DNA from: Kiloniellaceae bacterium
Lineage (GTDB): Bacteria; Pseudomonadota; Alphaproteobacteria; Kiloniellales; J153
NCBI GenBank assembly: GCA_021776135.1
Contig: JAJFGL010000056.1
Coordinates: 1-64,000, forward strand
DNA length: 64,000 nucleotides
Direction of reading: 5' to 3'
Positions 1-64,000 of the stretch are shown in pieces. Every line of letters starts with the position of its first letter. Within the stretch, counting starts at the first letter, position 1. Both the position numbers and the translations under genes were made by a program. Under the pieces are notes generated by a model, which saw nothing but the letters and a program-made list of their open reading frames with translations, searched no databases and was not told the DNA's origin.

Positions 1-1
1 C

Positions 2-175
2 AATCATGCCCTGTCGCTTAAGCGCCGCCCGGTTGAGAAGCTGTTTGGAACCCTGAAGAGGAGTTACCGCATGGACCGCATGCGCTACTTCAATCAGGCG
101 CGCAACGCCACCGCGCTATCCCTGGCCTGCTTCGCCTACAATCTGAGGCGCTTACATACGCTGGCGGCACCATGA
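2..175 (+). pseudogene. IS5-like transposase, C-terminal fragment (cut by window edge)
   Basis: The open frame enters from the left window edge and ends at a TGA at 173-175. The translated tail carries the pattern RPVEKLFGTLKRSYRMDR followed by an Asn-Leu-Arg-Arg near the end. This matches the C-terminal part of IS5-family DDE transposases, where the last acidic residue of the DDE triad lies in such a helix. Only about 57 residues are visible, so it cannot be judged whether the element is intact to the left. No clear terminal inverted repeat is recognisable in the 100 bases after the stop. It is listed as a fragment because the window does not show the rest. Confidence 0.75.
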
Positions 176-347
176 GTCCGTCTAAAATCAAGAAAACAGG
201 CCGAAACGGGGTCAGGGCGGCGCCCCAAACATGAAACTCAGCCGCCGCAACCCCGCTCAATACAAATATCCATCGAATACCGGCCCTCAAGGCGCGCCGC
301 GCAAAGGTCTCCAGGATGAGGAAGACCGTGTGTGGCATTAAGAAAAC

Positions 348-394
348 ATCTCATGCTGAGCCTGTCGAAGCACGCACCGCGCTAATCCAAGCTT
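348..394. repeat. Copy of CTGAGCCTGTCGAAG intergenic repeat
   Basis: The sequence contains CTGAGCCTGTCGAAG followed by CACGCACCGCG and AATCCAAGC. The same succession occurs at about 42811-42853, and the core recurs at 45.8 kb in both orientations. It is a dispersed intergenic repeat adjacent to transposase debris. Confidence 0.8.
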
Positions 395-421
395 TCACTT
401 AGCCGCGATACCGCCATAGGC

Positions 422-446
422 GAAAAGCCCCGCATAAAGCGGGGCT
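422..446 (-). terminator. Rho-independent terminator after ftsH
   Basis: Read on the minus strand this is AGCCCCGC, a TTTAT loop, then GCGGGGCT followed by TTTCG. It lies about 30 bases downstream of the ftsH stop and probably ends the Tol-Pal/ftsH transcription block. Confidence 0.8.
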
Positions 447-477
447 CGTCGTCATCGATTCAAAAGCTAGGTTACGG

Positions 478-2445
478 CTATCCGCCCGGTTGCGGTTCCG
501 GTTCCATGGCGCCGGGCGGTTCCTTGCCCTTGGCCGGTTTGCCGCTGGAGGGCACCGAGGCGCGCAGGCCGCTCGCACCCTTACCGCTACTACTTTCCGA
601 TTCGCTTCGGTCGATGGTTTCGCCGCGCAGGATGGCGCGGACCTCATCGCCCGAGAGAGTCTCGTATTCAAGCAGGGCCTTGGTCACCGCATGCAGATCG
701 TCGAGGTGTTCTTCCAGGACGCCACGCGCGGTCGCTTCCGCTTCCTCGATGATCCGGCGAATCTCCTGATCGATCAATTTCGCGGTGTCGTTGGAAATGG
801 TCTGACTGCGCGATACCGAATGACCGAGAAAGACTTCTTCCTGGTTATCGACGTAACGCAGACGGCCCAGTTTGTCGCTCATGCCCCATTCGGTGACCAT
901 TTGGCGGGCCAAGCCGGTCGCTTGCTGGATGTCGCTGCTGGCACCGGTCGAAACATTCTCGACGCCATAGATAATTTCTTCCGCAAGGCGGCCACCGTAC
1001 ATCATGGCCAGGCGTGCCTTGATTTCCTTGAACTTGAAGCCGTAGCGGTCGCGCTCCGGCAAATTCATGGTGACGCCCAGGGCCCGCCCGCGCGGAATGA
1101 TGGTGACCTTGTGCAAGGGGTCGTTGCCGGGCACGAACAAGCCGACCAGGGCGTGACCGGCCTCATGATAAGCGGTCTCTTCCTTGTCCTGGTCGGTCAT
1201 GACCATGGAGCGCCGCTCGGCCCCCATCATGACCTTATCCTTGGCGTATTCGAAATCGGCCATGGTCACGACCCGCTTGCCGCTACGCGCAGCGATTAGC
1301 GCCGCCTCATTGACCAGATTAGCCAGATCGGCACCGGAGAAGCCCGGCGTGCCGCGCGCGACGGTGCGCACATCGACATCCGGCGCCAGGGGCACCTTGC
1401 GCATGTGAACCTTGAGTATTTTTTCGCGCCCGAGAATATCCGGGTTCGAAACCACGACCTGCCGGTCGAAGCGGCCCGGACGCAGCAGCGCCGGATCGAG
1501 CACGTCGGGCCGGTTGGTCGCGGCGATCAGGATAACGCCCTCGTTGGCCTCGAAGCCGTCCATCTCGACCAGCAGTTGGTTCAAGGTCTGTTCGCGCTCG
1601 TCGTTACCGCCACCCAAGCCGGCGCCGCGATGGCGTCCAACCGCATCGATCTCGTCGATGAAGATGATGCAGGGGGCATTCTTCTTGCCCTGCTCGAACA
1701 TGTCGCGCACCCGGCTGGCGCCGACGCCCACGAACATCTCGACGAAATCGGAGCCCGAGATGGTGAAGAAGGGCACGTTGGCCTCGCCCGCGATGGCGCG
1801 CGCCAACAGGGTCTTACCGGTGCCGGGCGGGCCAACCAGAAGGCAGCCCTTGGGAATCTTGCCGCCGAGGCGTTGAAATTTCTGCGGGTCGCGCAGGAAA
1901 TCGACGACCTCTTCAAGCTCCTGCTTGGCTTCGTCGATACCGGCCACGTCGTCGAAGGTGACGCGCCCGGTTTTCTCGGTCAGCATGCGCGCCTTGCTCT
2001 TGCCGAAGCCCATGGCCTTGCCGCCGCCCGATTGCATCTGACGCATGAAGAAAATCCACACGCCGATCAGCAGCAACATGGGGAACCAGGAGATCAGGAT
2101 AGACAGCAGCGGGCTTGCCTCTTCCGGCGGCGCCGCCGTGATGCCGACACTATTTTCGCGCAGACGATCGACCAGGCCGGGGTCTTCCGGCGCGAAGGTT
2201 TGAAATTCGCTGCCGTCGCGAAACTGGCCGGTGATTTCCTTGCCCTGGATCGTGACTTTCAGGATCCGGCCGTTTTCAACATGAGAGACGAAATCGGAAT
2301 AGGCCAACGGCGCCTGCGGGCTCCGGGAAGCGGTACCCTGGAACAAATTGAACAGTGCGAAGAGCAACAGCACGATAACCAGCCAAAGCGCTGCATTGCG
2401 ACTGAAATTCAAGCTGAAATCCCTTTCGTTACCATCCTGCCTCAC
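478..2445 (-). CDS. ftsH: ATP-dependent zinc metalloprotease FtsH
   Basis: This is a membrane-anchored AAA+ protease that degrades misfolded and regulatory membrane proteins. Two transmembrane segments (about residues 19-37 and 112-134) flank a periplasmic domain. The AAA domain has Walker A GPPGTGKT (205-212), Walker B IIFIDEID (260-267) and the second region of homology around 310-330. The zinc site HEAGH is at 427-431. The length of 655 residues is normal, with a low-complexity polar tail. The longest frame begins with GTG at 2445. A TTG at 2412 is a better start, because it gives LNFSRN, the usual FtsH N-terminus, and is preceded by AAAGGGA at good spacing. It is the last gene of the minus-strand run and lies 70 bases after tilS. 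Confidence 0.98.
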
Positions 2446-2515
2446 AACCTTGGGGCAGACGAAAAACTGGGGCCAAACGGCCTGCTCCGCTCATTAACAT
2501 AATGCGCCTTGCCGC

Positions 2516-3862
2516 CTAAGCAACTGTAAAGGCTCCGCCGGTCAGGCTGTTTTTGGGCCTAAAACGGCATTTGGATACAATTAAGCCCCGCGGACCGGTC
2601 CTCGAGTAGCCAAGATGAGGTACAGCCAAGAGCCCCGAGCGGTCCCAGAAGGCGGGTAACGACGGCCTGGCAAGGCCCGGAATCCCCATGGTTTCCGGGT
2701 CCGCCAGCCTGGGCCGCAGGGCGGTCCAGCCCGCCCGCCCCAAGGCCGAGACGAAGACCGGCCGGCCTTGGCCCCGCGCCGCCAGCGCAACCTCGAAACG
2801 CTGGTCCCAGAGGACCGTACTGCCTGGCTGCAGGGGCGTTTCCGGTACCCCCCGCTGCTCACGCACGACCAAAAGATGCGGCGGCGGCCCGGTCTGCGGC
2901 ATAATCCGGCATCGGCCCAGGGTGCGGCCCTTGGCGGTACCGGCGCGCAAACCGTCCAGCAGGCGTTTCAAACGATCCAGCCGGGGTCCGTAGTCGAGCC
3001 CGCCCACGGCCATGAAGATGCGCGCCAAGGCGCGCAGGGCAACCTCTTCCGGCGCCTTCTTCAGAAGCGCCGCGTCGAGGCGGGCGAAGCCGGCGGGATG
3101 AATCCAGACCGCGCGGGCCAAGAGTTCCGCCGTGTAGGTTTCGAGGGCGCGGCGCGCGCGGCTTAGATGCGCGGCGGTCGCGCCCAGGCGCTCAGCGCTC
3201 AAGCCCTCGGCCGCGAGCCTGGGCGCCAAGGCCCTTATGCGGACCCGGGCATGCTTGCTATCCCGGTTGGCCGGATCCTCGATCCAGCCGATATCCGCCG
3301 CGCACAGGAGCGAAACCAGGTGCGCCTTGGGCACCGCCAGCAAGGGCCGCAGCAAGCGGAGTTGCGCGCCCGCGCCGATGCCCGCCATGGCCGCCAGACC
3401 GTCGAGGCCGCTGCCCCGGCCCAGGCGCAGCAGGAAGGTTTCCGCCTGATCCTCCCGGTGATGGCCCAAAGCCAAGTGAAGAACCCCGTTACGCGCGCAC
3501 CAGGCAGACAGAAGATCGTGCCTAATACGCCTGGCCTGGGCCTGGATGTTGGCCTTCGGGACCGGCCCCCGCCAGCGTAAAACGCGGTGCTCTATCCCCA
3601 GTGCGCCCAGGCTACGGCCCACGGACCTGGCCTCGGCGGCGGCGGCGGCGCGCAGGCCGTGATCCACGATCAAGGCCGTGAGCCGCCCGCCCCGCGCCCG
3701 CGTCCATTGGGACATCAGAACCGCCAGGGCCATGCTGTCGGCGCCCCCCGATACACCGGCGGCCATGTGAGGTTTGGATTCGAACGGCCCCAGCCGGTCC
3801 ATGCACAGGGTGAAGTCGGCGGCGCCGAATCTGGGGCCCGGCGCGCCCGGCGCCGGCGTCAC
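2516..3862 (-). CDS. tilS: tRNA(Ile)-lysidine synthase TilS
   Basis: TilS uses ATP and lysine to convert the wobble C34 of tRNA-Ile2 (CAU) to lysidine, so that AUA is read as isoleucine. The N-type PP-loop motif SGGADS is at residues 38-43, followed by the family's IVDHGLR and the LALGHHREDQAETFLLRL stretch. The open frame extends much further upstream, inside cpoB. I place the start at a GTG at 3862 because it overlaps the cpoB TGA as GTGA, the same coupling seen between ruvA and ruvB, and gives a 448-residue protein of normal size. Linkage of tilS to cpoB and ftsH is typical of alphaproteobacteria. Confidence 0.95.
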   Translation of the reverse strand: MTPAPGAPGPRFGAADFTLCMDRLGPFESKPHMAAGVSGGADSMALAVLMSQWTRARGGRLTALIVDHGLRAAAAAEARSVGRSLGALGIEHRVLRWRGPVPKANIQAQARRIRHDLLSAWCARNGVLHLALGHHREDQAETFLLRLGRGSGLDGLAAMAGIGAGAQLRLLRPLLAVPKAHLVSLLCAADIGWIEDPANRDSKHARVRIRALAPRLAAEGLSAERLGATAAHLSRARRALETYTAELLARAVWIHPAGFARLDAALLKKAPEEVALRALARIFMAVGGLDYGPRLDRLKRLLDGLRAGTAKGRTLGRCRIMPQTGPPPHLLVVREQRGVPETPLQPGSTVLWDQRFEVALAARGQGRPVFVSALGRAGWTALRPRLADPETMGIPGLARPSLPAFWDRSGLLAVPHLGYSRTGPRGLIVSKCRFRPKNSLTGGAFTVA

Positions 3863-4953
3863 TCGCAGCCCAGGCGCTGGCGCTCCTGCTTGGCGCGCTT
3901 CTGTATGGTGGCGGCGGCATTGGGGTAGCGCTTGAGGAGTTCCGCGAAGGTGCCGCAAGCATCGGGCTTACTGCCCAGGGCGGACAGCGACATGCCAAGC
4001 TTCAGCAAATTATCCGGCGCTTTCGAGTTGTCGGGATACTGCTGGTAAGCCTCGGCGAAGGTAATGGCGGCCTGTTGAAAATCCTGCCGCACGTAGTAGG
4101 TCTCACCCAGCCAGTACTTCGCGTTCCCGGCCAGGGGGTTTTCCGGATTCTGCTCGACAAAGGCGCGCAGGGCCAATTCCGCCTCGCCGTAATTGGCCTG
4201 GCTCAAGAGTCCGAAGGCCCCCCGGTATTGCTCCTCCGCGGTTGCACCCGGTAAGACATAAGCCGTGGCGCTTTGGCTTTCCGGGGCCGGGGCCGCCGCC
4301 GGCGAGGCCGATTCCACCCGTCCCGCCTGCAAGGCCTTCAGGTCTTCGACGGGCACGGTACCCAAGGTGCGCGCCGCCCCGCCCCCGGCCAGAGACTGAC
4401 CCGGGATGACGGCCTGGCCTTGATCCTGACCCATAGCCGCCGCTTGCCCAGGCGTAACCCCCGATGCCAGTCCTGCGCCGCCCTGCTCAAGCAGCTGCAG
4501 GCGCAGGTCCGTGTCCGCCGCCAGTTTGTCGATCATGCCTCGTAGCTGTGTCTGCCGGTAGGACGCTTCCTCGATCCGTCCGGTCAAGTCCCGCAACTGG
4601 GCCTCGATCTGGGAAAGCCGCAATTCGATCCGCGCGGCGACGGTGGTCGTCATGCCGCCGGCGCCGGACTCGTCCCGCCCCGCCGTGGCGGACTCGGCCT
4701 GCCCCGCCGTACCGGCTGAGGCCGGCGGTACTTCGCCGCGGTAAACTTCGCGCTGGAGGGTCTGCAACTCACGCTGCAAGCGCTCGACCCGGTCCACCAA
4801 GCCTTGAACTTGCGAATCCTGGGCGAAAACAACCGCCGGAGCGGTCAAAACGAGCGCCATGGCAATAATACAGGTCCGGCCCCAGGAACGGACGCCTAGA
4901 GCCTTTAGGGATGTAACTATGGGAAATCTCGGCGCGATCATTCGTCCGGCCAT
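3859..4953 (-). CDS. cpoB: Cell division coordinator CpoB (YbgF), Tol-Pal periplasmic partner
   Basis: CpoB is a periplasmic TolA-binding protein that coordinates peptidoglycan synthesis with outer-membrane constriction. The N-terminus is long, but a hydrophobic core at about residues 28-43 ends in VVFA-Q, a plausible signal-peptidase site after residue 44. A coiled coil follows (about 48-150, rich in Leu, Arg and Gln), corresponding to the trimerisation domain. An Ala/Pro/Gln-rich linker leads to C-terminal TPR repeats (about 240-350) containing YWLGETYY and a final LKRYPNAAA. The order cpoB-pal-tolB on the same strand supports the assignment. The start is uncertain, since internal Met codons at 5 or 32 would also keep the signal sequence. 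Confidence 0.93.
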   Translation of the reverse strand: MAGRMIAPRFPIVTSLKALGVRSWGRTCIIAMALVLTAPAVVFAQDSQVQGLVDRVERLQRELQTLQREVYRGEVPPASAGTAGQAESATAGRDESGAGGMTTTVAARIELRLSQIEAQLRDLTGRIEEASYRQTQLRGMIDKLAADTDLRLQLLEQGGAGLASGVTPGQAAAMGQDQGQAVIPGQSLAGGGAARTLGTVPVEDLKALQAGRVESASPAAAPAPESQSATAYVLPGATAEEQYRGAFGLLSQANYGEAELALRAFVEQNPENPLAGNAKYWLGETYYVRQDFQQAAITFAEAYQQYPDNSKAPDNLLKLGMSLSALGSKPDACGTFAELLKRYPNAAATIQKRAKQERQRLGCE

Positions 4954-5083
4954 GTATGCGGTTCTAGGGCCTGTGGGATACCCTTTTCTTGACGGATATT
5001 CTTGACGGAAATAAGGCGCCGGGCCCGATCGGTCCTGGCCATCCGTCCACGCTCTTTATCCAAGGCAGTCCCGCCGCAAAGAC

Positions 5084-5115
5084 GGCCGGCTCTTCCCCGA
5101 TCGGAAAAGCCGGCC
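5084..5115 (-). terminator. Hairpin between pal and cpoB
   Basis: On the minus strand GGCCGGCTTTTCC and GGGGAAGAGCCGGCC form a long stem with a GATC loop, followed by GTCTTTGC. It lies about 45 bases after the pal stop. The U-tract is weak, so it may be partial termination or an mRNA-stabilising structure within the Tol-Pal transcript. Confidence 0.55.
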
Positions 5116-5159
5116 TTGTTCCTTGTCAGTCCGTTCGCGTCAATCGCTTGGGCGAAGGC

Positions 5160-5684
5160 TCAGTTGACGACGAAGACGCCGCGCCGGTTTTGGGCCCAGG
5201 CTTGTTCGTTCGACCCGAGAACCGCGGGACGCTCCTTGCCATAGCTGATGGTCCGCAAGCGGTTCGACTGAACGCCAAGCGCCAGCATGTAATCGTAAAC
5301 CGCGTTCGCGCGCCGTTCGCCAAGCGCCAGGTTGTATTCCCGGGTGCCGCGCTCATCGGCGTGACCTTCGATGGTGAGCGTCACCGCCGGGTAATTATTC
5401 ATCCAAGCCGCCAAGGCTTCAGCCGTGGACCGCCCATCGGCCTTGAGATCGCTCTTATCGAAATCGAAGAAAACGCGGTCGCCGACATTGACCACCAGAT
5501 GCTCCTGGCTGCCGGGCGTCGGCCCCGGAATCGCGGTCGAGGTCGTCGCGGTGGACGTTGAGCCCGTGGACTGCGAAGTCGCCGCCGCCCCGGATCCTGT
5601 ACCGGCCCCCGAATCCTCACCCGAGGTACCGCACGCGGTCAGAAAAAAAACAGCCGCGATGAACGTGAAAATCTTAGAACGCAT
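5160..5684 (-). CDS. pal: Peptidoglycan-associated lipoprotein Pal
   Basis: Pal is an outer-membrane lipoprotein that binds peptidoglycan and TolB. The start chosen at 5684 (MRSKIF) gives a short signal peptide ending in the lipobox LTAC, with the acylated Cys at residue 18. The longer frame upstream has no signal logic. AGAGG lies just upstream of this start. After a Thr/Ser/Gly-rich tether, the OmpA-like domain occupies about residues 70-174 and contains the peptidoglycan-binding signature TIEGHADERGTREYN and NRRGVFVV. The length of 174 residues is typical. Confidence 0.97.
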   Translation of the reverse strand: MRSKIFTFIAAVFFLTACGTSGEDSGAGTGSGAAATSQSTGSTSTATTSTAIPGPTPGSQEHLVVNVGDRVFFDFDKSDLKADGRSTAEALAAWMNNYPAVTLTIEGHADERGTREYNLALGERRANAVYDYMLALGVQSNRLRTISYGKERPAVLGSNEQAWAQNRRGVFVVN

Positions 5685-5720
5685 ATGGAAACCTCTCGAG
5701 AATTCCCCCCGGAATAGGGT

Positions 5721-5780
5721 GTTATGTTTAAGCGCCTCCGGCCATCGAATATGGCAGCCGACCCTTAATTCAAACATAAC
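5721..5780. repeat. Inverted repeat in the tolB-pal spacer
   Basis: GTTATGTTT (5721-5729) and AAACATAAC (5772-5780) are perfect 9-base inverted arms in the 148-base gap between tolB and pal. A second GC-rich inverted pair lies at 5789-5815. The arms could fold the polycistronic mRNA or form a partial terminator after tolB. No T-run is present. Confidence 0.5.
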
Positions 5781-5832
5781 GCCCGACTCGCCCGCATCAT
5801 GCGGATGAGGCGGGCAATTTATCCGACGGTTC

Positions 5833-7170
5833 CTAGGGAATCAAGGGGGACCACGCCGGATCGGAACCATCGATGGGGGTCACGATCTCTCTTTCGTTAA
5901 AACCCGTTAAATCTATGGTGAAAAGCTTCGAGCTGACAATGCCGGCCGCGTTGGCCGGTTCCTGCCGGTAAAACGACAGCACCCGTCCATTTGGCGCCCA
6001 AGTCGGTCCTTCGACCAAGAAACCCTTGGCCAGCATGCGTTCGCCGCTGCCGTCGGGGCGCATCACGCCGATATAGAATTCGCCCTGGTAAATCCGCGTA
6101 AAGGCTATCAAATCTCCGCGAGGAGACCATACGGGGGTCGCGTAACGGCCGGCGCTGAAGGTAATCCGGCGCACATTATCGCCATTTCCGGCCATCACGT
6201 AGATCTGTTGTGTCCCGCCACGGTCTGAATTGAACACGATCTCCCCGCCATCGGGGGAATAACTTGGCGAGGTGTCGATCGCCGGGTGATTGGTGAGGCG
6301 GATGACTTTCCGCGTCCGCAAATCCATGTCGTATATTTCGGAATTACCTTGGCGTGCCAGGCTCATGATCACGCTATTCCCGTTGGGGGAGAAACGGGGC
6401 GCGAAGGTCATGCCGGGAAAGTTGCCCAAGACCTCCTGCTGGCCGGTATTCAGGTTAAAAAGGAAGACCCGGGGCGTATCGCCGACATATGACAAATATG
6501 TGATTTCTTGGGTGGTGGGCGAAAATCTCGGCGTCAGCACCAGCACGCTGCCATCGGTCAGGAAGCGGTGGTTCTCGCCATCCTGATCCATGATCGACAG
6601 GCGTTTCACGCGCCGGTTCTGTGGCCCGCTTTCCGCGATATAGACGATCCGGGTATCGAAATAGCCCTCCTCGCCGGTCAGGCGCTTATAGATGGCATCG
6701 GCGATGATGTGCGCCACCCGGCGCCAGTTGGCCGGAGTCGTGAAATAGGCCAGCCCGGTGATCTGGGTCTCCGCGAAAACATCCCACAGGCGGAATTCGA
6801 CTTTCAGGCGGCCGTCGGCCTGGAGTTCGGTGGCGCCGCTGACCAGGGCCTGAGCGTTGATTAGCCGCCAGTCGCCGAACTTGGGGGCAATGCGCAGGGT
6901 CGCCGGGTCTTGAATGAAGGCGCCCTGTTCGATCGGGCGGAACAGGCCGCTTCGTTCCAGATCATCCGCGATAACTTTGGAGATATCCTGTCCGAAGCGG
7001 ATATCTCCGGGCGCCGCGCCGTCGAAGTCGGTGACCGCGACCGGCAAGGGCTCCACGAAGCCGCGGGTGATATCCACCACTAATTCGGCGCGCGCCGGAT
7101 CGAAGGGTACGGCGGCAACGCCCAGCACCAGGGTAAAGGCAATAAGACGGAAAATCGATTTCTGCATCAT
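5833..7170 (-). CDS. tolB: Tol-Pal system protein TolB
   Basis: TolB is a periplasmic protein of the Tol-Pal system that shuttles between Pal and TolA. The signal peptide ends at FDPARA-E (cleavage after about residue 28). An N-terminal alpha/beta domain (about 30-150) precedes a six-bladed beta-propeller with repeating WD40-like sheets such as [24 protein letters not shown] and [12 protein letters not shown]. The length of 445 residues is standard. The start overlaps the stop of the upstream TolA-like gene by 4 bases, which indicates translational coupling. Confidence 0.98.
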
Positions 7171-8033
7171 GTTCCAAACATTTCTCGCGGGTTAAATCGC
7201 AGGGTAAGTTCACGCCAAACGTCGTACTTTTTAATCGGCAGTTTAAAGGGGCTGCATACATCGATCGCACGCTTGGCGTTCTCGGCCGCGCTACGAAAAT
7301 AAGCGTCCTGAACCATGCGTACCGTGTCGATCACGGTCGCTTGGCGCACCGAACCGTCCGGGTTGAGACTGACCTGGATTTCGACCACCAGATCCTCGGC
7401 CTCCCGGGCGCCGGGGTCGAGCCGCCAGCACGCCCGCAGTTGCTGTTGAATAGCCTGACTCATCTGGTTCTGGGCGAAGGCGCTGACCCGCGGCTTGGCC
7501 GGGGCTTTTTCGGGTTCCTTGGCGGCCTGGTCTTGGGGCGCGGCGCGGGGCTGGTTTTTCCGCTTTAAGACGTCGCGCAGGATCGAGGCCAACTGGTCTT
7601 TTTTCTTTTTCGGCGGCGGTTTCTTTTTCGCCTCCGGCTTTTTATCGGCGGGCTTGCGCTTGGGCTTGGGCGGCGGCGCGGCCACGACCTTTTCCGGCTC
7701 GGGTATCGGTTCCGGTTTGGCCTTGGGCGTCTCGGGCACCGGTTCCGGTTTGACGGGTTCGGGCTCGGGTTCGGGCTCCGGTTCGGGCGGGGCGGGTTCC
7801 AGCTTCGCCTGCTGTTTTGGCGGCTCGGGTATCGGCGCTTTTTCCTCGGCCTTGGGCTCCGGCTCGGGCTCGGGCTGCTTTTCCACGGGTTTTTCGATCA
7901 GATCGTCGAGGGTAATGAACTCCACCGGAACGATGGTGGCGTTCTGCGGGGTGACGAAAGACGGCAAGCCGAAAACCAGGATCGCGAGAACCACGGCGTG
8001 CAGGATGCTTGAATATAATGCTCCGCTGCCCAT
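7167..8033 (-). CDS. tolA: TolA-like energy-transducing protein with TonB C-terminal domain
   Basis: TolA links the inner-membrane TolQR motor to Pal and TolB. It has one N-terminal transmembrane helix (about residues 7-25), then a long Pro/Glu/Lys-rich periplasmic arm (about 40-180) with PEPEPEPEP runs, and a C-terminal TonB/TolA-type globular domain (about 195-288) with the CWRLDPGA and VRQATVID elements. The short 288-residue form with a proline-rich rather than purely helical arm is common in alphaproteobacteria. It lies between tolR and tolB in the canonical order. Confidence 0.93.
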
Positions 8034-8071
8034 GATCGGCGATCCGATGCTCCGTCCCGTTTCCTGGCGCT

Positions 8072-8533
8072 CTAGTTTTTGGTTTTGCCGCGCTTGGGCA
8101 ATTCCGCGACCAGCGCGACCCGCGTGAAGCCGGCGATATTAACCGTGCCCATGACTTCCATGACCCGGCCGTAGTCGATGCTCCGGTCGCCGCGCAGGTA
8201 AATCCGGGTGTCGGCCTTGTTCTCGGTAATGGCGCGCAGGCGCGGCACCAGGTTTTCCATTTTCACTTCCGTATCCTGAACGAATATCAGGCCCTCGGCG
8301 TTGACCGAAATGACCAAGGGCTCCTCGGCTTCCGCGATTGCCTTGGCCTCGGTTTTCGGCAGATCGACCGGGACCCCCACGGTCAGCAGCGGCGCGGTCA
8401 CCATGAACACGATCAGAAGCACCAGCATGACATCAACAAACGGCGTCACGTTGATCTCGCTCATCGGCTGATAGGTCCGGCGCCGGTGGCCGGGGCCGCA
8501 GGCGCGGCCCAAGAAATCGCACGACATGCACAT
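8072..8533 (-). CDS. tolR: Biopolymer transport protein TolR (ExbD family)
   Basis: TolR is the proton-channel partner of TolQ. The diagnostic sequence MSEINVTPFVDVMLVLLIVFM is present in part. The single transmembrane helix contains Asp34, the proton-carrying residue, and a periplasmic alpha/beta domain follows. The open frame runs on upstream inside tolQ, and I choose ATG at 8533 (or 8527, two codons on), giving 153 residues. The N-terminal 20 residues are Cys- and Arg-rich, unusual for TolR. The start lies inside the end of the tolQ frame, with about 100 bases of overlap. Confidence 0.93.
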   Translation of the reverse strand: MCMSCDFLGRACGPGHRRRTYQPMSEINVTPFVDVMLVLLIVFMVTAPLLTVGVPVDLPKTEAKAIAEAEEPLVISVNAEGLIFVQDTEVKMENLVPRLRAITENKADTRIYLRGDRSIDYGRVMEVMGTVNIAGFTRVALVAELPKRGKTKN

Positions 8534-9257
8534 ATTTCTCGTCCAATTGCCGCGAAAGTATGGCGCCGAATTCGCCGGTGAAGGCTTCCAGCCGCCCGGC
8601 ATAGCGGCCCAAGTCGTTGGCCAGCTTATTAAAACCGATAACCGCCGGGATTGCCGCGACCAGGCCCAGGGCGGTCGCGAACAAGGCTTCGGCGATGCCG
8701 GGCGCGACCACCGCGAGGCTGGTATTCTCCGAGGCGGCGATGGAGGTGAAGGCGTTGATGATCCCCCACACGGTGCCGAATAAGCCAACGAAAGGCGCCG
8801 CCGAGCCGACCGAGGCTAGAAACACCATGTGCCGTTCCAGGCGCTCCATCTCACGCCCCAGGGTAATCTGCATGACCCGGTCGACGCGCTGCTTCAGGCT
8901 GGACTTGGCGCTATCGTTGCCGGCCGCCCCTTTCGAGGCGGATCGCCGCCATTCGCGCATGGCCGAAACGAAGAGCGACGCCATGGGGTCCGGCGGCACC
9001 CGGTCCATGCGTTCGTAGAGATCCTCCAAGGAGCCGCCCGACCAGAAAGCCTCCTCGAATTCACCCGCCTGCGCGCGCAGGCGGCGCATCCGCAAAACCT
9101 TTTCGAAAATGATGGCCCAGGTCCAGAACGAGGCCAGCAAAAGAATCAGAAGAACCAATTTGACAACCGGGTCGGCCTGGAAGAATAGGCCCCAGACCGA
9201 AAAGTCGTAATTGACGGAACCACCGAGGGCGAGACTATCGACCGTATCGCTTTGCAT
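8433..9257 (-). CDS. tolQ: Tol-Pal system motor protein TolQ (ExbB family)
   Basis: TolQ is the inner-membrane proton-channel subunit that drives TolA. Three membrane segments are visible: about residues 31-50, a second around VFLASVGSAAPFVGLFGTVWG, and a third at VAPGIAEALFATALGLVAAIPAV. All carry the family's Gly/Ala/Thr pattern. The protein is 274 residues, roughly 30-40 longer than usual. After the expected end near SRQLDEK the frame continues for 33 Pro/Arg-rich residues through the start of tolR. This tail may be genuine or may reflect a single-base indel at the tolQ/tolR junction. Confidence 0.95.
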   Translation of the reverse strand: MQSDTVDSLALGGSVNYDFSVWGLFFQADPVVKLVLLILLLASFWTWAIIFEKVLRMRRLRAQAGEFEEAFWSGGSLEDLYERMDRVPPDPMASLFVSAMREWRRSASKGAAGNDSAKSSLKQRVDRVMQITLGREMERLERHMVFLASVGSAAPFVGLFGTVWGIINAFTSIAASENTSLAVVAPGIAEALFATALGLVAAIPAVIGFNKLANDLGRYAGRLEAFTGEFGAILSRQLDEKYVHVVRFLGPRLRPRPPAPDLSADERDQRDAVC

Positions 9258-9260
9258 GTC

Positions 9261-9719
9261 TTAAACTAACTCCCGCCCTAGGGCATAGGGTTGCAAGGTC
9301 GTGCGAATGGGCTCTGGAAATCGCGCCGGCCGCCCCCGCCGGTTCAGGCACACGATACGCAGGCGCAAATGCGCCACCTCCTCGTCTTGGCGCCAGATGC
9401 CTTGATCGACGCCGAGCGCGGCGGCGCGCAGATCGAACAGCCGGGAGCGCACCTCAAGCATATCGTCGAGCCGCGCCGCGCGCCGGTAATCGACCGCGCA
9501 GTCGCGCACCGCAAAGGCCAAGCCATAACGTTCCGCGGTTTCCGTGTGGTTAACGTTCAAGAGGCGCAGCATCTCCGTCCGCCCCCGCTCGGCGAATTTC
9601 AGGTAATTGGCGTAGTAAACGATCCCGCCGGCGTCGGTATCCTCGTAATAGACGCGCAGCGGAAAAATATGAGTTTCCGCTTCGATCCGCCCGCTCAGTC
9701 CATGGCCCCCGGCGCTCAC
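9261..9719 (-). CDS. ybgC: YbgC-type acyl-CoA thioesterase
   Basis: A hotdog-fold thioesterase of the Tol-Pal cluster, thought to act on acyl-CoA or acyl-ACP near phospholipid synthesis. The active-site signature [24 protein letters not shown], quoted here in part, starts at about residue 24 and contains the catalytic Asp. The length of 152 residues is normal. It is the first gene of the tol set on this strand and overlaps the ruvB stop by 4 bases, coupling it to ruvABC. Confidence 0.95.
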
Positions 9720-10762
9720 CCGGCATCCTCTCCGCCGCCGGCCAAGAGGTCCAATTGGGCGATGGATCGCGGCGCCTCGCGCCCCAGGTAGGCGTAGGCC
9801 GAGCGGGTCAAGACCCGGCCGCGCGGCGTGCGCTGCAACAGGCCTTGCTGCATCAGATAGGGTTCGATCACGTCCTCGATGACATCGCGCTGTTCCGACA
9901 AGGCGGCGGCCAGGGTTTCGGCGCCGACCGGCCCGCCGTCGTAGTTATCCGCGATCACGCCCAGGTAGCGCCGGTCCATGGCGTCCAGGCCGCGCTCGTC
10001 CACGTCGAGACGGCGCAAGGCGGCATCGGCGGCGGCGGCGCCGATGGCGCCCGGCCCCTCCATGGCGGCGAAATCGCGCACCCGGCGCAACAGCCGCCCG
10101 GCGACCCGCGGCGTCCCCCGGGCCCGGCGCGCGACCTCGCGGGCGCCTTCGGGGGTTATATCGACCTTCAGAACCCTGGCGCCCCGGGTCACGATCTCCT
10201 GCAACTCCCCGGCGTCGTAGAACAACAAGCGCAAGGGAATCCCGAATCTTTCGCGCAAGGGCGTGGTGATGAGGCCCGAACGGGTGGTGGCGCCGACCAG
10301 GGTGAAGGGCGGCAGGTCGATGCGGACCGAACGGGCCGCCGGCCCCTCGCCGATGATGAGGTCGAGCTGAAAGTCCTCCATGGCCGGATAGAGGATTTCC
10401 TCCACAACCGGCGATAGCCGGTGAATTTCGTCGATAAAGAGCACATCGCGCTCTTGCAGGTTGGTCAGGATCGCCGCCAGGTCGCCGGCGCGCGCCAGCA
10501 CCGGGCCGGAGGTGGCGCGGAATCCGACCCCCATCTCCCGCGCCACGATCTGCGCCAGGGTGGTCTTGCCCAGACCGGGAGGGCCGTGAAACAAAACGTG
10601 GTCCAGGGCCTCGCCCCGCGCCTTGGCGGCGGCGACGAAAACGCCCAGATTCTCGCGCAAGCTCCGTTGGCCGATAAATTCCCCCAGATGGCCCGGACGC
10701 ATGGCCTGGTCGGCGCCGTCGCCGCCGGTGAAATTTGGCGCCACGACCCGGGCCTCGCTCAC
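9716..10762 (-). CDS. ruvB: Holliday junction branch migration helicase RuvB
   Basis: RuvB is the AAA+ motor that drives branch migration with RuvA. Walker A GPPGLGKT is at residues 60-67, followed by Walker B FIDEIHRL, the arginine finger region [18 protein letters not shown], and a C-terminal winged helix ending in GRVLT. The open frame extends 228 codons further into ruvA. I place the start at the GTG at 10762, overlapping the ruvA TGA as GTGA. That gives 348 residues and a proper N-terminus. Confidence 0.97.
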
Positions 10763-11373
10763 GACGCCAACTCCCGCAAGCCGGCGCGGATGACCGCCTC
10801 GACCGGCGCATCGCCGCCCAGATGGCGGGCCGCCTGGGCGACCGCGCCAAAGGCCTCGCCCCGGCCGTAACCCAGATTGACCAGGGCGGAAACCGCATCC
10901 TCGGGCACCGCCTCCGCGGACGGCCCGCCGCCTTCCATGGCGGCGGCGTGGGCGGCCTCGCCGAGCACGATACGCCCGGCCTTTTCCTTCAATTCGGAGA
11001 CCACCCGCCCAGCCAGTTTGGGGCCGACCCCGTTGGCCCTGGTCAAGGCGGCCTTGTCTTGCGCCGCGATCGCCTGAACCAGTTGCGCCGGGGACAGGAC
11101 CGAGAGAATCGCCAAGGCCATGCGCGCCCCGACCCCCTGGACAGTGGTCAGCAGGCGGAACCAATCGCGCTCCGCCACCTCGAGGAAACCGTAGAGGTGT
11201 ATGTGATCCTCGCGGACATGGGTTTCGATCATCACTTGGACCGGCTCTCCCGGCCCCGGCAAATTGGTCAGGGTGCGGGTGGAGCAGAACGCCAGGTAGC
11301 CGACCCCGGCGACATCGATCACCGCCCAGCCCTCGCCCGCCGAATCCAGGCGCCCGCTCAGCTTCGCGATCAT
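10759..11373 (-). CDS. ruvA: Holliday junction DNA-binding protein RuvA
   Basis: RuvA tetramers hold the Holliday junction open for RuvB. Domain I (OB fold) begins [10 protein letters not shown] and contains [10 protein letters not shown]. Domain II has the helix-hairpin-helix motifs [13 protein letters not shown] and [17 protein letters not shown]. Domain III (about residues 155-204) binds RuvB. The length of 204 residues is normal. It overlaps ruvC by 4 bases upstream and ruvB downstream. Confidence 0.97.
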
Positions 11374-11894
11374 GGCCCGATCCCCGCCATGCCGGGCTTG
11401 ACCGCGCCCGCTTCCCAGCGCCGGGCCGTTTGGCGGCTATGGGCATGGCAAATCGCGACCGCCAGGGCGTCGGCGGAATCGGGGCCGGAGATGGCGCAGC
11501 CCGGCAGGAGCCGGGCGACCATCATGGCGACCTGCTCCTTTTTCGCGTTCCCATTGCCGACCACCGCTTTCTTGACCCTGGTGGGCAGGTATTCGGCCGC
11601 CGGCAGGCCGGCCCGCGCGGCAGCCAATAACGCGGTGCCGCGCGCCATGCCAAGCTTCAGGGTCGAGCTCGCGTTACGATTGGCCAGGGTTTCCTCGACC
11701 GCCGCCTCGCCGGGCCGGTACTGGTCCAGCACCGCCGCGATCCCCTCGAACAGGTGCAGAAGGCGCAGCGCGATTTCGGCGTCCACCTTGGGCGCGACGA
11801 CACCGTTGGCGATGTGGCGGAGGCGGTTATCCTCGACCTCCACGATTCCCCAACCGGTCCGGCGCAATCCCGGATCCAAACCTATAACGCGCAT
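11370..11894 (-). CDS. ruvC: Crossover junction endodeoxyribonuclease RuvC
   Basis: RuvC resolves Holliday junctions by paired nicks. The RNase-H-fold catalytic acids are visible: Asp7 in [13 protein letters not shown], Glu in [11 protein letters not shown], and the C-terminal pair in [16 protein letters not shown]. The length of 174 residues is typical. It begins the ruvCAB-ybgC-tol run, 32 bases after yebC. Confidence 0.97.
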
Positions 11895-11925
11895 AGTCCC
11901 CCTTGCGCCCGCTTGACGGTTCCTT

Positions 11926-12675
11926 CTAGGCCGTCAGGCGGGTCATGATTTCGTCGGAAATGTCGTAGTTGGCGGCGACCCTTTGGACGTCGTCACTGTC
12001 GTCCAAGAGGTCGAGCAATTTGAACATGGTCGCGGCCTGATCCTCGTCGAGCGGCACCGTGGTCAGAGGTTTCCAGGCCAGGGAAGCCTCCTCAGGATCG
12101 CCGAAGCGGTCGGCCAGGGCATCGCGCACATTGGAAAAATCGTCCGGCGCGCAGGTGATTTCGTGCCCTTCGGGCGTGGTCTCGACATTGCCGGCGCCGG
12201 CCTCGGCCGCGGCCTCGAACATGACATCGGCGGTAGCGGCATCGGCCAAGTAGGCTATCAGCCCGACCCGGTCGAACATGAAGGACACGCTATTGGTTTC
12301 CCCCAGGCTGCCGCCCAGCTTGCTGAAGGCGGCCCGGACCTCGGACGCGGTCCGGTTCCGGTTATCGGTCAGGGCCTCGACAATGATCGCGACACCGCCG
12401 GGGCCATAACCCTCATAGCGGATTTCCTCATAATTGGCGTCGTCTTCGCCGCCCGAGGCCCGCTTGATGGCCCGGTCGACATTATCCTTGGGCATGTTCG
12501 CTTGGCGGGCGGCGGCGATGGCGGCGCGCAGGCGCGGGTTCTTGTCCGCTTCCGGCAGGCCGCTGCGGGCGGCGACCACGATCTCGCGTATCAGCTTGCC
12601 GAAGATCTTGGCGCGCTTTTTATCCTGCGCGCCCTTGCGGTGCATGATGTTCTTGAATTGAGAATGACCCGCCAT
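11926..12675 (-). CDS. yebC: YebC/PmpR-type transcriptional or translational regulator
   Basis: This DUF28 family protein regulates transcription in some species and has been linked to ribosome function in others. The characteristic start [21 protein letters not shown] fixes the initiation at 12675. The open frame runs 60 codons further upstream without homology. The sequence continues with the acidic, highly conserved [21 protein letters not shown]. The length of 249 residues is typical, and yebC next to ruvC is a classic neighbourhood. Confidence 0.97.
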
Positions 12676-12941
12676 GACCCAGCGTCCCCATATCCTGCCG
12701 GTGTATACGAAACTAATACCACATTTTGTGGCATGGCGCGCCCTAATCGGCCACGCGTCAAGGCGGAAGACACTGCCTCTGATAGTTGTCCAATATGGCG
12801 ATATTGCGGCGCCTTTTAGCAGGTCTTGCCCGCCTTCAAAAGCCCCCGGCGGCAATATCGGCGCAAACCGGCTTTAACCCGGACTTAAGGCAAATAGCGG
12901 CAAAATCCCCTATCAAGATTCTTCGCCGAGGGGCATATCAG
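12676..12941. promoter_or_regulatory. Divergent intergenic region yebC / small gene
   Basis: This 266-base region must carry the promoter for the yebC-ruv-tol run (minus) and for the small plus-strand gene. It contains a short perfect palindrome CCACATTTTGTGG near 12719-12731, about 45 bases upstream of the yebC start. No consensus promoter could be assigned with confidence. Confidence 0.4.
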
Positions 12942-13232
12942 ATGCCGCACAGTCATAAGACACCCTTGCTCCAGGTTCCCCTCCATGGGCCAGCCAACGC
13001 CGTGGAACAGGCCAAGTGCCTGTCCGACGCCGCCAAGCTGGTGGACGGTTACGCGCAAAAAAGCGCCCCCGAGTCCCTCGACGTCTTGCTGGCGGCGGGA
13101 AACGCAGAAACGCCGGGCCAAGCGGCCGAAATAGCCCGGGAAGCCGCCAAGTTGGCCACTTTGCAAGCCGAGACCTTGCTCGATGAGGTCGAGCGTTTTC
13201 TGGCCCTGGCCCAGGCGAAGCCAAGTAACTAA
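12942..13232 (+). CDS. Small helical hypothetical protein
   Basis: The start ATG at 12942 has GAGGGG eight bases upstream, and the longer upstream frame lacks such a site. The 96-residue product is Ala/Leu/Glu-rich and probably all-helical, with no membrane segment or signal peptide. I do not recognise a family. Its stop overlaps the stop region of the convergent YmdB-like gene by four bases, so the gene end is tightly packed, which supports it being real. Confidence 0.65.
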   Translation: MPHSHKTPLLQVPLHGPANAVEQAKCLSDAAKLVDGYAQKSAPESLDVLLAAGNAETPGQAAEIAREAAKLATLQAETLLDEVERFLALAQAKPSN

Positions 13233-14038
13233 GGCCGCGCCTCGCTCAGCCGCCCGCCAAGGCGCAGGGGCGCGGCTTTCAGCGCCAAACCCGTTTTATC
13301 GTCGGTTTCCACATAGACAGCGCACAGGGTGCCCTCGCCCTTGGCGGCGCTCAGGCGTTCGGTCGGCAGCTTGCGGGTGAAACGCTGGATCGGCACCTTT
13401 TTGTCCATGCCGATCACCGAATCGTAGTCGCCGCACATGCCGGCATCGCTCTGATAGGCCGTGCCGCCGGACAGGATCATGGTGTCAGCGGTGGGGACAT
13501 GGGTATGGGTCCCCACGCATAGCGAAACCCGGCCATCGGCGAAATGGCCCATGGCCATCTTTTCGCTGGTGGTCTCGGCATGGACGTCGAGGATTATGGC
13601 ATCGACGGTTCCGCCCAGGCGCTGCTTGGCGAGTTCGCGCTCCACGCAGGCAAAGGGATCGTCGAGGGGGTCCATGAACAAGCGGCCCATGACGTTGAGA
13701 ACCATGACCTTGCGCCCGCCGCGCGCCGCGAACACGGCCGCGCCCCGCCCCGGCGTGCCGGCCGGGTAGTTTTGCGGGCGCAGGAGGCGCGGCTCGCGCT
13801 CGATCACGGCCAGGGCCTCGCGCTGGTCCCAGGAATGATTGCCGCCGCTGATGGCGTCGATACCCGCCGCGAACAATTCATTGCAGATTTTTTCGGTAAT
13901 GCCGAAACCCCCGGCCGCGTTCTCGCCATTGGCGACAACGAAGTCCAGGCCGAGTTCCGCGCGCAGACGCGGCACATTCGCGGTCACAACGTCGCGCCCG
14001 GAACGGCCGACGATATCGCCGCAAAACAAGAGTTTCAT
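13229..14038 (-). CDS. YmdB-family metallophosphoesterase (2',3'-cAMP phosphodiesterase type)
   Basis: The protein belongs to the YmdB/TIGR00282 calcineurin-like phosphoesterase family. In Bacillus, YmdB hydrolyses 2',3'-cyclic AMP. Metal-ligand motifs are in order: MKLLFCGDIVG (Asp8), NGENAAGG, GGNHSWD, the H of DVHAETTSEK, and GTHTHVPTAD. The length of 269 residues is normal. It overlaps the fthC gene by 4 bases at its start, so the two are translated together. Its physiological substrate here is unknown. Confidence 0.92.
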   Translation of the reverse strand: MKLLFCGDIVGRSGRDVVTANVPRLRAELGLDFVVANGENAAGGFGITEKICNELFAAGIDAISGGNHSWDQREALAVIEREPRLLRPQNYPAGTPGRGAAVFAARGGRKVMVLNVMGRLFMDPLDDPFACVERELAKQRLGGTVDAIILDVHAETTSEKMAMGHFADGRVSLCVGTHTHVPTADTMILSGGTAYQSDAGMCGDYDSVIGMDKKVPIQRFTRKLPTERLSAAKGEGTLCAVYVETDDKTGLALKAAPLRLGGRLSEARP

Positions 14039-14637
14039 GCCCGTTGGTTCCTTATACCAAGGATCGCCCCGGTCTCGGTCACGATCCCGTCGAGGCCTTG
14101 GTCGAAGCCGCCGCGCGGCACCTCGGCTATCTCCTGCCCGGCATAAGCAAGCCCCAGGGCGCGCACCGCGCCCGCCGCCCGCAAGGCCGCCAGGGTCCGG
14201 TCGTAGAACCCGCCGCCGTAGCCAAGCCGGAAGCCGCGCCGGTCGAAGGCAAGAAGCGGGACCAGCAACACCTCGGGCCGGATCTCCGCCTGCTCCGGGC
14301 CGGGAATCCGGGTGCCGAAGCCCCCGGCGGTCAAGGCCAGGCCCGGCGCCCAGGTCCGGAATACCAAAGCCGCGCCCGGCCGGAGCACAACCGGCAGGCC
14401 GATCGCATGGCCGCGCCCGTGAAGCGCGCCGATCAGGGGCCGCGGATCGATCTCACTGCCCATGGGCCAATAGGCGGAGACGGCGCAAGCGGTGGGGAAA
14501 TCGACGGCGCCGAGAACCCGGTCGCGTAGGGCCGCGCCGGCGGCGCCCCCGAGATCCGCGCGCGCGGCGGCATCGCGCCGTTCCCTAGACTCGGCCCGGG
14601 CCTCGTTCTTGCGCCGGTCCAGGGGAATTGCCGTCAC
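14035..14637 (-). CDS. fthC: 5-formyltetrahydrofolate cyclo-ligase
   Basis: It converts 5-formyl-THF and ATP to 5,10-methenyl-THF. The folate and ATP sites are visible as AYWPMGSEIDPRPL and the signature GYGGGFYDRTLAALR, with an Arg/Lys-rich N-terminus. The length of 200 residues is normal. It lies immediately downstream of 6S RNA on the same strand, the arrangement widespread in proteobacteria (zapA-ssrS-fthC/ygfA). Confidence 0.95.
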   Translation of the reverse strand: MTAIPLDRRKNEARAESRERRDAAARADLGGAAGAALRDRVLGAVDFPTACAVSAYWPMGSEIDPRPLIGALHGRGHAIGLPVVLRPGAALVFRTWAPGLALTAGGFGTRIPGPEQAEIRPEVLLVPLLAFDRRGFRLGYGGGFYDRTLAALRAAGAVRALGLAYAGQEIAEVPRGGFDQGLDGIVTETGAILGIRNQRA

Positions 14638-14660
14638 GTCTTGGGAAGCGTCGGAAAGAT

Positions 14661-14821
14661 GGGCGGTGCCGCGTTGGCCGTTGATCGCATATATTCCTCT
14701 GTGGCCTGCTTCAGCAGGTGGGCGCCATATACCGAGACCACGGCCCCGGCAGGGACAGCTCCCTAGAGGTAGTTATTGGCCCCAGGGAATGAAGGATCCG
14801 ACGCACCACGCAGCACCGCCC
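14661..14821 (-). ncRNA. ssrS: 6S RNA (ssrS)
   Basis: The gap between zapA and fthC on the minus strand holds a near-palindromic transcript. GGGCGGTGCTGCG at its 5' end (from 14821) pairs with CGCGGCACCGCCC at its 3' end (to 14661). Interior arms such as CCCTGGGGCC/CCTCTAGGGAG and a central unpaired region around GGTATATGGCGCCCACC fit the 6S RNA bubble that mimics an open promoter and binds sigma-70 RNA polymerase. The length of about 160 nt and the zapA-ssrS-fthC context both support it. Ends are inferred from the closing stem. Confidence 0.87.
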
Positions 14822-14853
14822 GGATACAATGGAGTAATTGGCGTTAAGACTAT

Positions 14854-15168
14854 CTAAGCATCCGCGAGGCGGGTGGCAATGGCTTCCAGCCGTTCGGCAC
14901 AGGCGTTCAACGCGGCGGCGGCGTCTTGGCCGTCGCCTTCTTGGGCGCCAAGGCTATGAATCTGCCGGTAAGCCTCGAACAACTCGTCCGCGATCAAGAG
15001 GCTGGCCATGACCAGAACCCGGTTCTCGCCGGCCTGGCCGGCCGATTTGTCCAGGCCCTGGACCTTATCGTCGATGTATTCGGCCAATTTGGCCAGGTGC
15101 GCTTCCTGACCGTCGTCGCACGACATCTCATAACCGCGGCCGTTCACATTCAGGGTAATCAAGGTCAT
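14854..15168 (-). CDS. zapA: Cell division protein ZapA
   Basis: ZapA bundles FtsZ filaments at the division site. It is 104 residues, with the N-terminal NVNGRGYEMSC strand region, the LAEYIDDKV helix, and a C-terminal coiled coil beginning VMASLLIADELFEAY. It lies just upstream of 6S RNA and 19 bases after a small coiled-coil gene on the same strand. Confidence 0.93.
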   Translation of the reverse strand: MTLITLNVNGRGYEMSCDDGQEAHLAKLAEYIDDKVQGLDKSAGQAGENRVLVMASLLIADELFEAYRQIHSLGAQEGDGQDAAAALNACAERLEAIATRLADA

Positions 15169-15187
15169 GGCGTCCGGCTTTCCTTCG

Positions 15188-15406
15188 TCAAGCCCGCAGG
15201 CCGTTTTTCAAGCGTTCGATCGTACCGTCGAGACGGTCCGCGACTTGGCGCGCCACATCTTGCAGAGCCGCGTTTTCGTTTTGCGCCGATTTCAGCGCTG
15301 CTTGCAAGTCGTCCGGGGCTTGGGCGGTTCCGTCGCGCTTTACAGCGCGCTCGATTCGCTCCAGGGCCGCCTGTAAACGCTCGGTCGCTTGGTGCAATTC
15401 CGTCAT
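15188..15406 (-). CDS. Small coiled-coil protein (DUF4164-like) upstream of zapA
   Basis: The start at 15406 (MTELHQATER) has GGGGAG at good distance. The longer open frame upstream is not needed. The 72-residue product is a heptad-rich coiled coil (LQAALERIERAV, LQDVARQVADRLDGTIERL). Short coiled-coil proteins of the DUF4164 type sit next to zapA in many alphaproteobacteria, suggesting a role with ZapA, but the function is unproven. Confidence 0.8.
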   Translation of the reverse strand: MTELHQATERLQAALERIERAVKRDGTAQAPDDLQAALKSAQNENAALQDVARQVADRLDGTIERLKNGLRA

Positions 15407-15620
15407 GCTCACTCCCCCTGGGCACTCGTTCGCCTGAAACGCCGTCCCTTTATGCCTTTTACAATACGCAAGGCCAAGCAGGGCGGTCAACTGCAGGGGA
15501 AATACGGATACTTGCCGGGCCGTCCTTGACGGCCAAGTCCAGCGGCGGCATGTTGCGCCCGCCGGCCCGGCCGGCCGAAACAACCGTGACGCCACAAGCT
15601 ACGAAAAGGTGAGTTTTTCC

Positions 15621-17627
15621 ATGGCCGCCCCGTCCCCCGCCAAGCGCCCGGAACCCGCGATCGCTTCCAAGGATATGGCCAATGCCATTCGCGCCCTGGC
15701 CATGGACGCGGTGCAAAAGGCGAAATCCGGCCACCCCGGCATGCCCATGGGCATGGCGGACGTGGCCACCGTCCTGTTCACCCAATTCCTGAAATACGAC
15801 CCGGCGCAGCCCGATTGGCCGGATAGGGACCGCTTTATCCTCTCGGCCGGACACGGCTCCATGCTTCTCTACGCCTTGCTGCACCTGACCGGGTATCCGG
15901 GCATGAGCATGGAGGAAATACGGAATTTCCGCCAACTTGGCAGCATGACCCCCGGTCATCCCGAGCTAGGGCACACGCCGGGCGTGGAGACGACGACCGG
16001 GCCCCTGGGCCAAGGCATCGGCAATGCGGTCGGCATGGCCTTGGGCGAGCGCCTGATGAACGCTCAATTCGGCGACGCCCTGGTGGATCACACCACCTAC
16101 GTCATCGCCAGCGATGGTTGCCTCATGGAAGGGATCTCTCACGAGGCCGCTTCCCTGGCCGGGCATTTGCGCCTCGGCAAGCTCATCGTGCTTTACGACG
16201 ACAACGAAATATCCATCGACGGGCCGACCTCGCTGGCCTTGTCGGACGATGCCCTGCGCCGTTTCGGCGCCTACGGCTGGGCGACCCAACGCATCGACGG
16301 CCACGACCCGGCAGCCATCGCCACCGCCCTGGAAACGGCGCGGGGCGAGGACCGGCCCTCCCTGATCGCCTGCCGAACCGTGATCGGTTACGGCGCCCCG
16401 AACCTGGCCGGCACCGCCAAGAGCCATGGCGCGGCCTTGGGCGAAGCCGAGATCGAAGGCACGCGGGAAAGCCTGAACTGGCCCCACGCCGCCTTCGAGA
16501 TACCCGGCGAGGTCTTGTCGGCGTGGCGCGCCGCCGGCGCCCGGGGCGCCTTTGCCTCGGAAAGCTGGACCGGGCGCCTGGGCGCTATCGACCCGGCGAA
16601 ACGCGCGGACTTCGAGGCCCGGATCGCCGGGCGCCTGCCGGAGGGCTGGGGCGATAAGCTGGCGGCCTTCAAGCAGGAAATCCTGGCGGTAAAACCGGGC
16701 GACGCGACCCGCGTCTCCTCTCAAAAGACCCTGGAGGTCTTGAACGCCTGCATCCCGGCGCTGATCGGCGGCTCGGCCGACTTGACCGGGTCCAATAACA
16801 CCAAGACCGGCGGCCTGGACCCAATCGGACCCAGCGAATTCGCGGGCCGCTACATCTATTACGGCGTGCGCGAACACGCCATGGCGGCGGCCATGAACGG
16901 GCTGGCCCTGCATGGAGGGCTGATCCCCTACGGCGGCACCTTCCTGGTTTTTTCCGATTACTGCCGGCCGTCGATCCGCTTGGCGGCCTTGATGCGCCAG
17001 CGCGCGATTTATGTTTTCACTCACGATTCGATCGGCCTGGGCGAAGACGGCCCGACCCATCAGCCGGTCGAACACCTGGCCGCCCTGCGCGCGATCCCCA
17101 ACCTGCGGGTTTTCCGTCCCGCCGACGCGATCGAAACCGCCGAGTGCTGGGAGCTGGCCTTGCGTAGCGAGTCCGCGCCTTCGGTGCTGGCGCTGACCCG
17201 CCAGGGTCTGCCGCTCGCGCGCACGGACTGCAGCGAGAATTATTCGGCCCTTGGCGCCTATATCCTGGCCCCGGCGCCGCGCGCGCGCGAGGTCACCCTG
17301 ATCGCCACCGGGTCCGAGGTGCAGATCGCGCTCGACGCGCAAAAGCGGCTCGACGAGGCCGGTATCGCCGCGGCTGTGGTCTCCATGCCGTGCTGGAAAC
17401 TCTTCGAGGACCAGACCCCGCATTACCGCGAGGAAGTCCTGGGCCCCGGTTCCTTACGCATCGCCATCGAAGCCGGCGTTCAGCTGGGCTGGGAACGCTG
17501 GATCGGATCGGAAGGCGCTTTCATCGGCATGAGCGGTTTCGGCGCTTCGGCCCCCATCAAGGACTTGTATCCGCACTTCGGCATCACCGCCGAGGCGGTG
17601 GTGGATGCGGTCAAGATGCGGCTTTAG
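15621..17627 (+). CDS. tkt: Transketolase
   Basis: Thiamine-diphosphate enzyme of the pentose phosphate or Calvin pathway that transfers two-carbon ketol units. Motifs in order are [26 protein letters not shown], the ThDP/metal-binding block [17 protein letters not shown] with DDNEISIDG, and the pyrimidine-domain [28 protein letters not shown] and FRPAD. The start chosen is ATG 15621, because AAGGTGAG at 15606-15613 is a good ribosome site for it. A GTG at 15609 is also open. The length of 668 residues is normal. It starts a plus-strand set with fba and gap. Confidence 0.97.
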
Positions 17628-17651
17628 AACCCTCTGGAGGGAGGATCGGCA

Positions 17652-18653
17652 ATGAACCAAGATAAACTTCACGCAACGGCATGCGCACTGGTCGCGGCAG
17701 GCAAGGGCATCCTGGCCGCCGACGAAAGCGCGCCGACCATCAAGAAGCGATTCGACAGCATCGCGACCGAATCGACCGAGGATAACCGGCGCGATTACCG
17801 CGAAATGCTGTTCACCGCCCCCGAGGCCGGACGCTACATCAGCGGCGTCATTTTGTTCGACGAAACAATCCGCCAGAACGGCGCCGGCGGCACGCCCTTG
17901 GTTAAGGTTCTAGAATCGGCAGGCATTATACCGGGCATCAAGGTCGACATGGGAGCCAAGGACCTGGCCGGGCATCCTGGCGAAAAGGTCACCGAGGGTC
18001 TGGACGGCCTGCGCGAACGCTTCGCCGAATACGCCAAGCTGGGCGCGCGATTCGCCAAGTGGCGCGCGGTTTACAGCGTCACCGACATGCTGCCGAGCGG
18101 CGCCTGCGTGGCCGTCAACGCCCACGCCCTGGCGCGCTATGCCGCCTTGGCGCAAGAAGCGGGCATTGTGCCTATCGTCGAGCCGGAAGTCCTCATGGAC
18201 GGCGATCACACGGCCGATCAATGCGAAGAGGTGAGCGAGGCGGTGCTGCAATCCCTCTATGCCGAACTGGCGCTGCAAGAGGTCAATCTGGAAGGCACGC
18301 TGCTGAAGCCGAACATGGTGATATCGGGCACGGACTGCCCGGAACAGGCGAGCGTCGAGGAGGTCGCGCGGCGCACCGTGCGCTGTCTGCGCCGCTGCGT
18401 GCCGGCGGCGGTGCCCGGTATCGTGTTCCTCTCCGGCGGCCAAAGCGACGTACTGGCCACCCAGCACTTGAACGCCATGAACAAGCTGCCGGACTCGCGG
18501 CCCTGGAAGCTCAGTTTCTCCTACGGCCGCGCCCTGCAAGCCGCGCCGCTGAAAGCCTGGAGCGGCAAGGCCGCGAACCTCAAGGCCGGCCAGGACGCCT
18601 TCCTGGAGCGGGCCAAGGCCAATGGCCTGGCCACCACGGGCAGCTACGGATGA
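17652..18653 (+). CDS. fba: Class I fructose-bisphosphate aldolase
   Basis: It cleaves or forms fructose 1,6-bisphosphate by a Schiff-base mechanism. The sequence is eukaryote-like class I: GKGILAADESAPTIKKRF near the N-terminus, WRAVYSV, EPEVLMDGDH, the Schiff-base Lys219 in GTLLKPNM, and FLSGGQSD. The length of 333 residues is normal. GGAGG precedes the ATG, and the gene lies 24 bases after tkt, so co-transcription is likely. Confidence 0.97.
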   Translation: MNQDKLHATACALVAAGKGILAADESAPTIKKRFDSIATESTEDNRRDYREMLFTAPEAGRYISGVILFDETIRQNGAGGTPLVKVLESAGIIPGIKVDMGAKDLAGHPGEKVTEGLDGLRERFAEYAKLGARFAKWRAVYSVTDMLPSGACVAVNAHALARYAALAQEAGIVPIVEPEVLMDGDHTADQCEEVSEAVLQSLYAELALQEVNLEGTLLKPNMVISGTDCPEQASVEEVARRTVRCLRRCVPAAVPGIVFLSGGQSDVLATQHLNAMNKLPDSRPWKLSFSYGRALQAAPLKAWSGKAANLKAGQDAFLERAKANGLATTGSYG

Positions 18654-18690
18654 GATAGAGCGCGGCCGCGCGCGGTAGAAAAGTTTTTTG

Positions 18691-18780
18691 TCACCCTTGG
18701 GCTTGACCCGAGGGTCCATCGGCGAGCGAGACTCCAACCTCGATGGATTGCCGGATCAAGTCCGGCAATGACGAAGGGAG
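18691..18780. repeat. Two-armed palindromic repeat (MITE-like) between fba and gap
   Basis: A left arm GTCACCCTTGGGCTTGACCC... and a right arm ...GGATCAAGTCCGGCAATGAC are each internally palindromic and are mutually inverted, ending in CCATCG and CGATGG. They flank a spacer with ACTCCAACCTCGATGG. The same architecture recurs at 19.84, 38.2 and 56.2 kb. The element sits in the gap leader. Confidence 0.8.
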
Positions 18781-18810
18781 TCGGGAACGTATAAGAGGAC
18801 AGAGAGAACC

Positions 18811-19821
18811 ATGGCGCTTCGGGTTGGAATTAACGGGTTTGGGCGCATCGGCCGCCTGGTGTTTCGCGCGGCGATGGAATCGGGCCGCAAGGATATCGAG
18901 TTCGTGGCCATCAACGATCTGGGCTCGGCCAGCGATAACGCGCACCTGCTGAAATACGATTCGGTGCACGGCATCTACCCCGGCGCCGTTAGCGCCACCA
19001 AGTCCGCGATCAAGCTCGGCAAGAAGACCGTTCAGGTGCTTTCCGAACGCGATCCCGCCAAGCTGCCCTGGGGCGATCTGGGCGTCGATATCGTGTTGGA
19101 ATGCACCGGCCTTTTCGCCAAGAAAGAAGCCGCCGCCAAGCACCTGGAGGGCGGGGCCAAGAAAGTGCTGGTATCAGCCCCCTGCACCGGCGCCGACCTG
19201 ACCGTGGTCTACGGCATCAACAGCGACAAGCTGCGCAAGAGCCACACGGTCGTCTCCAACGCTTCCTGCACCACCAACTGCCTGGTCCCGGTCGCCCATG
19301 TGCTGGAGCAAAGCGTGGGCATCAAGCATGGCTTCATGACCACCATCCATTCCTTCACCGGCGATCAGCGCACGGTCGATACCCTGCATGGCGATTTGCA
19401 CCGGGCGCGCGCCGCCTCGGTCTCCATGATCCCGACCTCGACCGGCGCCGCGCGCGCCGTTGGCCTGGTCCTGCCGCACCTGGAAGGCAAGCTGGACGGC
19501 ACCTCGATCCGGGTGCCGACACCCAACGTCAGCCTCATCGACCTGACCATCGAAGCCAAACGCAAGACCGACGTCGAGGCCATCAACGCGGCCATGACCC
19601 AGGCCGCCAAGACCAAGGCCCTGAAAGGCATCCTGATGCTCAACAAGGCGCCGCTGGTGTCCTGCGACTTCAACCACAATCCCGCCAGCGCCACCTTCGA
19701 CTTGGGCCAGACCCAGGTGCTGGACGGCACCTGCGTGCGGGTGCTGGCCTGGTACGACAACGAATGGGGCTTCTCCAACCGCATGAGCGACACCGCCGTC
19801 GCCATGGGGAAGCTGCTGTAG
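18811..19821 (+). CDS. gap: Glyceraldehyde-3-phosphate dehydrogenase, type I
   Basis: It oxidises glyceraldehyde 3-phosphate to 1,3-bisphosphoglycerate. The Rossmann start is GINGFGRIGRLVFR. Asp36 after the second strand (VAINDLG) suggests NAD preference. The catalytic Cys153 lies in SNASCTTNC. SFTGDQRTVDTLHGDLHRARAA and IPTSTGAARAVG are also present. The length of 336 residues is normal. Unlike many alphaproteobacterial gap operons, no pgk follows. Confidence 0.97.
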   Translation: MALRVGINGFGRIGRLVFRAAMESGRKDIEFVAINDLGSASDNAHLLKYDSVHGIYPGAVSATKSAIKLGKKTVQVLSERDPAKLPWGDLGVDIVLECTGLFAKKEAAAKHLEGGAKKVLVSAPCTGADLTVVYGINSDKLRKSHTVVSNASCTTNCLVPVAHVLEQSVGIKHGFMTTIHSFTGDQRTVDTLHGDLHRARAASVSMIPTSTGAARAVGLVLPHLEGKLDGTSIRVPTPNVSLIDLTIEAKRKTDVEAINAAMTQAAKTKALKGILMLNKAPLVSCDFNHNPASATFDLGQTQVLDGTCVRVLAWYDNEWGFSNRMSDTAVAMGKLL

Positions 19822-19833
19822 GTTCATAGCGTA

Positions 19834-19935
19834 TCGTCACCCACGGGCTTGACCCGTGGGTGCCCGGTTTATTTTCGTCGGTGGGGCAAGCCCTCTGCGC
19901 CCTCGCCGTGTCATGCGCGGGCATGACGAGTAGGG
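19834..19935. repeat. Palindromic repeat copy after gap
   Basis: GTCACCCACGGGCTTGACCC plus GTGGGTGCCCGG forms a left arm, and GTCATGCGCGGGCATGAC near 19912-19929 a diverged right arm, matching the two-armed element at 18.7 kb. It probably also acts as a transcript end for gap. Confidence 0.65.
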
Positions 19936-19990
19936 AAGACCGGCCACTTAAAATTCTCCCGCGCAGTGATATTTCTGATAGCTTTGACCC

Positions 19991-20251
19991 ATGTGGAAAT
20001 TCCTATCCGCGCTCGTTCAACCAATTTCCGAATGGCTCAAGCACCGCGCAGCCGACAAGCCGCGCGAGCGAATATTGCGGGGACTGCTTGAAAATCCACC
20101 GCCTGGGAAAGAGTGGAGAACGATGGAAAAACTATCCGAGTCTATCGGTGCTGACAAAACAGAGACAACCCGTCTTCTTTTGAAGATAGGCGCGAGGCGA
20201 TCCACTGGCGAAAAAAACGTGTGGGCAATGCAAAAAGAAAAACCGCTTTGA
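19991..20251 (+). CDS. Small winged-helix-like hypothetical protein
   Basis: The 86-residue product begins with an amphipathic or weakly hydrophobic helix (MWKFLSALVQPISEWLKHR). A compact basic region with ERILRGLLENPP, MEKLSESIGADKTETTRLLLKIGARR and a final GEKNVWAM looks like a small winged-helix fold. I recall similar short proteins in proteobacteria but cannot name a characterised one. No strong ribosome site is visible. Base composition is somewhat lower in GC than its neighbours. Confidence 0.6.
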   Translation: MWKFLSALVQPISEWLKHRAADKPRERILRGLLENPPPGKEWRTMEKLSESIGADKTETTRLLLKIGARRSTGEKNVWAMQKEKPL

Positions 20252-20275
20252 GGTGGGATGGCAATTCCCGCTAGA

Positions 20276-20330
20276 TAGTAACTCCAACTTCAATGGCTTA
20301 CCGGGCGTGGCCCGGAAATGTCGTAAAGAA
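20276..20330. repeat. Diverged right arm of the palindromic repeat
   Basis: AACTCCAACTTCAATGG followed by TTACCGGGCGTGGCCCGGAAATG matches the spacer and right arm of the 18.7 kb element with several changes. It looks like an eroded copy. Confidence 0.55.
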
Positions 20331-20342
20331 TGTCACCGCCCC

Positions 20343-20984
20343 CTACCCCGGCCGCTTGAAGCTTTCCCGCGCGGCTAGGGCCTCGGCGCGGCAGGCGCAG
20401 CCTTCGACGTGGTCGTTGACCAGGCCCATGGCCTGCATGAAGGCATAGACCGTGGTCGGGCCGACGAATTTCCAGCCGCGTTTTTTCAAGTCCTCGGAGA
20501 GGGCGATGGACTCGGGGGTGGTGGCCAGCTTGCTCAGGGCGGCGAAGTCCAGGCGCTTTGGGCGGGCCTCGGGCGCGGGCTCGAAGCGCCAGAAATAGGC
20601 GGCTAGGGAACCGAATTCCCCGGCCGTCTCGATGGCCCGCTTGGCGTTGTTCATGGTCGCTTCGATCTTGCCGCGATGGCGCACGATGCCGACGTCTTGC
20701 AACAGCCGCGCGATATCCTTATCGCCGAAGCGCGCGACCTTGACGAACTCGAAATTCGCGAAGGCGGCGCGGAAGTTCTCGCGCTTGCGCAAAATGGTCA
20801 GCCACGAGAGCCCGGCCTGAAAGCCCTCCAGGCAAATCTTTTCGAACAGGCGCCGGTCGTCGTCCACCGGCCAGCCCCATTCGCGGTCGTGATAGGCTTG
20901 GTAATCCTCGGCCCCGCCGTGCCACCAGCAGCGCGTCCGTCCATCGTCTCCTAGGATCAACCCCGTACCGTCGTGCCCGGCCAT
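20343..20984 (-). CDS. tag: DNA-3-methyladenine glycosylase I
   Basis: It excises 3-methyladenine from alkylated DNA. Family motifs are RCWWHGGAEDYQAYHDREWG, LFEKICLEGFQAGLSW and the C-terminal zinc ligands H and C in NDHVEGCACR. The start at 20984 (MAGHDGTG) follows GGGGGG and yields 213 residues. The longer upstream frame overlaps the divergent gene and lacks homology. Confidence 0.95.
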   Translation of the reverse strand: MAGHDGTGLILGDDGRTRCWWHGGAEDYQAYHDREWGWPVDDDRRLFEKICLEGFQAGLSWLTILRKRENFRAAFANFEFVKVARFGDKDIARLLQDVGIVRHRGKIEATMNNAKRAIETAGEFGSLAAYFWRFEPAPEARPKRLDFAALSKLATTPESIALSEDLKKRGWKFVGPTTVYAFMQAMGLVNDHVEGCACRAEALAARESFKRPG

Positions 20985-21077
20985 GTGCCCCCCAATTCCG
21001 ATTGCCGCCATAGCTGGCTTAACGGCGGCCAAGAGGTCAAGGCTTTCTAGGCGCGCGGCCATGCCTATGATGGCGCC

Positions 21078-21485
21078 ATGACCGCCCGCGCCATAATCGT
21101 GCATTCCCTGGACCAGGCCCGGACCGCCATGGCGGCGGCGGCGGCGCTGGGCGTGCCCCTGACCCTGGCCTCGGCGCCGGGGGCGGCGGCCTATCTGGGG
21201 CCGGGCTGGTTCCGCAAGATGACGGCGATCGCGGCCCAGGAATACCCGCAAGTGCCGCTAACGGCGGTGCTGGACTGTGGCGGCAAGGCTGGCCATGCCC
21301 TGGCGGCGTTGAGCGCCGGGGTGCTTTTTATCCGTTTCACCGGGCGCAAGGCGGTGGCGGCCAAGCTGGCTGAGATCGCGGCGGTCCAGGGCGGGGCGCT
21401 GATCACAGGACGCTTGCGGGCCCTCGACCTGCTGGACGAGCCGGACCCGGCGGCGGCTTGCCGTAAGTGGCTGGCGCGGCCATGA
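21078..21485 (+). CDS. Conserved hypothetical protein
   Basis: The 135-residue Ala/Leu-rich protein begins MTARAIIVHSLDQARTAM and contains TAVLDCGGKAGHALAALSAG and VLFIRFTGR. It has no signal peptide or clear membrane helix and probably forms a small alpha/beta fold. Its last codons overlap the next gene as ATGA, so the two are coupled. I do not recognise a characterised family. Confidence 0.75.
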   Translation: MTARAIIVHSLDQARTAMAAAAALGVPLTLASAPGAAAYLGPGWFRKMTAIAAQEYPQVPLTAVLDCGGKAGHALAALSAGVLFIRFTGRKAVAAKLAEIAAVQGGALITGRLRALDLLDEPDPAAACRKWLARP

Positions 21486-22057
21486 CGCAAGCCTATCTTG
21501 TCATAGCCCCGGACACCGCGCCCGAGGTTCTGAGCGGCCTGCTCGGCGCGCTGGAGGCCGCCTGCCTGCTGATCCGGCGCGGCGGCCTGGACGCGGACGC
21601 CCTGCGCGCCAGGATCGGGGTCCTGCGCCCCCTGGCCCAGGCGCGCGGCGTGGCGGTGGTGTTGGAAGACGAGGCCGCCCTGGCGGCGGCCCTGGGCTGC
21701 GACGGGGTCCATTTGAGCGATCCGGCGGCCTATAAGGCCGCCCGTCAGGCCCTGGGACCGGACGCCATTATCGGCGTCGCCTGCGGAGACTCGCGCCATG
21801 ACGCCATGGTGGCGGGGGAAAACGGCGCCGACTATGTCGCCTTCGGCGCCCTCGGCCCTCCCCAGGCGGCGGACGCCGATCTCGTGGCTTGGTGGCAGGC
21901 GGCCACGACCGTGCCTTGCGTGGCCCTGGGCGCGGAGAGCGCGGAGGCAGCCGGAACCCTGGCCCGCGCCGGGGTCGATTTTCTGGTCCTGGGCCCGGAC
22001 CTCTGGGGCCCGGAAACCTGGGCCGCCGCAATTGCGCGCGCCGCGACTAACTGTTAG
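21482..22057 (+). CDS. ThiE-like TIM-barrel protein (degenerate thiamine phosphate synthase homologue)
   Basis: The middle and end match the ThiE/TenI fold: [53 protein letters not shown] and VPCVALG. The N-terminal region that should supply the basic residues contacting HMP-pyrophosphate is poorly conserved. No thi genes are near. The start ATG 21482 overlaps the previous stop (ATGA), giving 191 residues. It may be a TenI-like or repurposed relative rather than a working thiamine phosphate synthase. Confidence 0.78.
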
Positions 22058-22106
22058 CTTCCGCGCGCTTTTCCCCGGCCCCCTCCAGACCATCAGAAGC
22101 GGCACC

Positions 22107-22673
22107 ATGAGAATCCAAGGCAATGCCATTCGCCCCGGCAACATCATCGAGCACAAGAACCGCCTGTGGCGCGCGGTCAAGATTCAGCACACCCAGCCCG
22201 GCAAGGGCGGCGCTTACTTGCAGGTGGAGCTAAAAGACATCCGCGACGGCACCAAGCTGAACGAGCGCTTCCGTTCCGGCGAGAACGTCGAGAAGGTCCG
22301 CCTGGATCAAAAGGAACACCAGTTCCTCTATGCCGAGGGCACGGACACCTACACCTTCATGGACAATGAAAATTACGAGCAGGTCACCCTGCCCTCGGAA
22401 TTCCTGGGCGAACAGGCCGCCTTCCTGCAGGAAGGCATGACCGTGACCATCGAATCCTACGAAGGCTCGCCGATCGGGGTCGCCCTGCCCGACACCGTGA
22501 CCATGACCATTACCGAGGCCGACCCGGTGGTGAAGGGGCAGACCGCGTCGTCGTCCTACAAGCCGGCGGTCCTGGACAACGGCATGCGGGTCATGGTGCC
22601 GCCCCATATCGAATCGGGCACCCGCATCGTCATCAACACCGCCGATTCAAGCTACGTCGAGCGCGCCAAGTAA
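22107..22673 (+). CDS. efp: Elongation factor P
   Basis: EF-P relieves ribosome stalling at polyproline. The product of 188 residues has the KOW-like N-domain with PGKGGAY (Lys33 at the tip that is modified in lysylated EF-P), then the two OB domains with [14 protein letters not shown] and the terminal [16 protein letters not shown]. The 5' extension of the open frame overlaps the ThiE-like gene and is spurious. Presence of Lys rather than Arg points to EpmA-type lysylation, though no epmA is in the window. Confidence 0.97.
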
Positions 22674-22689
22674 AAGGACTGGTTTTGGC

Positions 22690-23499
22690 ATGGCCACGAG
22701 ATCGGCCCACATCAACGTCATGATCCGGGCGGCCGACAAGGCCGCGCGCAAGCTGCGCCGCGACTACGGCGAGGTCGCGAACCTGCAGGTTTCACGCAAG
22801 GGCCCGGCCGATTTCGTCTCCGCCGCCGACTTGAAGGCGGAGCAGGTTCTGCGCGAGGAATTAGGCCGCGCCCGGCCCGGCTACGCCTTGCTCATGGAAG
22901 AATCGGGCGCCAGCGCCAACCGCGACACGGCGGAACGCTGCTGGATCGTCGATCCCCTGGACGGGACAACCAATTTCCTGCACGGCCTGCCCCACTTCGC
23001 CATTTCCATCGCCCTGGAGGAGCGCGGCGAGCTGATCGCCGGAGTCGTCTTCGATCCGATCAAGAACGAAATGTACTATGCCGAAAAGGGCCAGGGCGCC
23101 TATCTCAACGACCGGCGGATCCGGGTTTCCTCCCGCGAGCATCTGGCAGACGCCCTGGTCGCCACCGGCATTCCCTTCCTCGGCCATGGCGACGGCCCGG
23201 CCTTCATGGCGGAATTGGACGCGGTCAGCCCCAAGGTGGCGGGCGTGCGGCGCTGGGGCACGGCCTCGCTCGACCTGGCTTATGTCGCCGCCGGGCGCTT
23301 CGACGGCTTCTGGGAACGCGGCCTGGCGGCCTGGGATGTCGCCGCCGGAATCGTCCTGGTGCGCGAGGCCGGCGGCCATGTCAGCGAAATCGGCGGCAAG
23401 GCGATACGGCTCGACAGCCCCAGCATTCTGGCCACGAATGAGGTTCTGCACCGGTCCCTTAACCGTTTGTTACCCAAACCTGCGTCAAAGTCGGCCTGA
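22690..23499 (+). CDS. suhB: Inositol monophosphatase family protein
   Basis: Mg-dependent sugar or inositol phosphatase of the SuhB/IMPase fold. Metal-site motifs are MEESG, WIVDPLDGTTNFLHGLPHFAIS and AAWDVAAGIVLVREAGG. The length of 269 residues is normal. It lies 17 bases after efp on the same strand, a conserved pairing in alphaproteobacteria. The physiological substrate cannot be told from sequence. Confidence 0.93.
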   Translation: MATRSAHINVMIRAADKAARKLRRDYGEVANLQVSRKGPADFVSAADLKAEQVLREELGRARPGYALLMEESGASANRDTAERCWIVDPLDGTTNFLHGLPHFAISIALEERGELIAGVVFDPIKNEMYYAEKGQGAYLNDRRIRVSSREHLADALVATGIPFLGHGDGPAFMAELDAVSPKVAGVRRWGTASLDLAYVAAGRFDGFWERGLAAWDVAAGIVLVREAGGHVSEIGGKAIRLDSPSILATNEVLHRSLNRLLPKPASKSA

Positions 23500-23592
23500 T
23501 ACCGGACGCGCCCGCAAAACGGTTGTCGTTCGGCGAAGCAATGCCTAGTCTTACCCGCCGATTATACTGGCGGTTCGCGCCATGGAGGATCC

Positions 23593-24837
23593 ATGCCATT
23601 CGATGCCACGCCTAAGCGTTTGGGATTCGCGGGCGTTTGTCTCGCAGCGGCCAGTTTTCTCGCACCGGCGGACGCCTTTTCCCAGCAAACCGTGATTATC
23701 GGCGGCGGCCCCAGCGCCCAGCCCTTGAGCCGTGCCCCAGCCCCCAGCACCGTGGGCAGCGGCGCCGGCGGCATTGTTGTGAATAATTCCGTCCTCGATT
23801 CCCTCGGCCCGGGCGCCACCGGCGGTTTGCCCCTGGCCGCGCCCCAGACCCCCGTTTACGGCGCCGGCATCGCCGCGCCGGGCGCTTCCGTTACGCCCGG
23901 CGGGGCTACCGGCGCCTATCGGGCGCCCGGCACCGGCCAATTGATGGTGACCCGGCCGGCGACCCTGCTCTATCCCCCCATGCAGACCCCGACAAGCCGC
24001 CTGGCCGTGGCGCCGGCGCGGCGCGCGGCGGCGCCCATACCGGTCCAGACCGGCCGTAGCGAACCGGCGGCATCGAGCGGCGGCAAATTGACCTCGCGCC
24101 TGATCGCCGCCCCGCCCAAGAAACGCCCGGCGGCCATGGCGGCGCCCAAGCTCGCCGCGAAACCGCCAAAAGCAGCACCAGCGGCCAAAGCCCCGGCAAG
24201 CACGGCCGCCAAGACCGCGATCGTCCCGGCCAAGCCGGCCATCCCGGCCCCGCCGCCGCCGAGTCTGCTGGCCCGGATCCAAAAAGATACCGAGGCGCAA
24301 ACCTCGGCCAAAACGCCGCCGGCGGCAAAAGCCGCCACGGCGCCGCCAAAGCCGGTGGCACCGGCCTTGCCGCCCAAGGTTCAAGCCCCCGCCGCGCCCA
24401 AGGCGCCTAGCGTTCCAGCACCCAAGCTCGCCGCGCCTAAAGTCACGGCCCCGGCGGTTCCGGCCCCCAAGCCGGCGGAAACGGCGCTGGCATCCCTGCC
24501 GCCGGCCAAGAATCAAGCGGCCGCGCTTCCCAGCGGCGACCTGCGCCTGGCCTTCACGGCCGGTTCGGCGGAACTTTCGGACGCGGCCAAGAAACACCTC
24601 GCCGGCCTGGCGCAAAACCTCGAACAGCAGCCGTCCAAGCGGGTTCAATTGCTCGCCTTCGCCGCCGGCAGTGGCGGCGGGGCAAGCAAGGCGCGGCGGC
24701 TCTCGCTCTCGCGCGCGCTTGCGGTGCGGGCGTTTCTGATCGACAAGGGGGTGCGTTCCACGCGCATGGACGTGCGGGCGCTGGGCAGCAAGACGGGCGA
24801 CGGACCGGCGGACCGGGTCGATATCCTGACACAGTAG
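23593..24837 (+). CDS. Secreted Ala/Pro-rich protein with OmpA-like C-terminal domain
   Basis: A signal peptide (hydrophobic core about residues 11-26, cleavage near 28-30) leads into a roughly 280-residue Ala/Pro/Lys-rich low-complexity stretch likely spanning the periplasm. It ends in an OmpA-type peptidoglycan-binding domain (about 315-414: LRLAFTAGSAELSDAAKKHL, SLSRALAVRAFLIDKGV). No outer-membrane barrel or lipobox is seen. It precedes the MotA/MotB-like pair by 71 bases and may work with it at the cell wall. Confidence 0.85.
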   Translation: MPFDATPKRLGFAGVCLAAASFLAPADAFSQQTVIIGGGPSAQPLSRAPAPSTVGSGAGGIVVNNSVLDSLGPGATGGLPLAAPQTPVYGAGIAAPGASVTPGGATGAYRAPGTGQLMVTRPATLLYPPMQTPTSRLAVAPARRAAAPIPVQTGRSEPAASSGGKLTSRLIAAPPKKRPAAMAAPKLAAKPPKAAPAAKAPASTAAKTAIVPAKPAIPAPPPPSLLARIQKDTEAQTSAKTPPAAKAATAPPKPVAPALPPKVQAPAAPKAPSVPAPKLAAPKVTAPAVPAPKPAETALASLPPAKNQAAALPSGDLRLAFTAGSAELSDAAKKHLAGLAQNLEQQPSKRVQLLAFAAGSGGGASKARRLSLSRALAVRAFLIDKGVRSTRMDVRALGSKTGDGPADRVDILTQ

Positions 24838-24908
24838 GGTGGTGGGACAAACGGCGCGAATCCGTGTCATAGTGTTGCCGCAATGCAGGGCTAACAGAGC
24901 CTGAATTT

Positions 24909-26141
24909 TTGGGGGAACTCCGGACAACGGAGATCCGCGACAGAGCGGCGAACTTGAGCAAAACAGAACCGAATCTGCGCGGCATCACGCGCCCAGGGCG
25001 CTACATCTTCCGGATGTGCGTGTTCCTGATCATCGTCGCCTCGGCTTGCGCGGTGCTGGCGCCGCGCTTGAAGGATGCCTTCGTCGCCAATGCGGTCATG
25101 AACGGCATGATCCTAGGCGTCCTGCTGCTGGGTGTGATCTATATCTTCCGCCAGGTTTTGATCCTGCGTCCGGAAATCGCCTGGCTGGAGTTCCTGCGCC
25201 GCGAAACCCAAGGCGGCGTTGTCTTCGCGGGCAGCTTGTCGGGGCCAAAGCCGCCCCGGCTGCTAGGCCCCATAGCGACCATGCTGGGCGAAAAGCGCGG
25301 CCGCATTTCGCTGTCCACCATGTCCATGCGCTCCCTGCTCGACGGCATCCAAAGCCGGATCGAGGAATCCCACGAGATATCGCGCTATCTCATCAGCCTG
25401 CTGGTGTTTCTCGGCCTGCTGGGCACCTTCTGGGGCCTGCTGGGCACGGTCAGCGCGGTCGGTGAGACCATCGGACGCCTGAGCGGCAACGCCGATGATC
25501 CCGCGCGCGTGTTCGCGGACCTGCAGCAGGGCTTGACCGAACCCCTGTCCGGCATGGGCACGGCGTTTTCTTCGTCCCTCTTCGGTCTTGCCGGATCCCT
25601 GGTTCTGGGATTTCTGGAGCTCCAGGCCGGCCAGGCTCACAACACCTTCGTGAACGACCTGGAAGAATGGTTGTCGGGCGTCACCCGCCTGGGCGGCGCG
25701 GGCGCGGCCGGCGACGGCGATGCCAGCGTGCCCGCCTTCATCCAAGCCCTGCTGGAAAAAACCGCAGACAGCCTCGAACAACTCCAATCGGCCATCGCCC
25801 GCGGCGAGGGCGAGCGCGGCACCGTCAACCACAATCTGGCCCTACTGACCGAACAACTGGGCGCCATGACCGATCAGATGCGCGCCGATCAAGGGGTCAT
25901 GAAGCGCCTGGGCGAGACTCAGGCGCAAATAGGCACCGCCTTCGTGCAGATGGCCGAACAAGGCCAGCAGCCAAACGGGCTGGACGAGGCGACGCGGACC
26001 CATATCCGCAACATGGATATCCGCATGGAGCAGCTGATCAAGGAATTGAACAGCGGGCGCGACTTCACGGTTCAGGAAATCCGCGGCGAAATCCGCCTTC
26101 TGACGCGCACCATCGCGGCCATGGCCGAAGAAGCCGAATAA
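24909..26141 (+). CDS. MotA/TolQ/ExbB-family proton channel-like protein
   Basis: Membrane segments are seen at about residues 37-55, 67-85, 158-187 and 217-240. The last two (LLGTFWGLLGTVSAVGETI and MGTAFSSSLFGLAGSLVLGFLEL) are typical of MotA/ExbB channel helices. A cytoplasmic C-terminal helical region of about 150 residues follows. The frame opens with TTG at 24909, and another TTG at 24954 is possible. The MotB/OmpA-like gene follows after 6 bases. The pair resembles conserved alphaproteobacterial envelope motor genes, not flagellar MotAB by context. Confidence 0.85.
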   Translation: MGELRTTEIRDRAANLSKTEPNLRGITRPGRYIFRMCVFLIIVASACAVLAPRLKDAFVANAVMNGMILGVLLLGVIYIFRQVLILRPEIAWLEFLRRETQGGVVFAGSLSGPKPPRLLGPIATMLGEKRGRISLSTMSMRSLLDGIQSRIEESHEISRYLISLLVFLGLLGTFWGLLGTVSAVGETIGRLSGNADDPARVFADLQQGLTEPLSGMGTAFSSSLFGLAGSLVLGFLELQAGQAHNTFVNDLEEWLSGVTRLGGAGAAGDGDASVPAFIQALLEKTADSLEQLQSAIARGEGERGTVNHNLALLTEQLGAMTDQMRADQGVMKRLGETQAQIGTAFVQMAEQGQQPNGLDEATRTHIRNMDIRMEQLIKELNSGRDFTVQEIRGEIRLLTRTIAAMAEEAE

Positions 26142-26147
26142 CCCGTC

Positions 26148-27470
26148 ATGTATAGCGTCGGCCGCAGCGCATCACGCCGTACCGTCAATATCTGGCCGGG
26201 ATTTGTCGATAGCCTGGCGACCCTTCTGCTGGTCGTCATTTTCGTGCTCATGGTCTTCATGGTCGCCCAGTATTTCCTGTCGGCCGCCCTCTCCGGCCGG
26301 GATGAGGCCCTGACCCGGCTGAACCGCGAGATCGACGGTCTGGCGAACCTCCTGGCCCTGGAGCGGGCCGCCAACGCCGACCTGCGCATCGACGTGTCGC
26401 AATTGTCGTCGGAGCTGCAAAGCTCGCTCTCGGAACGCGAAACCCTGAACACCCAACTGGCCGCCCTGGTATCCGCCAAGGACGACCTCGGGGCCGCCCT
26501 CGCCGCCGCGCAAGCCAAGAACGCGCTAAGCGCCAAGGAACTTGAAGACGCTTACAAGACCATCGAAGCCGATAAGGAAAAGGTCGAGGCGCAGCTAGCG
26601 CAACTGGCCCTGCTGCAAAGACTGCGCGACGAGATGACCGCGAAGTTGAGCGCCAGCGAGGCCAAGGCCGCGAAGGTCGGCAAGGAACTGGAAGACGCCT
26701 TCAAGGTCATCGACGCGGACAAGGAAAAGATCCGCACCCAGCTTCAGGACATCGCGATCCTGCAATCCCTGCGCGACGAGATGATGGCCAAGCTGGAGCA
26801 AAGCGAGGGCGCGCGCGCCGAGCAGGAAGAACTCACCAGCGAGGCGCAGCGGCAACTGGTGCTTCTCAACCGCCAGATCGCCGCCCTGCGCCAACAGCTA
26901 TCGCGCCTGGCCGTGACCCTGGAAGCGACCGAGGCCGATATAGCCCAGCGCGACGTGCGCATCGCCGATCTTGGCCGGCGCCTCAACGTCGCCCTGGCCA
27001 GCAAGGTCCAGGAATTGGCCCGCTACCGCTCCGAATTCTTCGGCCGCCTGCGCGAGGTGCTGGGCCAGCGCCGGGACATCCGCATCGTCGGCGACCGTTT
27101 CATTTTCCAATCGGAAGTCCTCTTCGCCAGCGGCTCGGCGGAACTTGGCGAGGCCGGCAAGGGCCAGATGGCGCAACTGGCCGGAACTTTGAAAGAAATC
27201 GCCGCCAAGATTCCCAAGGACGTGCCCTGGATCCTGCGGGTCGACGGCCACACCGACAGCGCCCCCATCCACACCCCCCTGTTCCCCTCCAACTGGGAAC
27301 TCTCGGCCGCGCGGGCCATTTCCGTGGTCCAGTTCCTGATCGCCCAAGGCATAGACGCCGACAACCTGGCCGCCACCGGCTTCGGCGAATTCCAACCCCT
27401 GGACAGTGGCCAAAGCCTGGACGCCTTTAGGCGGAACAGGCGGATAGAGTTGAAGCTGGATTCGCGGTGA
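26148..27470 (+). CDS. MotB-like protein: TM helix, coiled coil, OmpA domain
   Basis: An N-terminal transmembrane helix (about residues 18-40) carries Asp21 in FVDSLATLLLVV, placed like the proton-carrying Asp of MotB/TolR. Residues 50-310 are coiled coil and include a 49-residue tandem duplication (about 130-178 and 179-221, each with KELEDA...LRDEM.AKL). The C-terminal OmpA domain (about 320-440) has VDGHTDSAP, NWELSAARA and FRRNRRIELK. It is the partner of the MotA/ExbB-like gene just upstream. Together they should form a proton-driven peptidoglycan-contacting complex. Confidence 0.88.
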   Translation: MYSVGRSASRRTVNIWPGFVDSLATLLLVVIFVLMVFMVAQYFLSAALSGRDEALTRLNREIDGLANLLALERAANADLRIDVSQLSSELQSSLSERETLNTQLAALVSAKDDLGAALAAAQAKNALSAKELEDAYKTIEADKEKVEAQLAQLALLQRLRDEMTAKLSASEAKAAKVGKELEDAFKVIDADKEKIRTQLQDIAILQSLRDEMMAKLEQSEGARAEQEELTSEAQRQLVLLNRQIAALRQQLSRLAVTLEATEADIAQRDVRIADLGRRLNVALASKVQELARYRSEFFGRLREVLGQRRDIRIVGDRFIFQSEVLFASGSAELGEAGKGQMAQLAGTLKEIAAKIPKDVPWILRVDGHTDSAPIHTPLFPSNWELSAARAISVVQFLIAQGIDADNLAATGFGEFQPLDSGQSLDAFRRNRRIELKLDSR

Positions 27471-27569
27471 GGGGGGTTGAACTGGCGGGCGTGAGCGTAG
27501 GGCGGGTTGAAGGAGCCAAGTTTGCCCTAGCCATACATCATTAGAACAGAATACTTCGAGAATGGACCG

Positions 27570-28463
27570 TTAGCGTTTTCGCTTTCTAGGCCCTTTCTTT
27601 TTGTTGATCTCTTTAGCAATACTACGGGCACTTCGTTTCTGCTGTGGAAAGACCACACCCAGCACCTCATCCATGATTTCGTACGCATCCATAACATCAT
27701 CCTTCGTTATTGATTGCGTACTGTGACTCCCGGCATTCCCGAGCCACTTGATAGCAAGAAGGAGTTCTTGCAGATTCTCGTGTTTTTTTGGCAGAAGTTC
27801 TATTCTTTGGTGAAGGTTCAGATATAAACGCCGCTTCGCCTTGGTGTTGAATCTCTTGATCTTAAGTGCTGTCAGGAGATTCTCAAGACTAATCCGCACA
27901 TGATTTGCAGCTGATGATGGACTGCAGAAGAACAACTCGAATGAGGCATCGAGTTCTTTGGCCACCTGCTCCGTGATGTCGGGTGGATATTGGAACAGTT
28001 TCAGATGAGGGAAAAAATATTTCGGCCGAAAGTATGTTTCCCACTCTTGCTCTGGTATCCCCTGCTCGTCGTAGTAATAATCCATAACGACAAAGCCCTC
28101 GCCCGAGCTGGACACCATTTCTTTGCAATTGTCGTTCGAACATATGAGCGAACAGGAGTATACATAATCAATCCATTCGGGATCCCAGGCTTCATGACTA
28201 TGAGCCCGCTTTGAATCTCGAGTTTCCTCGAACCTGAAAGAGTCCGCCTCGATCTTAAGAACACCTTTTGAGCAGGTCGGACAAACCCATTGAGGGTTTG
28301 CAGACTTCCGAAACGGCAGCTTGAAGGCTTTTCGGTCAATCACTTTGATTTGGACGCATAACTGATGAGCCAGCAGGGAAATTTTGCCATGCTTCGCCGG
28401 GGAAAGCGAGTGTCCATTTAGAACTGATGTACGCTCGTTCTCCGCTAATTGCGCCAACCCCAT
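27570..28463 (-). CDS. DUF4145-domain protein with N-terminal zinc ribbon
   Basis: The product carries two Cys pairs (WVCPTCSKG and CSNDNC) forming a probable zinc ribbon, followed by a C-terminal helical DUF4145 region with KWLGNAGSHS and the basic tail KEINKKKGPRKRKR. DUF4145 proteins are often found beside restriction or other defence genes, but no partner is visible here. The start at 28463 (MGLAQLAENE) is my choice, and the frame stays open to 28574. GC content is clearly lower than in flanking core genes, which suggests horizontal acquisition. Confidence 0.75.
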   Translation of the reverse strand: MGLAQLAENERTSVLNGHSLSPAKHGKISLLAHQLCVQIKVIDRKAFKLPFRKSANPQWVCPTCSKGVLKIEADSFRFEETRDSKRAHSHEAWDPEWIDYVYSCSLICSNDNCKEMVSSSGEGFVVMDYYYDEQGIPEQEWETYFRPKYFFPHLKLFQYPPDITEQVAKELDASFELFFCSPSSAANHVRISLENLLTALKIKRFNTKAKRRLYLNLHQRIELLPKKHENLQELLLAIKWLGNAGSHSTQSITKDDVMDAYEIMDEVLGVVFPQQKRSARSIAKEINKKKGPRKRKR

Positions 28464-28637
28464 GAATGAATGTTCCTGGCTATCAGCGGTGAACCGGGGC
28501 TGATGGGCGCACGACCAAATTACTCCGTATAACCGATCTGTCGTGGCAGCAAAGCCGAAGGGTTCGGAACCCAACTTGCGTCACGTCCAAATGCCCTTGA
28601 TCATGGTGCGCGCCGTATAGACTGAAGATGAGACGTG

Positions 28638-29177
28638 ATGGAAATGTGGGATTGGATTAATCAAAACAGCGGTGGTGTTCAGGCACTTGGGAGTGTGATC
28701 GCAATACTGATCGCGGTTGGTGTCGCCTGGTGGTCGCATCGCCTCGACCTGTGCCGGTCGGAAGAAGCGCAGCGCAAGGAAGATGCACGGGCTTTGGAGA
28801 CGGTCGCGTCCATCGTAATCAATGCCATGAACTTGATCCAAGTCGCCAAGGAGAACCTTTGTGACGTCGGCGAAACCTCGATTGAGGGTTACTTCATGAA
28901 GATCCATGATGAAAGCGCGTTCAAAAACGCAGGGGAGGCCCTTCGGGAAGTGCCGATTGCGCAACTGCCGGATTTTGAGGTCGTCAAGCCAGTGCTAGAA
29001 ATGCGCGACCTGATACTTAAGGCTAATGAATTGCTTGTTCAGATTCATAGAGACTACCTTACTAATGAAGGCGACTGGCGGGAGGAGTTAAAATATTTCA
29101 GCAAACTGCACTATCGTGCGAACAAGCACACCAGTACTATTGAAGATGCCGTTAGAAGAGTGAGAGACGGCGACTAA
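28638..29177 (+). CDS. Single-pass membrane hypothetical protein in low-GC islet
   Basis: A hydrophobic helix (about residues 12-32, ALGSVIAILIAVGVAWW) is followed by a basic stretch and a roughly 140-residue helical cytoplasmic domain rich in Glu, Asn and Lys. The start is ATG 28638 with GATGAGA upstream (GTG 28635 is also open). No family is recognised. The TM-plus-helical layout resembles the gene at 39.9 kb, which also lies in a low-GC patch. It is divergent from the DUF4145 gene, with about 170 bases between the chosen starts. Confidence 0.7.
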   Translation: MEMWDWINQNSGGVQALGSVIAILIAVGVAWWSHRLDLCRSEEAQRKEDARALETVASIVINAMNLIQVAKENLCDVGETSIEGYFMKIHDESAFKNAGEALREVPIAQLPDFEVVKPVLEMRDLILKANELLVQIHRDYLTNEGDWREELKYFSKLHYRANKHTSTIEDAVRRVRDGD

Positions 29178-29246
29178 TTTATTCGTTGTCACGATGGCAA
29201 AGCAGAAGCGCCTCGGAACTTGGATAGCGCGCTATCCCCACCCCCC

Positions 29247-30236
29247 TCAAGAATACCCCTCCGCGCCTTTCCATTGCAGGACCGAGTAGCGGTCGCCGTG
29301 GGCGAAGCCTGGCGGCAAGATGCGGTCGATCTCGGCCAAATCCGCCGGTGTCAGGGTGAGCGCGGCGGCCTTGGCGTCGTCTTCCAGGTGCGCGACCGAG
29401 CGGGTGCCGGGGATGGGGATGAGGTGATCGCCTTGGTGCAGCACCCAGGCGAGCGCGAGCTGCGCCGCCGTGGCGCCCTTGCTGGCGGCAAATTCCCGGA
29501 AGGGTTCCAGCGCTTTTAAGTTGGCGCTGAAGTGCGGTTCCTGGAACCTGGGCGTGTTGGCGCGAAAGCCGACCTGGGCATAGGCATGCGGGTCGGCGGG
29601 GTCTTCCGCGAAGATACCCCGGCCCAGGGGCGAAAAAGGCACGAAGGCGGCGCCCAGGGCCTTGCACGCCTGGACCATCCCCAGGTCCGGCAGGCGGGTC
29701 CAGAGGGAATACTCGCTTTGCACCGCCATGACCGGATGCACGGCGCAGGCGCGGCGCAGCGTAAACGGCGCGATCTCGGAAAAGCCGATACCGCCGATCT
29801 TGCCTTCCTCTTTGAAGCGCACCAGGGTTTCCATGACGTCTTCTACGGGCCGCGCCTGTTCCCGGCGGTGAATGTAATACAGCGCCACATGATCGATTCC
29901 GAGATCGCGCAGCGAGGTCTCCAAGGCCGCGCGCAGATGCTCGGGGCTGTTGTTGAAGCCGCGCACGTTGTTTTCGTCGCGCCAGATGCCGCCCTTGGTG
30001 GCGATGGTGAAGCGGCCCGGATGATCCTTGATAAAGGCGCCGACGACCTGTTCCGACACGCCGTTGCCATAGACGTTGGCGATATCGAGAAAATCGATTC
30101 CCAGGTCGAGCGCCTTGGCCAGAGTAGCGTGACTTTCGGCCACGTCCGTGGGCCCGTAAGAGCCGGCGAAGCTCCAACACCCAAGGCCCATGGCGCTGAC
30201 CAGGGGGCCGTCCTTACCGAGTTGCCGTTTTTGCAT
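29247..30236 (-). CDS. Aldo/keto reductase
   Basis: NAD(P)H-dependent TIM-barrel oxidoreductase of the AKR superfamily. The tetrad residues are visible: Asp and Tyr in DIANVYGNG, Lys in ATKGG, and His in YYIHR. C-terminal cofactor motif IPIPGTRSVAHLEDD is present. The length of 329 residues is normal. It is the last gene of the minus-strand catabolic cluster, 8 bases after the M29/NicX-like gene, so it probably reduces an intermediate of that pathway. Confidence 0.92.
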   Translation of the reverse strand: MQKRQLGKDGPLVSAMGLGCWSFAGSYGPTDVAESHATLAKALDLGIDFLDIANVYGNGVSEQVVGAFIKDHPGRFTIATKGGIWRDENNVRGFNNSPEHLRAALETSLRDLGIDHVALYYIHRREQARPVEDVMETLVRFKEEGKIGGIGFSEIAPFTLRRACAVHPVMAVQSEYSLWTRLPDLGMVQACKALGAAFVPFSPLGRGIFAEDPADPHAYAQVGFRANTPRFQEPHFSANLKALEPFREFAASKGATAAQLALAWVLHQGDHLIPIPGTRSVAHLEDDAKAAALTLTPADLAEIDRILPPGFAHGDRYSVLQWKGAEGYS

Positions 30237-30244
30237 GATCTCTC

Positions 30245-31324
30245 CTATTCATTCAGGCCGACCGAAGTCGAGGGGTTAGCGAAAAGCGCGGTCAGTTCCG
30301 GCCAATCGGTGAGGCATTTTTCCGTTTGGGGGAAGTCTTCCGGTTTCAAACGCCCGTCTTGCCAGAGATACTTACCGTCCAGGCTAACGCTCGGGTTCTG
30401 CAGCATCCAGCAGATTTCCCCCGGCGCGTAAGAACCGCAAGTGTGGAAATGCAGATAGCGTGGGTTGGTGAAGACCGTGTTGGACCAACGGTCCGGGTCT
30501 TCGGCCATTGGGCGATCGTAAGCGCAGCCGGGGTGAATCCCCGCGTGCCAGGAATGTATGGCGTGCTTGTCGATACCGAAAAGCCCGGCCACCCGGCCGT
30601 AGTGCGCCTCGATGCGCGCGACCTGTCCGGCATCGCCCTCGAATCCGGTTATGCGGCCGGAAGTAAACTGCGCGAAGACGGTGCCCTGGATTTTTAGCGA
30701 AGACGGCTCGTAGGCTTGCGAGCCCGTGGGGGTCAGATAGCCGGCGAGCGCCACCCGGCCGGAGAATTCCGAGGCCTCCATTGGCAGGGGCACACCCAGG
30801 GGAAAGCGGGAGAGAGCGACGTCCTCCCGCAACGCGCGCATGGCGTCGCTGGCCCGGCCCCGGCACGCGCTGCCCAGGGGGCAGGAAATCTCGATAACCT
30901 CCGCCGCCAGCAGGGCCGCGTTCACCGCTTCCTTCAGGGCCAGGAAAGCGCCGTGGGAGGCGCGGCCATAGGCCGAAGCAAGCATGGCCCCGGTGCGCGC
31001 GTAAGACATGACCGAGCGGGTGCCCTGGGGCGGCGCGTCGAAGCGCACCTGATCGCCGATGCGGGCGAAAAAGATCGTGCAGTCATGGCGCGCGATGGCG
31101 TCCTCGACCGCCTTGGGCTGGCGCGCCGCCGGGCCCTCCACGCGCAGAAGGGTCGCGTCGATACCCAGACTTTTCGCCACCCCCGCCACCGCCGCCGGGG
31201 CCGCGCCGTCGTACCAGCCAAGCTTGGGGTCTTCGCAAATCAGCAACAGGCTTTCGCCGCGCCTCAGTCGCGCGCAGTTGAGCGCCAAGTTGCGGGCGCC
31301 TTCGGCTAAGCTGTCATCGGCCAT
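30245..31324 (-). CDS. M29 aminopeptidase / NicX-like metalloenzyme
   Basis: The N-terminal half (GESLLLICEDPKLGWYDGAAPAAVAGVAKSLG, quoted in part) and the conserved C-terminal histidines and acids (HAIHSWHAGIHPGCAY, YLHFHTCG) resemble the thermophilic-aminopeptidase (M29) fold. That fold includes 2,5-dihydroxypyridine dioxygenase NicX. Whether it is a peptidase or a ring-cleaving dioxygenase cannot be told by eye. The length of 359 residues fits NicX-type members. It lies between the AKR and the XRE-cupin regulator with tiny spacers, which implies one transcript. Confidence 0.7.
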   Translation of the reverse strand: MADDSLAEGARNLALNCARLRRGESLLLICEDPKLGWYDGAAPAAVAGVAKSLGIDATLLRVEGPAARQPKAVEDAIARHDCTIFFARIGDQVRFDAPPQGTRSVMSYARTGAMLASAYGRASHGAFLALKEAVNAALLAAEVIEISCPLGSACRGRASDAMRALREDVALSRFPLGVPLPMEASEFSGRVALAGYLTPTGSQAYEPSSLKIQGTVFAQFTSGRITGFEGDAGQVARIEAHYGRVAGLFGIDKHAIHSWHAGIHPGCAYDRPMAEDPDRWSNTVFTNPRYLHFHTCGSYAPGEICWMLQNPSVSLDGKYLWQDGRLKPEDFPQTEKCLTDWPELTALFANPSTSVGLNE

Positions 31325-31326
31325 GA

Positions 31327-31923
31327 CTAACGCCGCTCCGCTTGAACGGTAAGAAACACGAAGCTGTCGCTTAGAACCTCGACGAAGCCGTGGCTGAGTT
31401 CGGCGTCCAGGCTCAAACTATCCCCGGCCCTCAAGGCGATTTCCGTTTTGCCGTAGCGGTACAGCGCGTCCCCTTCCATGGCGTGAATAAACACCACGCC
31501 ATGGCCGACATAACGCGGCGGGCGCGCGTCCTGGCGCAGCAAGGTCACCCTGCGCGCCTCGAATTGCAAATCGCGCCGGGTGTGAAAGGCCAGATTGACG
31601 AAGTCGTGGCTGTGGTCCTCGACGATGCGGGTCGATTTCAGGCCCCTGCCCTTTTTCACATGGGTGAAATCGGCGTGATCGGACGCGGTTTCGCGAAACA
31701 GGGAAACCAGCGGCACCTCCAGGGCCTTGCTCAGGGCGCTGAGAGTCGCGATCGAGGGCGAAACCTGGCCGTTCTCGATCCGGCTGATCATGGCGGCTGA
31801 GACGCGGGATTTTTCGGCCAGCCGCCGGGCCGGCAAGCCGCGGCTTTCGCGCAAACCGCGCAGGGCCGCGCCGATGGCCCGGTCAAGAGCGCCTTCTTGC
31901 GCCGGCTTTTTCTTAGCGTCCAT
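31327..31923 (-). CDS. XRE-family regulator with C-terminal cupin
   Basis: An N-terminal helix-turn-helix (about residues 12-68: LRESRGLPARRLAEKSRVSAAMISRIENGQVSP, shortened here) is followed by a cupin barrel (about 110-195). Such XRE-cupin proteins sense small molecules and control adjacent transport or catabolic genes. It is 198 residues, embedded in the cluster 3 bases from each neighbour. The inverted repeat at 35029-35051 between the divergent transporter genes is a candidate operator. Confidence 0.9.
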   Translation of the reverse strand: MDAKKKPAQEGALDRAIGAALRGLRESRGLPARRLAEKSRVSAAMISRIENGQVSPSIATLSALSKALEVPLVSLFRETASDHADFTHVKKGRGLKSTRIVEDHSHDFVNLAFHTRRDLQFEARRVTLLRQDARPPRYVGHGVVFIHAMEGDALYRYGKTEIALRAGDSLSLDAELSHGFVEVLSDSFVFLTVQAERR

Positions 31924-31926
31924 GGC

Positions 31927-32916
31927 TTATTTCTTTCGGTAGGAAAAAGCCTTGGCGAAGCGCCAGACCAGGTAATCCCCGCAGGTGACCGGCGCTTCCT
32001 TGGCCGGATAATCGGCGCCGTAGATGTCGCGCGCGTCGATCATGGTCTCGGGATCGGGATCGAAGGCCAGAACCAGGGACAGCCGCTCGCGCCCCGAGGT
32101 GTTCACCACCCGGTGCGGCGTGGAGATATAGGCGCCATCGGTCCAGCGCGACAGTAAATCGGCGACATTGACGATCAGGGTGCCCGGAATCGGCGGCGCT
32201 TCCAACCACTCGCCATGAACGTCTTGAACCTGCAGGCCGCCCACGCCGTCCTGACATAAAACCGTCAAGACCCCGAAGTCGGTGTGCGGCCCGACGCCGA
32301 ATTGATCGGCGCCCATATCAGGGGGTTGCCGCGGGTAATACACGAAGGAGGCCCGGCTAAGCGGGTGCGAGCAGGAGCGAAGGAAAAAATCTTCTTCAAG
32401 ATCCAGCCCGAGGGCGAAGCCGCGCATGAGATGATGGGCGAGGTCATGGGTCCGGTGAAAGTAGTCCATGGCCTGGCGCCGCATGTCCGGCATAGAACCG
32501 GGCCAGAGATTCGGGCCGCGCAAAGGATGGTCTTGGGGCGTGTGGCCAGCCTCATCCTCGAAGCCCCAAATGAAACTTTCCTTCAAGTCCGGCTTGGCGC
32601 CATCGTCCATGACGGCGCCGCTGTAACCAAGCCAGCCGCGATGCTTGTCAGAAATTTTGACTTGCGCCTTGTCGGTTTCCGGGCGGCGAAAAAACTCCAG
32701 CGCGCAACGCCGGGCCACCTCGATCGTGGTTTCGGGAATGCCATGTCCGGTGATGTAGATAAAGCCCAGACTCCGGCTGGCAAGGTGGAGCGCCTTGGCG
32801 ACTTGTCCGGGATCGCTTCCGTCTCGCAGTGGCCCGATATCGATCACGGGAATAGCGCCCGCGCCGATCCGCTTCGCCTGCGCGTAAGCCATGGGTTGTT
32901 TGTTATGACTTGCCAT
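31927..32916 (-). CDS. 2-oxoglutarate/Fe(II)-dependent oxygenase (isopenicillin N synthase family)
   Basis: The DIOX_N-like N-terminus (IPVIDIGPLRDG, GFIYITGHGIP) and the jelly-roll iron site are clear: His211 and Asp213 in GPHTDFG, distal His268 in TPHRVVN, and the 2-oxoglutarate-binding Arg278 in RERLS. It is 329 residues from ATG 32916, which overlaps the end of the upstream CMD gene by 14 bases. Starts at 32934 or 32892 are also possible. It likely hydroxylates or desaturates the imported substrate. Confidence 0.9.
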   Translation of the reverse strand: MASHNKQPMAYAQAKRIGAGAIPVIDIGPLRDGSDPGQVAKALHLASRSLGFIYITGHGIPETTIEVARRCALEFFRRPETDKAQVKISDKHRGWLGYSGAVMDDGAKPDLKESFIWGFEDEAGHTPQDHPLRGPNLWPGSMPDMRRQAMDYFHRTHDLAHHLMRGFALGLDLEEDFFLRSCSHPLSRASFVYYPRQPPDMGADQFGVGPHTDFGVLTVLCQDGVGGLQVQDVHGEWLEAPPIPGTLIVNVADLLSRWTDGAYISTPHRVVNTSGRERLSLVLAFDPDPETMIDARDIYGADYPAKEAPVTCGDYLVWRFAKAFSYRKK

Positions 32917-33481
32917 AGAACCCAACGATATCACCCTGGGTGGAAACGCCCAGGCCGTTCAAGCAGCGGTTGACATAATTAAAATAACAAACGATCTGAT
33001 TGGCTTCGAGAATTTCGCCGTCATCCAAACCACACGCCCTTAATTCTTGGACATCGGATTCGATCATATCTTGCGGTCTTAAGGTCAGTTTCTCCGCGTA
33101 TTTCAGCAGCGCCAATTCCGCGCCTTGGAAAACGTCTTCCGGCCGGCGGCCATGCAGGGCTTTTTCAATTGCGCCGGCCCGTTTCTCATCGCCGATCAGG
33201 TGACGCGCATTGGCCCAGTGATTGGCCAGGGAATAGGCGCAGCCGTTCAGAATAGACACATAGGCGCTCAGGGTTTCCTGCAACCAGGGTGGCAAGGTGT
33301 TGGCGTCGTCGTGCAAGGCGGCGCGGTAAAGGACGACGTGGCCGCGCATGGTACCGGGGCGCAGGGAATGGACGCGCATGACATTATCCACCGTGCCATG
33401 GGGCGTGCGCGCGAGCTTTAAAACCTCCAGGAGTTCCTCCCCAGCCTCTTTGTCCGAAACCATTTCTATCCAAGCGGCCAT
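32903..33481 (-). CDS. Carboxymuconolactone decarboxylase/AhpD-like protein (peroxidase-related) lacking the second active-site Cys
   Basis: The fold and length (192 residues) match uncharacterised peroxidase-related CMD-family enzymes. The usual active-site C-x2-C-x3-H appears as NGCAYSLANH: Cys81 is kept but the second Cys is Ser84, with His88 present. This would prevent the usual disulfide chemistry of AhpD, so a different activity is plausible. It sits between the permease and the 2-oxoglutarate oxygenase, 15 bases from the permease gene. Confidence 0.88.
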   Translation of the reverse strand: MAAWIEMVSDKEAGEELLEVLKLARTPHGTVDNVMRVHSLRPGTMRGHVVLYRAALHDDANTLPPWLQETLSAYVSILNGCAYSLANHWANARHLIGDEKRAGAIEKALHGRRPEDVFQGAELALLKYAEKLTLRPQDMIESDVQELRACGLDDGEILEANQIVCYFNYVNRCLNGLGVSTQGDIVGFYGKS

Positions 33482-33496
33482 GCGTCTTCGTCTCCG

Positions 33497-34234
33497 TCAG
33501 TTTCTTTGATCGGTCTGGAAGCGCCGTTCCAGCCAACGCACGCCGGCCGAGACAACCAGTATGAGCACCAGATACTCCAGAACCAGGATCGTATAAATCT
33601 CCAAGGGCCGGTACTCGGAGACGACCAATTCATTGGCCTTGCGCGTCAGCTCCTGCATCCCGATCACCGATACCAGGGATGACATCTTCAGCATATAGAC
33701 AAGCTGGTTTCCAAGCGCCGGCAGAATACGCCGTATGGCCTGGGGCAGAATCACGAAGCGCATGGTGTCGCTATAGTTGAGCGAAACCGAATGGGCGGCC
33801 TCGTATTGGCCCTTGTCGATGGATTGAATTCCGGCCCGGAAAATCTCCGCCTCGAAGGCGCTGTCGGACAAGGCCAGGGCTATAACCCCGGCGGCGAAAA
33901 CGCCGATGGAAATATCGGCCACCTGAGGCAGCCCGTAATAGACCCACAAAATGAGAACCAGGATCGGGACCGCGCGCACCCCCTCGACATAAATCCGGTT
34001 GAAACGGCGCAGAACGGGCTTAGCCGACAAACCGGGCAAGGCGATCAGTAAGCCAACAACGATGGAAATCACGATGGCGCTGAGCGATAAAAGTATCGTG
34101 TAGTAAAGGCCGCTCAAGAGGAACCGCAGGTTGGACCAACCGGACGGCAAGCTCGGATCGACCACGTACCAGCCCCACTTGTCGGAACAAGCTGACAGGA
34201 AAAGGAGCGGCGCGACGATAAATATTTTCTTCAT
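33497..34234 (-). CDS. Polar amino acid-type ABC transporter permease with lipobox-like N-terminus
   Basis: Inner-membrane permease of the HisM/polar-amino-acid family, with about five transmembrane segments and the EAA-type loop (EAAHSVSLNYSDTMRFVILPQA, shortened). It is 245 residues from ATG 34234. The first 20 residues read MKKIFIVAPLLFLSAC-SDKWGW, which looks like a lipoprotein signal and lipobox ahead of the first permease helix. I recall similar starts in relatives. It is followed by the CMD gene and preceded by the ATPase gene by 10 bases. Confidence 0.93.
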   Translation of the reverse strand: MKKIFIVAPLLFLSACSDKWGWYVVDPSLPSGWSNLRFLLSGLYYTILLSLSAIVISIVVGLLIALPGLSAKPVLRRFNRIYVEGVRAVPILVLILWVYYGLPQVADISIGVFAAGVIALALSDSAFEAEIFRAGIQSIDKGQYEAAHSVSLNYSDTMRFVILPQAIRRILPALGNQLVYMLKMSSLVSVIGMQELTRKANELVVSEYRPLEIYTILVLEYLVLILVVSAGVRWLERRFQTDQRN

Positions 34235-34244
34235 GGCCGCTGTC

Positions 34245-34997
34245 TCAGTGATGAAGAATTTTTTGCAAAAATTCCCGGCACCGCTCGCTCTCCGGCGCGC
34301 CAAAGAATTTTTCCGGTTCCGACATCTCGACGATTTCACCGTGGTCCATGAAGACCATGACATCCGCCACCTTGCGCGCGAATCCCATTTCATGGGTGAC
34401 CACGATCATGGTCATGCCGCTGGCCGCCAGTTCGGCCATGACCTCCAGAACCTCGCTGATCATTTCCGGGTCCAGCGCCGAGGTCGGCTCGTCGAACAGC
34501 AGGATGCGCGGCTCCATGCACAGGGACCGGGCGATGGCGACCCGCTGCTGCTGACCGCCGGAAAGCTGGCGCGGGTATTTATCGGCCTGTTCGGGAATGC
34601 GCACCCGCGCCAGATATCTCAAGGCCAGATCGCGCGCCTCGGCCTTGGGAAGTTTCTTCGCCCTGACGGGGCCGAGGGTTAGGTTCTCCAAAACCGTCAG
34701 ATGGGGAAACAAATTGAACTGCTGAAACACCATGCCGACATTGGCGCGTATGGCATGAAGGCTTTCCTTGCCTTCGTTCAGTTCCACGCCATCGATGGTA
34801 ATGGAGCCTTGTTCATGCTTTTCCAGGCGGTTGATACATCGGATCAGAGTCGATTTACCCGACCCCGATGGGCCGCAAACCACGATCCGTTCGCCCAAAC
34901 GCACGTCCAGGGAAACCTCTTTCAAGGCCTGGAACCCGCCGAAGAATTTCGATACGCCCCGGACGGAGATGATCGTTTGCGCGTCGTTCGCCGGCAT
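34245..34997 (-). CDS. Polar amino acid-type ABC transporter ATP-binding protein
   Basis: Nucleotide-binding subunit of the importer: Walker A GPSGSGKST, Q-loop FQQFNLFPHLTV, signature LSGGQQQRVAIARSL, Walker B ILLFDEPTSALDPE, and the H-loop THEMGFA. The start at 34997 (MPANDAQT) has GGGAGAG upstream and gives 250 residues. It is the first gene of the minus-strand cluster, divergent from the solute-binding protein gene. Confidence 0.96.
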   Translation of the reverse strand: MPANDAQTIISVRGVSKFFGGFQALKEVSLDVRLGERIVVCGPSGSGKSTLIRCINRLEKHEQGSITIDGVELNEGKESLHAIRANVGMVFQQFNLFPHLTVLENLTLGPVRAKKLPKAEARDLALRYLARVRIPEQADKYPRQLSGGQQQRVAIARSLCMEPRILLFDEPTSALDPEMISEVLEVMAELAASGMTMIVVTHEMGFARKVADVMVFMDHGEIVEMSEPEKFFGAPESERCREFLQKILHH

Positions 34998-35028
34998 GAA
35001 CTCTCCCACATTCGATTTGCGTATCTTG

Positions 35029-35051
35029 TGCATAGAGTTTAACCTCATGCA
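35029..35051. promoter_or_regulatory. Candidate operator between divergent transporter genes
   Basis: TGCATAGAG-TTTAAC-CTCATGCA is an inverted repeat with one unpaired base. It lies in the 128-base divergent gap. On the plus strand it overlaps a possible promoter (TTGCGT at 35017-35022, 17-base spacer, TAACCT at 35040-35045). The XRE-cupin product at 31.3 kb is the natural candidate to bind it. This is an inference from position and symmetry only. Confidence 0.4.
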
Positions 35052-35125
35052 AATAAATCGTGATTCCGCAACGCTTTCGCCTTTGCGCTTGGCGAACGGA
35101 ACGCCTGCAACTGGGAGGAAAAGAG

Positions 35126-35902
35126 ATGGGTTTCTTAAAAATACTCGCCGCCGCGTTTTTGTTGTTCGCGGGCGTATCGCAAGCCAGCGCGCAAAGCGCG
35201 CTTAAAGACATTCTGCAAGGCGGCGTTTTGAAGGTGGGAACCACCGGCGACTGGAATCCCATGACCATGAAGGAACCTGCCACCAACAGCTATAAGGGCT
35301 ACGACATCGACGTCATGGCCGAACTGGCCAAGGACCTTGGCGTCGCGGTGGAGTTCGTGCCGGCGGATTGGAAAACCCTGGTTAACGGCGTCACCTCGGG
35401 CAAGTACCACATGACCGGCTCGGCCTCCATCTCGCCAAGCCGGGCGAAAGTCGCCGGTTATTCCACCAGTTATTTCTCCCTGGCGACGGTGCCGCTGATC
35501 CTGTCGAAAAACGCCGGTAAATATAAGGACTGGGGCGATCTCGACAAAGCCGGGGTCACGGTGGCCGCGACCCTGGGCACCACCCAGGAAAAACAGGTCA
35601 AACAATTTTTCCCCAATGCCATTCATAAGAATGTCGAGGCCCCGGCGCGCGATTTTCAGGAAGTCCTGGCCGGGCGCGCGGATGCGCACATCACCTCGAA
35701 CGTGGAAGCCTACAAGCTGGTCGAGAAATATCCGCAAATGATGATCGTGCCCGTCTCGGCGCCCAAGGCCCCGACCCCCATCGCCATGTTGCTGCCCCAA
35801 GGCGATCAGGTCTGGATCAATTACGTGAACACCTGGATCGCCCTGAAAAACGAACGCGGTTTCTTCGCCACCCTGGGCAGAAAGTGGCGGCTCTCGAACT
35901 AG
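35126..35902 (+). CDS. ABC transporter substrate-binding protein, polar amino acid family
   Basis: Periplasmic solute-binding protein (SBP_bac_3 type). The signal peptide runs to SQASA-Q (cleavage near residue 24). Binding-domain features include YKGYDIDVMAELAKDLG, FVPADWKTLVNGVTSGKYHM, SISPSRAKVAGYS and AATLGTTQEKQV. It resembles cyclohexadienyl-dehydratase-like binding proteins. GGGAGGAAAAG precedes the ATG. The length of 258 residues is normal. It is divergent from its ATPase and permease genes. Confidence 0.94.
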   Translation: MGFLKILAAAFLLFAGVSQASAQSALKDILQGGVLKVGTTGDWNPMTMKEPATNSYKGYDIDVMAELAKDLGVAVEFVPADWKTLVNGVTSGKYHMTGSASISPSRAKVAGYSTSYFSLATVPLILSKNAGKYKDWGDLDKAGVTVAATLGTTQEKQVKQFFPNAIHKNVEAPARDFQEVLAGRADAHITSNVEAYKLVEKYPQMMIVPVSAPKAPTPIAMLLPQGDQVWINYVNTWIALKNERGFFATLGRKWRLSN

Positions 35903-35910
35903 GCGAGCGG

Positions 35911-37725
35911 TTACTGTGCCGCCGCTTGGGCGCCCTGGTCGAATTGCAGGGCGGCGAGGCGGGCGTAGAGGCCGCCCTTGGCGGTGAGCTCGCCGTGGGT
36001 GCCGGTCTCGACGATGCGGCCCCGGTCGATGACCAGGATACGGTCGGCCTTGAGCACGGTCGCCAGGCGGTGGGCGATCACCAGGGTGGTGCGCCCGGCC
36101 ATGAGGCGGTCGAGCGCCTGCTGCACCGCCCGTTCGCTTTCAGCGTCCAGGGCGCTGGTCGCCTCGTCCAGCAGCAGCACGGCGGGGTCGCGCAGGATCG
36201 CCCGGGCGATGGCCAGGCGCTGACGCTGGCCGCCGGATAGGCGCACCCCCTTTTCGCCCAGAAAGGTGCTCAGGCCCTCGGGCAACTCCTCGAGAAACTC
36301 CAGGGCCGCCGCCGCGCGGGCGGCCTCGCGGACCTCCTCGTCGCTGGCCTCTGGGCGGCCGTAGCGGATGTTTTCCCAGGCATTGGCGGAAAATATAACC
36401 GGCTCCTGGGGCACCAGGGCGATGCGGGCGCGGGCTTGAACCGGATCGGCCTCGCGCAAGTCCACCCCGTCGAGCAGAACCTGTCCGCCTTGCGGGTCGT
36501 AGAAGCGCAGCAGAAGCTGAAAGACGGTGGTCTTGCCGGCGCCCGAGGGGCCGACAATGGCGATCTTCTCGCCCGGCGCGGCGCTGAAACTAAGATCGTC
36601 CAAGGCCGACACCTCGGGCCGGGCCGGATAACGGAAGCCGACCCCTTGAAACGCGAGTGCGCCGCGCGCCGGTTCGGGCAGGGCAACGGGCTCGGCCGGG
36701 GGCGCGATTTCGCTCTCGGTCGCCAGCAGTTCCATGAGCCGTTCCGTGGCCCCGGCGGCGCGCTGCAAATCGCCGATCACCTCGCTGATGGCCCCGGCGG
36801 CGCTGGCCACGACCACGGCATAGAACACGAAGGCCGACAGCTCCCCGGCGCTGATCCGCCCGCTCAAGACGTCGTGACCGCCGATCCACAAAATGACTGC
36901 GACCGCCCCGAAGACCATGACGATCACAATGGAGGTCAGCCAAGCGCGGGCGCGAATCCGGCGCACCGCCGTGGCGAAGGCGGTTTCCGTCCGCGCGCCG
37001 AAACGCGCGCGGTCTATGCCCTCATGGCCGAAGGCCTGGACCGTGCGGATCGCGCCCAGGGATTCCTCGGCATAGGCGCCGATATCGGCGACCCGGTCCT
37101 GGCTGTCCCGACTAAGGCTACGCACCTTGCGCCCGAACACCAGGATCGGCACCAGAACCAAAGGCACGACCAGAACCACAAGCCCGGTAAGCTTGGCGCT
37201 GGTCACGACCAGGAGCACCAGGCCGCCTATTAACAAAAGAATATTGCGCAGGGCGAAGGAGGCCGAGGTGCCGATGACCAGTTGCAGGATGCTGGTATCC
37301 GCGGTCAGGCGCGACAATATCTCGCCGGTCCGGGTGACTTCGAAATAGGCCGGGGAGAGGGCGATGACCCGGGCATAAACCGCGCGGCGGATGTCGGCCA
37401 CGATCCGCTCCCCCAACCAGGAAACCAGGTAAAAGCGCGCGTAGCTGGAAGCGGCGAGCACCACGATCACGCCGAAGAGGATCAGAACCGCCTGGTCCAG
37501 CAGGTCCGCGTTGCCGCTGGAAAAACCATCGTCCACCAGGCGCCGCAGGCCCATGCCCATGGCCAGAACCGTGGCCGCCGCGACCGTCAGGGCAACCCCC
37601 GCCGCCGCCACTTGGCGCCGGTAGGGCCGTACGAAGCCCCAAATCCGGCGCAACTGGCCCAGATCGCGGCTGCCCGGCCGCTCGCCGCCGGTATCCGGCG
37701 CCGTCTTGTTCCGGCCCCTGGCCAT
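35911..37725 (-). CDS. ABC exporter, transmembrane-ATPase fusion (MsbA/LmrA type)
   Basis: A half-transporter of 604 residues with six transmembrane segments (about 35-330) and a C-terminal ATPase: Walker A GPSGAGKTT, signature LSGGQRQRLAIARA, Walker B VLLLDEATSALDAESE and H-loop IAHRLATV. Likely substrates are lipids or drugs, but none can be deduced. It lies convergent to the solute-binding protein gene with 8 bases between stops, and divergent from rpmE, a neighbourhood shared with other alphaproteobacteria. Confidence 0.95.
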   Translation of the reverse strand: MARGRNKTAPDTGGERPGSRDLGQLRRIWGFVRPYRRQVAAAGVALTVAAATVLAMGMGLRRLVDDGFSSGNADLLDQAVLILFGVIVVLAASSYARFYLVSWLGERIVADIRRAVYARVIALSPAYFEVTRTGEILSRLTADTSILQLVIGTSASFALRNILLLIGGLVLLVVTSAKLTGLVVLVVPLVLVPILVFGRKVRSLSRDSQDRVADIGAYAEESLGAIRTVQAFGHEGIDRARFGARTETAFATAVRRIRARAWLTSIVIVMVFGAVAVILWIGGHDVLSGRISAGELSAFVFYAVVVASAAGAISEVIGDLQRAAGATERLMELLATESEIAPPAEPVALPEPARGALAFQGVGFRYPARPEVSALDDLSFSAAPGEKIAIVGPSGAGKTTVFQLLLRFYDPQGGQVLLDGVDLREADPVQARARIALVPQEPVIFSANAWENIRYGRPEASDEEVREAARAAAALEFLEELPEGLSTFLGEKGVRLSGGQRQRLAIARAILRDPAVLLLDEATSALDAESERAVQQALDRLMAGRTTLVIAHRLATVLKADRILVIDRGRIVETGTHGELTAKGGLYARLAALQFDQGAQAAAQ

Positions 37726-37874
37726 TAGGGTCGCCGGGTGTTTTTAGTCCTGGTCATGGGGCTATCCCTAGCCCAATCGCGGGAGGCTCACAACCGGACC
37801 GGCGCGGCGCCGCCACCCCTTGCCCCGGCCCGCCGCTTCGGCTATAGAACCGCCCTTCCAGGAGGTTCCAGACC

Positions 37875-38099
37875 ATGAAGAAAGACATCCATCCCGACTA
37901 CCACGAGATTACCGTGGTGATGACCGACGGGTCGGAATACAAAACCCGCTCCACCTACGGCAAGGCGGGCGCTTCCATGCGTCTGGACATCGACCCCAAG
38001 ACCCATCCGGCCTGGACCGGCGAACACCGCCTGGTCGATTCCGCCGGTCAGGTCGCGAAGTTCAACAAGCGCTTCGCGGGCCTGGGCGTGAAGGAATAA
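37875..38099 (+). CDS. rpmE: 50S ribosomal protein L31
   Basis: L31 of 74 residues: [43 protein letters not shown] and FNKRFAGLG, quoted in pieces. It lacks the four zinc-binding Cys residues, as is usual in alphaproteobacteria, so it is a zinc-free form. AGGAGG lies upstream of the ATG. A terminator follows directly. Confidence 0.97.
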
Positions 38100-38127
38100 G
38101 CGCCGGGCCTCCCCCGTAGCGCCCCCA

Positions 38128-38155
38128 GGGCATCCGCGCGGCGGGTGCCCTTTTC
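38128..38155 (+). terminator. Rho-independent terminator after rpmE
   Basis: GGGCATCCGC, GCGGGTGCCC and then TTTTCC form a strong hairpin with U-tract 30 bases after the rpmE stop. Confidence 0.85.
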
Positions 38156-38202
38156 CATGTCCCGGTGTCATCCAGATCTTACCTCCGGCCCCCACACCCA
38201 CA

Positions 38203-38390
38203 GCGTCATACGCGGACTTGATCCGCGTATCCATGGCCCCGGCAGGCGCGAAACTACGCCTAGATTCGACACCGTCGCCGGTCTCTGAAATATAAGCCTT
38301 GTTGAGCGTGTCGATGCGGATAGGCGCAGCTATTTGTAAGTTCATGCGACCACAAACATGGATACGCGGATCAAGTCCGCGTATGACGCC
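38203..38390. repeat. MITE-like element with perfect 33-base terminal inverted repeats
   Basis: The left arm starts GCGTCATACGCGGACTTGAT (38203) and the right arm ends ATCAAGTCCGCGTATGACGC (38389-38390). The two are perfect inverted copies over 33 bases, and each is palindromic inside. About 120 non-coding bases lie between them. A further single arm (GGGTCAAGCCCAAGGGTGAC) lies near 38434-38453. No open frame is inside, so any mobility would depend on a transposase supplied elsewhere. Confidence 0.8.
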
Positions 38391-38471
38391 GTTGGGATGG
38401 TGGCAATTGTTTCCGCCAATTTGGCGCCCTCGGGTCAAGCCCAAGGGTGACTGAAGATGATGGCGAAGGCG

Positions 38472-38888
38472 CTAATGCAGCACCGGATCGCCCAGCATGG
38501 CGTCCAGGCGTTCGATGCGGGTGTAGAGGCTGTGGCTGCGCTCCAGAAGCTCCGCCAGGCGTAGAGGAATCTTCTCGTCGGCGATCAGTTCATTGACGGC
38601 GCAAACCTTGCGGCCGGCCAGGCGGTAAGGCTCTCCGGCCGCCGCATCGCGGCTCAACTCCCCCGCATGAACCGCCTTTTGCACCAGCAGCCAAGCGATG
38701 ATTTGCCCGAGCCGGGCGGTGACGCGCATGGATTCGCATGACGCCACCAGGCGCTCCGCCGGGTCCAGCTTGGCCGCCTCCACGGCGTCTTGATAGACGA
38801 CGTAGTTGCGCGTTTCGCGGGCGAGCGCGAGCGCCTCCTCAAAGGTATTGTCGAAGTACGCGACGCTGGGGTTCGTGGACTCGGTCAC
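38472..38888 (-). CDS. rcdA: RcdA/DUF1465 family protein (regulator of CtrA degradation)
   Basis: DUF1465 proteins are homologues of Caulobacter RcdA, an adaptor that helps ClpXP degrade the cell-cycle regulator CtrA. The 138-residue helical protein has AYFDNTFEEALALARETRNYV (shortened), the central ASCESMRVTARLGQIIAWLL and LIADEKIPLRLAELLERS typical of the family. Linkage with rpmE and an ABC exporter is conserved in alphaproteobacteria. Confidence 0.88.
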   Translation of the reverse strand: MTESTNPSVAYFDNTFEEALALARETRNYVVYQDAVEAAKLDPAERLVASCESMRVTARLGQIIAWLLVQKAVHAGELSRDAAAGEPYRLAGRKVCAVNELIADEKIPLRLAELLERSHSLYTRIERLDAMLGDPVLH

Positions 38889-38979
38889 ATCTACCTTCGG
38901 CCAGTATGAATCGGGGCCCGCACGGTCTCTCGGTTTAGCCTAAACGCAGCCGCTTAATATTTAGTTGGTTCCAGGCCAT

Positions 38980-39007
38980 CTTGAAGGCCGCTAAAAGCTT
39001 ACCATAT
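38980..39007 (+). promoter_or_regulatory. Candidate sigma-32 (RpoH) promoter of hsp20
   Basis: CTTGAAG at 38980-38986 and CCATAT at 39002-39007 are separated by 15 bases, close to the heat-shock consensus CTTGAAA/CCCCATnT. The start of transcription would fall near 39014, leaving a roughly 105-base leader before the small heat-shock gene. Confidence 0.6.
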
Positions 39008-39013
39008 TCAAGG

Positions 39014-39123
39014 TGCCGCCGGGGATGCCTTAAGTTTTGGGTCCCGAACGGCGGCGGGCATAGACGGGTTCGACCATGGTGGTGAGCCCTGCCGTTAACC
39101 ATGTTGCTCATGAGAGGATATGG
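39014..39123 (+). promoter_or_regulatory. ROSE-like RNA thermometer in hsp20 leader
   Basis: The leader ends in a hairpin: CCAT (39099-39102) pairs with ATGG (39120-39123), and TTGCTC (39104-39109) lies opposite GAGGA (39114-39118), which contains the Shine-Dalgarno bases. The TTGCT/AGGA pairing with an internal G-G mismatch is the hallmark of ROSE elements that melt at high temperature. An upstream stem GCCGCC/GGCGGC (39016-39060 region) fits the multi-hairpin layout. Prediction by eye. Confidence 0.65.
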
Positions 39124-39125
39124 CT

Positions 39126-39590
39126 ATGCGTAGCAACGATCTGACTCCCCTACTGCGTGCCACGGTCGGCTTCGACCGGATGATGAACCTGCTCGATTCC
39201 GCGTCCAGGACCGATGAAGGCGCGCTGTCTTACCCCCCTTATAACATCGAGAAGACCGGCGGCGACGACTACCGTATCGTCATGGCTGTCGCGGGCTTCG
39301 CCGAGGACGAGCTCGACATCTCGGTCAAGGAGAACAGCCTCACGATCGCCGGCAAAAAGAACAAGACGGAAGACGGCGTCAAGTACCTGCATCGCGGCAT
39401 CGCGACCCGGGGCTTCGAGCGGCGTTTCGACCTGGCCGACCACATCAAGGTGACCGGCGCGAAGCTGGAAAACGGCCAGCTCTATATCGACCTGGTGCGC
39501 GAAATCCCCGAGGCCATGAAGCCGCGCAGCATCAAGATCGATGCGGCAGAACCGGCCAAACGCGAGATCCTCGAAGGCAAGGCGGCCTAA
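39126..39590 (+). CDS. Small heat-shock protein Hsp20/IbpA family
   Basis: ATP-independent holdase chaperone. It is 154 residues from the ATG at 39126, which has GAGAGGA eight bases upstream. An ATG at 39120 is too close to that site and lies inside the thermometer stem. The alpha-crystallin domain spans about residues 35-130 (YRIVMAVAGFAEDELDISVKEN and RGFERRFDLADHIKV, shortened). The N-terminus MRSNDLTPLLRATVGFDRM is typical of alphaproteobacterial class A proteins. It is regulated by heat if the upstream elements are right. Confidence 0.95.
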   Translation: MRSNDLTPLLRATVGFDRMMNLLDSASRTDEGALSYPPYNIEKTGGDDYRIVMAVAGFAEDELDISVKENSLTIAGKKNKTEDGVKYLHRGIATRGFERRFDLADHIKVTGAKLENGQLYIDLVREIPEAMKPRSIKIDAAEPAKREILEGKAA

Positions 39591-39619
39591 CGCCTAACCT
39601 CACGACCTCTCTCACTAGC

Positions 39620-39655
39620 ACCGGCCGGGTGGGCAACCATCCGGCCGGTTTGCGT
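39620..39655 (+). terminator. Rho-independent terminator after hsp20
   Basis: ACCGGCCGGGTGG and CCATCCGGCCGGT form a long perfect stem followed by TTGCGTTTT, 30 bases after the hsp20 stop. Confidence 0.85.
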
Positions 39656-39872
39656 TTTGGAATAGGTGTAAGCGGCGGCCGTTGTGTGACTTGGACGGCG
39701 ATGCCTTTGGATAGAAAAAATCAAAGGGGGGCTCGGCGGATTTAAAATTACGAGATCAGCAAGTGATACCGGGCCAGCTAGAACTATGCCCCAAAGATTT
39801 TAACATTCAAGTTCATAACTATGAATGCAGTTTCTAGAGAATAAACCGTGCTTTCGAAAAAAAAAAACTATT

Positions 39873-40511
39873 TTAAAAAATCCCCCTGTATTGTTTTTTT
39901 AAAAATTTTAACAACCTCGTATGATTATCATATAGGTCCTTCTGAATTTTTGCTGAAGTGACATTCTCTAGAGTATTGGTCACGGTCGCCTTAATTATAT
40001 CGTTGTCGTAATTCCAGTGCGGACTCCCTAACATGGTCGCGTAAGCCTCAATCTGATCGCTAGATAATGCAAGCCTATCACAGGCATCTAGGCATTCTCC
40101 GTACCCATCAAAACCCAACACTTGACCCTTGATGGACAATGATTTCATGCGGGTTTTTGGAAGTTTTACTTTATCGAGATACTCATTCATTTTTTTCGAA
40201 TTATCTTTCCCTTGAACTTCTACGAATTTCTGGATTCCCGCATACCATTCTTTGCTACCTAAAAGAGCTGCCGATTCTGAATATGACTGAATACCTATCT
40301 CAAAAAATGTTAAAAGAGACACCAGTGGACTAATTTCATTCATGTAATCAAAAGCTGCATCTGCAATTTCATCTAAGAATTTCGACTTTATTTTGGCTCT
40401 TTCTTGTTTCTTCCAAGAGCTTAAACCAACCCAGGCTGCTACTGCTATTGCAAGCGTTGATACGCCAGAAATAAGGCTGCCAACGGCAGATAAGCAACTA
40501 ACCTCACTCAT
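39873..40511 (-). CDS. AT-rich single-pass membrane hypothetical protein
   Basis: The first 30 residues form a hydrophobic helix (SLISGVSTLAIAVAAWVGLSSW), followed by KKQERAK and a roughly 170-residue helical Lys/Asn-rich domain. The GC content is far below that of the neighbours and the codon use is AT-rich (frequent AAA, TTA, ATT), a strong sign of recent transfer. No family is recognised. The layout is like the islet gene at 28.6 kb. Downstream is an A/T run region at 39.85 kb. Confidence 0.75.
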   Translation of the reverse strand: MSEVSCLSAVGSLISGVSTLAIAVAAWVGLSSWKKQERAKIKSKFLDEIADAAFDYMNEISPLVSLLTFFEIGIQSYSESAALLGSKEWYAGIQKFVEVQGKDNSKKMNEYLDKVKLPKTRMKSLSIKGQVLGFDGYGECLDACDRLALSSDQIEAYATMLGSPHWNYDNDIIKATVTNTLENVTSAKIQKDLYDNHTRLLKFLKKQYRGIF

Positions 40512-40639
40512 TTCTTAGCCACTCAGTCTGCTCCAAATTTCACTGTAGGCATTCAAAATCGTCCATTTTCAATATAGGTATCCCAAGCTATCAAGCCAGG
40601 CCAATGTTCCCGGTCAGACTCTGAAATCCTTCGATACCG

Positions 40640-40770
40640 AATCAACCGCTCCAACACCGCGTGGATGCCTTCGGGGTAAACACCGTCTTCATGGTCGCGC
40701 GGCGAACAAAGACATGGACAAAACGCCCGTCGGCGGCGGATCGTTGCGCGCCTTGGGCGGCGGTGCTATC
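40640..40770 (-). pseudogene. Frameshifted remnant of thioesterase 3' end
   Basis: On the minus strand this segment reads ADGRFVHVFVRRATMKTV, then a one-base deletion, then PEGIHAVLER. This aligns with ADGHFVHVFVERAAMKAVPIPEGIRAAL, the C-terminus of the intact thioesterase at 41.4 kb. About 100 bases align with roughly three quarters identity. It has no start codon and no complete frame, so it is a decayed duplicate lying just upstream of the GST gene. Confidence 0.75.
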
Positions 40771-40797
40771 CGATGACGAAACATGGGAGGCACCGAC

Positions 40798-41418
40798 ATG
40801 CTCAAGCTATATTACGCGCCCGGCACAATCGCACTCGCGACCCACATCGCCTTGGTGGAGGCCGGGGCGGAGTACGAGGCCGTGCGGCTCGATTTTTCCA
40901 AGAAGGAACAGCTCGAAGCGGACTACCTGGCCATCAATCCCAAGGGCCGAGTGCCGACCCTGGTGACCGAGCGGGGAATCATCACCGAAACGCCGGCGGT
41001 CCTGGCCTATATCGCACAGAGTTTTCCCGAGGCCGGGCTCGCGCCCCTGGACGATCCCTTCGCCTTAGCGCGCATTCAGGAATTCAACTGCTACCTCTGC
41101 GCGACCCTGCATGTCGCCCATGCCCACCGAATGCGCGGCCACCGCTGGGCCGACGATCCGCTTGCCATCGCGGACATGAAACGCAAGGTGCCCGAGGCCG
41201 TGGGCGCGTGTTTCGAGATGATCGAGAACGGCTTCTTCCAAGGCCCCTGGGTCATGGGCGAGGCTTACAGTATTTGCGATCCCTACCTCTTCACCGTGGC
41301 CACATGGATGGACTCCGACGGCCTCGACCCGGCCAGCTTTCCAAAAATACTGGCTCATCAAGATCGTATGAAGGAGCGCCCCGGCGTGCAAAAGACCCTG
41401 GCCGAACACTTCGGCTAG
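40798..41418 (+). CDS. Glutathione S-transferase family protein
   Basis: The N-terminal thioredoxin-like domain begins MLKLYYAPGTIALATHIALVE, quoted in part, and has NPKGRVPTLV and ITETPAVLAYIAQSFP. The helical C-terminal domain contains GPWVMGEAYSICDPYLFTV. It is 206 residues and has GGGAGG before the ATG. Its TAG stop shares the palindrome CTAG (41415-41418) with the stop of the convergent thioesterase. It is flanked by the intact and the decayed thioesterase sequences. Confidence 0.93.
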   Translation: MLKLYYAPGTIALATHIALVEAGAEYEAVRLDFSKKEQLEADYLAINPKGRVPTLVTERGIITETPAVLAYIAQSFPEAGLAPLDDPFALARIQEFNCYLCATLHVAHAHRMRGHRWADDPLAIADMKRKVPEAVGACFEMIENGFFQGPWVMGEAYSICDPYLFTVATWMDSDGLDPASFPKILAHQDRMKERPGVQKTLAEHFG

Positions 41419-41849
41419 CTTATCTTCGCCAGCGCCGCGCGTATGCCTTCGGGAATCGGCACCGCCTTCATGGCCGCGCGCTCCACAAACACATGGACGA
41501 AATGTCCGTCTGCGGCGGCTTCGGGCGCGCCGGCTTGGAACAATCCGATTTCGTAACGGGCGCTGCGCCGGCCCAGATGGCCGACACGTAAACCCGCCTC
41601 GATAACTTCGGGAAAGGCGAAGGCGGCGCGGTAGCGGCACGACGATTCGGCGCACACCCCGATCACCGCCGCGTTGTGAATGTCCAGGCCCCCGGCGTGA
41701 ATCAGGTAATCGGCGATGACCGTATCGAAGTAGGAATAATAGATCACGTTGTTGACGTGGCCGTAGATGTCGTTGTCCATCCAGCGGGTCGGGATGGTCA
41801 GAAAATGAGGGAAATCGGCGCGGCCGGTCTTGGGGCTTTCGGGGCTCAT
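41415..41849 (-). CDS. Acyl-CoA thioesterase, 4-hydroxybenzoyl-CoA thioesterase-like
   Basis: Hotdog-fold thioesterase of 144 residues with IPTRWMDNDIYGHVNNVIYYSYFDTVIADYL (shortened), whose Asp is the expected catalytic acid. The start at 41849 overlaps the stop of the upstream alpha/beta hydrolase as ATGA, so the two are coupled. The open frame continues upstream without homology. A frameshifted copy of its 3' end lies at 40.7 kb. Confidence 0.92.
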   Translation of the reverse strand: MSPESPKTGRADFPHFLTIPTRWMDNDIYGHVNNVIYYSYFDTVIADYLIHAGGLDIHNAAVIGVCAESSCRYRAAFAFPEVIEAGLRVGHLGRRSARYEIGLFQAGAPEAAADGHFVHVFVERAAMKAVPIPEGIRAALAKIS

Positions 41850-42634
41850 AGAACTTCCTTTAGGGCATCCAGGGTCTCGTCGGGTTTTTCCAGCATGGTC
41901 ATGTGCCCGCAGCCCGCGATACGTATCGTCTCGGCGCCCGGGATCGCCGCCGCCAGCTTGGCCCCGGCCTTGGCCGGGGTCATGAGATCGGCCTCCCCGG
42001 AAATCACGCGACACGGGCAAGATAGCTTGGCGGCCGTCTCCAGCGCCCCGGTGTAGGCGTCGCAGGCGGCCAGGCCGTTATGGAGCACCCCCGGCGCGGC
42101 GCGCTCCAGCACCCGCTCCGCCCCGCCCATGAGCCACAATCCCGGCGCCCGGTTGCCGCCCAGGTGCCCGGCCCGGCCATGGCCCCAGGAGGTGACCAGC
42201 TCGACCGCCAGGTGTTGGTTTTCTTTCGCGGCGGCGAGCAGGTCGGGATGCACCGCCATACGCGGCGCGGCGCCGAGCAGGGCCAGGGCCCGCACCCGCC
42301 CCTCAAGCCGCGCGGCGGCGTCCAGCGCCACCAGCGCGCCCATGGAATGCCCGGCCAGGGCTGCCTCCCGCAAGCCGGCGGCGCCCAGGAAACGCCCGGT
42401 CCAGGCGGCCATGTCCTCTATGCTCGATAAAGGCGGTCCGCCGGAGCGGCCATGGTCCGGCAGATCGAGCGCCAAAACCGTGCGCCCGTGATGGGCGAAA
42501 TAGCGGGTTTGAAGGGCCCAAACCGTATGATCCATGCCCGCCCCATGAATGAAAACGACGGCAGGCAAATTAGGATCGAAAGGCCGCCCCCCGGTCGCGG
42601 CGAAAACCTCGCTGCCATCGACGCTGAACATCAT
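41846..42634 (-). CDS. Alpha/beta hydrolase
   Basis: A 262-residue serine hydrolase: oxyanion region FIHGAGMDHTVW, nucleophile elbow GHSMG, acid in SGEADLMTP and catalytic His in GCGHMTMLE. It may hydrolyse an ester or lactone, but the substrate is unknown. It is coupled to the thioesterase by a 4-base overlap, suggesting joint action on an acyl compound. Confidence 0.92.
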   Translation of the reverse strand: MMFSVDGSEVFAATGGRPFDPNLPAVVFIHGAGMDHTVWALQTRYFAHHGRTVLALDLPDHGRSGGPPLSSIEDMAAWTGRFLGAAGLREAALAGHSMGALVALDAAARLEGRVRALALLGAAPRMAVHPDLLAAAKENQHLAVELVTSWGHGRAGHLGGNRAPGLWLMGGAERVLERAAPGVLHNGLAACDAYTGALETAAKLSCPCRVISGEADLMTPAKAGAKLAAAIPGAETIRIAGCGHMTMLEKPDETLDALKEVL

Positions 42635-42943
42635 GGCTGGAAGATTTCGGCTAGGGCCGAGTCACTGGCAAAATCACCTGTGCGTCCTTCGACAGGCTCA
42701 GGATGAGGAAGATCGACAGGCTCAGGATGAGGAAGATCGACAGGCTCAGGATGAGGAAGATCGACAGGCTCAGGATGAGGATTATCGTGCATGGCGGAAA
42801 GAAATATCCTCATCCTGAGCCTGTCGAAGGACGCACCGCGCCAATCCAAGCCTCGTGCCGCTAGAGATATTTCCATAGGCGATTGCCCTCCCGAGGGGGA
42901 GGGTTAGGGTCGGGGGGCCTTTCTTGCCGCGCGTCACGACGGT
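42635..42943. other. Gene-free repeat region between hydrolase and metY
   Basis: No gene is supported here. The region is built from dispersed intergenic repeats (tandem 24-mers, their inverted copy, and a CCCTCCC/GGGGGAGGG palindrome near 42885-42909). A 89-codon plus-strand frame across it only translates the tandem repeat (RQAQDEED units) and was rejected. Confidence 0.7.
42690..42781 (+). repeat. Tandem array of a 24-base unit, about 3.8 copies
   Basis: The unit CGACAGGCTCAGGATGAGGA plus AGAT is repeated without change at 42690, 42714, 42738 and, partly, 42762. An inverted copy (CCTCATCCTGAGCCTGTCGA) lies at 42808-42827. The same core is at 0.35 and 45.75-45.82 kb. Confidence 0.9.
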
Positions 42944-44239
<1,296 letters not shown>

Positions 44240-44266
44240 GAGTGCGCTACCCCAGTGCGGCGGTCC

Positions 44267-44320
44267 AAAAAAATTGGGGGCCGCGGACCCCTTGCCGGGT
44301 CGCGGCCCCTCAAATTTTTT
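44267..44320. terminator. Bidirectional terminator or attenuator in the metY leader
   Basis: GGGGCCGCGACCC and GGGTCCGCGGCCCC form a very strong stem, flanked by A-runs and T-runs so that either strand ends in T6-T7. On the minus strand it lies just before metY, so full metY expression would need read-through or anti-termination. It may instead end a short leader transcript. Confidence 0.7.
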
Positions 44321-44491
44321 ATAACGCCTCAGCCTGTCAACTTGCCGGATCGAGACACTAAGCGGGGTCGCGTCCGCAGTCAAGAAGGGAATAGTTAACA
44401 ACGCCTTGGCATTAAAGTCTCCAAGGCAGCTACAACCCTTGGTAGGTGTCAAGCCGGCCAAACACTAGAAGTGGGGGTAATAGGCGCCCAG

Positions 44492-44520
44492 AAAAATGCC
44501 GCCGGACGAACCGGCGGCAA
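44492..44520 (-). terminator. Rho-independent terminator upstream of metY leader
   Basis: TGCCGCCGG-TTCGT-CCGGCGGCA followed by TTTTTC on the minus strand. It lies about 190 bases after the 3-hydroxybutyrate dehydrogenase stop and probably ends that transcript, or a short RNA between. Confidence 0.7.
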
Positions 44521-44711
44521 GTTAACAGGGAGGCATTACAAGGAACGGAACCTAATCCGTTCAACGACCTGAGACCCAGGGCGGGCCCCGAAGATCGCCT
44601 ATGGGACAATTTAAGCATAGACTCCTAAGAAATAGTTAACAAAAAACGAAAGATTGTTGCGTTTGTTAATTTTCCACCCACAAACAGTTCACAGGCTTCC
44701 ACGCCCAGGCT

Positions 44712-45491
44712 CTACTGCGCCAGGTAGCCGCCGTCGATGGGAATCGGGACTCCGGTCATCTGCGCCGCCGCGTCAGAGCACAGGAAGCAGGTCAAACCGC
44801 CGATTTGCTCCACGGTCACGAATTGCTTGCTGGGCTGCTTTTCCAGCATGTTGGCAATGGCCCCGGCCTCATCGAGGCCGAGGCGGGCCATGCGGTCCTC
44901 AATTTGCCATTGCGCCAGGGGGGTCAGCACCCAACCGGGGCAGATGGCATTGCAGGTGATGCCGCTGCCGGCGGTTTCCAGGGCGGTCACCTTGGTCAAG
45001 CCGACAATGCCGTGCTTGGCCGCCACATAGGCGGCCTTTTCAACCTGGGCGATCAGGCCGTTGGCCGAAGCGGTGTTGATTATCCGGCCCCAACCGCGGG
45101 CACGCATCTTGGGCAGGGCCGCGCGGGTGGCATGAAAGGCGGCCGACAGGTTGATGGCGATGACGGCATCCCACTTATCGAGCGGGAAGTCCTCGATGAC
45201 CGCGGTGTGTTGGATGCCGGCGTTGTTGACCAGGATATCGACGGCGCCGAAGCGCGCCTCGGCCTCCGCGATCATGGCCGCGATCTCATCCGGCTTGGCC
45301 ATATCGGCGCCGGAATAGAGAACCTCGACCCCGTGGTCCTTGGCCATGGCGGCGCGGATCGCCTCGATCTCCCCGGCCTCGCCAAGACCGTTCAAAATCA
45401 GATTGGCGCCCTCGCCCGCCAAGGCGCGGGCCATGCCCAAACCTATGCCGCTGGTCGAGCCGGTCACCAGCGCCGTCTTACCCTTCAACAT
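44712..45491 (-). CDS. bdhA: 3-hydroxybutyrate dehydrogenase
   Basis: Short-chain dehydrogenase that interconverts 3-hydroxybutyrate and acetoacetate in polyhydroxybutyrate turnover. Features are NAD site TGSTSGIG (10-17), NNAGIQH, catalytic Ser142, Tyr155 and Lys159 (YVAAK), and the BDH-type PGWVLTPLAQWQIEDR and final IPIDGGYLAQ. The length of 259 residues is normal. Assignment as BDH rather than another SDR is by overall resemblance. Confidence 0.9.
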   Translation of the reverse strand: MLKGKTALVTGSTSGIGLGMARALAGEGANLILNGLGEAGEIEAIRAAMAKDHGVEVLYSGADMAKPDEIAAMIAEAEARFGAVDILVNNAGIQHTAVIEDFPLDKWDAVIAINLSAAFHATRAALPKMRARGWGRIINTASANGLIAQVEKAAYVAAKHGIVGLTKVTALETAGSGITCNAICPGWVLTPLAQWQIEDRMARLGLDEAGAIANMLEKQPSKQFVTVEQIGGLTCFLCSDAAAQMTGVPIPIDGGYLAQ

Positions 45492-45553
45492 GATACCATT
45501 CCTTCGCGAGATAAAATTTCGGGCGTCCCCGTTCCTAGACTATGATGGCGGTC

Positions 45554-45772
45554 ATGTCCGCTCAATATGCCGCTTGGCTGATTTTAATTCTGGGCTTCGT
45601 TCTGCCCCTCTGCCACGTCGCCTTCTCGGCGCGCGGCGGTCCCTGGACCCCGCCGCCGGGATCGCGCTGTCCCCTGGGGCCCCGGATCGGCTGGCTGGTT
45701 CTGGTTCTGCTGCTCGGCCCTCTCGGCTGGCTGCTCTACTGGCGGGCGCGTCCTTCGGCAGGCTCAGGATGA
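45554..45772 (+). CDS. Small two-helix membrane protein (PLDc_N-like)
   Basis: The 72-residue product has two transmembrane helices (YAAWLILILGFVLPL and IGWLVLVLLLGPLGWLLYW) with a short polar loop, similar to phospholipase-D nuclease N-terminal membrane segments. The last residues RPSAGSG and the stop are encoded by a dispersed repeat (GGCAGGCTCAGGATGAGG), so the original 3' end may have been replaced. No strong ribosome site is visible. Confidence 0.5.
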   Translation: MSAQYAAWLILILGFVLPLCHVAFSARGGPWTPPPGSRCPLGPRIGWLVLVLLLGPLGWLLYWRARPSAGSG

Positions 45773-45820
45773 GGCGTATCGATAACTTGGTCCTCATCCT
45801 GAGCCTGTCGAAGGATTGGC
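45748..45820. repeat. Inverted pair of the CTGAGCCTGTCGAAG repeat
   Basis: GTCCTTCGGCAGGCTCAGGAT and ATCCTGAGCCTGTCGAAGGA form near-perfect inverted arms around a short spacer. The family is the one at 42.7 kb and 0.35 kb. It could act as a transcript end between convergent genes. Confidence 0.8.
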
Positions 45821-45850
45821 GCTGCAATTCCCAAATAACTCAGCAGCCTG

Positions 45851-46033
45851 TTAGCTTTTAAAAAACGACTCGGCACCGGTGAGGTAGGACTTCTTGCCTT
45901 CGATCTTGGCCCTGACCCGCGCGGCCTCGGCTTCCAGCGCCACCAGATAGGCATCCAGTTCCTCGACCCCCATGGCGTCCAAATCCTTGGGCTTGGCCGC
46001 TTTTTTACGCGGTTCCAGATCTTCCAATTCCAT
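45851..46033 (-). CDS. DUF1192 family small protein
   Basis: A 60-residue acidic/basic protein with PKDLDAMGVEELDAYLVALEAE, shortened here, and a final ESFFKS, which match the DUF1192 family. This is a short coiled-coil protein conserved in alphaproteobacteria, usually next to a quinone oxidoreductase gene, as it is here. The function is unknown. Confidence 0.85.
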   Translation of the reverse strand: MELEDLEPRKKAAKPKDLDAMGVEELDAYLVALEAEAARVRAKIEGKKSYLTGAESFFKS

Positions 46034-46113
46034 GGCGCGCCTCTTATCCCCCGTGTCTTACAGGTCCCGCCGGGTCATACTAGCCGATCGTATCCAAGAT
46101 TGGGAGACAGCGC

Positions 46114-47121
46114 ATGACCGGCACCTTGCCAGAGACCATGACCGCGATCGAGATCAAGGCGCCGGGCGGACCCGAGGTCCTGGTTACGGCGAACCGTCCG
46201 CTGCCCAAGCCCGGCGCGGGCGAGGTTCTGATCGAAGTCGCGGCCGCCGGGGTTAACCGGCCCGACGTGCTGCAACGCCTGGGCGGTTATCCGCCGCCGC
46301 CCGGCGCCTCGGACATACCGGGGCTGGAAATCGCCGGGCGGATCGTGGCCCTGGGCGAAAACCCCGGCGATTTGAAACTGGGCGGCGAGGTCACGGCCCT
46401 GGTGACCGGCGGCGGCTACGCCGAGTACTGCGCGGCCCCGGCGGCCCAATGCCTAGCTATCCCCAAGGGACTGAGTCTGACCGAGGCCGCCGCGCTGCCC
46501 GAGACCTTCTTCACGGTCTGGAGCAACGTCTTCGACCGCGGGCGCTTGCAAGCCGGCGAGAGCTTTCTGGTCCACGGCGGATCCTCGGGCATCGGCACGA
46601 CCGCCATTCAAGTTGCCAAGGCCATGGGCGCGCGGGTTTTCGCGACCGCCGGCACGGCTGAAAAGTGCCGGGCGTGCGAGGAACTGGGCGCCGAGCGCGC
46701 CATCGACTACCGTCAGGAAGACTTCGCCGCCATCGTGAAGGAAGCGACCGGCGCGGGCGTGGACGTGATCCTGGACATGGTCGGCGGCGATTACATTCAA
46801 CGCAATCTCAAGGCCCTGGCACCGGATGGGCGGCTCTGCTTCATCGCCTTCCTGGGCGGCGTCAAGGCCGAGGTGGATTTCCTGCCCATCATGTTAAAGC
46901 GCCTGACCGTCACCGGCTCGACCCTGCGGGCGCGCGATGTCGCCTTCAAGAGCGCGATAGCGGAGAACTTACGCGAAAATATTTGGCCCTCGATCGAGAC
47001 CGGCACGATCAAACCCGTGATCCACGAGACTTTCCCCCTGGCCCAAGCGGCCGCGGCCCACCGCCTGATGGAATCCAGCGGCCACATCGGCAAGATCGTC
47101 CTGACGGTGGAAGCGGGTTAG
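46114..47121 (+). CDS. NAD(P)H quinone oxidoreductase (zinc-free MDR family)
   Basis: Medium-chain reductase of the QOR/PIG3 type: GroES-like domain (GAGEVLIEVAAAGVNRPDVLQR, shortened), nucleotide motif VHGGSSGIGTTAIQVAKAMGA, shortened, and no structural zinc cysteines. The length of 335 residues is normal. GGGAGA precedes the ATG at 46114. It probably carries out one-electron quinone or enone reduction. Confidence 0.93.
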   Translation: MTGTLPETMTAIEIKAPGGPEVLVTANRPLPKPGAGEVLIEVAAAGVNRPDVLQRLGGYPPPPGASDIPGLEIAGRIVALGENPGDLKLGGEVTALVTGGGYAEYCAAPAAQCLAIPKGLSLTEAAALPETFFTVWSNVFDRGRLQAGESFLVHGGSSGIGTTAIQVAKAMGARVFATAGTAEKCRACEELGAERAIDYRQEDFAAIVKEATGAGVDVILDMVGGDYIQRNLKALAPDGRLCFIAFLGGVKAEVDFLPIMLKRLTVTGSTLRARDVAFKSAIAENLRENIWPSIETGTIKPVIHETFPLAQAAAAHRLMESSGHIGKIVLTVEAG

Positions 47122-47269
47122 CCCCGCTGAAGTTGGATACGAGAGCGTTTCAGGAGGCCGGAATAGCGAAAATTCCTCTGGAAGTAGATAATTTTAGCAA
47201 TAAACAACCATAAGTAATTGTAGCGCGAGCGATGAACCCACGCGAACACTTTACTTGGTGAAAACCGCC

Positions 47270-47291
47270 CTGGTTCGAAACCGGCCTTTTT
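47270..47291 (+). terminator. Weak terminator candidate after quinone oxidoreductase
   Basis: CTGGTT-CGA-AACCGG then CCTTTTT, about 150 bases after the stop. The stem is only six pairs, so this is tentative. The rest of the 285-base spacer shows nothing else recognisable. Confidence 0.35.
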
Positions 47292-47406
47292 CGGCTTGGC
47301 CCCTGCCCATATTCGGGGTATCCAACGGCATCCCTGATATCGCGTCCCAGGATTGAAAGCGGCGCGGCGCCGGTGTTTGACCACCCGGCGCACGGAAGGA
47401 GGACTT

Positions 47407-48033
47407 ATGGTTCAACCCCTAATGCCCAAGGCGACCGCCGTCTGGCTGGTCGATAATACGACCTTGAGTTTCAGTCAGATCGCCGACTTTTGCGGCCTGC
47501 ATGCGCTTGAGGTTCAGGGTATCGCCGATGAGGAGGTGGCGATCGGCATTCAGGGCATCGATCCAACCAGCAACTCTCAATTGACCCAGGAAGAGATCGA
47601 ACGCTGCCAGAAAGACCCCAAGGCCAGCCTAAAGGCGGCCAAGCGGGAACTGCCGCCGCCGAAGAAACGCACCGGGGGGCCGCGCTATACCCCCGTCGCC
47701 AAGCGCCAGGATAAGCCCGATGGCATCGCTTGGCTGGCGCGTCATCATCCGGAATTGAAAGATTCGCAGATCGCCAAACTGATCGGCACGACCAAGAACA
47801 CGATCCAGAACGTGCGCGACCGCAGCCACTGGAATTCCCAAAACATCCGCCCCCGGGATCCGGTGCTGCTGGGCCTGTGCAGTCAGGGCGATCTCAACGC
47901 GGCGATCGTCAAGGCGCGCCGGGCCGCCGAACGCGCCGGGATCACGCTTCCCACGCCGCCGGAGATCGAAACCGCACCGGCGCCGGAGCCGGAACCGACG
48001 ATGGAAAAGGATCCTTACGGCCTGCTTCGTTGA
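47407..48033 (+). CDS. trcR: DUF1013 cell-cycle transcriptional regulator TrcR
   Basis: DUF1013 proteins are alphaproteobacterial regulators described under the name TrcR. The 208-residue product starts MVQPLMPKATAVWLVDNTTLSFSQIADFC, shortened here. It has a helix-turn-helix-like segment in LKDSQIAKLIGTTKNTIQNVRDRSHWN and ends DPYGLLR. AAGGAGG precedes the ATG 47407. It ends in a terminator shared with the convergent RND pump gene. Confidence 0.88.
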   Translation: MVQPLMPKATAVWLVDNTTLSFSQIADFCGLHALEVQGIADEEVAIGIQGIDPTSNSQLTQEEIERCQKDPKASLKAAKRELPPPKKRTGGPRYTPVAKRQDKPDGIAWLARHHPELKDSQIAKLIGTTKNTIQNVRDRSHWNSQNIRPRDPVLLGLCSQGDLNAAIVKARRAAERAGITLPTPPEIETAPAPEPEPTMEKDPYGLLR

Positions 48034-48056
48034 TGCCCGTGGAGATTTAGACACCG

Positions 48057-48084
48057 CGCCCCGGCTTGTCCGGGGCGTTTTTTT
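48057..48084 (+). terminator. Rho-independent terminator after trcR
   Basis: CGCCCCGG-CTTGT-CCGGGGCG followed by TTTTTTT, whose last bases overlap the 3' end of the convergent RND gene. Confidence 0.9.
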
Positions 48085-51000
48085 ATCGCGCCAAGCCACC
48101 GCCGGGCGCCGGGATCGCCACTGCCTCACTGTCCTGGCGCGCGAGCGTCGATAAACCAAAATCGTGCAAGATGGCATACAACGCCGGAATCACGATCAGG
48201 ATCAGCACCGTCGAGGCCAAAAGCCCAAAGGCCAGCGATGCGACCAGCGGCACCAATATTTGCGCCTGAAGGCTTTGCTCGAAAAGCAGGGGCGCCAAGC
48301 CGGCGATGGTCGTAAGCGAGGTCAGGAGAACCGGCCGGAAGCGGTCGCGGCCGGCTTGGCGCGCCGCGTCATGGACCGCCATGCCCTGACCCGCCCGGAA
48401 CTTCACGAAGGTCACCAGAAGGATCGAATCGTTCACGACGATTCCGGCCAGAGATGCATAGCCCAGCATGCTCGGCATGGAAAAATCGAGGCCAAGGAGC
48501 AGGTGCCCCCCGATGACGCCGATCAGGGCGAGCGGAATCGCCAGCATCACGATAAGCGGTTCGACATAATCCCGGAATTGGAAGCTGAGCAGGACAAAGA
48601 CCCCCACCAGCCCGAGAAGGAAACCGCGTATCATCGAGGCTTGTGTCGCGCTCTGTTCCGCCGTCTCGCCTTCGAGCGACACTACGACCCCAGGATAGCG
48701 GGCGGCGAAACCGGGCAGGAAACGGGCGCGGGTGTCGGCCAGGATCTCGTTCAGATTCCCGCTTTGGGTATCGATGTCACCGCGCACGCTGACCGTCCGG
48801 CGGCCGTCGATCCGAACGATCCGGGCGAAACCCTGGCCGGCTTCAAGGGTCACCACCGCGGAGAGCGGCACCTGCGCGCCACCCGGCAAGGTCACCGCGA
48901 AATATTCCAGATCGCCCAGGCTGTCTTGATCGCCCGGCGCCAATTGAACATCGATCTCGAAACTCTCCGCGCCAACCTGAATCTCGGACGCCGTCGTACC
49001 GTGAAAGGCGGCGCGAAGCTGTCCCGCGACTGCCGCAGCATCCAGCCCGAGGGCGGTGGCGCCTTCGCGCAGTTTCAAGCGCAGTTCCGGCTTGCCGGGG
49101 CGCAGATCGTCACTGATATCGAGCACACCGGCATAACGGCCAAGCCAGTCTCCGACTTCGGCCGCCGCCGCCTTTAGCACCCCCAGGTCACTGCCTTGCA
49201 AGCGCACATCGATGGGCACGCCGCTGGGGCCGAATTGCGGCTCCTTGAAGGCCAGCGAGACAACATCGGGGATGGTTCCGGCCTCCGCGCGCCAGGCATT
49301 CAGGATATCGTCGATGCGTAAATTCCGCGCCGGTCCGGGCAGTAAATCCGCGGTCACGGTCGCGACATGCGGACCCGATTCGAAGGCGTCGGCATTGAGG
49401 TTGTATTGGACCAGGGTGCTGCGCACCAAGCGCGCCCCTTCGGGCAGGTCCGCGGACAGCGCCTCGTCGACCCGTTCGAGCGCGCCCACGATCCGGGCCA
49501 CGACTTCGCGGGTGCGGGCCAAGGGCGTCCCCTGGGGCAATAGCAGGCGCGCTTCGATCACGTCGCCGTCAAGATCAGGGAAGGCGCGGAACTTCAGGTG
49601 CCCGCCGGCGGCGATACCCAAGGCGGCAAGAAAGCTGAATATGACCAGACCGACGGTGAGATAGCGCCAGCGCACGGCGAGATCGATCAACCGCCCTAGG
49701 CCGGCTTCCCTGAAGCGCTCGAAGCCGGCGTCAAAGCTTTCGCGAAACCGGCCCCCCCGCGTCTTGGCGGTGGCATGCAGCATATGATGCGGCAATATCA
49801 GGAAAGCTTCGATCAGGCTGACCATTAAGGTAATAATCATGACGATCGGCACGACCCGCAGAACCTTGCCGATATCGCCTTCGATGAAGGACAGAGGCAG
49901 GAACACGCAGACCGTGGTGGCGAAAGACGACAGCACGCCGGCGGCGACCTGGCCGGTTCCCTCGACCGCCGCGCCGAGTGGCGGGCGCCCGTCCCGTAAC
50001 CGGTTGACGATGTTCTCCGCGATAACGATCGCATCGTCCATGATCACGCCGATGGCGATCAGCAAGGCCACCATGGTCAGCATGTTTATGGACAAGCCGA
50101 ACAGGGTCATCACGAAGATCGTCCCCATGAAGGATACCGGCAGGCCCATGGCGACCCAGAACGAGGTCCGGAAAGAGAAGAACAACCACATGGTCAGAAA
50201 CACCAGGAGCAATCCTTGCCAAGCGTTCTTGCCCAGCATCCGCAAGCGGTCCTCGACCACCGAGGCCGTATCGCGGGTCAGGGCCAGAACCACGGAAGGC
50301 GGCGCGCGCCGGCGCTCTTGCGCGACAAAGGTTTCCACCGCCTGCTTGACCGTCAGCGTATCCTGCGCCTTGGTCTTGTTGACCTGTAGAAGCACCGCGC
50401 GCACGCCATCGCGGTAAAAGCGCTCCTCGTCCAATTCGAAGCGATCGGTGATGACCGCGATCTGCCCAAGGCGGACCTCGGCGCCGGCCTCACCGCCGCG
50501 CACCACCAGGCTGCCATAGGCACGCGGGTCGCGGCGCTCGTCAGCAAAGCGGACGGTCACATCGCGCTCGCCGGTTTCAATGGTTCCCGCTGGGCGATCG
50601 ACGTTTTGCCGCTCGACGATCTCGGCCACGCCGGAAACGCTCATGCCCAATTTCCGCAAGGCCGTGGTATCCAAGGCAATACGGATTTGGCGTTCCGAAA
50701 AACCCTGAATCTCGACCAAGGAAACGCCGTCCACGGCGGTCAGGCGGGTTTTCAGGTTCTCGGCATAAATCTTGAGGTCCGATTCCGACATAGGCCCGCT
50801 CACGGCGATCGAAATTACTTTGTCGGTCCGGTTGAGTTCGCGCACCGTCGGCGCTTCGGCCAGATCGGGAAAATCGTCTATGGCGTCGATCTCGGTTTTG
50901 GCCTCGGCGATGAAGCGCTCCAGGTTGCCGCCTTCGATCATCTCGATGGTCGCCGAACCCAGTCCCTCACGCGCTTCGCAACGAAGCTCTTTCATATCGG

Positions 51001-51217
51001 CGATGCCCTCAAGCGCGTCTTCGATACGCTGACAGATTGCCTCTTCGACATCTTCCGCGCTGGCCCCGGGATAGATCACCCGCGCTTGCAACTCATTGGC
51101 GGCGAAATCGGGAAAGGTCTCGCGCTTGAGGGCGGGCAGGGAAACCGCGCCCAAAATCAGCAGGAGTAGCATCAGCAAGTTGGCGGCGGTCGGATGCCCG
51201 GCGAAAAAGCGGATCAT
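48083..51217 (-). CDS. RND efflux transporter, inner-membrane pump (AcrB/HAE family)
   Basis: A 1044-residue proton-driven pump with twelve expected transmembrane segments and two large periplasmic loops. Recognisable parts are the N-terminal FPDFAANELQARVIYPGAS, shortened, SVSGVAEIVERQNVDRPAGTI, and the TM4 proton-relay Asp pair in IGVIMDDAIVIAENI. The sequence is of the broad HAE-type group, so drug, fatty acid or metal specificity cannot be told. It is coupled to its adaptor gene by a 4-base overlap. No outer-membrane channel gene is beside it. Confidence 0.95.
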   Translation of the reverse strand: MIRFFAGHPTAANLLMLLLLILGAVSLPALKRETFPDFAANELQARVIYPGASAEDVEEAICQRIEDALEGIADMKELRCEAREGLGSATIEMIEGGNLERFIAEAKTEIDAIDDFPDLAEAPTVRELNRTDKVISIAVSGPMSESDLKIYAENLKTRLTAVDGVSLVEIQGFSERQIRIALDTTALRKLGMSVSGVAEIVERQNVDRPAGTIETGERDVTVRFADERRDPRAYGSLVVRGGEAGAEVRLGQIAVITDRFELDEERFYRDGVRAVLLQVNKTKAQDTLTVKQAVETFVAQERRRAPPSVVLALTRDTASVVEDRLRMLGKNAWQGLLLVFLTMWLFFSFRTSFWVAMGLPVSFMGTIFVMTLFGLSINMLTMVALLIAIGVIMDDAIVIAENIVNRLRDGRPPLGAAVEGTGQVAAGVLSSFATTVCVFLPLSFIEGDIGKVLRVVPIVMIITLMVSLIEAFLILPHHMLHATAKTRGGRFRESFDAGFERFREAGLGRLIDLAVRWRYLTVGLVIFSFLAALGIAAGGHLKFRAFPDLDGDVIEARLLLPQGTPLARTREVVARIVGALERVDEALSADLPEGARLVRSTLVQYNLNADAFESGPHVATVTADLLPGPARNLRIDDILNAWRAEAGTIPDVVSLAFKEPQFGPSGVPIDVRLQGSDLGVLKAAAAEVGDWLGRYAGVLDISDDLRPGKPELRLKLREGATALGLDAAAVAGQLRAAFHGTTASEIQVGAESFEIDVQLAPGDQDSLGDLEYFAVTLPGGAQVPLSAVVTLEAGQGFARIVRIDGRRTVSVRGDIDTQSGNLNEILADTRARFLPGFAARYPGVVVSLEGETAEQSATQASMIRGFLLGLVGVFVLLSFQFRDYVEPLIVMLAIPLALIGVIGGHLLLGLDFSMPSMLGYASLAGIVVNDSILLVTFVKFRAGQGMAVHDAARQAGRDRFRPVLLTSLTTIAGLAPLLFEQSLQAQILVPLVASLAFGLLASTVLILIVIPALYAILHDFGLSTLARQDSEAVAIPAPGGGLAR

Positions 51218-52596
51218 CGCAAGCTGGTCTTTCCCGCCGCTTGATCCCTTAGACGCGTGGCCAGGGTGTCGTCGCGTCGCGGCGCCAGCAACATGCCTTG
51301 GATAGCCGGCGCCAGATCGGAGACGATCAGCCGGTCGCCCGGCGCCAGCCCCTCGCGAACCACGATGAAATCGCTCTGGGCCGCGCCGGTCGCGACCGGG
51401 CGAATCTCCAGGCGGTTATCGGCCGTGGCCAGGTAAACCGCCGGCCCGCCCTGTGGCCCGTCATGCAGCGCCGCCCGCGGCGCCACGATGGTGCCGGGGC
51501 GCGCCGGGGTACGCAGCTCGACTTCCACGAACATGTTCTTTATTAAAGGCGGCCGGATGCCGGGAATAATTTTCCGGTAGGGATCGTCAACCGCGACAAT
51601 GAAACCGATGGTGCGGGTCTGGGTCTCGACCGCATCGCTGACCCGCTCGAAACGCGCTTCCCAGGCCGCGCTCAAGCCGCCGGTCCGCAGCCGCACCGAG
51701 GCGCTCAAACCCCAGTGCCGGGGCAGGCCCGACAGGCCCGGCGCATTCAAGGCCCCCAATTCTTGGCCCGGCGGCACCAGGGACCGGACGTGGTCGAAGG
51801 CCATCTGCGCCGAAATTTCCGCGACGTCCACCGAATCGGCCAAGACAAGTGTCTGATTGACGGCGGCGAACTGTGTTTCCTCAGTCGTGACCTCCGCTAT
51901 GCGGGCATCGAAGGGCAGGTGAATCGCGGTCCGCGCGAGGTCGAGCTTGGCCTGCGCCAACTCCACCTCCTTAAGCGCCCGGTCGGCTTCCAGAACCCGC
52001 CGTTCAGCCGGGTTCAGGGCCAAGAGATTTTGAAGATCCTGAACCCCCTGGCGTCGCGCCAGGAGGGTGCTTTCGGAGAGATCCACGCTCGCTTGGCTCG
52101 CGTTCCCCTTGGCCATGAGCTTTTTCTTGCGGTCCAGGTCCGCCTCGGCGAGGGCCAGGGCGCGCCGTTGAATGCCCAGTAGGGCCGTGGTATTGGCGTC
52201 GCGGACCGCGATCTCATTGAGCCGCGCGGCGACCCCCTCCAGGCCGGCCTTGGCGCGCGTCACCGCCAGTTCGTAATCGGTCGGATCGATCCGCAGTATA
52301 ACCGTTCCGGCGTTTAGCCGGCGGCCGCGTTCCAAATCCGGGTGCCGGTAGACGATCTTGCCGGCAACCTCGGCGACCGCCTCCCAAACCTTACCCGGCT
52401 TCACGTAGCCGTAGCCCAGAGCGCGCGGAACATAGTCCCCGGCGGCGGCCACGATGAAGCGTATCGGGCGCGCGGTCTCGCTTGGCTGAGATTGTTCCGG
52501 CGCCGGCCGGCCGGAGATTTGCCAAGCGATCAGCATCGCGCCCGCCAGGATCGGCGGTAAAATCAACAGGCGTTTGAAAATTGTCCGGGTGATCAC
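51214..52596 (-). CDS. RND efflux adaptor (membrane fusion protein)
   Basis: Periplasmic adaptor, with an N-terminal membrane anchor (about residues 8-24), lipoyl/barrel-sandwich halves (VAEVAGKIVYRHPDLERGRRLNAG, shortened, and DLARTAIHLPFDARIAEV), a coiled-coil hairpin between, and a beta-barrel domain. It is 460 residues from the GTG 52596, which has GAGGGG upstream. A TTG at 52623 is also open. It pairs with the RND pump gene downstream. Confidence 0.92.
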   Translation of the reverse strand: MITRTIFKRLLILPPILAGAMLIAWQISGRPAPEQSQPSETARPIRFIVAAAGDYVPRALGYGYVKPGKVWEAVAEVAGKIVYRHPDLERGRRLNAGTVILRIDPTDYELAVTRAKAGLEGVAARLNEIAVRDANTTALLGIQRRALALAEADLDRKKKLMAKGNASQASVDLSESTLLARRQGVQDLQNLLALNPAERRVLEADRALKEVELAQAKLDLARTAIHLPFDARIAEVTTEETQFAAVNQTLVLADSVDVAEISAQMAFDHVRSLVPPGQELGALNAPGLSGLPRHWGLSASVRLRTGGLSAAWEARFERVSDAVETQTRTIGFIVAVDDPYRKIIPGIRPPLIKNMFVEVELRTPARPGTIVAPRAALHDGPQGGPAVYLATADNRLEIRPVATGAAQSDFIVVREGLAPGDRLIVSDLAPAIQGMLLAPRRDDTLATRLRDQAAGKTSLR

Positions 52597-52948
52597 AGAT
52601 GCCCCTCTTCCACCCCGTTGCAAGCGGGATAGAATACTCTTGCCGCACTGGGAGCCAAGACCTGGAATTCGACTCTTTCAGGCCAGCGATGCGGGTCATC
52701 GGCAAGTCTTTCGACGCGCCTGGAAAACCTAATTCTCGCAAGCGCCAGAATCAATCGCCCATACCAAGGGTAAATCACTGATTTGACTATTAATTTAATT
52801 GCTTGTTAAAATGCCGCCGCCACTATGCTAAGAAGCCACCAATGGCTACGCCGTCAGCGGCACGCTGGTGCCGGAAAGTCCTTGGACGTGAAGCCCTTGG
52901 ACGTGAAGCCAACTAAACCGCGTTGCAGCCTTTTTTGAATCGATCGAG
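52597..52948. other. 352-base gene-free region upstream of the ExeA-type ATPase
   Basis: No gene is supported. The stretch becomes AT-rich toward 52.78 kb, where a promoter candidate lies, and includes a 15-base direct repeat (CCTTGGACGTGAAGC, near 52880 and 52895). Confidence 0.55.
52783..52811 (+). promoter_or_regulatory. Candidate sigma-70 promoter of the ExeA-type ATPase gene
   Basis: TTGACT (52783-52788), a 17-base AT-rich spacer, and TTAAAA (52806-52811). It is about 140 bases upstream of the ATPase start. Prediction by consensus only. Confidence 0.45.
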
Positions 52949-53782
52949 ATGTACACTGAATTCTACAATCTCACCGCCCGGCCGTTTCAAATTAGCCCCG
53001 ATCCGGCGTTTTTCTTCGAGGCGAAGCCGCACAAGAAAGCACTGGCCTATCTCACCTATGGCATTTCGCAAAGCGAAGGCTTCATTGTCATCACGGGCGA
53101 GATCGGCGCCGGCAAAACCATCCTGGTCGAACACATCCTGTCCACCTTCGTGGGCAAGAACCTGGTTGCCGCGAAAGTCATCTCCACGCAATTGAACGCG
53201 GACGATCTTTTGCGCATGGTCGCCGCCGCCTTCGATATCCCCCAGGAAGGCGCGGACAAGGCCACCATTTTACGGCGCATGGAAGCCTTCCTTACCGATT
53301 GCGGCCGCACCGGAAAGTCCGTCCTGTTGTTCGTCGACGAATCCCAGAATTTGCCGCACAGCGCCCTGGAAGAACTGCGCATGTTGTCGAACATGCAGCT
53401 GGGCGGACGCTCGCTATTGCAGATATATCTTCTGGGCCAGCCTGAGTTCCGCCGCACGATCGCGCGTAAGAGTCTCGAGCAACTGCGCCAGCGCGTGATC
53501 ACCTCCTATCACTTGACAGCCTTGGACGCCGAGGAGACGCGGGACTACATCGAACACCGCCTGCACCACGTCGGCTGGCAGGACGATCCGCACTTCACCG
53601 ACGAAGCGTTTCAGATGATCTTCGAGGCCTCCGGCGGCGTGCCGCGTAAGATCAACCTGCTTTGCGACCGGATGCTGTTGCTGGGATTTCTAGAGGAAAA
53701 GCACGAGATCGGCGCCGAGACCGTGAAGGAAGTCGTGCTCGACATGCACACCGAAGGATCGGCGCCCGCGCTCTCGGCCTAG
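52949..53782 (+). CDS. ExeA-type AAA ATPase
   Basis: A 277-residue P-loop ATPase of the general-secretion/ExeA family: start MYTEFYNLTARPFQISPDP, Walker A GEIGAGKT (50-57), Walker B LLFVDESQNL (about 126-135), then GGVPRKINLLCDRMLL. Such ATPases usually sit in exopolysaccharide/exosortase or type II secretion loci, but none is visible here, so it is an orphan. It has no membrane segment. Confidence 0.9.
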   Translation: MYTEFYNLTARPFQISPDPAFFFEAKPHKKALAYLTYGISQSEGFIVITGEIGAGKTILVEHILSTFVGKNLVAAKVISTQLNADDLLRMVAAAFDIPQEGADKATILRRMEAFLTDCGRTGKSVLLFVDESQNLPHSALEELRMLSNMQLGGRSLLQIYLLGQPEFRRTIARKSLEQLRQRVITSYHLTALDAEETRDYIEHRLHHVGWQDDPHFTDEAFQMIFEASGGVPRKINLLCDRMLLLGFLEEKHEIGAETVKEVVLDMHTEGSAPALSA

Positions 53783-54135
53783 AACACTCTACTGGCCATG
53801 AGAACCGTCTATCCGCCTGTCCGGGATAGTGTTTGTTTACATCTGAATATTTGAAAAGTTTTATTGCCGACTTACGAGCCTAGAGAATCTCGCTTCGGAC
53901 ACGTATTCTTATTTATCTAATTGTTCATTAATATTAACAATTATATTACAAGTTATCTAAAGATATTAACAAATTATAACTAGATAAACACCATCTCATG
54001 TGTTATCGTTTTGTTAAGGAATGGCACTGGGTTGGGGATTGTCCTCGGGGCATCGAACCTAGGCGGAGAGCCGGAAAAGATTGGATGGGGCGTAGGGCCT
54101 CACCATCGAAACCTCAGCAGGGAGACATCAGGAAG
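53783..54135. other. 353-base AT-rich gene-free region
   Basis: Between the ATPase and a small membrane protein lies a strikingly AT-rich stretch (about 53900-54000), with repeated TTAACAA and TTATCTA words and nothing coding. It may hold promoters or binding sites of a regulator; none can be named. Confidence 0.55.
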
Positions 54136-54357
54136 ATGTCCATGACACCAAGCTTTACCAAGACTGCCCCGCTAGGCGGGGGTCTGGAAAATGGCCCGGC
54201 GGCCACCTCAAGTAAATTTCAGGATCTGGGGCTGCATAAGAAATTGCGCGGCCTGCTCGCTTTGGGGTTTCTCGCCCTTTCAACCGCGATCGGCTATGGG
54301 GCGGTATTAATCCTGATTGACCAGTGGTACCTGGGCGGAAGCCTGGGGATTTTTTAG
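54136..54357 (+). CDS. Small single-pass membrane protein
   Basis: The start ATG 54136 has CAGGAAG upstream. The 73-residue product has a polar N-terminus, a LHKKLRG basic anchor and one hydrophobic helix (LLALGFLALSTAIGYGAVLILI). No family is recognised. The upstream frame to 53998 is open but poor. Confidence 0.6.
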   Translation: MSMTPSFTKTAPLGGGLENGPAATSSKFQDLGLHKKLRGLLALGFLALSTAIGYGAVLILIDQWYLGGSLGIF

Positions 54358-54472
54358 CCGCGCCTCCGCCCGCGTCGGCGCTGTCCAAGCATATTGATAA
54401 TTAAGCCTTCCGGAAGGTAGATTCAGCTAGAGTCCCACCAAGGCGACCTCCGGCAAGCTTGGTGTTTCCTTC

Positions 54473-55351
54473 ATGTCAGAGCTAACGACAGATCTCGACC
54501 CGCGTTTGAACGCTTTTCGCCCCGATCTGGCGGCCAGCGCCCTGAAGGGCCGGGTCCAGGCCGCCCGTTACGTGGAGGGGCGCCCGGCCCTGGTGGCGCG
54601 CGGGCTCGTCGATCTGCGCCGGCGGCCGGAGGCCGCGGCACCCCTGGATACCCAGCTCCTGTTCGGCGAGACCGTGCATGTTTTCGAGCAAGAGCATGGC
54701 TGGGCCTGGGTCCAGAACGCCACCGACGGCTATGTCGGTTATATGGAGGCGGCGGCCCTGGGCGCTGCGGCCCAGAGCGCGCCCAGCCATAACCTGAAGG
54801 TCCTGCGCAGCTTTCTTTATCCCGAACCCGATATGAAGGCGCCGCTCCTCGATGCCATTAGCTTCCTATCGCCCCTGCGCGTTGTCGGAGAGCATGAAAA
54901 ATTCAGCGCCGCCGCCCTGCCCGGCGGCGGCGCGGGCTGGATCTATTCCAGCCATCTTTGCCCGATCGGCGAAACCGATCCCGATTTCACCGCCACCGCG
55001 CATATGTTCCTGGGCGTGCCCTACCTCTGGGGCGGGCGCTCGGGCCTGGGCCTGGATTGCTCGGCCCTGGTGCAGCTATGCCTGGCCCGCGCCGGACTCG
55101 CCTGCACCCGCGACAGCGGCGCCCAGGGCGCCAGCCTGGGCCACGCCACGGACTGGCCGGATACGCCCTTGCGACGCGGCGACATCGTCTATTTTCCCGG
55201 CCACTGCGCCATCGCCCTCAACGAAACCGAGGTCATCCACGCCAACGCCGGCGCCATGCTCACCGCCATCGAAGCCCTGGACGAGGTGGTGAAACGGGTC
55301 GAAGCCGAAAGCGGCGGCCAAGGCGTAACAGGGGTGCGCCGGATAGGATGA
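54473..55351 (+). CDS. NlpC/P60 family cell-wall hydrolase with two SH3 domains
   Basis: A peptidoglycan endopeptidase-like protein of 292 residues. Two bacterial SH3 regions (about 35-90 and 105-165) precede an NlpC/P60 domain with Cys196 in LDCSALVQ, His244 in FPGHCAIAL, and PYLWGGRSGLG. No signal peptide is seen, so it may act in the cytoplasm or be exported otherwise. This is a common type in alphaproteobacteria. Confidence 0.92.
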   Translation: MSELTTDLDPRLNAFRPDLAASALKGRVQAARYVEGRPALVARGLVDLRRRPEAAAPLDTQLLFGETVHVFEQEHGWAWVQNATDGYVGYMEAAALGAAAQSAPSHNLKVLRSFLYPEPDMKAPLLDAISFLSPLRVVGEHEKFSAAALPGGGAGWIYSSHLCPIGETDPDFTATAHMFLGVPYLWGGRSGLGLDCSALVQLCLARAGLACTRDSGAQGASLGHATDWPDTPLRRGDIVYFPGHCAIALNETEVIHANAGAMLTAIEALDEVVKRVEAESGGQGVTGVRRIG

Positions 55352-55374
55352 GGGGCGGGTGAAGAAAACAGGAT

Positions 55375-55463
55375 TTACCACGAAGGCGCGAAGACACGAA
55401 GAAGCGCGAAGCAAAAAAATATTACTATCTTCTCTTCTTCGTGCCTTCGCGCCTTCGTGGTAA
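55375..55463. repeat. Inverted repeat of the ACCACGAAGG family
   Basis: TTACCACGAAGGCGCGAAGA (left arm 55375-55402) and its inverse (right arm 55436-55463) match over 28 bases with one mismatch and flank an AT-rich spacer. It lies between the NlpC/P60 and HAD genes and could terminate both directions. Confidence 0.85.
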
Positions 55464-55526
55464 TCTCTTTTTCTTAGCTTCCTGGGCCAAAGCACCACGG
55501 TCGATTCCCTGTAAGTACCTCCCCCC

Positions 55527-56168
55527 ATGCGCGCCTTCTTTTTCGATCTCGACGGCACCTTGACCGACTCCCAGGCGGGGATCGTGATGTGTTACCGGGC
55601 CGCGCTTAAGGCCATCGGCGCGCCCGGGGCGAGCGATGAGGACTTGATGGGGCAGGTCGGCGCGCCCTTGCCTCTCATGCTCAGGGCGCACAAGCCGGGC
55701 ATGGCGGAGGCGGAGATCGAACAGGGGATCGCCGCCTACCGCGCCGCCTATGAGCGCGCGGGCATCTTCGAGAACCGGCTCTATCCCGGCGTCCGCGTCA
55801 TGCTCGAGGTGCTTCGCGAGTCGGGCCGTCCTGGGTGGATCGTCACCTCGAAACCGGCCCACTACGCGGAGCAGGTCGTGGATATCCTGGGCATACGCGG
55901 CCTAGTGGCCGGCGTGACCGGCCCCGGCCTCGACGAACACGGCGGCAAGTGCGATTTGATTTGCCAGACCCTGAAGGCCGCCGAACTGAAGCCGGCCCAG
56001 GTCGTCATGCTGGGCGACCGTCACTACGACGTGACCGGGGCGCTGGAAGCCGGCGCCGCCACGGTCGGCGCCCTTTGGGGCTATGGCGCCCAGGCGGAGT
56101 TAAGCGAAGCCGGTTGCCGCGACTTCGCCGCCTCGGCCGAAGACTTCACCCGGCGCTACCTGGCTTAG
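55527..56168 (+). CDS. HAD-family phosphatase (phosphoglycolate phosphatase-like)
   Basis: A HAD-superfamily hydrolase of 213 residues: motif I FFDLDGTLTDS (nucleophile Asp7, acid Asp9), motif II IVTSKP, motif III Lys in HGGKCDLI, and motif IV MLGDRHYDV. The cap (about 15-85) is of the Gph/5'-nucleotidase type. The substrate is not assignable beyond a small phosphomonoester. Confidence 0.9.
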   Translation: MRAFFFDLDGTLTDSQAGIVMCYRAALKAIGAPGASDEDLMGQVGAPLPLMLRAHKPGMAEAEIEQGIAAYRAAYERAGIFENRLYPGVRVMLEVLRESGRPGWIVTSKPAHYAEQVVDILGIRGLVAGVTGPGLDEHGGKCDLICQTLKAAELKPAQVVMLGDRHYDVTGALEAGAATVGALWGYGAQAELSEAGCRDFAASAEDFTRRYLA

Positions 56169-56191
56169 CTTAAGTACAAAGGAAGCTGTCA

Positions 56192-56275
56192 TCCCGGACT
56201 ACGATCCGGGATCTTTGGGTAGGTGCGAGCCCGGTCTCACGCGAAGATCCCGGATCGTAGTCCGGGATGACGCCG
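56192..56275. repeat. MITE-like element with 27-base inverted repeats
   Basis: GTCATCCCGGACTACGATCC (left) and GGATCGTAGTCCGGGATGAC (right) are perfect inverted arms, each internally palindromic, around a spacer of about 30 bases. The architecture is the same as at 38.2 kb with a different arm sequence. Confidence 0.85.
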
Positions 56276-56278
56276 CAT

Positions 56279-56551
56279 CTAGCCCCCGCCCTCCTGGGCG
56301 ATACACAAGGCCTCGGCCCGGCTTTTGAACAAGGCCGCCCGATCCTGCCCGATAACCCCCTCGGCCACCATGGTATCGATATCCCCGGCCCGCGCGGCCA
56401 GGCACAGGGCCACCGGATCGTCCGCTGCCGCTTCGGGCGGGCCGGAATCGCCGCCGTGATACCAGGCCAGGGCCAGGGCGGCGCCAAGGAACACGGCCAA
56501 GGCCGCGAGCCGCGCCCCTGGCCGGTCGAGGGCTGAAGGCTTTATAGTCAT
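56279..56551 (-). CDS. Small membrane-anchored hypothetical protein
   Basis: The 90-residue product from ATG 56551 has a hydrophobic helix (LAALAVFLGAALALAWY) near the N-terminus and a periplasmic region with two Cys residues (ALCLAARAGDI and EALCIAQEGG). No family is recognised. The ribosome site is weak. Confidence 0.55.
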   Translation of the reverse strand: MTIKPSALDRPGARLAALAVFLGAALALAWYHGGDSGPPEAAADDPVALCLAARAGDIDTMVAEGVIGQDRAALFKSRAEALCIAQEGGG

Positions 56552-56671
56552 GGCGGAAACGCTAACCGAGACCCATATCCATGCCAAGCCGCGCAATAGG
56601 CGCTAATCCCGTAAAAAACCAAGGGTGGAATGGCCGCGTGAGGCCGCTATACTGAGGCTTCACCATAAGCA

Positions 56672-56694
56672 AACGGTCTGGGTAAAAGACCGTT
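56672..56694 (+). promoter_or_regulatory. Hairpin just before the moaA ribosome-binding site
   Basis: AACGGTCT (56672-56679) and AGACCGTT (56687-56694) form a perfect 8-pair stem with a GGGTAAA loop, immediately followed by AGGGGT, the ribosome site of moaA. It could affect translation or mark a processed 5' end. It does not resemble the large Moco riboswitch. Confidence 0.5.
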
Positions 56695-56707
56695 AGGGGT
56701 GCATACA

Positions 56708-57709
56708 ATGGCGCAGATGATCGATCCCTTCGGCCGGGCGATTTCTTATCTCAGGGTGTCGGTCACCGACCGCTGCGATTTCCGTTGCGTCTATTGCATG
56801 TCCGAAGACATGACCTTTCTGCCCAAGGCGGACATTCTCTCGCTTGAGGAGTTGGAGCGGGTGTGCGGCGCCTTCGTGCGCCAGGGCGTGCGCAAGCTGC
56901 GCATGACCGGCGGCGAACCCCTGGTGCGGCGTAACATCATGAGCCTGTTCCGCAATCTTTCCCGGCACCTGGAAAGCGGCGCCCTGGACGAGTTGACCCT
57001 GACCACCAACGGCAGCCAGCTTCACCGCTTCGCCCAGGATCTGGCGGACCTGGGTATGCGCCGGATCAATGTCTCCCTCGATACCCTGAACGCGGACAAG
57101 TTCGCGGCCATCACCCGCTGGGGCAAGCTGGAAAAAGTCATGGCCGGGCTGGAAGCCGCCAAGGCCGCCGGTCTGCAAATCAAGATCAACACGGTCGCCC
57201 TCAAGGGCGTCAACGACGACGAGTTCGACCGCATGATCGCCTGGTGCGGCGAGGAAGGCTTCGATTTGACCTTTATCGAGGTCATGCCCATGGGCGACAT
57301 CGGCGGCGAAGACCGGGTCGATCAGTACCTGCCGCTTTCGGTCCTGGAGAAGCGCTTGGACAAGACCTGGAGCCTGGAAAAAATCGACTACAAAACCGGC
57401 GGACCGGCGCGCTATGTGCGCGTGGCCGAAACCGGCGGGCGCATCGGCTTCATCACTCCCATGACCCATAACTTCTGCGAAAGCTGCAACCGGGTGCGCC
57501 TGACCTGCACCGGCACGCTTTACATGTGCCTGGGCCAGGAAGACGCCGCCGATTTACGCGCCCCCTTGCGCGCCAGCGACGACGACGGCCTGCTGGAAGA
57601 CGCCATGCGCGCGGCCATCGCGCGCAAGCCCAAGGGCCACGACTTCATCATCGACCGCGACCACCGGGGCCCGGCGGTCGGCCGCCACATGAGCGTCACC
57701 GGCGGCTGA
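56708..57709 (+). CDS. moaA: GTP 3',8-cyclase MoaA
   Basis: Radical-SAM enzyme of molybdenum cofactor synthesis (first step, GTP to 3',8-cyclo-dihydro-GTP). The N-terminal cluster C-x3-C-x2-C is in [10 protein letters not shown] (Cys23, 27, 30), and the C-terminal cluster is in [14 protein letters not shown] and YMC. The C-terminal Gly-Gly needed for activity is present (VTGG). It is 333 residues from ATG 56708; the GTG at 56699 is also open. No other mo genes are in the window. Confidence 0.97.
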
Positions 57710-57804
57710 ACCGGTACAGACGAAGCGCGGACACTATCGTTCGTACTATACGTCAAAGTCTGCTAGAATGACCGCTCCACGCTTGCGACCTGGAGTAGAC
57801 GATC

Positions 57805-58167
57805 ATGAAGGCGACGATGTTCGAGCGCTATGGCGGCTTCGGCAGCGTGCATCGCCTGGTTTTGGCCTTCTACGATAAAATGCTCGACTCCGACACCATG
57901 GCCCCCTATTTCGACCACATCGACATGCCGGCGCTCGTCGATCATCAGACCAAATTTATTTCCCAGATTATGGGCGGTCCGGCTCACTATACCAATCAGG
58001 TGCTGGAACAGATCCACCGCAATCTCGACATCACCCAGGAAGCCTTCGACGAAATGAATGCGATCCTGAAAGAGACCCTCGAGGATTTCAATTTCGAAAC
58101 CGGCGATGTGCAATTGATCATGGCCGACATCAAGAGCCGCCAACCCTATATCGTAAATACCAACTAA
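57805..58167 (+). CDS. Truncated haemoglobin, group 1
   Basis: A 120-residue haem protein of the 2-on-2 globin fold: MFERYGGFGSVHRLVLAFYDK with Tyr23 at the probable B10 distal position, Phe36 near CD1, and HQTKFISQIMGGP. The proximal F8 His is most likely His71 in QIHRNLDIT. It binds O2, NO or CO and lies 13 bases upstream of a PAS-adenylate cyclase, so it may serve as that enzyme's gas sensor. Confidence 0.92.
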   Translation: MKATMFERYGGFGSVHRLVLAFYDKMLDSDTMAPYFDHIDMPALVDHQTKFISQIMGGPAHYTNQVLEQIHRNLDITQEAFDEMNAILKETLEDFNFETGDVQLIMADIKSRQPYIVNTN

Positions 58168-58180
58168 CCTGCGCCCGGCG

Positions 58181-59260
58181 ATGACAATGAAGCTCGATGC
58201 CTTCAACGAATTGCTGTTGGAAACGGTTGGCGTCGGGTTGATCATCGCCACCTTTCCCGGGTTGAAGATCATGTTCCACAACCACCGTGTGCTGGAATGG
58301 CTGCCCGCTTTCGATAACAGCGATGAGTCACTCGGCGAGCGGCTAACTGGACTTGACCAAGCGGCGCTGAGCGCATCGCTTGAAGAGGGTAAACCTTACC
58401 GGACGATAATCGAAGCCAAGGTCAAGCGGCGTACACACACGCTATCTTTAATCGCCACCCGAACCAATTTGAGCGACGATTCATGGATGGTTATCGAGTT
58501 GAATAACGAAACCAAGTTGCGCCAGCTCGAGGCGATGATCGCCTCATATTCCAAGATCGTCGAACAGCAAAACCGCACCCTTAAAAAAGAGAAGGAACGG
58601 GCCGAGAAGCTGCTGCTCAACATCATGCCGGAATCGGTTTACAAGGAGCTCAAGACCTTCGGCGTGACCACGCCGCAGCGTTTCGACGAAGCCTCGATCC
58701 TGATGCTCGACTTCGTCGGCTTCACCCAGCTATCGGTCGAGCACGACCCCGCGACCATCGTTACCGAACTGAACGACATTTTCACCGCCTTCGACCGCAT
58801 CGCCGAACAGCAGGGCTGCGAGCGGATCAAGACCATGGGCGACGCCTATGTCGCGGTCTCGGGCCTGCCCGAACCTTCCAACGACCATGCCCAATCGATC
58901 GCCCGCCTGGCGCTCATGTGCGTGCGCTATCTCAAGCGCCGCAACGCCAACCATAAAATCGCTTGGAATTGCCGGATCGGATTGGCGCCGGGGCCGGTGG
59001 TCGGCTCGGTCATCGGCATTCAAAAATACGTTTACGATATTTTCGGGCCGGGGATAAACCTCGCCGCCCGGCTCGAGACCCACGCCGGGCCCATGACCAT
59101 CCTCATGAGCGAAGAGATGTACGAGCGTCTGCGTTCCTATTTCCACATCGAGGACCGCGGCGAGGCGGAGATACGCGGCTTCGGGATCAAGCGGATCTAC
59201 GAATTGCTGGGCGCCGACGACTTCTCGCTCGACATCCAGCCGCCGGTCATCTTGGGCTGA
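58181..59260 (+). CDS. PAS-class III adenylate cyclase
   Basis: A 359-residue soluble signalling enzyme. A PAS-like domain (about 10-110) is followed by a signalling helix/transducer (about 113-160, NRTLKKEKERAEKLLLNIMPES) and the class III catalytic domain (168-345). Metal-binding Asp177 and Asp221 (MLDFVGFTQ, KTMGDAYVA), adenine-selecting Lys217 and Asp286, and transition-state Asn293 and Arg297 (INLAAR) are all present, so it should make cAMP, not cGMP. The cyclase order PAS-helix-cyclase resembles the C-terminal part of soluble guanylate cyclases, with the globin gene just upstream. Confidence 0.94.
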   Translation: MTMKLDAFNELLLETVGVGLIIATFPGLKIMFHNHRVLEWLPAFDNSDESLGERLTGLDQAALSASLEEGKPYRTIIEAKVKRRTHTLSLIATRTNLSDDSWMVIELNNETKLRQLEAMIASYSKIVEQQNRTLKKEKERAEKLLLNIMPESVYKELKTFGVTTPQRFDEASILMLDFVGFTQLSVEHDPATIVTELNDIFTAFDRIAEQQGCERIKTMGDAYVAVSGLPEPSNDHAQSIARLALMCVRYLKRRNANHKIAWNCRIGLAPGPVVGSVIGIQKYVYDIFGPGINLAARLETHAGPMTILMSEEMYERLRSYFHIEDRGEAEIRGFGIKRIYELLGADDFSLDIQPPVILG

Positions 59261-59269
59261 ATCCCGCGC

Positions 59270-59758
59270 CTATTCGATATCCACCCGGTGGGCGAAGTCG
59301 CGGCCGTTGCTGATGGTGATCTGCTGAAAGCCCAGCATCTTGGCCAAATCGAAAAAGGTGAAGGAATCCTGCACCCCCATCTGGGCGAAGGCCGGCAGTT
59401 GGCGCGCCGCCGCGGTCATGTTGGCGAAGATCGCCCGGGCCCGGAACAGGGTATCCAGACGGCCATCGACCAGGGCGACGATAATGAGTTTTTCCGCCTC
59501 GGCCCCCTTGGCGAAAATAGCGACCTGGGGCGGATAGGCTTTCTCGAACTGCTGGATCGCCGTGCCGGTCACGAAACCGATACGCAGGGCCCGGTTGGCC
59601 TCCGGCAGGGTTCGCGAGCGGGCGGTGTAAACCTCCTGGGTTTCAGGCTCCGGATAATAGTAACCGGCATGGCGGTCGGCGGCCCCGGCGGCGGGGCCGG
59701 AAACGAGGGCAAGGGCCAGGCAAGCCGCCAGGGCCGGGCGCGTGAAAATTCCACCCAT
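59270..59758 (-). CDS. Conserved exported protein
   Basis: A signal peptide (cleavage near residue 27, AAGAA-D) and a mature part with GYYYPEPETQEVYTARSRTLPEANRALRIGFVTG (shortened), PPQVAIFAKGAEAEKLIIV and FTFFDLAKMLGFQQITISNG. Similar proteins in other alphaproteobacteria are often mis-annotated as molybdopterin-guanine dinucleotide proteins; I see no nucleotidyltransferase motif. It is 162 residues and convergent with the cyclase gene. Function unknown. Confidence 0.8.
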   Translation of the reverse strand: MGGIFTRPALAACLALALVSGPAAGAADRHAGYYYPEPETQEVYTARSRTLPEANRALRIGFVTGTAIQQFEKAYPPQVAIFAKGAEAEKLIIVALVDGRLDTLFRARAIFANMTAAARQLPAFAQMGVQDSFTFFDLAKMLGFQQITISNGRDFAHRVDIE

Positions 59759-59832
59759 GCGATAAATTTCCTCTATACCTATGATCCCGAAACAACATTC
59801 TTCATCCAAGGGTATAGCATGGATCCCGGATC

Positions 59833-60600
59833 GTGACCGGCCCCAAGTTCGCTTTCGTGGCCAGCGAGTCAGACGAGGCCCGCGCCGCCCAGGCCCGCCT
59901 GTGCGCCCGCTACGGCGAGATCGCGGCGGAGGACGCCGATATCATCGTCGCCCTGGGCGGCGACGGTTTCATGCTGGAAACCCTGCACCGCTACCTGCAC
60001 CGCGAGGCGCCGATCTACGGCATGAACCGGGGCACCGTCGGCTTCCTGATGAATGCTTTCGGCGAGGACGATTTGCCGGCGCGCCTGGCGCGGGCCGAAA
60101 AGGTGACCCTCCATCCGCTTAGCATGACCGCCCACGGCGCCGGGAACGGCCCGGTCGCCGCCCTGGCGATCAACGAAGTCTCGCTGCTGCGCCAAAGCCG
60201 CCAGGCGGCCAAGCTGCGCATCAGCATCGACGGCGTGGTGCGCCTGGAGGAGCTGGTCTGCGACGGCCTGCTGCTATCGACCCCGGCGGGCAGCACAGCC
60301 TACAATCTTTCCGCCCACGGCCCCATCGTGCCCATGGGCTCGGCCCTGCTGCCCTTGACCCCGATCAGCGCCTTCCGGCCCCGGCGCTGGCGCGGCGCCC
60401 TGCTTCCCAACACCGCCCAGGTGACCGTCGAGGTGCTGGACCCCGCCAAGCGCCCGGTCAGCGCCACCGCCGATTTCACCGAGGTCCGCGGTGTCTCCAG
60501 GGTCGAAATCCGCGAGGACGCCGCGATCTCCCTGCACCTGCTGTTCGACCCCGAACACAACCTGGAAGAACGCATCGTCAAGGAACAGTTCCAGCCTTAG
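59833..60600 (+). CDS. nadK: NAD kinase
   Basis: It phosphorylates NAD to NADP. Signature GGDGFML (42-48), the catalytic Asp in that motif, [22 protein letters not shown] and [18 protein letters not shown] are present. It is 255 residues. The start is a GTG at 59833. It lies divergent from the exported-protein gene by 74 bases, so the two may share a promoter region. Confidence 0.96.
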
Positions 60601-60903
60601 AGCATGTTCCCAGCACCGCCCCCCCACCCCGGCCCTCCCCCTCAAGGGGGGAGGGGGAAAAAGACGGTGCGCTTCCCCTTACCCCCTCCCCCTTTGACGG
60701 GGGAGGGTTGGGGTGGGGGTGACAACCTCACCAAGCTTTCACGGTTTTCAGGGACGAGCGGCTTTCCTGTCCGAATTACCGTGTCGGCAAATATTCAGTA
60801 CGCCCTAAACAAGGAAAGGGCCGCGCACAGGCAAGTGGCGCGGCCCCTTGGCGGGGGGGGAGCCCCGCCCGGCGAAGTCGAGTCGTGTCTTAGGCGGTGT
60901 GCC
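60601..60903. other. 303-base gene-free region with GC palindromes
   Basis: It holds two C/G-rich inverted elements (CCCTCCCCCTCAAGGGGGGA at about 60634 and CCCTCCCCCTTTGACGGGGG at about 60681-60706) of the same family as the one near 42.9 kb, and the DUF1127 terminator. No gene is supported. Confidence 0.6.
60811..60845 (-). terminator. Terminator after DUF1127 gene
   Basis: On the minus strand GGCCGCGCCAC, a short loop, GTGCGCGGCC, then CTTTCCTTG. It follows the DUF1127 stop by about 60 bases. Confidence 0.65.
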
Positions 60904-61173
60904 TTAGGAGACGCGCCAGAAGGGGAGCGCGGTCTCGCGGATCATGGACGCCCGGTCCATGCCAATGTCGTCAAGCAGACGGTCGCCCAGGAGGCGCAGC
61001 CGCTGACGATCGGCCGCCCGCTGCTGCCAGACATAGAGAACCTTGAACAGGCTCACCGGCAGGCGGACCAGGCGGGTGACGAAGCCGCTGGCGCCCTGGG
61101 CGCCGATCGCCGTGCCCTGGGCCAAGGCGGTCGCCATGGCGACGCCGTAGGGCGCTTGGGGTGCGTAGTTCAT
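60904..61173 (-). CDS. DUF1127 family small protein
   Basis: An 89-residue protein. The conserved C-terminal DUF1127 motif is LRLLGDRLLDDIGMDRASM, and the N-terminal Ala-rich helix is variable. DUF1127 proteins are small RNA-associated or stress-related proteins; Agrobacterium members regulate phosphate and carbon metabolism. AAGGAG precedes the ATG. It is divergent from the GcvA-type regulator gene, 172 bases away. Confidence 0.9.
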   Translation of the reverse strand: MNYAPQAPYGVAMATALAQGTAIGAQGASGFVTRLVRLPVSLFKVLYVWQQRAADRQRLRLLGDRLLDDIGMDRASMIRETALPFWRVS

Positions 61174-61345
61174 CTCAAATCTCCTTATCCGACCCTGGGC
61201 GCCGGATTCTGGCGTTACCCAAAGGTTTATAAAAAATTAACGGGGCAATATCGCCCTTGTTAAGTTAAAAGATAAAGCCGCTTGCCTGGAATTTCAAACG
61301 ATGATAATTCATGTTTCGGATTAGATTATCTAATGAGAGTCCCCC

Positions 61346-62254
61346 ATGGCCCGGCGCCTGCCCCCCATGAAAGCCCTGCGCGCCTTCGAGGCCGCCGCAC
61401 GCCACCTCAGCTTCACCAAGGCGGCCGAGGAACTGAACGTGACCCAGGCCGCCATCAGCCATCAGGTCAAGGCCCTGGAGGAGGTTCTGGGGATCGCCCT
61501 GTTCCGGCGCTTCAACCGGCGGCTCATGCTGACCGACGCCGGCCAGACCTATCAGCCGGCCCTGGGCGAGGCCTTCGACATCGTCGAGGCCGCGACCCGC
61601 AAGCTGCGCCTGGAGGAGCAGACCGGGCCGCTTAAGGTTACGGTCGCCAATTCCTTCGCCGCCAAGTGGCTGCTGCCGCGCCTGCCCAGCTTCCGCGCCC
61701 GCGAGCCGGACATCGACGTCATGGTCGCGGCCTCCGATACCATCGTCGATTTCACCCGCGACGACTTCGACATGGGGGTCCGCTTCGGCCTCGGCCGCTA
61801 TGCCGGCCTGCGCATCGACCTGCTGTTCGAGGACGAGGTGTTCCCGGTGTGCAGCCCCCGGCTTCTGGAAGGCCTCCATCCCCTGGGCGCCCCCGCCGAC
61901 CTGATCCATCACACCCTGCTGCACGATGACGTGGGGCATTCCGAGGTGCCCGATTGGCGCCGCTGGCTGAAACTGACCGGGGTGCGCGGCGTGCGCCTGG
62001 AGCGCGGCCAGCGCTTCAGCCATTCCAGCCTCGCCATCCAGGCCGCCATCGACGCCCAGGGCGTCGCCCTGGTGCGCGCCTCCCTGGTCGGCCTCGACCT
62101 GGAAGCCGGCCGCCTGATCCGCCCCTTCGGCCCGGCGATGAAATCCAACTACGCCTGCTACGTCGTTGCCCCCGAAGGCAGCGCCGAAAAACCCAAAATC
62201 AAAGCCTTCCGCGACTGGCTGTTCGACGAAGCGGGCAAGGGCGGGGTTGGGTAG
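61346..62254 (+). CDS. LysR-family regulator, GcvA type
   Basis: A 302-residue LTTR. The N-terminal winged helix (about 6-65: LRAFEAAARHLSFTKAAEELNVTQAAISHQVKALE, shortened) is followed by an effector-binding domain. It resembles the large GcvA-like group, whose members often regulate neighbouring genes, here the divergent DUF1127 gene. GC-rich codon use is like the core genome. Confidence 0.92.
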   Translation: MARRLPPMKALRAFEAAARHLSFTKAAEELNVTQAAISHQVKALEEVLGIALFRRFNRRLMLTDAGQTYQPALGEAFDIVEAATRKLRLEEQTGPLKVTVANSFAAKWLLPRLPSFRAREPDIDVMVAASDTIVDFTRDDFDMGVRFGLGRYAGLRIDLLFEDEVFPVCSPRLLEGLHPLGAPADLIHHTLLHDDVGHSEVPDWRRWLKLTGVRGVRLERGQRFSHSSLAIQAAIDAQGVALVRASLVGLDLEAGRLIRPFGPAMKSNYACYVVAPEGSAEKPKIKAFRDWLFDEAGKGGVG

Positions 62255-62369
62255 GGGGGGTATCATAGGGCGGGGTTGGCGCTGGCGTAACCCACCCCCG
62301 ACCCAGGGTCGCGACAAGACATACGCGCCCAAGGCGCTATACGGATCAGATCACTTAACCAGCAAGCAT

Positions 62370-62882
62370 TCAAACATTCTTCGAAATATGATACGAGCGA
62401 ACTAGCAGGTTATTGGTCTTGAAATAGCGGAAATACAACACTCGCTGGATGGTGCCTCTCCAAACGCAAAGGCACGGACTCTCTCCACTTTCTAGTTCTA
62501 TGCCTCCAAGGATTGCCATAATTGGTTCACTGATTTGAGCTTCAGCATGTCTGGCTATTCGCCCCAACTCACGGCGATCCAACCAACTCATTGCCGGAAC
62601 GGCCTGACCTGGATGGGTGTGCCAATCACCTAAATAGGTTTCTCGTCCGCCAGTATTCCTGAAATGATCCTCGATTATTGCCGTACGGTATTCACCATCA
62701 GGTCGAAATCGATACCGGCTATGTTCAGCTTTCGGTCCCGGGCCAACCATTGTTGTTACCACATATTCGGTGCCGTTCATCCAGCCGATCAGTGATCCGC
62801 CCGTTTCATAAGGATGGGCTTCCTTAGCCTCTGCCCTGAGATTCCAGAGCGCCGAGTCAGAAATCCAAGCTATGTACGACAA
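62370..62882 (-). CDS. JAB/MPN-type (JAMM) isopeptidase-like protein
   Basis: A 170-residue Mov34/JAB protein with the JAMM metal site: Glu26 (YETGGSLIGW) and His88, His90, Ser99 and Asp102 in GDWHTHPGQAVPAMSWLD. Prokaryotic JABs next to E1-like enzymes cleave ubiquitin-like conjugates, as in CBASS Cap3, or process tail proteins. It overlaps the E1-like gene by 13 bases and lies downstream of it on the same strand, the order seen in Cap2-Cap3. GC content is below that of the core genome. Confidence 0.92.
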   Translation of the reverse strand: MSYIAWISDSALWNLRAEAKEAHPYETGGSLIGWMNGTEYVVTTMVGPGPKAEHSRYRFRPDGEYRTAIIEDHFRNTGGRETYLGDWHTHPGQAVPAMSWLDRRELGRIARHAEAQISEPIMAILGGIELESGESPCLCVWRGTIQRVLYFRYFKTNNLLVRSYHISKNV

Positions 62883-64000
62883 TGTAGGCAGTCATCGTAT
62901 CTGGGAACCGGAAAACTCTCCCATCTAGGCAACTGAAGGGCCCCGTCAAATTCCATACTAACAAAGGCGCTCTTCACATTGGCATTGAACGCCTGCACCG
63001 TCATTCGTAAAGCTTGTAGGCTTACCTCGGTAAGATCGAAACTCGCGCCGGTGAAAGTTGGATGGTTGCAGCCGGGCGGCAACACATGTCCGTCGATATC
63101 TTTCTTTGGTTCAGGAATCACTCCTTCATGGTAGATAGCTCGCTGTAGGCAAAACCAGCAGCCTTGCATGTCACCAGGGATAAAGCGTCCGACCATCCCG
63201 CCAACTGCGCCAGGGGTAGCAGATGCGAAAATATATGGGATATTCCCGTGAGCCGCTTGCGCAGACAGATACTGTTGTACTCCGACCTCGGCCGACGCAT
63301 CCACGATCAGGTCTGCCCCTGCTAGGGCCTGCGCCAATTTCTTCCGATGCTTCTTTGATTGCTCGTATTTGCCAAGTTCGGCGGTATCTCCGATGCGGAC
63401 ATTGAAAGGCTCAACACTGGCGTACGGGTAGTTGTCACGAAGAAATAACATCAGTTCGTCGCTCTTCCCAAAACCATAGCTGGGGAGTCCTAGGGGCCAC
63501 CGGATAGTGGGGCCAGGGTCCACAGTATCGCAATCGAGCAACCGCATATTTGCCCCGCAGCGCGTAAGATCAATAGCTATCGGCGCGCCCACCGCGCCAC
63601 ATCCGACCAGCAGAATTTTTTTCGCACGTAATGTGTTAACCGCAGGAACCCGTGCGCCGAAGTCGTTTAGTCCAGCACGATAACTGCGGATACGTTGAAC
63701 TGTCTCTTTTCCGGTATTCGCGTTTTTGCGAATCAAGAAAAACATCCATCCTGAGCCAGACTGGTTAGCCGCAATTTCCTCCGAGAAGGTGATTGCAACG
63801 ACAGCACATTTACCAACGCGTTCATGAGTAATCCAAATGCGTTTCCTGAGTCGCGGGCGCAGGATGCTGACAGCGGCCAGCTGCTCGCCTGGATCGTGGA
63901 TAAACTCCAGTCTTCCAATATGCTCAAAGGGCACCGTCAATCGCGTACTGAATCTGTTAGGACGATTGCCATGCCACTGAAAGGAAGTATTACCGCCGCC
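62870..64000 (-). CDS. E1-like ThiF-family adenylyltransferase (truncated by window edge)
   Basis: The frame stays open to the right window edge, at least 376 residues, so its true start lies outside. The ThiF/E1 adenylation domain has the nucleotide site LVGCGAVGAP, LLDCDTVDPG with the downstream Arg of TIRWPLG, and cysteines in CWFCLQRAIYHEG, PGCNHPTFTG (a likely catalytic or zinc Cys) and the terminal CLHC. About 120 residues precede the nucleotide site and may be the end of an E2-like domain or a linker. It is the partner of the JAB gene. GC content is lower than core. Confidence 0.9.
   Translation of the reverse strand, partial: GGGNTSFQWHGNRPNRFSTRLTVPFEHIGRLEFIHDPGEQLAAVSILRPRLRKRIWITHERVGKCAVVAITFSEEIAANQSGSGWMFFLIRKNANTGKETVQRIRSYRAGLNDFGARVPAVNTLRAKKILLVGCGAVGAPIAIDLTRCGANMRLLDCDTVDPGPTIRWPLGLPSYGFGKSDELMLFLRDNYPYASVEPFNVRIGDTAELGKYEQSKKHRKKLAQALAGADLIVDASAEVGVQQYLSAQAAHGNIPYIFASATPGAVGGMVGRFIPGDMQGCWFCLQRAIYHEGVIPEPKKDIDGHVLPPGCNHPTFTGASFDLTEVSLQALRMTVQAFNANVKSAFVSMEFDGALQLPRWESFPVPRYDDCLHCRT

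Follow-up and report, generated by a model that had tools for sequence, protein, structure and literature searches.

A conserved gene pair of Alphaproteobacteria joins the genes of a truncated haemoglobin and a PAS-containing class III cyclase and may encode a two-chain gas receptor

The window, by which we mean the whole 64,000-nucleotide stretch analysed (contig JAJFGL010000056.1 of a Kiloniellaceae bacterium), carries a gene for a short globin followed on the same strand by a gene for a cyclase with an N-terminal PAS domain (Table 1). A preliminary description of this DNA had reported the globin with the cyclase 13 bases on, and its coordinates for both genes proved exact to the base; the cyclase could equally well start at an ATG at 58187, and the nearest-Met reading of the related locus L038 begins at the matching codon. 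The same description had named a terminator and a separate promoter between the genes as evidence against a shared function, and a simple scan of positions 57600-59400 placed zero promoter or terminator sites in the 13-base gap. That scan did list a promoter-like site on the minus strand inside the globin gene and a terminator-like site on the plus strand inside the cyclase gene, with neither type exceeding its count in shuffled sequence. By eye, TGCTAGAAT can be seen at 57761-57769 on the plus strand, ending 35 bases 5' of the globin start codon; we take it to resemble an extended -10 promoter box, and it is absent from the promoter-scan listing for 57600-59400. Of 46 pairs whose 200 upstream bases were scanned for FNR/CRP-like palindromes, 2 gave a loose match, and no site was conserved. 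Globin and cyclase are likely co-transcribed, judging from the 13-base gap and from the 4-base overlaps between the two genes in relatives. Elsewhere in the window (62370-63940, minus strand), a ThiF/E1-like gene overlaps a JAB-protease gene, with matches to the PADLOC E1-E2 and JAB models; these genes are possibly part of a defence system extending beyond the window.

Table 1. The globin-cyclase pair and its parts, in window positions.
Feature	Positions	Strand	Basis
Group 1 truncated haemoglobin gene (120 aa); proposed haem gas-sensor subunit	57805..58167	+	Pfam; alignment to 3aq5
13-base spacer from globin to cyclase	58168..58180	+	Scan, no terminator or promoter listed
PAS - signalling helix - class III adenylate cyclase gene (359 aa)	58181..59260	+	Open reading frame; Pfam
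PAS domain, about residues 1-109 of the cyclase	58181..58507	+	AlphaFold fold; PAS_8 matches in relatives
Long helix, residues 110-148; signalling-helix/coiled-coil position	58508..58624	+	AlphaFold model
Class III catalytic domain, residues 164-345 (D177, K217, D221, D286, N293, R297)	58670..59215	+	Pfam; alignments

The globin has the features of a group 1 truncated haemoglobin: a Bac_globin match, His F8, Phe CD1, Tyr B10 and a short chain with Gly-Gly motifs. We file it with the truncated globins because it scores 56.2 bits against Pfam Bac_globin (cut-off 21), whereas its Protoglobin match of 12.8 bits lies below the cut-off of 25; the globin tree described below contains no sensor globins. 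Its top solved relative is the group 1 truncated haemoglobin 3aq5 (E 6.5e-11), and the other solved best relatives belong to the same group. Helix labels were mapped onto the window protein through the 3aq5 alignment, which is gapless, and we accordingly take Tyr23 to be B10, Phe36 to be CD1, Leu44 to be E7, Gln48 to be E11 and His71 to be F8. Tyr B10, Phe CD1, Gln E11 and His F8 do not vary in the globins of related loci (94/94), Leu stands at E7 in 85 of the 94, and the Gly-Gly motifs G10 G11 and G57 G58 are invariant; these counts, like those for 93 cyclases below, were made without the window itself (L001) and two loci with interrupted cyclase frames (L013 and L022), the partial L024 being excluded from the cyclase set only. 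The intact pocket residues suggest that the protein binds haem. Pockets of the Tyr B10/Gln E11 type bind O2 tightly and also support NO dioxygenation, and we know of no agreed role for many group 1 truncated haemoglobins. This globin is the sole Bac_globin match in its own genome.

The cyclase matches Pfam Guanylate_cyc with 156 bits, and its top solved sequence relatives are adenylate cyclases 9 and 8 together with bacterial adenylate cyclase entries. Its metal, adenine and transition-state residues had been described as intact, and all six are indeed present in the window and kept in 91-93 of 93 cyclases: D177, D221, D286, N293 and R297 in 93/93, and K217 as Lys in 91 and Arg in 2. We take D177 and D221 to be the metal residues, K217 and D286 the adenine residues and N293 and R297 the transition-state residues, an ATP-type set. 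The protein thus carries the two metal Asp, the adenine Lys/Asp and the transition-state Asn/Arg of class III adenylate cyclases, and, judging from these residues, its product would be cAMP made from ATP.

The order proposed for this chain, PAS-helix-class III cyclase, stood up as well, with the catalytic domain identified by Pfam and the PAS domain by its AlphaFold fold and by PAS_8 matches in relatives. In the full-length window cyclase Pfam does not call a PAS domain (PAS_8 at E 0.079, below the cut-off); 33 of 46 relatives match PAS_8 at E<=0.1, and the Novosphingobium cyclase does so above the cut-off. Predicted alone, the domain adopts a PAS fold (pLDDT 87.9, pTM 0.78), and its top PDB matches in two structure searches are LOV/PAS and general PAS domains. 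The full-chain model (pLDDT 86.3) shows the PAS domain, the helix at residues 110-148 and the catalytic domain, with a pTM of 0.59 that leaves domain placement unsure. The helix gives a weak match to the C-terminal part of HNOBA (E 0.019, below its cut-off).

The preliminary description had proposed a conservation check across Alphaproteobacteria and had held that a pair found only in this genome would count against a shared function. That it is confined to this genome is false: a full-length cyclase relative occurs in 17 of 385 genomes of the class (own included, E<=4.4e-84), and in all 17 a globin lies upstream on the same strand. A pattern-based scan of the genomes of 84,980 species returned 125 relatives, the best 80 of which were taken further, and in 79 of these 80 named loci the globin precedes the cyclase on its strand; the exception, L051, starts at a contig edge. 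A search of 398 genomes across the phylum gave 3 matches at E<=1e-70, own included, all from the class of the window; both this search and that of the 385 genomes scored up to five candidates per genome, so that lesser cyclases may be missing from them. Among 72,556 plasmid records, one carries a match. A locus labelled Competibacteraceae (L053) is an apparent exception to the class restriction. Another, labelled Polyangiaceae bacterium (L039), carries the moaA gene, pair and NAD kinase gene of the window at 80-90% protein identity, and since it keeps the flanking genes of the window its bin label is doubtful and probably wrong.

As a control, we read the tables of the cyclase search against the whole-genome globin search at 26 places in the 385 genomes where the match covers the catalytic domain only. 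None of the 26 has a globin match (E<=1e-8) within 10 kb; the nearest globin is 18 kb away, in G359, and some of the 26 lie near contig ends. Thirteen of them were also checked as loci and have globin-free flanks, which are short relative to the long proteins. A Fisher test of 17/17 against 0/13 was set aside as a headline figure, since related rows enter it and, at several of the 13 loci, the flank stops within the cyclase frame; 0/26 is used instead. The adjacency of globin and cyclase is far above chance.

The arrangement of the pair is equally constant. In all 96 loci with both ends present the globin precedes the cyclase, mostly at distances under a few tens of bases, and in 59 of the 96 the genes share a 4-base start/stop overlap, the usual arrangement of translationally coupled genes. 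These loci are not all independent, since many come from closely related Ruegeria and Leisingera species and L010 and L054 have the same first residues and lengths; thinning at 88% identity leaves 46 cyclases, and the overlap then stands at 17/45. The starts are nearest-Met guesses; those of L012, L013, L022 and L024, at least, are incorrect or absent. A fused globin-cyclase frame, which would be Rosetta-stone proof of the link, occurs in 0/96 loci. Across 30 long, thinned loci, no gene families but globin and cyclase occur at 30/30, with the next family at 13/30 once other-frame shadows of the pair are left out (the 12 shown being Rhodobacteraceae-type loci); the moaA and NAD kinase neighbours of the window recur in the available flanks of L038 and L039 only. 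The pair persists at a cyclase identity of 42-81%, with the spacing still close and the flanking genes differing. In comparisons with four relatives, dN is 0.12-0.21 against a dS of 0.67-0.99 for both genes, values by which globin and cyclase alike are judged to be under purifying selection. Taken as a whole, globin and cyclase form a two-gene unit that is conserved in Alphaproteobacteria.

In G027 (L022) both genes look damaged, with the first 45 globin residues not found and two stops in the cyclase frame, and in G208 (L013) there is one stop in the cyclase frame. On the Novosphingobium pentaromativorans plasmid pLA3 (L181:3640-7635) the pair genes lie 4 bases apart and are followed, 1 base on, by a PAS histidine kinase gene with a receiver and then by an overlapping response regulator gene, possibly forming one four-gene operon.

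We also asked how specific the link is from the side of each protein. A profile of the N-terminal PAS domain found 16 matches at E<1e-10 in the 385 genomes, all 16 in paired cyclases; it missed the seventeenth pair, that of G165, and gave one further weak match to another protein (E 8.7e-5). Among the candidates scored, up to 11 per genome, such that some PAS domains may be missing, this PAS type appears only in paired cyclases. Likewise, 16 of 17 globin matches at E<1e-20 in the same genomes are paired; the globin of G039 is unpaired, and the 12-kb stretch around it has no cyclase match. In a tree of 67 truncated globin domains, 46 paired globins and four others fall on one side of a branch of length 1.47 with 100/99 support, which sets 17 other truncated globin domains apart. 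Of those four, one is the Novosphingobium globin, which is paired, and three are unpaired (L129/L148, L135/L149 and L156), each without a cyclase match in the surrounding stretch examined. A strict "paired" label requires 3 changes on the tree: the paired globins make up a family that includes some strays and is not a perfect clade.

Residues typical of the paired globins and mostly lacking in 16 comparison globins are Phe12, Lys/Arg17, Asp46, His47, Thr49, Lys50, Asp101 and Arg/Lys112, and by helix periodicity some of them probably face outward. Lys50 was considered as a pair-specific contact, a case weakened by the Gln found in the paired Novosphingobium globin. In G310 (L149:5629-6437) an unaccompanied globin related to the paired ones leads straight into a frame of 146 residues with no Pfam match at E<=0.001, perhaps another type of globin partner.

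The linkage of the genes, the intact haem-pocket and ATP-cyclase residues, the PAS-helix-cyclase order, the paired-only PAS type and the purifying selection, all of them read from DNA, suggest one signalling unit of two chains, in which the globin would act in trans as a gas-sensing subunit on the PAS domain or helix of the cyclase and so place cAMP under gas control. We put the probability of this reading at roughly two in three. The haem of the truncated haemoglobin, flanked distally by Tyr B10 and Gln E11, would take up O2 (or NO or CO); the globin would dock, in one of its ligation states, on the PAS domain, the signalling helix or both in a cyclase homodimer; docking would alter the coiled coil and with it the rate at which the catalytic domain converts ATP to cAMP; and the cAMP might then be read by Crp/Fnr-type proteins. 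The genome has 11 matches to cyclic-nucleotide-binding domains. Haem binding, the cyclase dimer, physical contact, gas control, the direction of the effect and the identity of the gas are predictions of this model, and among gases we would favour O2 over NO. Against the model stand the 0/96 count of fused frames, the three unpaired globins on the paired side of the tree, the Gln at position 50 of the Novosphingobium globin, the unsure domain placement in the full-chain prediction and the occurrence of Tyr B10/Gln E11 pockets in NO-dioxygenating globins.

The main rival is a globin that consumes NO or O2 without touching the cyclase: an NO dioxygenase or O2/NO scavenger would set the gas level, the cyclase would be controlled otherwise, and the same stress would account for their shared operon. 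The pocket suits such a role, as Tyr B10 and Gln E11 with Leu at E7 (85 of 94 globins) fit the HbN type, and this is the pocket of the NO-dioxygenating HbN. A genomics paper reports proposals that trHbN proteins belong to a terminal oxidase or detoxify NO (PMC3770913). However, a scavenger would have no need of one particular cyclase family as its neighbour, and here the gene order is kept in 96/96 loci, 0/26 other cyclase places have a globin within 10 kb, and no third gene family accompanies the pair at 30/30 long loci; we regard consumption without contact as unlikely. Somewhat less probable still is that the PAS domain is itself the sensor, through its own cofactor or a small ligand, with the globin supplying haem or O2 chemistry to it or tuning expression. 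The domain does resemble LOV and other PAS domains in fold, and ligand binding is common among these. Over 46 rows Asn34 is invariant and Leu12, Leu13, Gly19, Trp40 and Arg84 stand at 90% or more, but these rows hold no conserved His or Cys ligand for haem or flavin, the highest columns being His at position 33 (30%) and Cys at position 107 (72%, Leu in the window). Cofactors can be held without such a residue; by this measure no haem site is evident in the unit apart from the globin. Neighbourhood by chance or history alone, with no shared function, seems highly improbable: the pair is largely co-inherited, with a globin-cyclase distance correlation of r = 0.80, calculated without reference to a species tree, that common descent alone might explain, but the flanking genes change between relatives while the pair stays, closely spaced, at 42-81% cyclase identity.

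Truncated globins also occur inside other signalling proteins. Four CheA-type kinases carry one internally, in the order Hpt - globin - kinase - CheW - receiver (L150:4116-7154, L151:4198-7314, L152:1854-5453 and L153:2396-5395), two globins being present in that of L152, and partial CheA-type kinases with a truncated globin are found at L157 and L158. At L154:4464-7328 a truncated globin forms the N-terminus of a PAS-containing chemoreceptor, and at L155:4477-6267 one lies at the C-terminal end of a frame of 597 residues that Pfam otherwise leaves unmatched at E<=1e-5. We found no account of globin-CheA fusions in the part of the open-access literature that our search covered, where the one paper listed concerns another subject. 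The globins of these kinases and of the chemoreceptor lie across the long 100/99 branch from the paired globins; that this class has such domains within CheA kinases and in a chemoreceptor nevertheless makes a signalling role for the paired globin more credible.

A broader interpretation, for which we see even odds, is that Alphaproteobacteria possess a split gas receptor in which a detachable truncated haemoglobin supplies the sensor subunit, in trans, to an adenylate cyclase coupled through a PAS domain. Such a receptor would be a cAMP-making, globin-based counterpart of soluble guanylate cyclase (sGC) of separate origin, set within a wider employment of group 1 truncated globins in signalling. 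Pairing across the class with a single cyclase family provides a group 1 truncated haemoglobin with a definite partner, and with gas-controlled cAMP as a function open to direct test. If the interpretation is true, sensor and enzyme of a gas receptor could be mixed in a tube, which would help in studying how a haem signal passes through a PAS domain and coiled coil to a cyclase.

The preliminary description had likened the pair to sGC. The likeness holds for the order PAS - helix - class III catalytic domain and, as proposed here, for the coupling of a haem gas sensor to a cyclase; taken alone, the PAS domain matches LOV and general PAS domains best (sGC is absent from the 50 matches listed in each of the two structure searches, an absence that excludes nothing). 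Residues 4-345 of the full-chain model align with residues 274-660 of human sGC (8hbe_A) at Z 24.2 over 321 positions, with an rmsd of 9.1 that indicates a like order and not a like arrangement, and chains with a catalytic domain alone match the model as well as or better than 8hbe_A. The sensor of sGC is an H-NOX domain, whereas here it would be a truncated globin on a separate chain; H-NOX (HNOB) has no match in the window cyclase or its own genome. Guanylate cyclases owe their guanine specificity to Glu/Cys, whereas the cyclase of the pair has the adenine-type Lys217/Asp286, and each of its chains carries a full catalytic set.

Stand-alone bacterial H-NOX proteins share operons with their effectors. 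They resemble the pair in that a separate haem gas sensor acts on a separate enzyme, a kinase or a diguanylate cyclase/phosphodiesterase (PMC8738867); in the pair, by contrast, a globin replaces H-NOX, and the output would be cAMP instead of c-di-GMP or phosphotransfer. Control of a signalling enzyme by a globin is shared with globin-coupled sensors and with Leishmania HemAC-Lm, listed as an O2-sensing soluble adenylate cyclase (PMC12755159), and a survey of the signalling helix places a globin domain among the neighbour domains of that helix (PMC1592074). Globin-coupled sensors are described as single chains with an N-terminal 3-over-3 globin (PMC1457004), whereas the globin here is, by its Pfam scores, a 2-over-2 truncated one on its own chain, with globin and output in one frame at 0/96 loci. 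With the group 1 proteins HbN, cyanoglobin and Tetrahymena trHb the paired globins share sequence family and distal and proximal haem residues, but they form a group of their own that includes three unpaired members. To our knowledge, HbN, cyanoglobin and Tetrahymena trHb lack a cyclase partner. A paper on Roseobacter denitrificans trHb places glbO near nitrogen-metabolism genes, and the word "cyclase" does not occur in its text (PMC4319818). A description of the globin-cyclase pair is likewise absent from the matches listed by our search of titles and abstract openings in the open-access literature, a scope distinct from subscription journals and preprints. The pair lacks a defining feature of sGC (H-NOX) and one of globin-coupled sensors (a single chain); with no H-NOX, an ATP-type site and separate chains, it would work in the manner of sGC or of H-NOX/effector pairs while belonging to neither class.
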